Source: a virus. Taken from it: 29,009 nt of DNA. Every line of letters starts with the position of its first letter. The stretch's first letter is position 1. The notes under the pieces are model-generated. The model saw only the letters and a program-made list of their open reading frames with translations. It searched no databases and was not told where the DNA came from. The translations under genes were made by a program, and so were the position numbers. Location: the IMG/VR virus record IMGVR_UViG_3300030090_004646, positions 1-29,009 of that record, one strand, 5' to 3'. Of the stretch, positions 1 to 29,009 are shown piece by piece.

Positions 1-17
1 TAAAGCGTGATAATAAT

Positions 18-566
18 TCATGAAGAACTTTTTAACCAAAGTAGAACTGCACTTGGAGTGCTTGCGATATATGGGTCAGTTTCGCAGTTATCAACCATTC
101 CAGGTTCCTCAAAAACTTGTTCGACTACACCATTGTTAATTACAGCAGCATATCGCCAAGAACGTTTACCCATACCTAAATTTGACTTATCAACCATCAT
201 TCCTAAAGATTCTGTTATTGTTCCATCTACATCAGCAATCAGTTTTACGTTCTGTATCTCCAGTAAAGTTTCCCAAGAACCAACGACATATGGATCATTT
301 ACACTAATACAATAAACATCTTCTACACCAGCAGCAGTTAGTTCAGCGAACTTTGATTCAAAATCAGGGAGTTGTTGAGCAGAACATACAGGTGTAAATG
401 CACCAGGAAGTGCAAAGAGAACTACTCTCTTGTTACGAAACATATTATCACATTCATATATTTCATAACTGGGGAAAGCTTCATCATTAATTAGATATGA
501 GTTGCCACCACCATTGACTCCTACTTTTGCTGTGAAGGGAATTGTACTTCCTATTTCAATTGCCAT
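18..566 (-). CDS. Peroxiredoxin, Prx5/type II-like (AhpC/TSA superfamily)
   Basis: A 182-residue thiol peroxidase that should reduce H2O2 and alkyl hydroperoxides in the cytosol. The peroxidatic motif PGAFTPVCS is at residues 54-62 (Cys61, with Pro54 and Thr58 in the usual PxxxTxxC pattern). The partner arginine is in GKRSWRYA, about residue 138. Length and the ADVDGTITESLGM segment match the Prx5/PrxII group. No signal peptide is seen. Other cysteines (40s region, 86, 161) could resolve the sulfenate, but I cannot tell which does. It is the last gene of the unit that begins with the hli genes, 20 bases after its neighbour, so it is probably co-transcribed with them and counters oxidative stress in the light during infection. 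The family call is firm; the role is inferred from context. Confidence 0.9.
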   Translation of the reverse strand: MAIEIGSTIPFTAKVGVNGGGNSYLINDEAFPSYEIYECDNMFRNKRVVLFALPGAFTPVCSAQQLPDFESKFAELTAAGVEDVYCISVNDPYVVGSWETLLEIQNVKLIADVDGTITESLGMMVDKSNLGMGKRSWRYAAVINNGVVEQVFEEPGMVDNCETDPYIASTPSAVLLWLKSSS

Positions 567-586
567 CTGTTTAATTCTTTACTATC

Positions 587-760
587 TTATATAGGGTTGT
601 AAGCGGGAATTGCCATACCTCCGCCATTATCATCGTCGTCATCATTATCTAATGAACGTAAAAAATATTCGATAGCGACTAGTGCACCTACGGGATAGAA
701 ACACCATAGTATTGCTTTCCAGATTGGAAAGGATTGTGTAGCAATTTCGTACTCTGCCAT
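587..760 (-). CDS. Small membrane protein with an Asp-rich tail
   Basis: I do not recognise a family for these 57 residues. They hold one hydrophobic segment (IWKAILWCFYPVGALVAIEY, about residues 13-32), then a run of aspartates (DNDDDDD) and a glycine-rich linker. A longer reading from base 799 would overlap the upstream hli gene. The ATG at 760 lies one base past that gene's stop, which fits the tight spacing of this cluster, so I chose it. Its place between hli genes and a peroxiredoxin suggests a thylakoid or plasma-membrane accessory role, but nothing in the sequence proves it. Confidence 0.65.
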   Translation of the reverse strand: MAEYEIATQSFPIWKAILWCFYPVGALVAIEYFLRSLDNDDDDDNGGGMAIPAYNPI

Positions 761-761
761 A

Positions 762-875
762 TTAAAATATGCCTGGAGCGATCCAACCAGTGAAACCATA
801 ATTAACTACTGCTGCGACTAGACCTATCATTGCTAGTCTACCATTTAATTTTTCTGCAAATATCCAATGTTTCAT
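762..875 (-). CDS. hli: High-light-inducible protein (37 aa)
   Basis: A very short single-helix HLIP. The chlorophyll-binding signature EKLNGRLAMIG is at residues 8-18, followed by a hydrophobic stretch and TGWIAPGIF at the C terminus. HLIPs bind chlorophyll and carotenoid in the thylakoid membrane and protect photosystem assembly or repair from excess light; phage copies are thought to preserve photosynthesis during infection. At 37 residues it is near the minimum for the family. Its ATG shares one base with the stop of the next hli gene (TAATG), which suggests coupled translation. Confidence 0.88.
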   Translation of the reverse strand: MKHWIFAEKLNGRLAMIGLVAAVVNYGFTGWIAPGIF

Positions 876-1015
876 TATACGAAACCTGGAATGATTTGAC
901 CTGTTGTTAGGTATGCACCTAACGCTGCAATGATACCGAGCATTGCAAACCTACCGTTAAGTTGTTCAGCAACAATTTTTTGTGCTTCAACTTCTTTTTT
1001 GTTTGATGGATACAT
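875..1015 (-). CDS. hli: High-light-inducible protein (46 aa)
   Basis: A single-helix HLIP of 46 residues. A short polar N terminus (MYPSNKKEVEAQKIV) leads into AEQLNGRFAMLG (residues 16-27), with the Glu, Asn and Arg that form the chlorophyll-binding motif. The hydrophobic helix ends in TTGQIIPGFV. The NGR.AM.G core and TGQ.IPG tail are those of cyanobacterial and phage Hli proteins. The stop is joined to the next ATG by a TAATG overlap. It is the third of four hli genes in transcription order and probably acts in photoprotection at the thylakoid. Confidence 0.92.
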   Translation of the reverse strand: MYPSNKKEVEAQKIVAEQLNGRFAMLGIIAALGAYLTTGQIIPGFV

Positions 1016-1033
1016 TAGTTTTTAAAATTTTGT

Positions 1034-1108
1034 TTATGCAAATGCCACTGATCCTACACCTGATACGATGTAAGCTGTGACTAAAGTTGTGAATAGAATG
1101 TGTTGCAT
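1034..1108 (-). CDS. Tiny single-helix membrane protein (24 aa)
   Basis: An open frame of 24 codons, essentially all one hydrophobic helix (MQHILFTTLVTAYIVSGVGS, then VAFA). Its ATG overlaps the stop of the upstream hli gene as TAATG, the same arrangement seen between the other two hli genes here, which is the main reason to believe it is translated. Size and topology recall the 25-45 residue subunits of photosystems and cytochrome b6f, but I cannot match it to a named subunit. It lacks the hli NGR motif. Confidence 0.5.
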   Translation of the reverse strand: MQHILFTTLVTAYIVSGVGSVAFA

Positions 1109-1215
1109 TAAAAAATACCTGGAATGATTTGTCCAGTTGTAACATATGCGCCAACTGCTGCAACGAAACCTAGCATTGCTGCCCATCCGTTAAATCTTTC
1201 TGCTTCTGGAGTCAT
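1108..1215 (-). CDS. hli: High-light-inducible protein (35 aa)
   Basis: A 35-residue HLIP: MTPEAERFNGWAAMLGFV, then a hydrophobic helix and TTGQIIPGIF. The open frame continues upstream to base 1359, but that extension (rich in Arg, Leu and Cys) runs through the neighbouring hli gene and looks non-coding, so I place the start at 1215. The arginine of the common NGR motif is tryptophan here (FNGWAAMLG), a change in the chlorophyll-binding core also seen in some hli variants. It otherwise matches the family. Confidence 0.88.
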   Translation of the reverse strand: MTPEAERFNGWAAMLGFVAAVGAYVTTGQIIPGIF

Positions 1216-1274
1216 GATAGTGTACCTATTTTGTGTTAAATTTGTAATTGTAAATTGAGATTGAAATTTCATCT

Positions 1275-1481
1275 TTAGAATCCTAAGATTCCGCCGAAGA
1301 AGAAGTTTCCTGTTGTTGCATAGGATATAAAACCTGCAACTAATCCGACCATTGCCCATCTACCGTTGATTTTCTCTGCATTTTTTGCATAAGACTCGTA
1401 CGAAATGCTTTCGTCGATATAAGGTTGTGGTTCAGTGGGATACATGTTCTGTCTTCCACCTGATTCAGTTGTAACAGTCAT
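1275..1481 (-). CDS. hli: High-light-inducible protein with N-terminal extension (68 aa)
   Basis: First gene of the island. A polar extension of about 32 residues precedes the HLIP core KINGRWAMVG (about residues 38-47) and a hydrophobic helix with TTGNFFFGGILGF at the end. The ATG at 1481 lies about 20 bases after the predicted start point of the promoter at 1509-1537, but no Shine-Dalgarno is visible there. A second ATG at 1445 (MYPTEPQPY) has GGTGG upstream and could be used instead. The expected role is pigment binding and photoprotection in the thylakoid. Confidence 0.9.
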   Translation of the reverse strand: MTVTTESGGRQNMYPTEPQPYIDESISYESYAKNAEKINGRWAMVGLVAGFISYATTGNFFFGGILGF

Positions 1482-1508
1482 TTAAGTTTTGTTAAGAAAC
1501 GTAACATA

Positions 1509-1537
1509 ATTATATAGCAAATATAAAGTTTTGTCAA
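1509..1537 (-). promoter_or_regulatory. Consensus sigma70-type promoter for the hli/peroxiredoxin unit
   Basis: On the minus strand, TTGACA (1532-1537) and TATAAT (1509-1514) are separated by exactly 17 bases. Both boxes match the bacterial sigma70 consensus perfectly, pointing to early transcription by unmodified host RNA polymerase. The predicted start falls about 20 bases before the first hli ATG. Confidence 0.75.
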
Positions 1538-1571
1538 ATATATTGTCAGAATTACCAAATATAAAAGCACC

Positions 1572-1579
1572 TATATATC
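1572..1579 (+). promoter_or_regulatory. Weak late-promoter-like box ahead of the plus-strand genes
   Basis: TATATATC lies 28 bases before the ATG at 1608 and matches the T4 late box TATAAATA at 6 of 8 positions. No good sigma70 pair was found for the plus strand between 1482 and 1607, so some other promoter type is expected. This is only a candidate. Confidence 0.25.
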
Positions 1580-1607
1580 AATAGGGAAAATTTTAGTAAA
1601 ATTACTC

Positions 1608-2108
1608 ATGAGAAAATTATTGCCCTTTATGATGCTTTTGATGACTGCAGGTGTAGCCAATGCTGGTGGACTTGTGACTAAACATGCATCCAGTGTACAA
1701 CTTACCGTGGACGCAGCTGCTACTACTGCATCTAGAGTCGGAAATAGTTACGCTATTTCTGGTACTAACATTGCAACTACAGATGGTACTACTTCAGGTG
1801 TGGTGACTGGTGGAACAATTGCTAGTGGAATCTATGGTCCAGGTACCATAGCTGCTAACCAATTATCAGCGACTAATGGGGAAGCGTTCTCATTTAGTAC
1901 TTCATTCACTCAAGGTGATGCTTTGCCAACTTCTGCTCCAAGCACTGGTGCTGTAAGTAACTTCGGTTCAATGACCTCTTATGCAGCTGGTACTGCTGGC
2001 GACTTAGCAGGTACTGTTGGACAAGATGGTGGAATCACGGTAACAGCTGGTGGCGCAGGTACTGTGGCTACAGGACAATTTGTGACGGAAATTACCGTAA
2101 TCGACTAA
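1608..2108 (+). CDS. Secreted Ala/Gly/Thr-rich protein of unknown function
   Basis: A 166-residue protein with a clear signal peptide: a charged start (MRK), a hydrophobic core (LLPFMMLLMTAGV) and an AxA-type cleavage site, ANA before GG at about residue 20. The mature part is low-complexity and rich in Thr, Ser, Gly and Ala, has no cysteine, and looks like extended beta structure. Composition suggests a periplasmic or surface protein, or a protein exported before lysis; I cannot name a family. It is the first of three plus-strand genes, six bases before the next, whose product is also a Thr/Ser-rich exported protein. The gene is real; its function is unknown. Confidence 0.75.
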   Translation: MRKLLPFMMLLMTAGVANAGGLVTKHASSVQLTVDAAATTASRVGNSYAISGTNIATTDGTTSGVVTGGTIASGIYGPGTIAANQLSATNGEAFSFSTSFTQGDALPTSAPSTGAVSNFGSMTSYAAGTAGDLAGTVGQDGGITVTAGGAGTVATGQFVTEITVID

Positions 2109-2114
2109 TAAACT

Positions 2115-2546
2115 ATGAGGAATAGACTTAAGTTATTCCTTTTAGTTGTTGCTATGGGTGGCATAAACCCAGTCATAGCAGTGCCTGTGGTGCCAAATTT
2201 CACCCAAGGCTCGATGACGTCTCATACTGAGACTACTTCGACAGTGACTGAGACTATAAATTCGATGGACTATTCTACGGGGTATCAATATACCTCGACG
2301 GGATCAGGGGTAACAGCGACTGGTAACCTATCGCCTACCACTGGTACTAACAATGTAACTATTAATGGCGTGACATCATCATGGACGGGAATAACAAACA
2401 AACCAACCTTCACACAGACAACACCAGGAAACGCGTTTCAGTTTACAGAAACGTATTCAGGTCCTGGTTTACAAAATCACACGATCATCCAAAGGGTAAC
2501 AGAGGTAACAAGCGTTACAGACACTACAAGCATCTTCTCGCAATAA
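2115..2546 (+). CDS. Secreted Thr/Ser-rich protein of unknown function
   Basis: These 143 residues start with a signal peptide (MRNRLKLFLLVVAMGGINPVI, likely cut near the AVP at about residue 23). The mature chain is very rich in Thr and Ser, with repeated TET/TST/TVT patterns and no cysteine. Thr-rich exported chains are often beta-structured or glycosylated, but I recognise no domain. It begins six bases after the previous gene. Its last 166 bases also lie inside a second open frame that runs on to 3247. The next gene's signal-peptide-like stretch sits exactly around this gene's stop, so the two may be translationally linked. Confidence 0.7.
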   Translation: MRNRLKLFLLVVAMGGINPVIAVPVVPNFTQGSMTSHTETTSTVTETINSMDYSTGYQYTSTGSGVTATGNLSPTTGTNNVTINGVTSSWTGITNKPTFTQTTPGNAFQFTETYSGPGLQNHTIIQRVTEVTSVTDTTSIFSQ

Positions 2547-3247
2547 GTGGAATCTGTATTGGTCTTCATCCTGTTAATGCTTTTGCTGAGGGCATTGGCG
2601 GGGTAAGTGCGACTGCATCGCCGATCGCGAATTCTTCAGGCTCAGTGACCAACCAGGCAATACAAGTTTTACAAGGACCGTATATAACTAACACTTATGG
2701 TAATGGTATATCATGTCAAGGACCTACCAGAAATTTTACGCCCTTCGTAACTGGGAATGGATCATGGACAAAACCGTATGAGGGATATTATAATTCGCCA
2801 GTGTACGACATGCGTGACTTAGATGATGATGGTGCACCAGACAATCCAGGTGACATCCTCTATCATGTTCCCACAAGAACTGGACAGAAAGATAATTATA
2901 GTTTAAGTATGGGTTTCTCTATGACATGGAGTACACCATTAGACAAAGAACTACAACAGCAATGTAAAGATGCAGTTGCAACACAAATAGCATTACAAAA
3001 CCAACAAGTTGCTAATAAGAGATTAGATTTTGAGATTGCAAGATTAAAGAACTGTGGAGAATTATTAAAAGCTGGTATATCATTCCATCCAAAGTCACCA
3101 TATTACAGTGTATGTGCTGATGTTGTTGTACAGAATGTAAATAATATAGCTCCACATGCACATAGCATACCTAAGATTACTCCACCACCTAAGGTTAGTA
3201 ATGATGCAAGTGTTTTAAAAGAAGTATCAATAGGATACGGTAAATAA
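2381..3247 (+). CDS. Exported protein with internal signal-like segment, overlapping the previous gene
   Basis: A 288-residue frame, shifted -1 relative to the preceding gene and overlapping it by 166 bases. Residues 1-50 are polar and basic. A signal-peptide-like stretch then follows (KRYRHYKH, then LLAISGICIGL, then NAFA before EGIGG, about residues 44-69). The rest has a compact Cys-containing region and a Gln/Lys-rich, probably helical part around residues 185-220. No ATG, GTG or TTG lies in frame close to the signal segment, so either the ATG at 2381 is used with an unusually long n-region, or translation enters by frameshift or a non-standard start. It ends directly against the convergent gene at 3248. 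Function unknown; the start is uncertain. Confidence 0.65.
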   Translation: MDGNNKQTNLHTDNTRKRVSVYRNVFRSWFTKSHDHPKGNRGNKRYRHYKHLLAISGICIGLHPVNAFAEGIGGVSATASPIANSSGSVTNQAIQVLQGPYITNTYGNGISCQGPTRNFTPFVTGNGSWTKPYEGYYNSPVYDMRDLDDDGAPDNPGDILYHVPTRTGQKDNYSLSMGFSMTWSTPLDKELQQQCKDAVATQIALQNQQVANKRLDFEIARLKNCGELLKAGISFHPKSPYYSVCADVVVQNVNNIAPHAHSIPKITPPPKVSNDASVLKEVSIGYGK

Positions 3248-3976
3248 TTATTTTTTCTTTATAGGTGGTAAACCTTTCTTCGCACGATATTCATTAGTTT
3301 TTATTTCTGCACGGGTAGGTGGAGTAACTTTCTTACCCAATTTCTTTTGTACTGTTGTAGTAAGTTTTTTAATAACAGGTTTTATTACTCTCAATAATAA
3401 TGGTGTTGCAGCGGCAGCTGCCGTTGCGACCACAGCTATTGCCGCCGTAGTGCTGACCTGATTTGTAGAGGGAAGGTATTTCTCGGCTGCTGTAGTATCT
3501 TCATACAATACCACACAGGTAGTACCCTGTAGTTCATGACCTATTACTTTCTCACTACCATCCTGTGTTAAGTCACCCACTCGTGGTTGATTGGGAGCAG
3601 GACATGGTGTTTCACCACCTACATCACCAGTATCAGGTATTGGTGGTGGGTCAACTTCTGGTGGGGGTTCAACTTCTGGTGGTGGAACGTCTCTTTGTAT
3701 TACTAATTGCTCTGGTGTATAGTCCATCGCATCATAAGATGGATACTGACCATCACATAAAGTAACAGTCCCTTCAGGATCTTCCTTAGGAAGAGAGGGA
3801 CTTTTACCTTTGTCTTCTGGGTGTGCTTCCACACAACCTGGCATATCAACTATTGGTTTTCCAATGTGTATTGTTACAGGTGGTGCCCATGGAATTGATG
3901 GTGTAGCAACATATGGATTCACAATAGGGATCTCAGGTATACCGACACCTCTAATATTAATCTCTTTTATTTCCAT
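3248..3976 (-). CDS. Proline-rich protein with a C-terminal membrane segment
   Basis: A 242-residue protein of no family I recognise. The N-terminal part is rich in Pro and Ile. The middle carries a proline/acidic repeat (PPPEVEPPPEVDPPP, about residues 99-113). An Ala-rich hydrophobic stretch (AAIAVVATAAAAATPLLL, about residues 184-201) is probably membrane-spanning, and a strongly basic tail ends in KKK. This layout (extended Pro-rich arm, one membrane anchor, basic end) would suit an envelope-spanning protein; that is inference only. The ATG overlaps the stop of the upstream membrane-protein gene by one base, so it belongs to the same unit. It ends against the convergent plus-strand gene with no spacer. 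Confidence 0.7.
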   Translation of the reverse strand: MEIKEINIRGVGIPEIPIVNPYVATPSIPWAPPVTIHIGKPIVDMPGCVEAHPEDKGKSPSLPKEDPEGTVTLCDGQYPSYDAMDYTPEQLVIQRDVPPPEVEPPPEVDPPPIPDTGDVGGETPCPAPNQPRVGDLTQDGSEKVIGHELQGTTCVVLYEDTTAAEKYLPSTNQVSTTAAIAVVATAAAAATPLLLRVIKPVIKKLTTTVQKKLGKKVTPPTRAEIKTNEYRAKKGLPPIKKK

Positions 3977-4584
3977 TAACAGTCTTTAGACATATCCTCC
4001 GCCATACCACCACCTATATCAGCTCCCTGATTACCACCAAACATTGCCACCCAACCAGCAGCGACCCAACCAACAAAGGGGATACTACTGAGAGAAGGAG
4101 CAGCTGCCGCACCAATGCTTGTACCAACAAGACGACCTGTACCTTCTGCACTTCCGATTGCTTTGATACATGCTTCGCTTTTTCGGGCATCACTTATTGT
4201 TTTTGCCTGTGCACCTGTCAAACCAGGTGGCATGTCAATCCAAGATCTATGATTTGATACAGGACCTCCTTGGTTTGTCTGACCATCCATGAAGTACTCT
4301 TCAGTAATCTGGGTAGTTTCATTTGCTAGTCCTAAGAAACCACCTTTCTCTTTAATATCCTTAGTAATAAATGCTGTCTTAGGATCGTTTCCTTGATATT
4401 GAATAACATAACTATCGTCTGTTACACTTGCCTTATATGATGTGTAAGGACCTACAGGTATATCCAAACTTGGTAACTTGGTTGTTTCTTTTCTACTTGC
4501 AATATATCCTATCATACCAAGATGAGATACTGCAAATAAACTACCAACCACTCCAATTGATATCCATTTAATATCTAATTTCAT
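3976..4584 (-). CDS. Membrane protein, unknown function
   Basis: A 202-residue protein with an N-terminal hydrophobic anchor (ISIGVVGSLFAVSHLGMIGYI, about residues 8-28), a polar soluble middle and a Gly/Ala-rich hydrophobic region near the C terminus (about residues 160-190: IGAAAAPSLSSIPFVGWVAAGWVAMFGG). The Gly-rich C-terminal stretch resembles glycine-zipper segments that insert into or oligomerise in membranes. A strong Shine-Dalgarno (AGGAGG) lies about 6 bases before the ATG. It sits among other small membrane proteins. A role in host-envelope disruption or virion entry is possible, but nothing decides it. Confidence 0.7.
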   Translation of the reverse strand: MKLDIKWISIGVVGSLFAVSHLGMIGYIASRKETTKLPSLDIPVGPYTSYKASVTDDSYVIQYQGNDPKTAFITKDIKEKGGFLGLANETTQITEEYFMDGQTNQGGPVSNHRSWIDMPPGLTGAQAKTISDARKSEACIKAIGSAEGTGRLVGTSIGAAAAPSLSSIPFVGWVAAGWVAMFGGNQGADIGGGMAEDMSKDC

Positions 4585-4593
4585 AATAACCTC

Positions 4594-4806
4594 CTAGAAT
4601 GGTGCTACTGGTAAAGCAGGACCAGTCGCATCAGGCATCATATCTGGAAGAGATCCAGTAACAGATCCTAACGCTGCTTCTGTAATTTTTGATTTGACGC
4701 TATCGATAATCGCATCCTTGCGTATGAATACGTAACCACCAAGACCAATAACGGTGAGAGATACAATACCACTTGCAATAGCGATCCCATTAATCAGTTT
4801 TTGCAT
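4594..4806 (-). CDS. Small single-anchor membrane protein (70 aa)
   Basis: A hydrophobic N-terminal helix (about residues 5-29, ending in GGYVFIRK) leads to a short polar tail rich in Pro, Asp and Ala (PDMMPDATGPALPVAPF). GAGG lies about 11 bases ahead of the ATG. The anchor resembles that of the next gene downstream (hydrophobic run, then a Y-x-RK border), so the pair may be related or cooperate. I recognise no family. Confidence 0.6.
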   Translation of the reverse strand: MQKLINGIAIASGIVSLTVIGLGGYVFIRKDAIIDSVKSKITEAALGSVTGSLPDMMPDATGPALPVAPF

Positions 4807-4909
4807 CGTTCATTTCCTCATAAGCATGCTTCATTATATAGGCTATAACAATTGTAACTGATATTACCAAAATTAGTACCATAATATTCACAGAGTGAAC
4901 TACAGTCAT
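4790..4909 (-). CDS. Tiny membrane protein (39 aa)
   Basis: An open frame of 39 codons: a short start, a strongly hydrophobic helix (VNIMVLILVISVTIVIAYIM, residues 7-26) and a charged tail (KHAYEEMNDAKTD). Its ATG overlaps the stop of the upstream NdhS-like gene as ATGA, and its 3' end overlaps the next ATG by 17 bases. A full membrane helix plus this coupling makes it likely to be translated. Topology (helix with a short acidic tail) recalls small subunits of membrane complexes, but no match can be named. Confidence 0.6.
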   Translation of the reverse strand: MTVVHSVNIMVLILVISVTIVIAYIMKHAYEEMNDAKTD

Positions 4910-5115
4910 TTTTTCTTTTTAGGTGGATAGTATAGGAAACCTTCGGTTTGTTCTGAAAGTTCAGAGAGTTTAAAAGTAATCATTTTATCCCAAGGAGTAT
5001 GACTATCCATTAAAACTGCTGCTAACTTACCTTGTATTCTCTGAACACACCCAACATATCCTCTGTAGATTGAGTTTTCATCAGTAACTTTAACAGTAGA
5101 ACCTGGTAAAATCAT
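4906..5115 (-). CDS. NdhS-like protein (DUF3252, SH3-like)
   Basis: A 69-residue protein. MILPGSTVKVTDENSIYRGY, VQRIQGKLAAVL and WDKMITFKLSELS line up, as I remember the family, with cyanobacterial DUF3252/NdhS (Synechocystis Ssl0352, plant CRR31). That small SH3-like subunit helps NDH-1 accept electrons from ferredoxin for cyclic electron flow. The length fits the cyanobacterial protein; the lysine-rich tail PPKKKK is an unusual end. It is joined to both neighbours by ATGA overlaps, in a unit of small membrane proteins. If it binds host NDH-1 it could redirect electrons during infection. The resemblance is seen in the sequence; the family name rests on memory and the function is inference. 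Confidence 0.65.
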   Translation of the reverse strand: MILPGSTVKVTDENSIYRGYVGCVQRIQGKLAAVLMDSHTPWDKMITFKLSELSEQTEGFLYYPPKKKK

Positions 5116-5195
5116 TTTTTAAATACACCTACCTTTGCTAATAAGTAAATAGATAAAGTTGTCCAGAAGACAACTTCCAATCCAATGTTATTCAT
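5112..5195 (-). CDS. Tiny single-helix membrane protein (27 aa)
   Basis: A 27-codon frame: MNNIGLEVVFWTTLSIYLLA, then KVGVFKK. It is one hydrophobic helix with a short polar start and basic end, the size and shape of small photosystem or cytochrome b6f subunits. Its stop overlaps the NdhS-like gene's ATG as ATGA, and it begins three bases after the preceding gene's stop. Its position beside an NdhS-like gene is suggestive, but I cannot identify it. Confidence 0.5.
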   Translation of the reverse strand: MNNIGLEVVFWTTLSIYLLAKVGVFKK

Positions 5196-5198
5196 GTT

Positions 5199-5582
5199 TT
5201 AAGAACTAATTTTTACTGCAGGAACTTCTAATTTGATAGTTTGAGTTGGTGCTGATTGAGATGCCTTTTCAATTAATGCTTCCATATCTTTTTTAGATAT
5301 CTGTGCAGCATCAGGATTAGAACTCTTCTTCTTACCCCCAGCTTGGACTCCGAAAGTAGCTGTAACCCCCGTAAACACTGAAGCTATGAAAGTTGGATCA
5401 ATTTTGTCTTGTTCCCATCCTGGTATTGTAACATAGTTTAATGTTAATATGCCACCAGACCAGATCAAAATACCTAATCGTACAAACGTACTAAGAATAG
5501 CAAGTTGCTCTTCCTTGTCATCCATTGCGTCCTTGAGTTTACCAATAGGACCTTTAGGTTTTTCCACTTTAGTATCTGCCAT
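5199..5582 (-). CDS. Membrane protein with two hydrophobic segments (127 aa), holin-like layout
   Basis: A basic N terminus (MADTKVEKPKGPIGKLK) and an acidic linker precede two hydrophobic stretches: about residues 32-52 (FVRLGILIWSGGILTLNYV) and 64-81 (FIASVFTGVTATFGVQAG). A charged, soluble C-terminal tail follows. Size, two helices and a charged tail are holin-like, but no lysis gene is beside it and other roles are equally possible. The ATG follows a TATAACTATG context; AGGAG lies too far upstream (about 15 bases or more) to be a convincing ribosome site. A GATAAATA box just upstream could be its late promoter. Confidence 0.65.
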   Translation of the reverse strand: MADTKVEKPKGPIGKLKDAMDDKEEQLAILSTFVRLGILIWSGGILTLNYVTIPGWEQDKIDPTFIASVFTGVTATFGVQAGGKKKSSNPDAAQISKKDMEALIEKASQSAPTQTIKLEVPAVKISS

Positions 5583-5602
5583 AGTTATATGTTAATGCTC
5601 CT

Positions 5603-6478
5603 TTATTTATCAAGTTCAACTTCCTCTACATCTTCTTCTTTACCTACAGGTTCTGGGTCTTTGTCTGAAGATGGTGCTACCCTTCCTAAGTATGGGTCAT
5701 AATCAAATAAACCATTTAAAGTACCTTCATCTAACTGAGGTGCTTGACTATCCCAAAAGTTCTTAATACCCATGTAACTACTACGATGGAAAACATCAAC
5801 ATGCTCTGGGTGAATAGAAGAACCCAAAGGAATATGATAAAGCATCAATGGCATAGCATAAGATTTACCAGGATTATAAAGTAAGTCATCAGCAACTGGA
5901 CGTGGTTTGACTCCACTATCAAGTTTCCATTTACCATTACGTCTTTCATGAAAACGCATGAGTTTCTCTGCATGGGATCTACGAATAGCATAACAGGCAG
6001 TAGAGAAATCATTTACAAATCTTTCATGAAGTCTAGCATGAATAGTTGTAGTACTAATAATTGCCATCTGGAAAATGTCCCAGTCATAAGGTAACTTAGA
6101 TATAACATGTTTCCAATTAAATCTCCAAGATCTTACAATACTCATATCACAATCATCTTCCATCATGATTGCATACTCACTATCAGATGTTTCTAACCAA
6201 GTCTTGATTGCTTTAAGGTGAGAAGTAACACATCCAATTTCACCAGAGGTCATCATCTCAGGATACCTACCAGTGATCACATCACTAAGGTCATCATCTC
6301 TACCATCATATGCAGAAATTCTGGTTACATCAGTAAGTTCCCAATCTTTAAATTGAGATTGCATATATTCCCATCTCTCTGGTTGACCGTCAAGATTGAT
6401 ACAGTAGATAGGACCAAATCCTCTTAGTTTTTCTACTGATTTATTTTTAATTACTGGTGGTGGAAGTTCTTGAAACAT
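5603..6478 (-). CDS. Glycosyltransferase family 25 (LPS-type)
   Basis: A 291-residue transferase of the GT25 family, which moves galactose or related sugars onto lipopolysaccharide or protein glycans. The family signatures are present: IYCINLDGQPER (residues 24-35), then GEIGCVTSHLKAIK (79-92), then the metal/nucleotide-sugar motif MMEDDCD (105-111). There is no membrane segment. The C-terminal tail is acidic and Pro/Glu-rich (after residue 265), probably disordered. It is the last gene of the glycan cluster and overlaps the upstream transferase by 32 bases. Donor and acceptor sugars cannot be read from the sequence. Confidence 0.85.
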   Translation of the reverse strand: MFQELPPPVIKNKSVEKLRGFGPIYCINLDGQPERWEYMQSQFKDWELTDVTRISAYDGRDDDLSDVITGRYPEMMTSGEIGCVTSHLKAIKTWLETSDSEYAIMMEDDCDMSIVRSWRFNWKHVISKLPYDWDIFQMAIISTTTIHARLHERFVNDFSTACYAIRRSHAEKLMRFHERRNGKWKLDSGVKPRPVADDLLYNPGKSYAMPLMLYHIPLGSSIHPEHVDVFHRSSYMGIKNFWDSQAPQLDEGTLNGLFDYDPYLGRVAPSSDKDPEPVGKEEDVEEVELDK

Positions 6479-7274
6479 AGTATGGAAGATTAGTAATGTA
6501 TTCTTTTAGTTGGTGTCTATCAAATCTTTGGGTCTTTTCCCATTCCTTATTATTATGATCCATGTGTGGGTTATTGAACCAAGAGTTTTCAGTTCGGGAA
6601 TGTTCTAAGTGGTATACTGTATTACCACACCTCTCTACATTATACCCTAACTTTTTGAATCTGTGGTATCTTTCAACATCTTCTGGTGCATATGCTCTGA
6701 AGTTTTCATTTTCCATACCACCCTCAATGTAAGACTTAGTATTAAAGAATTGACAAAATCCATATTGTGCGTCATAAGGAGTAGATACATTGATCAAGGT
6801 TCTGAAATCGAAATTATTATTTAAGAAATTAGAGACGACTTCATCAGTTGCGTTTACTCTTTGTTGAGCAGTTCCTCTTGCATATGGATACACAAGATCA
6901 GCACCTTCCCTAATTAATTTATATGCTTCTTGATAGGAGGTTTTAGGAAGTAAAATATCTGTATCATAATTTACAACAACAGAAGTCTCTACCTCCATTA
7001 GCATATCATTGAGAACCTTTTGTCTATGAAACAATGGTTCATCAGTTTTAAAAAAGGAGTGAGTTATATTTTCAATATCACCTTCACAGTATTCTTCAAT
7101 TTGTGGAAGAGCTGTACTGAAGAAGATGGATTCATTATGATGCTCATGAATAATAAAGTTAGTATCAAATAGTGTGTTAAGATAACACAGAGTTGTAATA
7201 ACATTCCTAAGTCTATCATCAGATTCAATCCTAACGGGAACAATAAAGGTTACATCTTTTAAATTATCTTTCAT
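6447..7274 (-). CDS. Glycosyltransferase, GT-A fold with DTD motif
   Basis: A 275-residue enzyme from the ATG at 7274 (upstream in-frame ATGs lie deeper in the previous gene). The start DVTFIVPVRIESDDRLRNV (about 7-25) is a GT-A nucleotide-binding opening. VVNYDTDILLP (100-110) holds the DxD metal motif. YAPEDVERYHRF in the C-terminal third resembles the galactosyltransferase-type C-terminal motif (acidic ED after a Gly/Pro turn), and HLEHSRTEN near the end carries the histidine often used for metal binding in this group. It is a likely hexosyltransferase in the phage glycan pathway. Family assignment beyond GT-A is uncertain. Confidence 0.75.
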   Translation of the reverse strand: MKDNLKDVTFIVPVRIESDDRLRNVITTLCYLNTLFDTNFIIHEHHNESIFFSTALPQIEEYCEGDIENITHSFFKTDEPLFHRQKVLNDMLMEVETSVVVNYDTDILLPKTSYQEAYKLIREGADLVYPYARGTAQQRVNATDEVVSNFLNNNFDFRTLINVSTPYDAQYGFCQFFNTKSYIEGGMENENFRAYAPEDVERYHRFKKLGYNVERCGNTVYHLEHSRTENSWFNNPHMDHNNKEWEKTQRFDRHQLKEYITNLPYYVSRTSTTSN

Positions 7275-8001
7275 CTGGTTTACCATACTTATGCCAAAGG
7301 TATTCAATTTCTTCTTTATTAATTAACCAAGAAGTTCCATCCTCTGGATTTGAAAACTGACCATCATATTTTGTATTGGCACTTACTCTATCGTCATGCT
7401 CTCTTATAGAAACAATAGTCTTATCAATAATCTTTGGTAAACCAAACGAAGAATAAAGACGTTGGTAGAAATCAGTATCCATAAACAAGTCTACATTATC
7501 ATCAAAAAATTCAGTAATCTCTGTTCTGAATGTAATGACAGATGGGTTACCAATCAGGTTGTTTCCTTCTAGTTGATACTTTGCCCATTTAGGTGTCCTC
7601 TCTCTAAAGTATTCTCTAGTATTCTTAGTGTGGTTGTAACCACATGCTGCCCATTGTGTTCCATCTGACATGGCATTGACAATAGTTTCTAGAGCAAGAT
7701 TAGAATAGAAGAAATCATCCATAAACATAATCTTGGTGATATCTCCTGAAGCAAGTGATAATGCTACGTTGATGTTAGGAGAGATTCTACCTCTTCCATA
7801 GAAGTTGCGAACATATCTAATCTCAATGGCATCAGAATATGCCTCACATACAGTCATGATATCATTGTTTTTACTATGATCAGATACAATGACTTCAAAA
7901 TCTTGATAGGACTGACCCTTAATTGTTCCTAACAATTCATTCAAATATTCATGTCCGTTACCACCTGCCTCATGGGTAGGAATACAAATAGAAACTCTCA
8001 T
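7264..8001 (-). CDS. Glycosyltransferase family 2
   Basis: A 245-residue inverting GT2 enzyme. VSICIPTHEAGGNGHEYLNE at the N terminus is the standard GT2 opening; FEVIVSDHSKNND binds the nucleotide, and the metal motif appears as MFMDDFF. The start at 8001 (MRVSICIP) forms an ATGA overlap with the upstream fucosyltransferase-like gene; an ATG four codons upstream is less likely. There is no membrane helix, so it probably works at the cytoplasmic face on a lipid- or protein-linked acceptor. Specific sugar unknown. Confidence 0.88.
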   Translation of the reverse strand: MRVSICIPTHEAGGNGHEYLNELLGTIKGQSYQDFEVIVSDHSKNNDIMTVCEAYSDAIEIRYVRNFYGRGRISPNINVALSLASGDITKIMFMDDFFYSNLALETIVNAMSDGTQWAACGYNHTKNTREYFRERTPKWAKYQLEGNNLIGNPSVITFRTEITEFFDDNVDLFMDTDFYQRLYSSFGLPKIIDKTIVSIREHDDRVSANTKYDGQFSNPEDGTSWLINKEEIEYLWHKYGKPDER

Positions 8002-8783
8002 AATTTTATCCAAGTATCGGGTATAATGTCTTGCGTATTATTTGCTGCTGTATATCCTTCAGTTCCAAACCATCTATTAGGTGCAATAATCTGTTCACTC
8101 TTAGATAAGAAAGCACCCCACCAACTGAAGGAACTATTAGCAATGATGTGGTGTGTACACATAGTCATCAAACACATATCAATTAAATTATCACCTGATT
8201 CAGAAACCATAAATCTATTACCTGAGAAAAGTTTTTCTTTCATACACCACTCAGGTTCATCAGAGAAAACAAGTACAGGTATTTTAGCATCAAACTTTGA
8301 TAGTGCTTTCTCATAATACTCCATTGAACATGGTGGATGATCAACTGCCTTCTCAACATAGTCAGTTCTACGAACATGAAGTGAAATAATCTCATCAAAA
8401 TCTTCCATCATTTCTTTACAAGGTTCAAGAACATCTTTTTTAAATGTGAAGTCTTGACGGATACTGTCTTCAATGCCAGAGAAATACTTATGAGTTTGAA
8501 AATAACCAAACAAGTTTACATTGTCTGGGCATTCATCAACATACTTTTGATCATAATGAAACTGTTGCTCTTGATAATATGTACCAGGAATAAATGTTTT
8601 TGATTTTAAATTAGGAAGAGTAAATGCTTCAAATAATTGATGATCATGCCACTCATCTTTAAATTCGCTATTAGGGATAGTAAATTCATATCCATGTTTA
8701 TTAGCAATACCTCTCAAGGCAGCATACTGAAACATTTGATTGCCAAGTCGTCCATGCCGACCAATATGATTAAAACCTATCAT
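7998..8783 (-). CDS. GT11 family (alpha-1,2-fucosyltransferase type)
   Basis: A 261-residue enzyme with all main GT11 signatures: GRLGNQMFQYAALR at residues 11-24, the GDP-sugar motif HVRRTDY at 136-142, VLVFSDEPEW near 170-179 and NSSFSWWGA at 216-224. These enzymes transfer L-fucose from GDP-fucose to the 2-hydroxyl of galactose. No GDP-fucose synthase is seen in the window. A GDP-mannose 3,5-epimerase is, so the related donor GDP-L-galactose is a possible alternative (inference). It overlaps both neighbours by 4 bases, consistent with one transcript. Confidence 0.9.
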   Translation of the reverse strand: MIGFNHIGRHGRLGNQMFQYAALRGIANKHGYEFTIPNSEFKDEWHDHQLFEAFTLPNLKSKTFIPGTYYQEQQFHYDQKYVDECPDNVNLFGYFQTHKYFSGIEDSIRQDFTFKKDVLEPCKEMMEDFDEIISLHVRRTDYVEKAVDHPPCSMEYYEKALSKFDAKIPVLVFSDEPEWCMKEKLFSGNRFMVSESGDNLIDMCLMTMCTHHIIANSSFSWWGAFLSKSEQIIAPNRWFGTEGYTAANNTQDIIPDTWIKL

Positions 8784-9649
8784 AAGAATTTCAGGAGATT
8801 GTTTACACGATTGATGAAGGTATGGTTTTCTTTAACATAAGTCATTGCTGCCTTCATGTCAACTGTTCTATTTACCTCTGCATTTAAAAGGTTTTCATAC
8901 AAAGTATGAGGTGTACCACCAAACACAATATGATCTCCTAATGCTCTTTTCACCAGTGGAGAATTAGTACCAGTAATTCTACCATAACTAATATTCTTAA
9001 ACATTCTACACGGAATGTATCCACATTGCAAGTGCCAATCACTTCTAAAGTCAGGACATAAAAACGAAGATCTAATTAAGTTCCTATTCTCTTCATCAGA
9101 TGCATTCTGAGTATAAACATCAAACTGAACTTGGTGCTTTTCATTCATAATGTTTGCGAACTCTTGTGCCCACCATGGTCCTTGTTCATAGAGCATTGCA
9201 ACATAATTTACTTTCTTTCTGGTAGGTATGAATTCAACATAATCATCAGTATTAATTTCATCTGGTAGAAGATCAGTTCCCCAACATTGATAAATTGATC
9301 TTGTAGATTCGTCCCAATAAGTAAGATCGGCAACCTTCTCATGGATCTCTTCTTGAGGAAGATAATTACCAAGTTTTATAATATTCTCATATGGAATACC
9401 TTGATCAACCAACTCTTGAGTGGGAAGATGGTGTGTAATATACTTACAATCTTTTCTGATTGGCATACCTCTCTTCACCGAATCCTCTACAAAAATTACA
9501 GAGTTTGATACATCTATACTATCAACATCAGAAGTATCAACCCAATGAGTTTCCCAACCAAGTTTCTTGAATGCTCTATAGTATCCATTCTGAACGTAAC
9601 TATGAGTTGAGGTATGAAGTTTATGTGCCCAAATAATAACTTTGTTCAT
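8780..9649 (-). CDS. Putative GT-B-like glycosyltransferase
   Basis: A 289-residue protein. It starts with a Rossmann-like segment (KVIIWAHKLHTSTHSYVQNG, then YYRAFKKLGWETHWVD). A C-terminal portion (FRSDWHLQCGYIPCRMFKNI, then SYGRITGTNSP) resembles the donor-binding half of GT-B or CgeB-like proteins, where the region detects an old name or state and then selects a nearby acceptor loop. It ends in a helix-rich tail (VNNLLKF). I cannot fix a family number. Position among transferases, with 4-base overlaps on both sides, supports a role in the same glycan pathway. Confidence 0.6.
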   Translation of the reverse strand: MNKVIIWAHKLHTSTHSYVQNGYYRAFKKLGWETHWVDTSDVDSIDVSNSVIFVEDSVKRGMPIRKDCKYITHHLPTQELVDQGIPYENIIKLGNYLPQEEIHEKVADLTYWDESTRSIYQCWGTDLLPDEINTDDYVEFIPTRKKVNYVAMLYEQGPWWAQEFANIMNEKHQVQFDVYTQNASDEENRNLIRSSFLCPDFRSDWHLQCGYIPCRMFKNISYGRITGTNSPLVKRALGDHIVFGGTPHTLYENLLNAEVNRTVDMKAAMTYVKENHTFINRVNNLLKFL

Positions 9650-10326
9650 CGTAATGAAGGGGGTAATGAATAATGAAATACGAAGGGAGTTAGTCCTTTG
9701 TTCTCTGGAAGGTCTCTTTCATATGAGAACTTTGCTGCAACTTCTACGGGAGCATATTTACATCCTTGTTCCTCATATAGATGTTTGTTATGAACACAGA
9801 TGTTTCCATCTTCATTAAACAAACCAGCGTTCATGTGTTTATAGAAATCTCCTTGGTTTACATCCCATGGGATGACAACTTTATTAGGAACATCCATTAG
9901 TTTTTTACTGCGGAGAGAAACTCCACCATTTCCAACTCTCTGGTGATTACCAAAGGGATCGATGTAAGCATTCTCAGACCATGCCCATGGTGCACCAATG
10001 TAATCATACTCTAGGAAATCATCAGTCCATGCACTTGGATTAACAACAAACCCATGATCTTGAATAATTAACATGTGGGTTGTTTCAATATGCTGTCCAA
10101 TATTATAGATCATGTAAAAACTATAATCATCAATACTACGAATAGGATAAATCATCTCCTCAAAGTTGATCTCAGTAGGTAGATCTGAGGGGACTTTATC
10201 CTTTTCACTAATTAGTTTTACATCACCAAAGTTGATGTTTTTAATACTTGCTTTCAGAGCAGCTATGTGCCCTTCCATACGCATATTAGTTAGTGCTACT
10301 AACGTTACATCTTTTAGATCAAGCAT
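9646..10326 (-). CDS. DUF5672 glycosyltransferase-like protein
   Basis: A 226-residue protein matching the DUF5672 pattern: VTLVALTNMRMEGHIAALKASI at the start, MLIIQDHGFVVNPSAW in the middle, EYDYIGAPW, and VGNGGVSLRSKKLMD. DUF5672 occurs in polysaccharide loci, and the layout (Asp-rich QDHG, GAPW and GNGG.SLR) resembles the active face of GT-A transferases. The biochemical activity of the family is not settled, so the substrate is unknown. It overlaps its neighbours by 4 and 8 bases in the glycan operon. Confidence 0.8.
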   Translation of the reverse strand: MLDLKDVTLVALTNMRMEGHIAALKASIKNINFGDVKLISEKDKVPSDLPTEINFEEMIYPIRSIDDYSFYMIYNIGQHIETTHMLIIQDHGFVVNPSAWTDDFLEYDYIGAPWAWSENAYIDPFGNHQRVGNGGVSLRSKKLMDVPNKVVIPWDVNQGDFYKHMNAGLFNEDGNICVHNKHLYEEQGCKYAPVEVAAKFSYERDLPENKGLTPFVFHYSLPPSLR

Positions 10327-11266
10327 AATATGGACTCTTCTTTTTATACTCTTGATATTCTATTCTACATTCATCACCTTTGAAAAGGTTACCTTCTCTA
10401 TCCATATACGTCCAGTTATCAACGATTGAATCATCAGGTCTCCACCATCCATCAGATCTATTCCAATCAAACCAATACTTAGGAGAGATAATAACATTTG
10501 CAACATCGTTCAACCAGACTGGCCAAAAACAAAAAGTAGATGCACTCATAATCACATACTTTGCATTGTTTAGAATAGAGTAATCAATTCCAATAGGACC
10601 GCCAGGATACTTGTACCAACCAATACTACCTTGTAATTCATCTTTCTCTTCAGCAATAGCAGATCCAATTACTTCAGCATCAGGAATAAACTTCTTTGCA
10701 GCACCAGGATCATCAGTAACAACATAAAATTTTAGATTATAATTACCACAAATGTCTCTCATATTATCCATTGCCATAGAATAATATTCTGGAGGAAGTA
10801 CAGATGCACCAGTTAGATAATCACCACCACGAAACTGAATAATACAACACTCCTCGTCAGTGATATAAGGTTGATCATATGCCAACCATTCTTTAATCTT
10901 ACTACGATGCTCATTGATGTATGACATCTTCTGCATCGTACCTTCAATTTTAGTATTGTCAGCAACACATAGAAGTCCAGGATCAACAAATCCCATATTC
11001 CAACCATTCTTAGGATGAGGAATCTTAAGTTCTGCATAGTATCTTTCGATTCCTTTAGGTAAAGAAGTAGGAGGTCCTCCTTCAGGACCAGATCCACCAG
11101 TGATTTCTTTACCAAGATCTACAGGCATAAACTTAGCACCCTTCCAACGTTCTGGACATTGGATACCAAACTCATATCCATTTGCTTCAGCAATTAATCG
11201 AGTTACAACATAGTTCCACAATTGATTACCAATTCCAGATCCTCTATAAATTTCAGTTGTCAGCAT
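10319..11266 (-). CDS. Diverged GT11-like (fucosyltransferase-like) protein
   Basis: A 315-residue protein with a degenerate GT11 pattern: GSGIGNQLWNYVVTRLIAEA at residues 10-29 replaces G-x-LGNQ-F-Q-Y, IIQFRGGDY at 142-150 replaces HxRRxDY (the histidine is Gln), and SASTFCFWPVWL at 241-252 replaces NSSFSWWGA. It carries a long Gly/Pro-rich insertion near 57-72. Either it is a distant GT11/GT-B member using another GDP-sugar, or the GDP-binding site has changed. It overlaps its neighbours by 8 and 14 bases. The relationship is seen in the motifs; activity is inference. Confidence 0.65.
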   Translation of the reverse strand: MLTTEIYRGSGIGNQLWNYVVTRLIAEANGYEFGIQCPERWKGAKFMPVDLGKEITGGSGPEGGPPTSLPKGIERYYAELKIPHPKNGWNMGFVDPGLLCVADNTKIEGTMQKMSYINEHRSKIKEWLAYDQPYITDEECCIIQFRGGDYLTGASVLPPEYYSMAMDNMRDICGNYNLKFYVVTDDPGAAKKFIPDAEVIGSAIAEEKDELQGSIGWYKYPGGPIGIDYSILNNAKYVIMSASTFCFWPVWLNDVANVIISPKYWFDWNRSDGWWRPDDSIVDNWTYMDREGNLFKGDECRIEYQEYKKKSPYYA

Positions 11267-12155
11267 AGATAAACTCCTCGTAGAATTCTTGGTTTAATAC
11301 TAGTTCCCTAGGGTACTCTTCGGGATCAAAAGGAACGATTTTATAATCGTAATAACCTCTTCCAAGAATATCTTTGTTGTTTTTAATATTCTCCTCAAGG
11401 TTATCTTTCACCATGTCATTATTATGTTCTTGGTGACCATAACCCTGTAGTTTCTCTTTGATTTTATCATTACCACCAAGGAAACTAAAGTGCCAACCAC
11501 AACCATCAATAAGATATTCTTTAACATGATCAGGACCTTTACCAGTATTACGACAAGTATTGAATCCACCAAATGCTTTCATATATGCAAGAGTGCAGAA
11601 CTGAGGACCTCTCCACTTCTCAACAGGTTCACCATGTTCATACATCAATCGATTAACATGACACATGAAAAACTTTTGATGACCAGTGTACATTGCTTTG
11701 TCATCAGTAAACCATTCTTGAATATCTGCTAGTGCTTCAGGAAGGATAATTTCATCAAGATCACTCTGAATAATAATGTCATCATCACTAGCATGTTCTA
11801 AAGGTGATTCAATCAAACAATCTCTACCATACATTGAACGTTGCCAACGAACTGGCCAAGTTCTTTTATCTTCTTCATCTCTATTACTATGATAATCTTG
11901 TTTAAACGTAGACCAATCTAAATTTCTTTCTCTAATATCAATCTGACGATAGATGATCTTATCCATGTATGGTTCAAGTTCCTTTTCATACTTGGGTAAC
12001 ATCCATTCCCTTTCAACACCACTGTAAGTAATGGCATTCTCATTGATACAGAAATGATCTACATGATCATAATGAGTTCTAAGTCTTAAAAGTAAGAGTT
12101 TGATTGGTTCATGAGATAAATTAAAACAATCAAATACTTTACGAACCTTTTTCAT
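11253..12155 (-). CDS. Glycosyltransferase family 17 (N-acetylglucosaminyltransferase type)
   Basis: A 300-residue protein matching GT17: VFDCFNLSHEPIKLLLLRLR at the N terminus (VxDxFxFxxExxLLxxRL pattern), VDHFCINENAITYSG (32-46), and DDDIIIQSDLDEIILPE (124-140), where DLDE is the metal/nucleotide motif. The best-known GT17 enzyme adds the bisecting GlcNAc to eukaryotic N-glycans; bacterial and phage members have unknown acceptors. It is cytosolic with no membrane helix. It is joined by an ATGA overlap to the small upstream gene. Confidence 0.85.
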   Translation of the reverse strand: MKKVRKVFDCFNLSHEPIKLLLLRLRTHYDHVDHFCINENAITYSGVEREWMLPKYEKELEPYMDKIIYRQIDIRERNLDWSTFKQDYHSNRDEEDKRTWPVRWQRSMYGRDCLIESPLEHASDDDIIIQSDLDEIILPEALADIQEWFTDDKAMYTGHQKFFMCHVNRLMYEHGEPVEKWRGPQFCTLAYMKAFGGFNTCRNTGKGPDHVKEYLIDGCGWHFSFLGGNDKIKEKLQGYGHQEHNNDMVKDNLEENIKNNKDILGRGYYDYKIVPFDPEEYPRELVLNQEFYEEFIYADN

Positions 12156-12334
12156 TCTTCAACACTCTCCAAACTTTCAATTGAATCACATGGTACTTCA
12201 TGATCACCGATTTTATACCAGTGCTGTGGAATACCAATACTATCTTTCCTAACACCTAAGTATGAGAGATCACTATAGGAATCCTCACGCAAAATTGCCT
12301 GTAATCTCCAATGCACTAGTTCAGATTTCTTCAT
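12152..12334 (-). CDS. Small protein of unknown function (60 aa)
   Basis: A 60-residue soluble protein with no recognisable motif, rich in charged residues and ending in an acidic tail (SIESLESVEE). Its ATG lies 14 bases inside the upstream gene and its stop forms ATGA with the GT17 start, so it sits within one translated string. The segment GIPQHWYKIGDHEVPCDSIE suggests a compact fold. Its location implies an accessory part in the glycan operon, but the sequence gives no function. Confidence 0.6.
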   Translation of the reverse strand: MKKSELVHWRLQAILREDSYSDLSYLGVRKDSIGIPQHWYKIGDHEVPCDSIESLESVEE

Positions 12335-12497
12335 GTTTCTTCTCCAGTTCTAATTTCAGTTGTCTTTCGCATTCATACTCAAGTGTATATACTGCATCTT
12401 GCAAGTATTTTTCAAACTGGTTGTCTTCAAATAAATCATGCAAGTGTGCGATATGTTCAAGTGCAAATACCAGTTTGGTTTTGCTATCCATTTTCAT
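12321..12497 (-). CDS. Small helical protein of unknown function (58 aa)
   Basis: This protein is almost entirely helix-forming, with leucine and charged residues alternating (LVFALEHIAHLHDLFEDNQF, then YLQDAVYTLEYECERQLKLE), so it is probably a helical hairpin or coiled coil. The frame stays open back to 12557 inside the methyltransferase gene. The ATGs at 12497 (MKMDSK) and 12491 (MDSK) give short overlaps typical of this operon; I use 12497. Function unknown; perhaps a structural partner of a neighbouring enzyme. Confidence 0.55.
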   Translation of the reverse strand: MKMDSKTKLVFALEHIAHLHDLFEDNQFEKYLQDAVYTLEYECERQLKLELEKKHEEI

Positions 12498-13296
12498 CTT
12501 TTTTGACATAAACAACACGGTTTTGACTCCACTTCTCTTCAATCTTCTCACTATCATCTACCAAGAAGGTATCATCTAAAGCACGTACACATTCTTTATG
12601 TTTGAATGCGTTTTCTTCAGAGTCAATGTTCCTAACAATGTAAGTGTATTGTGATTGCGTGATCACTTTATTCACATACATCAATTGAGTTTTTAGGTCA
12701 CATTCAGATAGAGAGTTGACTGCGATAGTCAAATCAATTCTATCACCAAAGTCATAATTTTCAACTTCAGTGCAAGGTAATGTTATAATTTTAGCACTCT
12801 TTCCAATTTCTTTCAAGTACCTATCTGCCAACTTACATGCTTCAGGAGTATCGATCAAAATATACTTCTCAAAATTATCTGATAATTCATGAAGCATACA
12901 AGCAACACCACCATATCCTCCACCAATTTCTACGATAGTCTGAACACTAGAGTTAGACCCAATAAAATTCATAACATCTAACATGTTATATGAATTTTTT
13001 AATGTGGCAGAAGAGCACTTACCAAATTCAAATTCATACTGTTTAGGTCTGCAATAAGATTCATTTACTAAGAACTTATCTACGTTATCTTTCCAAATAT
13101 TATAGAGAGGGTGAGTCATGATTTTACTATAGTAATAATCAGCTACCTCTCTAGGTCCACCCTCAAGGATTTTAGTGTAGTCAGGATCAATTTTAAATGT
13201 AGAAAATGCTTCGTCATCTTCCGCTGCTTTTAGACAAGCAGCATTGTATTTTTCATTGTTATTGGAGTTGATTGTCCAACCATAATCTTCATTCAT
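12484..13296 (-). CDS. SAM-dependent methyltransferase, putative sugar O-methyltransferase
   Basis: A 270-residue enzyme from the ATG at 13296, which overlaps the upstream gene by 8 bases. SAM motif I is clear: TIVEIGGGYGGVACML (mid-protein), followed by ILIDTPEACKLADRYL (motif II region) and DLTIAVNSLSECD. An N-terminal helical domain of about 110 residues precedes the Rossmann core, and NSLSE in place of a simple acidic loop fits the putative sugar O-methyltransferase group in polysaccharide loci. It would add a methyl group to a sugar of the phage-made glycan. The methyltransferase call is firm; the sugar substrate is inferred from neighbours. Confidence 0.8.
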   Translation of the reverse strand: MNEDYGWTINSNNNEKYNAACLKAAEDDEAFSTFKIDPDYTKILEGGPREVADYYYSKIMTHPLYNIWKDNVDKFLVNESYCRPKQYEFEFGKCSSATLKNSYNMLDVMNFIGSNSSVQTIVEIGGGYGGVACMLHELSDNFEKYILIDTPEACKLADRYLKEIGKSAKIITLPCTEVENYDFGDRIDLTIAVNSLSECDLKTQLMYVNKVITQSQYTYIVRNIDSEENAFKHKECVRALDDTFLVDDSEKIEEKWSQNRVVYVKKDENG

Positions 13297-14140
13297 AATT
13301 TTTTTTAATCTCCTCAAATACTTTTTCTATTCCATCCTCAATGGATGTTTTTGCTTTCCACCATTTTCTAATAAATGGGTTTGCTTCATTACGAAGATCT
13401 TTTTGCACTTCGTCCTTCGTTTGTGCTTTCTCAACCGAGACAGTCTTGCCTTCGGCTTTGAATATACCTTGTATGATTTTCGCAATTTCCAGTATAGTTG
13501 TAGAGCGAAAAGAAGTAATATGAAGCTCACTATCAGAAGTGAACTCACTATACTCCAACATAACTTGCTCAAGTGCTTCGCAACAATCTTCAGCATATAA
13601 AAATTCCCTTTGTTCTGTTCCGTCCGTCATCATATTTATGACACCAGTTTCAAACCCCTTATGGATGAAATCCGTAATGACATGTGCTTTCTCCATGTCC
13701 TTTTCAATTCCATATACATTCCAGAACTTAACAATCAACCCACCAAGAGACTTGGTATAAAGTTCACCAACTCTTTTCATCACACCATAGGGAGAGTAAG
13801 ACATATTACTCATTTGAGATGATGCAAATACAAATGGTTTTTTATATTCACTCAAATATCCAAATGCATTTGCCATCATTCGAGTGTTGTTATCTATAAA
13901 CTTAAAAGTATGTTGATACTTCTTGAGATAATGTGATCCACCTACATCAAAAGCAAGAAAGAAAACAAAATCAGAATCCATAATTAAATTTCTTAAAAAT
14001 GGATTTGGAATGTGTGTCATATCTTCATGTTGACCATTTGCAATATCAAACTCTCTTACAAGATATCCTTTCTCTGTAAGATATTGTGTCAGATATGCAC
14101 CTATTTGTCCTGAAGATCCAAGTATTGTTATTCTATTCAT
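13289..14140 (-). CDS. NAD(P)-dependent epimerase/dehydratase (extended SDR)
   Basis: A 283-residue SDR. The nucleotide-binding loop ITILGSSGQIGAYL is at residues 4-17, and the catalytic Tyr/Lys are in YGVMK (Tyr118, Lys122); FASSQMSNMS just before supplies the serine. DGTEQREFLYAEDCCEAL in the C-terminal half is the usual substrate-domain motif of nucleotide-sugar enzymes. It overlaps the 3-dehydrase gene by 8 bases. A plausible job is reducing or epimerising the 4-keto sugar released by that enzyme, but the exact reaction cannot be read. Confidence 0.85.
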   Translation of the reverse strand: MNRITILGSSGQIGAYLTQYLTEKGYLVREFDIANGQHEDMTHIPNPFLRNLIMDSDFVFFLAFDVGGSHYLKKYQHTFKFIDNNTRMMANAFGYLSEYKKPFVFASSQMSNMSYSPYGVMKRVGELYTKSLGGLIVKFWNVYGIEKDMEKAHVITDFIHKGFETGVINMMTDGTEQREFLYAEDCCEALEQVMLEYSEFTSDSELHITSFRSTTILEIAKIIQGIFKAEGKTVSVEKAQTKDEVQKDLRNEANPFIRKWWKAKTSIEDGIEKVFEEIKKNYE

Positions 14141-15434
14141 TGTTAAAATTCTTAACTACTTGATCAACATAATCAATCATCTCCTCAGTAATTGTAGGAG
14201 AACAACCCACAAAGAATACCTTGTCTAATACTTGATTTGCTTTTGGATATTTAGATGCATCGCCAAGGTGACGATAACCAGGATGCTGAAGAATATTACC
14301 AGCAAAATAATTTCTAGTTTGAACTCTATTATCTTCCAGATGTTTAACTAGTGCTGTCTTTTGTTTCTTATCTCTACAAATAATAGGAACACCAAACCAA
14401 CTAGTCTCTGCTTCTTCTAGTTCATTAACAATACGGAGACCATCAACTTTCTCAAAGATACTATCTAAGGTTGCTTTGTTTATTCTACGCTTATTATGGA
14501 TCTCATCAAACTTCCTGAGTTGAACAGAACCAACTGCACCTTGTAGATCAAGTGGTTTTAAATTGTAACCAGCAACACCAAACACATACTTATGATCTAC
14601 AGTACCAATCTCATCACCTAACCAATTATCAAATCGTTTACCACATACACCATTAGGAAGTTTATTCTGGGAACCAACACACCAACAACCACGACCCCAC
14701 CATGCAAAACTACGGGCAAGATCAACAATATCAGGGATGTTAGAAGAAACCATACCACCTTCCATAGTACAAATATGGTGAGCAGGATAGAAAGAACAAG
14801 ATGCTGCAACAGAACATGATGTCAAGAAGTTACCTTTGTAAGTACTTCCAAGAGAATCACAGTTATCAGAAATCAACTGAAGTTGGTTTGTCTCACAAAT
14901 GTCAAGTAACCATTCAAGATCATAAGAGTTACCTAGAACTGGTGAAGAAAATACTGCTCTGGTTCTTTCAGTAATTTTGGATGAAATCTGTTCTATGTCC
15001 CAGTTAAGATCTTTCCAATCAATATCAACAAAGACAGGTTTTAGATTGTTTTGAATAATGGGTGCAATGGTAGTTGCAAATCCACAACAACATACAATAA
15101 TCTCATCACCATCTTGCCAATTATAATACTTCTTAAGTGCAGCAAGCATCACAAGATTAGCAGAACTACCAGAGTTTACCATGATAGACTTATCAAAACC
15201 AAACATCTTGGAAAACTCACGTTCAAACGTGTTGACTTTCTCACCAGCAGGTAACCACTTACCTTTCAGTATAGATTCAATAATCGTAGTTGGTTCTTTA
15301 TCATCCCAATAAGGACCACTATAATAAACAGTATCTTTTGTAGGATCAAATGATTTCTTATTGGCAAGATATGGGAAGAGGTCTAGGTCACGTTCCTTAG
15401 CCGTAGAAATAAAATTTTTAATCAGATCTTGCAT
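14133..15434 (-). CDS. rfbH: PMP/[2Fe-2S]-dependent nucleotide-sugar 3-dehydrase, E1/RfbH type
   Basis: A 433-residue DegT/StrS-fold protein. At the place of the PLP lysine it has FYPAHHICTMEGG, with His220 instead of Lys, as in CDP-6-deoxy-4-keto-hexose 3-dehydrase (E1, RfbH), which uses PMP rather than covalently bound PLP. Four cysteines, 192, 250, 252 and 264, fit the E1 iron-sulfur pattern C-x57-C-x1-C, but the last gap is x11 where E1, as I recall, has x7; the extra four residues fall in GSQNKLPNG. CGKRF and DHKY.F...GYNLKPLDLQGA are conserved around it. These enzymes remove the C3 hydroxyl of a 4-keto-6-deoxy sugar, leading to 3,6-dideoxyhexoses, and need an electron donor (E3 or a ferredoxin) not seen here. 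The nucleotide carrier is unknown. Confidence 0.88.
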   Translation of the reverse strand: MQDLIKNFISTAKERDLDLFPYLANKKSFDPTKDTVYYSGPYWDDKEPTTIIESILKGKWLPAGEKVNTFEREFSKMFGFDKSIMVNSGSSANLVMLAALKKYYNWQDGDEIIVCCCGFATTIAPIIQNNLKPVFVDIDWKDLNWDIEQISSKITERTRAVFSSPVLGNSYDLEWLLDICETNQLQLISDNCDSLGSTYKGNFLTSCSVAASCSFYPAHHICTMEGGMVSSNIPDIVDLARSFAWWGRGCWCVGSQNKLPNGVCGKRFDNWLGDEIGTVDHKYVFGVAGYNLKPLDLQGAVGSVQLRKFDEIHNKRRINKATLDSIFEKVDGLRIVNELEEAETSWFGVPIICRDKKQKTALVKHLEDNRVQTRNYFAGNILQHPGYRHLGDASKYPKANQVLDKVFFVGCSPTITEEMIDYVDQVVKNFNNE

Positions 15435-16285
15435 AGTTGTTTAATCAAATCATCAAGAGAAATCTTTGGTTCAAAACCAAGAGATTTTAGTTTAGTAGTA
15501 TCCATCCAAAAGTCTTTTGTCTGAACAACAGAGTGAAACTTAGGAGATGGTACAGAAACTATTTCAGAGGAAGAGTTTAAAAGTTCTTTTGCTTTGTCAA
15601 TTATATCACCAACCTTAGTAGGTTGTCCACTTCCAATATTATAAATCTGGTTTTTCTCTCCTTTAGTAATCACCAGATCAATTGCTCTACAAACATCTTG
15701 TACATGTAAGATATCTCTAATATCTGTTCCTTCATTGTACAGTCTAATTGGTTGACCATCTCTCATATGTGCAATCATCTGTGTGATTGCATTTTTCTGT
15801 AGTGATGCATCACGGTCATTATCACCTAGAACATTACATAACCTAAGAATTCTATACTTAACTCCAAAGGTTTCACAAAAAGAAATGATTAGTTGTTCTG
15901 CTGCTCTTTTTGTAATGGAGTAGAACCCTCTTGGATCACATTGTCCGTCCTCGGAAACTGGATTACTATTTGCATCACCATATACAAACCAAGAACTAAT
16001 AAAATTAAACGTAATGTCTTCATGATTGTCAAATCTACGATCTCTAACTTCTACAACTCGATCAAGAACTTCAGTGAGAACCAAAAGGTTACTCTTTACA
16101 TCCTCTGTAATTTCTTTAAACACATGATAATTATGTGTTGTACTAATAAAATATAGAATGTCCCTGTCCATTGGAGTCCTCTGTCCTCTATCAATGGGAC
16201 GGGATTTTTCAGGAAACATATTACAAAAAGTGCGACCGATATATCCAGTCGCACCATACACAGATAAACTCAAATCAACCTCCAA
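15422..16285 (-). CDS. NAD(P)-dependent epimerase/reductase (extended SDR)
   Basis: A 287-residue SDR with SVYGATGYIGRTF (residues 8-20) for NAD(P) and YSITK (Tyr122, Lys126) as the catalytic pair; SSWFVYG (97-103) precedes it. The middle and C terminus carry typical nucleotide-sugar motifs (RILRLCNVLGDN, GTDIRDILHVQDVCRAI, YNIGSG). It overlaps its two neighbours by 13 and 11 bases. With RmlB, the 3-dehydrase and another SDR nearby it could be the 4-ketoreductase or epimerase that finishes a dideoxy sugar; this is inference. Confidence 0.85.
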   Translation of the reverse strand: MEVDLSLSVYGATGYIGRTFCNMFPEKSRPIDRGQRTPMDRDILYFISTTHNYHVFKEITEDVKSNLLVLTEVLDRVVEVRDRRFDNHEDITFNFISSWFVYGDANSNPVSEDGQCDPRGFYSITKRAAEQLIISFCETFGVKYRILRLCNVLGDNDRDASLQKNAITQMIAHMRDGQPIRLYNEGTDIRDILHVQDVCRAIDLVITKGEKNQIYNIGSGQPTKVGDIIDKAKELLNSSSEIVSVPSPKFHSVVQTKDFWMDTTKLKSLGFEPKISLDDLIKQLCKI

Positions 16286-17444
16286 ATAATGATTCTGCTA
16301 ATTTTATTTCTTCTTCTATTGCAGCAGTATTACCTGCTCCTACTCTCATATCTACATCTAACTTAATTTGTTCTGAGATCCATTCATATGTCTTACGGAT
16401 ACCTTCTTCTAAGGTCTGCTCATAATCCCATCCCAACTTCTCTCTTACAAGATCATTGTTTGAGTTACGACCACGGACACCAAGGGGTGCATCTAAATTA
16501 TGTGTTCTTTGAACTACCTTATCAGAAACTTTTGCAGCAGTTTCAACTAACTGATTAATTGTAACCATTTCCTCTGAACCTATATTCACAGGTCCTAAGA
16601 AATCAGAGTTCATTAATCTCCAAGTTGCTTCGATGCATTCATCAATGTACAAGAAGGAACGAGTCTGTAAGCCGTCTCCCCACACCTCGATTGATCCACC
16701 CGTGATCGGGAGGAGAGCAACTTTGCGACAGATTGCTGCTGGTGCCTTTTCTCTTCCTCCATCCCACGTTCCTTCTGGTCCGAAGATGTTATGGTAACGA
16801 GCAATCCTAATAGGAATACCGTGGTTACGATTATAAGCGAGATATAACCTCTCTGAGAAAAGTTTTTCCCATCCATATTCGGAATCTGGGGCAGCAGGGT
16901 AAGCGGATTCTTCACGGCAATCAGGGTTGTTAGGGTCTAGTTGGTTATACTCTGGATACATGCAAGCAGAACCAGAATAGAAAATCTTAGTTGGTTGATC
17001 CAACTTAGGGCGATTACAAACAGTATAGGATTTTACTATACCATCAAAGGTTTCGTTTAATTTACGGACACCTTCAAGTACATTTAGGTTAATAGTAACA
17101 GAGTTATGCATAATCTCTGCATCATTCTCTCCAGTGAATACAAAACCTGCACCACCCATGTCAGCAGCAAACTGGTATATCTCATCAAATGGTAAGATGT
17201 ATTGATAAGGAACTGAGTTATAATAATTACCTTGTTCTCCTTTGAACTCAAGAATAGAATTTACGAATGCAGTACTACGAAGATCTCCACAAACAAATTC
17301 ATTTGCTTCTGTATCAGAAAATTCTGGGTACTTAAGGTCTACACCTCTAACCCAGTAACCTTCTTTACGCAGTCTCTTTACCATATGACTGCCAATAAAA
17401 CCACCTGCACCTAATACCAGTGCGGTTTTCTTGTATTCGCTCAT
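16275..17444 (-). CDS. GDP-mannose 3,5-epimerase-like
   Basis: A 389-residue extended SDR close in pattern to plant GME. Visible motifs: LGAGGFIGSHMVKRL (11-25), QFAADMGGAGFV (91-102), YSGSACMYPE (156-165, with the conserved Cys161), EYGWEKL (Tyr190, Lys194), and RYHNIFGPEGTWDGGREKAP (216-235). The Cys and the Lys of GREKAPAA match the acid/base residues of GME, which converts GDP-mannose to GDP-L-galactose and GDP-L-gulose. GME is unusual outside plants and some bacteria. It is the first gene of the long glycan unit, with its own promoter, and could supply GDP-L-galactose to the GT11-type transferases downstream (inference). Confidence 0.88.
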   Translation of the reverse strand: MSEYKKTALVLGAGGFIGSHMVKRLRKEGYWVRGVDLKYPEFSDTEANEFVCGDLRSTAFVNSILEFKGEQGNYYNSVPYQYILPFDEIYQFAADMGGAGFVFTGENDAEIMHNSVTINLNVLEGVRKLNETFDGIVKSYTVCNRPKLDQPTKIFYSGSACMYPEYNQLDPNNPDCREESAYPAAPDSEYGWEKLFSERLYLAYNRNHGIPIRIARYHNIFGPEGTWDGGREKAPAAICRKVALLPITGGSIEVWGDGLQTRSFLYIDECIEATWRLMNSDFLGPVNIGSEEMVTINQLVETAAKVSDKVVQRTHNLDAPLGVRGRNSNNDLVREKLGWDYEQTLEEGIRKTYEWISEQIKLDVDMRVGAGNTAAIEEEIKLAESLFGG

Positions 17445-17467
17445 TGCTTGAAATTACTTATGTTAAT

Positions 17468-17496
17468 AGTATACACAAAAAAGGGGGTCTTGTAAA
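17468..17496 (-). promoter_or_regulatory. sigma70-type promoter for the main glycan operon
   Basis: On the minus strand TTTACA (17491-17496) and TATACT (17468-17473) are 17 bases apart; each box differs from consensus at one position. It lies 24 bases before the GDP-mannose epimerase ATG. Its -35 box falls in the loop and arm of the terminator at 17475-17505. Confidence 0.6.
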
Positions 17497-17505
17497 CCCA
17501 CCCTT
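17475..17505 (-). terminator. Rho-independent terminator interleaved with a promoter
   Basis: On the minus strand AAGGGTGGGT pairs with ACCCCCTT across a short loop (TTACAAG), with a two-base bulge, and is followed by TTTTTT. It begins at the stop of the gene at 17504-18196. It would end that transcript while the next promoter starts inside the same 40 bases. Confidence 0.65.
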
Positions 17506-18196
17506 ATTTAGATAGAAATTTAAGAAAAGGAAATGGACATTTGTTCGGTGTTTTAGAAAACAATTTGTTTCCTTCCTCATAATTTTTAGATTCAGATAAT
17601 GCAAATTGTACTTCAGATAATTTACCTTTTCTTTCTTTTAAGAAAACTCCTCTATTTAAATCAGGAGATAAAAAAGTTACTCTGAATAAAGGGTCACCTT
17701 TTTTAATAACAAGTGGTTTAGTTCTGTCAACTATTTTAGTTGCTAAACTAGTTTCTCTACTCCAATTAGATAAATTAAACCATCCTTCAACAACAGTATA
17801 ATTGTTTTGCAAAGAAGTTAATGGATGAGAACTATAATCCATCCAAACATCAGGTTCATCTGTCCAAAAAGCAAAGTTACAAATGTCTAATTGAAAAACT
17901 AATTCACTAGGATTGTCAGCATTTACTTTCCTTTCCGCAATAACGTGGGGATCAACTACATTAATATCCTTTATCAAATCCTCATCAGTTGTCCACATAG
18001 CACCATTATCAAATCCTAGTTTAAAATCTATAGGAGAATATCCAACAAAGGTTCTATTCTTCTTGTGTTTAAAAACAGGGCACTGATTATATTTTTGGGT
18101 TTTATCAACACTATTATATTCCCTGACAAGTAAATCAATATTGTCAGGGTTATTTGTAGTGCTTATGTAATTAATTTTAAGATTCTGCTGTGACAT
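17504..18196 (-). CDS. Protein of unknown function (230 aa), possibly DUF6065-like
   Basis: A soluble 230-residue protein, mostly beta by composition. The pattern LVFQLDICNFAFWTDEPDVW, then VVEGWFNLSNW, then VIKKGDPLFRVTFLSP recalls DUF6065, an uncharacterised jelly-roll-like family; I am not sure of this link. It carries several Trp/Asp pairs (FDNGAMWTTDED) that might bind sugar or metal, but no catalytic motif can be named. It starts 20 bases inside the small upstream gene, ends in a terminator, and forms a two-gene unit between the rmlB-type gene and the GME operon. Confidence 0.65.
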   Translation of the reverse strand: MSQQNLKINYISTTNNPDNIDLLVREYNSVDKTQKYNQCPVFKHKKNRTFVGYSPIDFKLGFDNGAMWTTDEDLIKDINVVDPHVIAERKVNADNPSELVFQLDICNFAFWTDEPDVWMDYSSHPLTSLQNNYTVVEGWFNLSNWSRETSLATKIVDRTKPLVIKKGDPLFRVTFLSPDLNRGVFLKERKGKLSEVQFALSESKNYEEGNKLFSKTPNKCPFPFLKFLSK

Positions 18197-18419
18197 GATC
18201 CTTTACGTAGCAAGGAACACCTGCAGGATCTAACCATTTAGTATACTCAAAGTCTTCAATTGCAGTTTTCATTTGCATGAAATTATCACACCAGTACATA
18301 TCCCTATATCCATTGTGGTTGTTCCACTTTTGAATACGATAGTCTGGATGTCCATTCTCTAAGAGATCAGGCATTTTTATATACCTGTATGGATCGTTCT
18401 GGCATAATACTTCAATCAT
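18177..18419 (-). CDS. Small protein of unknown function (80 aa)
   Basis: An 80-residue soluble protein rich in aromatic residues and Asp (YRIQKWNNHNGYRDMYWCDN, then DFEYTKWLDPAGVPCYVKDH). No family is recognised. It is the first gene after the promoter at 18442-18470, with an estimated untranslated leader of about 16 bases and no Shine-Dalgarno. It overlaps the next gene by 20 bases, so the pair is probably translated together. Confidence 0.6.
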   Translation of the reverse strand: MIEVLCQNDPYRYIKMPDLLENGHPDYRIQKWNNHNGYRDMYWCDNFMQMKTAIEDFEYTKWLDPAGVPCYVKDHVTAES

Positions 18420-18441
18420 TAATTTGTTTGTTTCTATAATA

Positions 18442-18470
18442 ATTATAGGATTAACTTAGTGATAAGTCAA
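18442..18470 (-). promoter_or_regulatory. sigma70-type promoter
   Basis: On the minus strand TTGACT (18465-18470) and TATAAT (18442-18447) are 17 bases apart: 11 of 12 consensus bases. It lies in the 63-base gap after the rmlB-type gene and drives the two-gene unit ending at 17504. Confidence 0.7.
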
Positions 18471-18482
18471 TAGATCCAGTCT

Positions 18483-19448
18483 TTAAAGTGGCACATTGAT
18501 CGTAGTATAATAGCGAGACAAATACCATTGTATTGTAGAGTTAATATTTTCTAACCATTTGTCACCAGGTTTCCAACCTATTGCATTAGTAAGTTTAGAA
18601 TGATCCATGGCATAGCGTTTATCATGACCAGGTCGATCAGCAGTAACACCAATAAGATCATGAGGCTTACCTAGGATATCTAATATATCTTTTACAACAT
18701 CAATATTTTTCTTCTCACATGAACCACCAATATTAAATGTATCATTCATGATACCTTGTTCATATAACATCCAGATTGCTTCACAATGGTCTTTGACATA
18801 TAACCAATCTCTGATCTGATCTCCACCGCCATGCATGTAGGTAGTTCTATCATTAATAGCATTTGTTATGGTAAGAGGAATCAGTTTCTCAGGATGTTGT
18901 CTAGGTCCGTAGTTATTAGAACAGTTTGTTATGAGATATGGAACTCCATAAGTGTTATGCCATGCTTTAACAAAATAATCTGATGCTGCTTTACTAGCAG
19001 AGTATGGATTTCTAGGGTTGTATAGGGTTTCTTCTGTGAATATATTTGGGTCATCATATTCAAGTGATCCAAATACTTCATCAGTAGAGATATGATGGAA
19101 CTTGTCTACAACATCTCTACTAGCATTCAATAAATTAATTGTACCTAAAATATTTGCCTGAATAAATGGTCGATAGTTTTTAATAGAATTATCTACATGA
19201 CTTTCTGCAGCAAAATGAAAGACTATGTTAGGTTTATATGAAACAAATAATTCATCAACCGCTTGTTCATCAGCAATATCAATCTCAATAAACTTGACTC
19301 TTGTATTATCGACCAGTTTATCAATATATTTAATATCAGATGCGTAAGTAAGATTGTCTACAATGACAATCTCATCATCAGTTTTCTTGTGAATGTAATG
19401 TAAAAAATTACTGCCTATAAAACCAGCAGCACCTGTAACTAAAATCAT
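18483..19448 (-). CDS. rfbB: dTDP-glucose 4,6-dehydratase
   Basis: A 321-residue enzyme of the RmlB type. It has VTGAAGFIGSNFLHYI (4-19), FAAESHVDNSI (79-89), the catalytic STDEVFG (121-127: Thr122, Asp123, Glu124) and YSASKAASDYFVKA (149-162: Tyr149, Lys153), then SNNYGPRQHPEKLIP (177-191) and GDQIRDWLYVKDH. It forms dTDP-4-keto-6-deoxyglucose from dTDP-glucose with NAD bound, the entry to most 6-deoxy sugars. Overlap with the oxygenase gene is 4 bases. RmlA (the thymidylyltransferase) is not in the window and may come from the host. Confidence 0.94.
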   Translation of the reverse strand: MILVTGAAGFIGSNFLHYIHKKTDDEIVIVDNLTYASDIKYIDKLVDNTRVKFIEIDIADEQAVDELFVSYKPNIVFHFAAESHVDNSIKNYRPFIQANILGTINLLNASRDVVDKFHHISTDEVFGSLEYDDPNIFTEETLYNPRNPYSASKAASDYFVKAWHNTYGVPYLITNCSNNYGPRQHPEKLIPLTITNAINDRTTYMHGGGDQIRDWLYVKDHCEAIWMLYEQGIMNDTFNIGGSCEKKNIDVVKDILDILGKPHDLIGVTADRPGHDKRYAMDHSKLTNAIGWKPGDKWLENINSTIQWYLSRYYTTINVPL

Positions 19449-20164
19449 TTTTGGAATTGGTTAATATATGCTTGGTAGTCAGCACCATCAGGAAGATCTG
19501 CTTTACCATCTTTAATTGCTTGGTGCAACCAAGTTGTAATAACATACTTACACCCATTTTTTGGTTGTCTTCCTTTATGTTGCCAATGATGACCTGATGG
19601 GAAAAATGCAATCTTCCCTGTTTTAGGTACTATTTTGTGCCAATAGAAATCAGTTTCTCCTTCTTCAAATTCATCATTAAGATATATTAGACAACTGAAA
19701 GCTCTTTGTCTACTTTTTCTATCATCATCCAATCGATCAAAGTGCCATTCAAAAAAACCATCATCAGCATCATACTTTACAATAGTATATCCCTCATCTT
19801 CATATACAAAGTTTTCAAGTAAATTTGTTGGAACATCTAAATGTCTATAACCTGGCATATCTTTATCTTGATTTTTTTGCCATTCATCATCAAACATTTT
19901 ACCAATGTCCCAATGATATTGAGCAAAATATTGATTGATTTTTTGTTCAATTAAACCATCAATTGGAGCATCAAAAGGTATATGTAGTTGATTAGACTTT
20001 CTGCCATTTATATCAACTGAGTGTAGTGTAGCATGATTTTGAGCAGAATAAACCTGAGAAGCACTAACGTATTCTAAATTGTCTTCATAAAATTCAATGA
20101 TTAAATCACATTCATCTTTTGTAAATGCAACATACTCTTTTATATAATCACTTAATAAGTTCAT
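19445..20164 (-). CDS. 2OG-Fe(II) oxygenase
   Basis: A 239-residue dioxygenase of the prolyl-4-hydroxylase-like type. The iron ligands are visible as WHFDR (His141, Asp143) and WQHKG (His196), and KYVITTW (Lys206) supplies the 2-oxoglutarate anchor. SCLIYLNDEFEEGETDF and GKIAFFPSG are the usual core strands. Such enzymes hydroxylate proteins, sugars or small molecules using O2 and 2-oxoglutarate, and T4-like cyanophages often carry several. It lies inside the sugar genes with 4-base overlaps on both sides, so a sugar or glycoprotein substrate is possible; this is not shown. Confidence 0.88.
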   Translation of the reverse strand: MNLLSDYIKEYVAFTKDECDLIIEFYEDNLEYVSASQVYSAQNHATLHSVDINGRKSNQLHIPFDAPIDGLIEQKINQYFAQYHWDIGKMFDDEWQKNQDKDMPGYRHLDVPTNLLENFVYEDEGYTIVKYDADDGFFEWHFDRLDDDRKSRQRAFSCLIYLNDEFEEGETDFYWHKIVPKTGKIAFFPSGHHWQHKGRQPKNGCKYVITTWLHQAIKDGKADLPDGADYQAYINQFQK

Positions 20165-20547
20165 GCTGTTACAGATTCAAATGGTTTTCTTTTTGGTTTC
20201 TCTTCTATTCTACCATAATCATCTTCAAGACGCACTATATCTTCTTCTTCACACTTTCCTCTTTGAACTTCTATGAATACTAACCCGTCATCTCCAGCAG
20301 TTGCCCTGTGTATATTTTTTGGTGGGATGTTAAATCGATCACCAACACGACAAGGTTTTGCATATCCAGAAGTATAAACAACACCAGATCCCTGAACAAT
20401 AACCCAATCTTCCCAACGATGATTGTGATATTGCAATGAGAACTGTTGATTGGGATTTAAAGTAATTCTTTTTACTTTATATTCAGGTTCAATAAGTAGA
20501 ACTTCATACATTCCCCAAGGTTTTTTCATCTCTTTTTGCTGTTTCAT
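20161..20547 (-). CDS. Cupin, mannose-6-phosphate isomerase type II domain
   Basis: About 128 residues from the ATG at 20547; another ATG at 20529 (MKKPWGMYE) is also possible. KKPWGMYEVLLIEPEYKVKR, then LNPNQQFSLQYHNHRWEDWV, then IPPKNIHRATAGDDG match the C-terminal cupin of bifunctional ManC/AlgA proteins and stand-alone type II isomerases. The metal ligands are the histidines and glutamate of QYHNHRWEDW and the histidine of NIHRA. It would interconvert fructose-6-P and mannose-6-P, the first step to GDP-mannose, which fits the GDP-mannose epimerase downstream. The isomerase role is inferred; the cupin itself is clear. Confidence 0.82.
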   Translation of the reverse strand: MKQQKEMKKPWGMYEVLLIEPEYKVKRITLNPNQQFSLQYHNHRWEDWVIVQGSGVVYTSGYAKPCRVGDRFNIPPKNIHRATAGDDGLVFIEVQRGKCEEEDIVRLEDDYGRIEEKPKRKPFESVTA

Positions 20548-20653
20548 TATATAGGGATCGCTTATCAAGATCCAATTTCTTTTCAAGTGCTTCTAATCTT
20601 TCTATTATTTCGTCGTATTTTCTATCAGTATGTGAATAAAAATCTCCTGACAT
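20504..20653 (-). CDS. Small coiled-coil protein (49 aa)
   Basis: A 49-residue frame with a strong Shine-Dalgarno (AAGGAGG, about 6 bases before the ATG). The middle RKYDEIIERLEALEKKLDLD is a heptad-patterned helix, so it should form a short coiled coil. Its 3' end overlaps the cupin gene by 44 bases, unusually long for this region, which leaves the cupin start open to doubt. No function can be given. Confidence 0.65.
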   Translation of the reverse strand: MSGDFYSHTDRKYDEIIERLEALEKKLDLDKRSLYNETAKRDEKTLGNV

Positions 20654-20661
20654 AATCCTCC

Positions 20662-20838
20662 TTAGTCTTGTTTAATATCAAAGTGCCACTTAATATGTTT
20701 GATGTAATCAAATGTACATGACAAATCTGCATCACAACTTATATCATACTTCCTATCACACAAGAAATTTCTTAACTCTTGAACAGAATTAAAAGTACCT
20801 TGTTCATTAAAATGCTCATCAAAGAGAACGTAACGCAT
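20662..20838 (-). CDS. Small protein of unknown function (58 aa)
   Basis: A 58-residue frame (MRYVLFDEHFNEQGTFNSVQ at the start). It is polar with two or three helices; Cys residues at about 27, 35 and 41 are worth noting, but no zinc motif is visible. It is the first gene after the promoter at 20863-20891, which lies about 20 bases ahead of the ATG. No family recognised. Confidence 0.6.
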   Translation of the reverse strand: MRYVLFDEHFNEQGTFNSVQELRNFLCDRKYDISCDADLSCTFDYIKHIKWHFDIKQD

Positions 20839-20862
20839 AGGAAAATGGAATTTCTAATATTT

Positions 20863-20891
20863 ATTGTATCAGGGTTTCCTAACTTTGTCAA
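20863..20891 (-). promoter_or_regulatory. sigma70-type promoter, with a late-like box over the -10
   Basis: On the minus strand TTGACA (20886-20891) and TACAAT (20863-20868) are 17 bases apart: 11 of 12 consensus bases. The -35 overlaps the TGA of the upstream gene. AATAAATA at 20858-20865 also matches the T4 late box at 7 of 8 positions, so the site may act both early and late. Confidence 0.65.
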
Positions 20892-21037
20892 CTTTGCATA
20901 TGTTGTATCATTTTTTCAATTTCGTTTAAACTATCTCTAAGTTCTGTGTTTTGTCCTGATGCAGAATCTAATTTTTCATCTACCAAATCCCATCTCCACT
21001 TCTTCATACTCTTAGAATACCATAGTTTAACGTTCAT
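20888..21037 (-). CDS. Small basic/acidic protein (49 aa)
   Basis: A 49-residue frame preceded by AGGAGG about 4 bases before the ATG. It begins MNVKLWYSKSMKKWRWDLVD and continues into a charged helix (NTELRDSLNEIEKMIQHMQS). The Trp/Lys-rich start looks like a small beta unit; I know no family name. It overlaps the upstream oxygenase gene by 11 bases and its stop is inside the next promoter's -35 box. Function unknown. Confidence 0.65.
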   Translation of the reverse strand: MNVKLWYSKSMKKWRWDLVDEKLDSASGQNTELRDSLNEIEKMIQHMQS

Positions 21038-21557
21038 GCTCCTCCTCGTTTGTTCCCCAGATCTGAATAGTATACCTAAAATCAGTTGAATAAGGTGACA
21101 GTGGTGTTACCATATGTGATTCATGATTATCATTCAAAACCATTGTATTACAATTTGGTAATAAAGCAGACCACTCATGTGCAGATCCTGAAGATTCCTT
21201 CTCTTTATATAGAAAAATACCACCATTCTCAGGTACCCATGTATCATTTAGATATATTGTTGCACCAAATACTTTATCATGATCATCATGAACAGCAATA
21301 CCAGAAAGTTGTTGCCAAATATAGTATTGTAAATAGTATACTTTACATTCTGGTAGAAATAATTGAATCTCTTTTAAAATTCTTTCTTTCATTTCTCCAA
21401 CAATAGTTCTTGATAAACAATTTGAGAAGTAACCTTTTGTCAATTCACTTGGCCAAGCAAAACTACCTTTCCATGCTTCCTCATTATGTGTTTCAGACAC
21501 CTCCATACGAATGTCTTGAAGTAATTTATCTGTCAATACTCTGTCAAAATGTTTCAT
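21027..21557 (-). CDS. 2OG-Fe(II) oxygenase-like protein
   Basis: A 176-residue protein. GIAVHDDHDKVFGATIYLND contains the HxD pair (His90, Asp92), ESHMVTPL the distal histidine (148), and FRYTIQIW the 2-oxoglutarate-binding arginine (161); NGGIFLYKE is the usual turn between core strands. It is a short member, as is common in phages. Its target is unknown. It lies between a small phage gene and a GIY-YIG-like nuclease rather than in the sugar block. Confidence 0.82.
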   Translation of the reverse strand: MKHFDRVLTDKLLQDIRMEVSETHNEEAWKGSFAWPSELTKGYFSNCLSRTIVGEMKERILKEIQLFLPECKVYYLQYYIWQQLSGIAVHDDHDKVFGATIYLNDTWVPENGGIFLYKEKESSGSAHEWSALLPNCNTMVLNDNHESHMVTPLSPYSTDFRYTIQIWGTNEEEHER

Positions 21558-21994
21558 TCAAAATTACCATAATCTTTTTTCATGTAACGTCCTAGGATGT
21601 TGCTATTGTAATACTTTGGTGTCCCATCGTCAAGTGATTCTGTCAGGACATCATTAAGAAACAGTTGTCTTGTCTCTTCGTAGTTTACTTTTCCAAGGGT
21701 TGCGTGGAGGGATATGATTTCTCTTCGGAAATTATCTCTACCGTATTCTTTAACGTCTGATTTAAGTTCGTCAGAGCTTCCGTAATACCGCTTCCAGTCA
21801 GACTCTGACGTAAGACGTCGCTTGCCTCCTTTAGGTTTTCGTTTCTGTACGAAGTACTTTCTTCCGATGTATTGCTTACCGTTCTTTGTATTTGTAATCC
21901 TGTAGACAAAACCGAAGAAGTCGCCAATATCATCAGAAGTGAAAGGTTTACCCTCATATAACCAGGGGTTTTCGTAAACTCCTCCTTCAACCAT
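21554..21994 (-). CDS. GIY-YIG-like endonuclease
   Basis: A 146-residue protein whose FGFVYRITNTKNGKQYIGRK (residues 27-46) fits the GIY-YIG fold (GFVY for GIY, YIG at 42-44). A conserved-type arginine region (KRR at 58-60), Glu106/107 in NYEETRQLF and Asn130/132 in YYNSNI agree with the later catalytic positions. There is no separate DNA-binding domain as in homing endonucleases, only a basic insertion (KRKPKGGKRR). It lies immediately after the nrd genes. It might degrade host DNA or process phage DNA; a homing role is less likely because no intron or split gene is visible. Confidence 0.7.
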   Translation of the reverse strand: MVEGGVYENPWLYEGKPFTSDDIGDFFGFVYRITNTKNGKQYIGRKYFVQKRKPKGGKRRLTSESDWKRYYGSSDELKSDVKEYGRDNFRREIISLHATLGKVNYEETRQLFLNDVLTESLDDGTPKYYNSNILGRYMKKDYGNFE

Positions 21995-21998
21995 TTAA

Positions 21999-22244
21999 TC
22001 ATATACCTTGATCTTTTTGACTTGCAAAAAATTCTTTCAATGATGATTGTAATTGACCTTCATTTTCTGAATAATTATCTGAATATCCTTTCATTTTCTT
22101 CCATTCATTATGTAATGCACCCAATAACCATGCTTGAGAAAGACTCTTAGGTCCGTTCTCAAGTAATTCAAGGTATCTTTTATTACTGGTGAAAGATTTG
22201 TACTCTTCTCTCCAGTTAGAATCGTCGTAAAGTGGTTTTGTCAT
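21999..22244 (-). CDS. Small protein of unknown function (81 aa)
   Basis: An 81-residue soluble protein, helical and charged (SQAWLLGALHNEWKKMKGYS is the most distinctive segment). I recognise no domain. It starts 4 bases inside the end of nrdB and lies 4 bases before the nuclease gene, so it is in the nucleotide-metabolism transcript. Function unknown. Confidence 0.65.
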   Translation of the reverse strand: MTKPLYDDSNWREEYKSFTSNKRYLELLENGPKSLSQAWLLGALHNEWKKMKGYSDNYSENEGQLQSSLKEFFASQKDQGI

Positions 22245-23425
22245 AGCGAAAATCCTGAGAATGTGTCTTTTTTGACGTCTTGTTTGATACCACCAACTAG
22301 GTAGTTCTCAACTTCAGTCTCTTGAGGAGCAACTTGTAATCCTTTTGATGAGATCCAATGTTGTGTCCATGGTAGAGGATTATTTCTAGCAGCAATATCG
22401 TATTGTGGTTTGATACCAATTGCTCTCATACGGCGATTAGCAATCCACTCGATATACTGTTGCAATAATTTGTCATTTAAACCGATCATAGATCCATCTT
22501 TGAACAGATAGTCTGCCCAACGCTTTTCTTCATTAACTGCTGCATCAAACATAGAGATTACCCATTCCTCTTCCTCTTGGGCAATCTGTTTCATTTCAGG
22601 GTCGTCCCCTTCTTTCCACTTGTTGAGGATGTTTTGAGTAATGACAAGATGGATATTTTCATCTCTGGCGATAAGAGAGATAATCTTTGCCGATCCTTCC
22701 ATAAGTTTGAGTTCGCCAAACGCAAACGAGCAAGCAAACGATACATAAAATCTGATACCCTCCAGGATATTTACATTGGCAATTGCTCTATATAGTTTCC
22801 TTTTTAACTCGTATCTCTCTTGTTTGAAGTGACCTGCACCTTCCTGAGCATGTCTCCATGCTGCTGAAGTTCCATACTCTTGAGCAGAATTAATAAAGTC
22901 ATCATAGGAATGAGTGACCGTTGCAGATCGTTCAAGTATTCTATCATTATCTAGGATTTTGTCAAATACTTCACTAGGATTAGCGTACACATTTTTAATA
23001 ATGTATGTGTAGGAGCGACTATGGATCATCTCCATGAAACCCCAGACTTCCATACATGCCTCTAGTTCTGGTAAGGAACAGTATGGTATGAATGCCATGC
23101 CAGGACCACGACCCTGTACAGAGTCAAGCATGATCTGGTACTTCAGGTTAGAAGTATAGATATGTTTTTGTTCTGGATAAAGAGTTTGATAATCACCACG
23201 ATCTTTCTGTAAAGAAACCTCTTCAGGTCTCCAGAAATATCCTAACTGTTGTGTAGTGATCCTATCAAATACTGGGTACTTATAACTATCATAACGTTGA
23301 ATGCCCAATGGTTTTCCAAAGAACATTGGTTGTTTTTTAGTATCTACTTGTTCGGTATTAAATACCGTCATCCCCTTTATTGGGGTTTCCATTTTCTCTG
23401 TTAACTTAAACTGAACAGGATTCAC
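22241..23425 (-). CDS. nrdB: Ribonucleotide reductase class I, beta subunit
   Basis: A 394-residue radical-generating subunit. The di-iron ligands and tyrosine are all visible: Asp78 in DRGDYQ, Glu132 and His135 with Tyr139 in MEMIHSRSYTYI, Glu222 in NILEGIRFY, and Glu256/His259 in RDENIHL. With NrdA it reduces ribonucleoside diphosphates to supply dNTPs for phage replication. It overlaps nrdA by 20 bases; METPIKG at residue 12 could be an alternative start. Cyanophages commonly carry this pair. Confidence 0.97.
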   Translation of the reverse strand: MNPVQFKLTEKMETPIKGMTVFNTEQVDTKKQPMFFGKPLGIQRYDSYKYPVFDRITTQQLGYFWRPEEVSLQKDRGDYQTLYPEQKHIYTSNLKYQIMLDSVQGRGPGMAFIPYCSLPELEACMEVWGFMEMIHSRSYTYIIKNVYANPSEVFDKILDNDRILERSATVTHSYDDFINSAQEYGTSAAWRHAQEGAGHFKQERYELKRKLYRAIANVNILEGIRFYVSFACSFAFGELKLMEGSAKIISLIARDENIHLVITQNILNKWKEGDDPEMKQIAQEEEEWVISMFDAAVNEEKRWADYLFKDGSMIGLNDKLLQQYIEWIANRRMRAIGIKPQYDIAARNNPLPWTQHWISSKGLQVAPQETEVENYLVGGIKQDVKKDTFSGFSL

Positions 23426-25712
23426 ACTCTCCCTCCTCGGCTTGTTCTAAACTGTTTAAAAGATGTTCTAATTCGGTGGTTGATTTCTGTGGAACATCAA
23501 CAACCTCATCACTTTTCATATCGTGAGTATTTTGATAGTAACTGGTTTTCCAACCGTACTTATATGTAGTTAATAGATCCTGTGCCATTTGAGAAACAGG
23601 AACTTCATTATCTGGGTAGTTCTCTGGATTGTAACTCCAGTTACCACTAATCGCCTGATCAAAGAACTTTTGCATAATAGCAATAACTTTGATATATCCT
23701 TCGTTGGAAGGCATATCCCACAAGAGTGTGTAGTTATTTTTCAAAGATCCATAAGACGGAACAATCTGCTTAAGAGGTCCTTTCTTTGATTTTTTAATGG
23801 ACAAGTAATCTCTAGGTGGTTCAATTCCATTTGTGGCATTTGACACAACGGAACTGCTCTCCGAAGGCATCTGTGCGGACAACGTGCTGTGCCTGAGCCC
23901 GTGTTCCACGATAGATGCTCTAAGAGATTCCCAATCATATTTGTACTTTGGTTCTACTAGTTCGTCTACGTCCTTCTTATATGTATCGATAGGAAGAATT
24001 CCAGTAGCATACTTAGTAAATCGGAAGTATTTACATGCACTTTTTTCCTTTGCAATCTCATTAGAAGACTTAAGTAAGTAGTATTGGAATGCTTCAGTCA
24101 GGTCATGAGTAAGAGTCAATGCTTCTTGAGAATCATACTTAGCACCATTCTTCGCAAGGTAATGAGCGAATCCAATATAACCTATACCCAAAGAACGACG
24201 ATTCAAAGTACTATTCTGTGCTGCTGCAATTGGATAGTCCTGATAATCAATCAACTCTTCCAGTCCACGTACAGCAAGGTCACAGAGAGACTCTAATTCA
24301 TCCAAACGATTAATCTTACCAACGTTGATAGCAGAAAGAATACAGAGGGCAATTTCACCATCTTCAGTATCAATGTGATTTAGTGGTTTGGTAGGTAGTG
24401 TGATCTCTTGACACAAGTTACTCATCGTCACTTTATCCGTAAAGGAAGAGTGAGAATTACAATGGTCAATGTTCATGATATAGATTCTACCAGTCTCTGC
24501 TCTCTCCTTAAGAAGGTCTAAAATAAGTTTCTGAGCAGAAATAGTCTTCCTTTTAATACCAGGTTTATTTTCATAACGAACATATAGACTATCAAATCTA
24601 GGAGTACCAAATGCTTCATAAAGACCTGGTACATCATGAGGACTAAACAAAGTTATGTCACCATCTTCACAGAATCTTTCGTAAAAAAGTTTACTGAGTT
24701 GAATACTATAATCTAACTTACGAACTCTGTTATCTTGGGTTCCTTTGTTGTTTTTTAAGACAAGTATATCTTCTATTTCTTGGTGCCAGATTGGGAAGTG
24801 GACAGTCGCTGATCCACCACGGATGCCATTTTGAGTGCAACATCTGACAGTCGCTTCAAACTTTTTGAGGAACGGGACAACACCTGTGTGTTGAACTTCT
24901 CCGCCCCTGATTTTACTGTTGATGCCCCTGATTTTACCTGCGTTGATACCAATACCAGCCCTTTGAGCGACATAGCGACCGATGGCCATATCAGAACTAA
25001 AAATACTATCCAAGGTGTCGTCAACATCAACCAGAACACAACTCGCAAACTGTCGGAGCGGGGTACGAACTCCTGCCATGATGGGAGTTGGTATGTTGAT
25101 CTTGTGTTTGGAAATGGCATCGTAGTACCTCTTTATGTAATCTAATCTATTTTCTTTGTAGTTTGAAAAGATAGTAATAGCAATTAGCATATACATGAAC
25201 TGTGGAGTTTCATATAATGCACCACTACTTCTGTCTTGAACCAAATACTTATCAACTACCTGACGCAAACCAGCGTAAGTAAATAAGTGGTCACGGTCAT
25301 GATCAATATAACTATCTAGTTCTTCAATCTCATCTAAAGTATAATCTAGTAACAAATCAGGATGATATACTCCCTTTTGTTGACAAGTGTTAATGTGTTG
25401 CTCAAGATTAGGAAGTTCTTTATGACCACCATACAAACTCTTCCTTAAAGAGAAGAGAAGAAGTCTTGCTGCAACGTATTGGTAGTTTGGATTATCTAAA
25501 CTAATTAAGTCACTTGCTGAACGGATTAATATTTCTTGTATCTCTGAGGTAGTAATACCATCATAGAACTGTATACCTGATTGTATCTCTATTTGACTTG
25601 CAGACACACCTGCAATACCCTCACATGCTTCTTCAACCATAACATGCATTTTTTCTAGGTTAAGGCTTTCAATACGTCCATCACGTTTTTTAACCTTTGT
25701 TCCGTTACTCAT
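23406..25712 (-). CDS. nrdA: Ribonucleotide reductase class I, alpha subunit
   Basis: A 768-residue catalytic subunit. The N terminus (KKRDGRIESLNLEKMHVMVE) looks like an ATP-cone, so overall activity may be under dATP control. The active-site residues appear in SNLCQEI (Asn, Cys, Glu) and the redox cysteines in FASCVLVD and LCILSAIN. SYYQNT near the C terminus gives the radical-transfer tyrosine pair, and ECESCSV ends the protein with the shuttle cysteines. It is complete, of normal length, and overlaps primase by 4 bases and nrdB by 20. Confidence 0.97.
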   Translation of the reverse strand: MSNGTKVKKRDGRIESLNLEKMHVMVEEACEGIAGVSASQIEIQSGIQFYDGITTSEIQEILIRSASDLISLDNPNYQYVAARLLLFSLRKSLYGGHKELPNLEQHINTCQQKGVYHPDLLLDYTLDEIEELDSYIDHDRDHLFTYAGLRQVVDKYLVQDRSSGALYETPQFMYMLIAITIFSNYKENRLDYIKRYYDAISKHKINIPTPIMAGVRTPLRQFASCVLVDVDDTLDSIFSSDMAIGRYVAQRAGIGINAGKIRGINSKIRGGEVQHTGVVPFLKKFEATVRCCTQNGIRGGSATVHFPIWHQEIEDILVLKNNKGTQDNRVRKLDYSIQLSKLFYERFCEDGDITLFSPHDVPGLYEAFGTPRFDSLYVRYENKPGIKRKTISAQKLILDLLKERAETGRIYIMNIDHCNSHSSFTDKVTMSNLCQEITLPTKPLNHIDTEDGEIALCILSAINVGKINRLDELESLCDLAVRGLEELIDYQDYPIAAAQNSTLNRRSLGIGYIGFAHYLAKNGAKYDSQEALTLTHDLTEAFQYYLLKSSNEIAKEKSACKYFRFTKYATGILPIDTYKKDVDELVEPKYKYDWESLRASIVEHGLRHSTLSAQMPSESSSVVSNATNGIEPPRDYLSIKKSKKGPLKQIVPSYGSLKNNYTLLWDMPSNEGYIKVIAIMQKFFDQAISGNWSYNPENYPDNEVPVSQMAQDLLTTYKYGWKTSYYQNTHDMKSDEVVDVPQKSTTELEHLLNSLEQAEEGECESCSV

Positions 25713-26686
25713 ACTTTTTTCCAGTTGTTAAATTTAATTTTTGCTTGTAAACCAGTGTGTGTGTTCGATTCTAACACACTCATGATATTATGTCCACCTA
25801 ATACCATATCATTTATGTCCTTTTCATGAATATTGTTTGGCCATATTACAACTCTTTCACCTCTATCGATAGTGGTTGAGATTCTTTTAACAATTTCATT
25901 GTTGCGCGGCTCGTTATCATAGATCCATACAGGATCATTAACACCCCACTTACGAACATCAGCGTCTGCACCACACATAGCAATTGAATTGGATACGAAC
26001 GTTGAATCAAACGGTCCTTCAGTGACGTAAACAGAGAGTTTATTGTCAATTTCGTCAAGTCCATAAATTTTTGGTGCGTTATCATTAATCATCACGGTAA
26101 GATATTTAGGCACTGATTTTTTTTCAATTGCTCTGCCTTGAAACCCTATCAAATTACCATCTTGATACAATGGTATTATGATTCTAGGTTCATCCCTACC
26201 TATAGTGTCATAGGTCTTTTTATACGAATTACAGAACTCTTTAAACTTATATGCAAAGTAAAATTTTGACGGATCTAATTTTCTTTTTTCAAGATATTCC
26301 TTTGCAGAATCAACCTCTGAACAGAGAGGTAAATTAATTTCAGCAACTGTTTTAAAAACTGGTGTCTCAAATTCAAACTTTGGATTTGGAGTATGTCTTC
26401 CCTTGCCAGTATTACCTTCTTTAAATTTTTCCATCACAAATTGCTTGTGCAATCCTAGGTCAACCGTTTTCAAGAAATTAGAAAACGACATACTAGCACC
26501 ACAGTTATGGCACTTGTAATTGGCATTATTTTTTATAGAATAAAGATATCCTCTCGCAACATTCTTCCTCTTCTGTGAGTCTCCACATATGGGACAACGG
26601 AAGTTGTATAGGTTAGGATTCTTTTGTTTAAATTTTTGAAGTCTAGACGATATCAAATTGACGTATTTACGATCAACTAGATCCAT
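25709..26686 (-). CDS. 61: DNA primase, T4 gp61-like
   Basis: A 325-residue primase. The zinc finger is at the N terminus: CPIC (Cys31, Cys34) and CHNC (Cys59, Cys62). The TOPRIM part shows VTEGPFDS (Glu223) and IYDNEP (Asp257), with IIPLYQDGNLIGFQGRAI before it. Together with the T4 gp41 helicase (not in the window) it makes the RNA primers for lagging-strand synthesis. It is first in a transcript from the promoter at 26710-26738, followed by nrdA and nrdB. Confidence 0.88.
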   Translation of the reverse strand: MDLVDRKYVNLISSRLQKFKQKNPNLYNFRCPICGDSQKRKNVARGYLYSIKNNANYKCHNCGASMSFSNFLKTVDLGLHKQFVMEKFKEGNTGKGRHTPNPKFEFETPVFKTVAEINLPLCSEVDSAKEYLEKRKLDPSKFYFAYKFKEFCNSYKKTYDTIGRDEPRIIIPLYQDGNLIGFQGRAIEKKSVPKYLTVMINDNAPKIYGLDEIDNKLSVYVTEGPFDSTFVSNSIAMCGADADVRKWGVNDPVWIYDNEPRNNEIVKRISTTIDRGERVVIWPNNIHEKDINDMVLGGHNIMSVLESNTHTGLQAKIKFNNWKKV

Positions 26687-26696
26687 TACAAGAATA

Positions 26697-27080
26697 TTAC
26701 TGGTTCTTTATTATACCCGAAGTTGGCGGTGGTGTCAACGTACCTCTTAAAACCTTTTGTATGACTGGAGAAACCATAAAAATAATTATAGTAAGTGAAC
26801 CTGCAATTGTCCACATCTTCTTTTCTATGACTCTTAAACGAGTATCTACCATTCTAATATCTCTTTCACATCCTTTTTTTATTGCTTCTGTCTCTCTATT
26901 TAAATCCTTATTGAGGTTATCTATCTTCTCAAACAAGATACCATCTATCTGATCTTGCTTATCTAACTTCTCATTATGAACCGCAAGAAGTTCTCCCATC
27001 TTCACAGAGTTCTCTTGTAAAGATTGTACGACTTTCTCTAGTCTTTCTAATATCGCTGCATTTACACCTGTATTATCCAT
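26697..27080 (-). CDS. Coiled-coil protein with C-terminal membrane helix (127 aa)
   Basis: Residues 1-80 are a long helix with heptad-like Leu/Ile spacing (ILERLEKVVQSLQENSVKMG, then IDGILFEKIDNLNKDLNRET). A membrane helix follows (WTIAGSLTIIIFMVSPVIQ, about residues 89-107), then a short Pro/Thr tail. This order (coiled coil, one helix, short tail) is that of XhlA-type membrane-associated lysis accessory proteins, but also of many unrelated anchors. Its last bases contain the next promoter. No family can be fixed. Confidence 0.65.
   Translation of the reverse strand: MDNTGVNAAILERLEKVVQSLQENSVKMGELLAVHNEKLDKQDQIDGILFEKIDNLNKDLNRETEAIKKGCERDIRMVDTRLRVIEKKMWTIAGSLTIIIFMVSPVIQKVLRGTLTPPPTSGIIKNQ
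26710..26738 (-). promoter_or_regulatory. Consensus sigma70-type promoter for primase-nrdA-nrdB
   Basis: On the minus strand TTGACA (26733-26738) and TATAAT (26710-26715) are 17 bases apart, a perfect consensus match. It lies wholly in the 3' end of the preceding coding region and starts transcription about 17 bases before the primase ATG. Confidence 0.75.
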
Positions 27081-27081
27081 C

Positions 27082-27228
27082 TCAATATCTCTTCATCACC
27101 TTCTTCTTTTTCTTTTTATGAACGGGTGGGGAATCTGGGGGTAGACCTGCAACAGCACCAGTAGCAACACTTGTTGCTATTGCATTCTCTCTAAAATATT
27201 TTATGATTTTTTCTAATCTTCTGTCCAT
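27082..27228 (-). CDS. Small basic protein (48 aa)
   Basis: A 48-residue frame: MDRRLEKIIKYFRENAIATS, then an Ala/Gly/Pro middle and a lysine-rich end (HKKKKKKVMKRY). The start overlaps the upstream stop by one base (TGATG) and the stop is one base before the next ATG. An amphipathic start plus a poly-Lys tail suggest nucleic-acid or membrane contact. No family recognised. Confidence 0.6.
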   Translation of the reverse strand: MDRRLEKIIKYFRENAIATSVATGAVAGLPPDSPPVHKKKKKKVMKRY

Positions 27229-27599
27229 CAGATTAACTGTAACTCGTTTAAACAATACTCATCTGGTGCAATATCATGAAGTATAGAATGTGGATACTCA
27301 GGCACCCTCTTCAAAAACATCAAGAAACTTGTAACACTTGGCCACAGTTCTGGTTCCAGTTTATAAAACAACAATGGAATAGTTGCCTCATCAAATACAT
27401 TAAACAAGACAATTAAATGGTTTATGATTAAATGTGTCTTCAACACTCCCGTATTCATATACCGTTTAAGGAGTCTTTTAACATACTTAAATTTTTTTAA
27501 GTCTTCGTCAAAATCCTCCTTTGTAACAGCTTGGGGATTGTCGTAATATTTAATGGCAAATAAAAGGTAGTTATCCTCGTTCAATTCATGAAATTTCAT
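27228..27599 (-). CDS. Conserved-looking helical phage protein (123 aa)
   Basis: A 123-residue soluble, helix-rich protein (KKFKYVKRLLKRYMNTG, then THLIINHLIVLFNVFDEATI, then LWPSVTSFLMFLKRVPEYPH). It has no signal peptide and no obvious catalytic residues. From memory, proteins of this kind occur widely in environmental T4-like phages, though I cannot name the family. It is 10 bases downstream of the structural gene at 27610 and coupled to the small basic gene below. Function unknown. Confidence 0.7.
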   Translation of the reverse strand: MKFHELNEDNYLLFAIKYYDNPQAVTKEDFDEDLKKFKYVKRLLKRYMNTGVLKTHLIINHLIVLFNVFDEATIPLLFYKLEPELWPSVTSFLMFLKRVPEYPHSILHDIAPDEYCLNELQLI

Positions 27600-27609
27600 A
27601 AATCATCTA

Positions 27610-28128
27610 TTATGCATCACCAAAGAATGTGTCGTCAGCAGCGTCACCAGCAGAACCATATGCAGCAGATCCAGTACTAATACCAGACATTGCAACTAAA
27701 ACTTCACTCTTAACTCTTAAGTTACCATCACAGTCGTTGTAAGTTGTAAGACCAACCCAACCGCCGTGTGCAACAGAGTATGCAGTAGTTCTAGCAACTC
27801 CAACCTCACCTTCATCTACACCATAGATGTTAGCAGCACCCCAATGAGTGTCATGAAGAGTTGACTTAGGTTTTTGTGAAATAGTATAGTTTGTAGCTGC
27901 GATTGCAACACCACTTAAATGTTGAGTACTAGCGATAGAACACGATGTTTGTGATGCGATAGCAGAAATAACTGCTTCACCAAAAGTGTTTCCTACGCCA
28001 ATAGATATTACATCTCCTACAGAAGCAGCACTGAATGATGTGCCAGAACCAGTGACAACCTTGGTTGCATAGTTAACGCTTACAGTACCAGGAGAGAAAA
28101 TATCATCTGATTTGCCCCATAGTGCCAT
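27610..28128 (-). CDS. Putative virion structural protein
   Basis: A 172-residue protein that begins MALWGKSDDIFSPGTVSVNY. It is rich in Ser, Thr, Ala and Gly with short beta-strand motifs (VVTGSGTSFSAASVGDVISI, then VAHGGWVGLTTYNDCDGNLR) and ends in an acidic tail DDTFFGDA. No catalytic motif is present. The composition and the MALWGK start resemble, from memory, virion proteins of T4-like cyanophages. The T4 late box TATAAATA just upstream and the terminator that isolates it from earlier genes support a late, structural role. Whether it belongs to the head or tail is unknown. Confidence 0.75.
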   Translation of the reverse strand: MALWGKSDDIFSPGTVSVNYATKVVTGSGTSFSAASVGDVISIGVGNTFGEAVISAIASQTSCSIASTQHLSGVAIAATNYTISQKPKSTLHDTHWGAANIYGVDEGEVGVARTTAYSVAHGGWVGLTTYNDCDGNLRVKSEVLVAMSGISTGSAAYGSAGDAADDTFFGDA

Positions 28129-28159
28129 TGATTTACCCGATAAAAAATTGTTCTAAGAT

Positions 28160-28167
28160 TATTTATA
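28160..28167 (-). promoter_or_regulatory. T4-type late promoter box
   Basis: TATAAATA on the minus strand is an exact match to the T4 late promoter, read with gp33/gp55-type factors and the sliding clamp. It is 32 bases before the ATG of the structural protein at 28128 and just after a terminator. Confidence 0.75.
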
Positions 28168-28169
28168 AA

Positions 28170-28202
28170 AACCAAAAAGAGACTCCCTGATGAGGAAGTC
28201 TC
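28170..28202 (-). terminator. Rho-independent terminator
   Basis: On the minus strand GAGACTTCC pairs with GGGAGTCTC (9 pairs, one G-U) across TCATCA, followed by TTTTTGGTTTTT. It ends the transcript of the gene at 28209-28397, six bases after its stop. Confidence 0.85.
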
Positions 28203-28208
28203 AATCTT

Positions 28209-28397
28209 TTACTTGTTAAGTAGTGCTTTCTCTAGTGCTTCTACTAGTTGATCGTCTACTTTGTTGCCTGATTTAGCAGCAGCTTTCTTAAGAAGTCCAA
28301 TAATAAACTCCTTGATTTTGCCTTCTAGATCCTCAGGGATCTTATCTACTGCCTTGTCAATAACGTTGATAGCAATAGGTAGTAAAAATTTAGTCAT
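28209..28397 (-). CDS. Small helical protein (62 aa), unknown function
   Basis: A 62-residue amphipathic protein: a hydrophobic start (MTKFLLPIAINVIDKAVDKI), a charged turn (PEDLEGK), then two helices (IKEFIIGLLKKAAAKSGNK and VDDQLVEALEKALLNK). It looks like a small membrane-associated or helical-bundle protein. It forms a single-gene unit between a palindrome upstream and a terminator downstream. No family recognised. Confidence 0.65.
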   Translation of the reverse strand: MTKFLLPIAINVIDKAVDKIPEDLEGKIKEFIIGLLKKAAAKSGNKVDDQLVEALEKALLNK

Positions 28398-28402
28398 AAT
28401 AA

Positions 28403-28418
28403 TACAGTAATTACTGTA
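28403..28418. other. Perfect 16-base palindrome upstream of a small gene
   Basis: TACAGTAATTACTGTA is perfectly self-complementary with no loop, and lies 6 bases before the ATG at 28397. It could be a repressor operator or a leader hairpin that hides the ribosome site. CTATATATT next to it (minus strand) is a weak late-promoter-like sequence. Confidence 0.5.
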
Positions 28419-28441
28419 ATATATAGCCAGTTTTTTTACTC

Positions 28442-29009
28442 CTATACCTTCATAATCTTTTCTCCCCTCTTTTTAATATTAGCTTTGACACGTTCAAGTG
28501 CAGAAGGACCTTTGTTTACCTTGCGTAATTTCTTCATTTCTTCACTTGGTGGGTATGAACTTGCATCTTTCTTATCCTTAGATGGTTTTACCATTCCCAT
28601 ATCTCTTGCATGATCATATCCTTCCTCATTTACTGAAGATGGTGTAGCATCAACTGGTTTTTTCTCATCTTCTATTGGATGTTCAATGACTTTACCATCA
28701 GCATCTTTCTCATGATGTTCCTTATAAGATCCAATAACTTTCTTTTTGTCAGCAGCAGTATAAGGTGCAGCACCTGGTTTACCTGCACTGTACTGACGTT
28801 TTCTAGCAGCAATTACATCAGGAGAAGGTTTCTTTGCTTGTCTCTCCTTTGCAGCCTTCATAGCATTTGCCTTATTAATAGCATCATTTCTTGCTACGTT
28901 AGGGTGTACTTCTTCATCAACTTCTTCACTTGGATCAAATCCCATCTTAAGACCCATTGCTCTCAACTTATTTCTTTTGAGATTCATTCGAGTTCCAACT
29001 TCTCTAGAG
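28442..29009 (-). CDS. Charged phage protein, possibly continuing past the window edge
   Basis: The ATG at 28987 gives 181 residues (MNLKRNKLRAMGLKMGFDPS), but the frame stays open to the window end (SREVGTR before MNLKR), so the true start may lie outside. The protein is very rich in Lys, Glu, Asp, Ala and Pro, with almost no hydrophobic core, so it should be largely disordered or an extended helix. Lys-rich blocks (AKKPSPDVIAARKRQYSAGK, then KKKVIGSYKEHHEK) alternate with acidic ones. It has no recognised domain; its place near a late-promoter gene suggests a virion or assembly protein. Function unknown. Confidence 0.6.
   Translation of the reverse strand, partial: SREVGTRMNLKRNKLRAMGLKMGFDPSEEVDEEVHPNVARNDAINKANAMKAAKERQAKKPSPDVIAARKRQYSAGKPGAAPYTAADKKKVIGSYKEHHEKDADGKVIEHPIEDEKKPVDATPSSVNEEGYDHARDMGMVKPSKDKKDASSYPPSEEMKKLRKVNKGPSALERVKANIKKRGEKIMKV

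Follow-up and report, generated by a model that had tools for sequence, protein, structure and literature searches.

The stretch of DNA analysed here (the window) comprises 29,009 nucleotides (positions 1 to 29,009 of IMG/VR record IMGVR_UViG_3300030090_004646) and is a fragment of a T4-like cyanophage, in which the genes for ribonucleotide reductase, primase and sugar metabolism have their matches in Synechococcus phages. One end carries high-light-inducible protein genes and a peroxiredoxin gene; the former lie in succession on the minus strand (1034-1481), the third ORF there (1034-1186) matching the first part of phrog_20629 alone, such that it may be shortened or overlap another frame. 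At 4906..5115 on the minus strand an ORF with an ATG start and a TGA stop encodes a 69-residue protein (MILPGSTVKVTDENSIYRGYVGCVQRIQGKLAAVLMDSHTPWDKMITFKLSELSEQTEGFLYYPPKKKK), which Pfam and an AlphaFold2 model identify as NdhS (PF11623); the plus-strand reading of the same interval was rejected, having stop codons throughout. The ndhS start codon overlaps, in an ATGA arrangement, the TGA of an ORF (5112..5195, minus strand) for a 27-residue, single-transmembrane microprotein (MNNIGLEVVFWTTLSIYLLAKVGVFKK), and the ndhS stop codon overlaps the ATG of a putative single-transmembrane ORF of 39 residues (4790..4909, minus strand), which resembles phrog_814 (function not assigned).

The microprotein matches phrog_36745 (function not assigned; E 2.5e-18), with no useful match in the PDB or Pfam. 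Its relatives also occur in many cyanophages in which ndhS was not found, and lie apart from ndhS in phage P-HM2, so the peptide is probably not a part of NDH, and we rejected it as an NDH-1 subunit. Similar peptides are present in 43 phage records, from both cyanomyoviruses and podoviruses, where they adjoin genes as diverse as those for gp7, transaldolase and a cytidylyltransferase. In other environmental contigs (L003, L036, L044, L055 and L066, among others) the same ATGA-coupled place directly upstream of ndhS is taken by other, unrelated-looking tiny membrane peptides of 50-57 residues (phrog_36349) with arginine/lysine-rich ends.

The first-pass annotation proposed that the window encodes an NdhS-like (DUF3252) protein in a phage, and this was borne out. 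The Pfam NdhS family matched at 64.9 bits (E 5e-18; curated cut-off 27 bits), the alignment placing residues 2-53 of the protein on profile positions 1-51 of 52, that is, over the whole domain; no second Pfam family, PsaE (PSI subunit IV) included, appeared at E<=10. The match to phrog_30695 (function not assigned) had an E value of 3.9e-21, and phmmer against the PDB retrieved Ssl0352 (2jz2, E 1.6e-10) and Tlr0636 (E 6e-10). With a host-only profile, made from 108 cellular NdhS sequences and no phage ones, the protein scored 74.1 bits, compared with a top score of 7.1 bits for 2000 shuffled-residue controls, and none of the other reading frames of the window approached it. The AlphaFold2 model (pLDDT 87) is a five-stranded, SH3-like barrel, for which the best solved match was NdhS itself (3c4s_A; Z 10.8, 46% identity, 57 aligned residues, 1.3 A), followed by 2jz2, 6khi_S and 6hum_S. 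KOW and PsaE domains have the same SH3-like fold, but the PsaE structures ranked below NdhS, and neither Pfam nor the fold comparison returned a better family. The ORF is thus confirmed as encoding a phage homologue of NdhS (DUF3252/PF11623). The NdhS core, i.e. ILPG, Y17, G22, QR, L35, W42 and K44, is kept in the phage proteins; the motif WDK.ITF.LSEL, initially taken as the end of the protein, is in fact followed by a tail of 16 residues.

Comparison with cyanobacterial NdhS (Ssl0352 of Synechocystis 6803 and Tlr0636 of T. elongatus; PF11623) reveals a common SH3-like fold and shared ILPG, Y17, G22-[VI]-QR, L35 and W-[DE]-K, the domains being 46-49% identical. Identity to the Prochlorococcus and Synechococcus proteins is about 60%; these share S15, G19, Y20 and F/C23 with the window protein, but end just after the domain and have the loop FEGGN, many Prochlorococcus proteins also having an N-terminal extension such as MELSTKP. 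Residue 15 is Ser in 96/96 phage and 80/80 picocyanobacterial NdhS, whereas it is Asp in 28/28 other cyanobacteria, and at G19, Y20 and F/C23 phage NdhS likewise sides with the marine picocyanobacteria against other cyanobacteria. On the evidence of these residues, phage NdhS is judged to descend from marine picocyanobacterial NdhS. In a domain tree that included the loop, the phage proteins formed one clade on the picocyanobacterial side (support 100/99); without the loop columns the phage group required up to three changes and the grouping was less secure, so a single gain by phages is not upheld as proven, although one origin of phage ndhS appears likely.

Within the window protein the loop preceding the invariant Trp reads M36-D-S-H-T-P41 (codons 4993..5010, minus strand), replacing the cellular F-E-G-G-N and being one residue longer. 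FEGGN precedes this Trp in all the distinct genome-derived cellular NdhS (113 in one set, 108 in another), the form in the cyanobacterial proteins compared above being F-E-G-[GN]-N or F-E-N-G-N, whereas viral NdhS nearly always have [FM]-D-x-x-[ST]-P, or otherwise a longer loop ending in Pro, with one Ser-for-Pro exception. FEGGN was found in none of the viral NdhS read, and even a host query that included EGGNWDKL retrieved viral-type loops alone from IMG/VR. The window protein (MDSHTP) therefore lies outside the cellular-type FEGGN subtype, which is defined by observation here and is no part of the Pfam definition of NdhS; we read the difference as the mark of a phage subtype and not as exclusion from the family. 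Given that a loop invariant in the cellular sequences examined is replaced in all the viral ones, the contacts with partner subunits could have been altered instead of preserved. Position 21, which is polar in cells (K/T/R/E/Q), is mostly Val in phage. Still longer loops, FDDINGCP and FDDVCGCP, with one or two cysteines, are present in the NdhS of two contigs (L415 and L418).

The phage-type C-terminal tail, S54-EQTEGFLYYPPKKKK69 (codons 4909..4956, minus strand), has a basic end. In 83/83 picocyanobacterial NdhS only two residues come after the domain and the basic tail is absent, whereas such a tail is present in 28/30 other (non-picocyanobacterial) cyanobacteria. Of the phage sequences, 77/105 have a tail whose final six residues include two or more K/R. 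Phage NdhS differs from the cyanobacterial protein not only in being phage-encoded but in the sequence of the tail, which varies between phage clades. The dN/dS values were 0.09 for the whole gene in the window's clade, 0.06 for the P-HM clade and 0.08 for Prochlorococcus, and the domain is under purifying selection. The value for the tail was 0.06 in the window's clade, where both loop and tail are conserved, and a loose 0.63 in a third phage clade; together with the differences among clades, the latter value implies that some phage NdhS can do without a particular tail. Being host-derived, set among T4-like neighbours and under purifying selection, the window ndhS is a cyanophage auxiliary metabolic gene.

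A survey of cyanophages, as the first-pass annotation had suggested, revealed that the gene is widespread. One profile search identified 246 IMG/VR stretches encoding a relative, compared with 145 and 111 for scans with a single sequence. In a set of 50,697 phage records, ndhS was present solely in P-HM1, P-HM2 and MED4-213 (six accessions), all of which are phages of Prochlorococcus MED4; matches to Klebsiella phages at E 0.05 were taken as noise. The P-HM1 and MED4-213 genes are annotated as 'hypothetical' (PHM1_008 and CPMG_00105, respectively), and P-HM2 has, at 176218-176415, an intact ndhS ORF of 65 residues with a TTG start that is missing from its GenBank record (GU075905.1). PHM2_223 overlaps the 3' end of that ORF in another frame, the bulk of it being covered by no CDS. 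All three copies are intact 65-residue ORFs that, with phrog_30695, are of the same family and phage type as the window protein, but the P-HM1-type proteins form a clade apart from that of the window (52% identity to the window protein). The two types occur together, one copy of each about 1 kb from the other, in contigs L060 and L072. Most often ndhS has the genes for gp55 (late sigma) and gp47 as its neighbours, the overlaps being of 4 bases; the many other positions observed imply that the gene has moved within these phage genomes.

In plants, Arg-193 of Arabidopsis NdhS is involved in ferredoxin binding. The initial assignment of NdhS to the ferredoxin-docking site of NDH-1 has to be amended, since such a role is disputed: in ferredoxin-bound T. 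elongatus NDH-1L, NdhS lies in a groove of NdhI and holds NdhV, making no contact with ferredoxin (PMC7021789), from which it is about 25 A distant (PMC7021789, PMC6992706). An alternative proposal is that NdhS lysines near the flexible C-terminus form a 'fly-casting' tail that fishes for ferredoxin (PMC13249358). NdhS is loosely associated with NDH-1, its occupancy being restored by addition in vitro (PMC6992706), and its loss lowers NDH cyclic flow (PMC7021789). Since host NdhS is loosely bound and can be added back, its exchange for phage NdhS is physically plausible.

The most likely reading, in which we have moderate confidence, is that phage NdhS takes the seat of host NdhS on NDH-1 and there sustains or raises ferredoxin-driven cyclic flow, and hence ATP supply. 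The gene, acquired from a marine picocyanobacterium, would be translated during infection, ATGA-coupled in an operon, and its product, predicted to fold as an SH3-like NdhS domain, would occupy the NdhI groove at the NDH-1 tip, a site in which the host's own subunit is only loosely bound, and act as a foothold for host-supplied NdhV, while the added basic tail may help to draw in reduced ferredoxin. The outcome would be that ferredoxin-to-plastoquinone (cyclic) flow is kept up or raised, yielding ATP without NADPH; in this scheme NADPH would be the business of the pentose phosphate pathway together with phage CP12. Host genomes encode PF11210/DUF2996, which we take to be NdhV, and a phage version of this partner (PF11210) was found in 0/14 phage records searched. 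P-HM1 and MED4-213 possess, in addition, an AOX/PTOX-family gene. The transcriptome paper on P-HM2-infected MED4 treats the balance of linear and cyclic flow in infected cells as an open question, and its infection model, in which FNR declines, CP12 expression is high and cyclic flow through NDH provides ATP, names in its legend only other classes of P-HM2 gene (HLIPs, PSII, PPP and nucleotide synthesis) (PMC5082946). The first-pass suggestion that a phage NdhS could bias cyclic electron flow fits this published model and is plausible. A bolder version, which we advance only tentatively, is that the phage protein is a subunit purpose-built to capture ferredoxin, with a basic fly-casting tail missing in marine picocyanobacteria and a new loop altering its grip on NDH-1, such that infection would rewire host complex I to cyclic, ATP-only flow; some phages (L060, L072) might then have two subunits for different forms of NDH-1.

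The change in a loop that is invariant in cells leaves room for an opposite, rather unlikely effect, in which phage NdhS fills the host site but with a loop unable to hold NdhV or position NdhI, so that NDH-1 activity drops and reduced ferredoxin is spared for the bilin reductase PebS, NADPH and nucleotide reduction. The replacement of the loop in every viral sequence and the predominance of Val at the otherwise polar position 21 are consistent with such a dominant-negative action, as is the location of ndhS two genes from pebS, which encodes a ferredoxin user, in P-HM1 and MED4-213. However, strong selection maintains the greater part of the NdhS core as well as a tail suited to ferredoxin capture, the infection transcriptome has been interpreted as favouring cyclic flow (PMC5082946), and phages carry other NDH-1 subunits (PMC10452541).

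It is unlikely that phage NdhS, in the manner of phage psbA, simply makes up for the loss of its host counterpart after the shut-off of host expression, the kinetics staying unchanged and the loop and tail being neutral marks of lineage. The purifying regime is the same as for host NdhS, and one ndhS copy was present per host genome read, as such replacement would have it; yet the loop and tail are clade-wide and, in the window's clade, constrained, and two ndhS paralogues within single contigs suggest more than replacement. Action away from the complex, with a basic SH3-like protein binding ferredoxin and steering it to another acceptor, is very unlikely: the frequency of basic tails in phage sequences, the occurrence of NdhS among several SH3-like proteins of ferredoxin-handling complexes (PsaE being among the fold matches) and a ferredoxin gene on two environmental ndhS contigs are in its favour, but it is the NdhS core that is conserved, beyond charge alone. 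Host contamination, a chance ORF or another SH3-like family are refuted, because, although KOW and PsaE share the fold, both identities were rejected for want of a sequence match and for lower fold rank, NdhS being the sole Pfam match, because no shuffled sequence approached the observed score, and because T4-like genes flank ndhS in many contigs, three cultured phages have the gene, and viral copies, even those retrieved with the host-type query, lack the cellular loop.

Cyanophage ndhI, ndhD and ndhP have already been described and, like phage ndhS, encode subunits of the same host complex (PMC10452541); they are, however, electron-carrying, membrane or assembly subunits, whereas NdhS is a small peripheral subunit beside the ferredoxin site. 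TIGR00403 (ndhI) was found in 0/15 of the ndhS phage records searched. We found no report of phage ndhS in the open-access literature searched, and subscription papers may already have mentioned a homologue of Ssl0352 in phages. What appears to be new is thus an additional NDH-1 subunit among those borne by phages, in a distinct phage form. Many marine cyanobacterial viruses carry their own remodelled version of NdhS, a minor component of the machinery that recycles electrons for ATP in photosynthesis. It has been overlooked even in well-studied laboratory phages, so the powering of infected cells becomes directly testable; the intact, unannotated gene of P-HM2 means that this can be done now, as the reads are available and both phage and host are in culture. 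Given its recurrence in hundreds of environmental contigs, ndhS may influence how energy flows in infected marine cells. In some contigs (L068, L190-L192, L194, L198, L199, L204, L210, L213 and L216) ndhS adjoins a NifU-like gene for 80 residues, similar to the nifU annotated in P-SSM2, and a link of ndhS to Fe-S clusters is possible.
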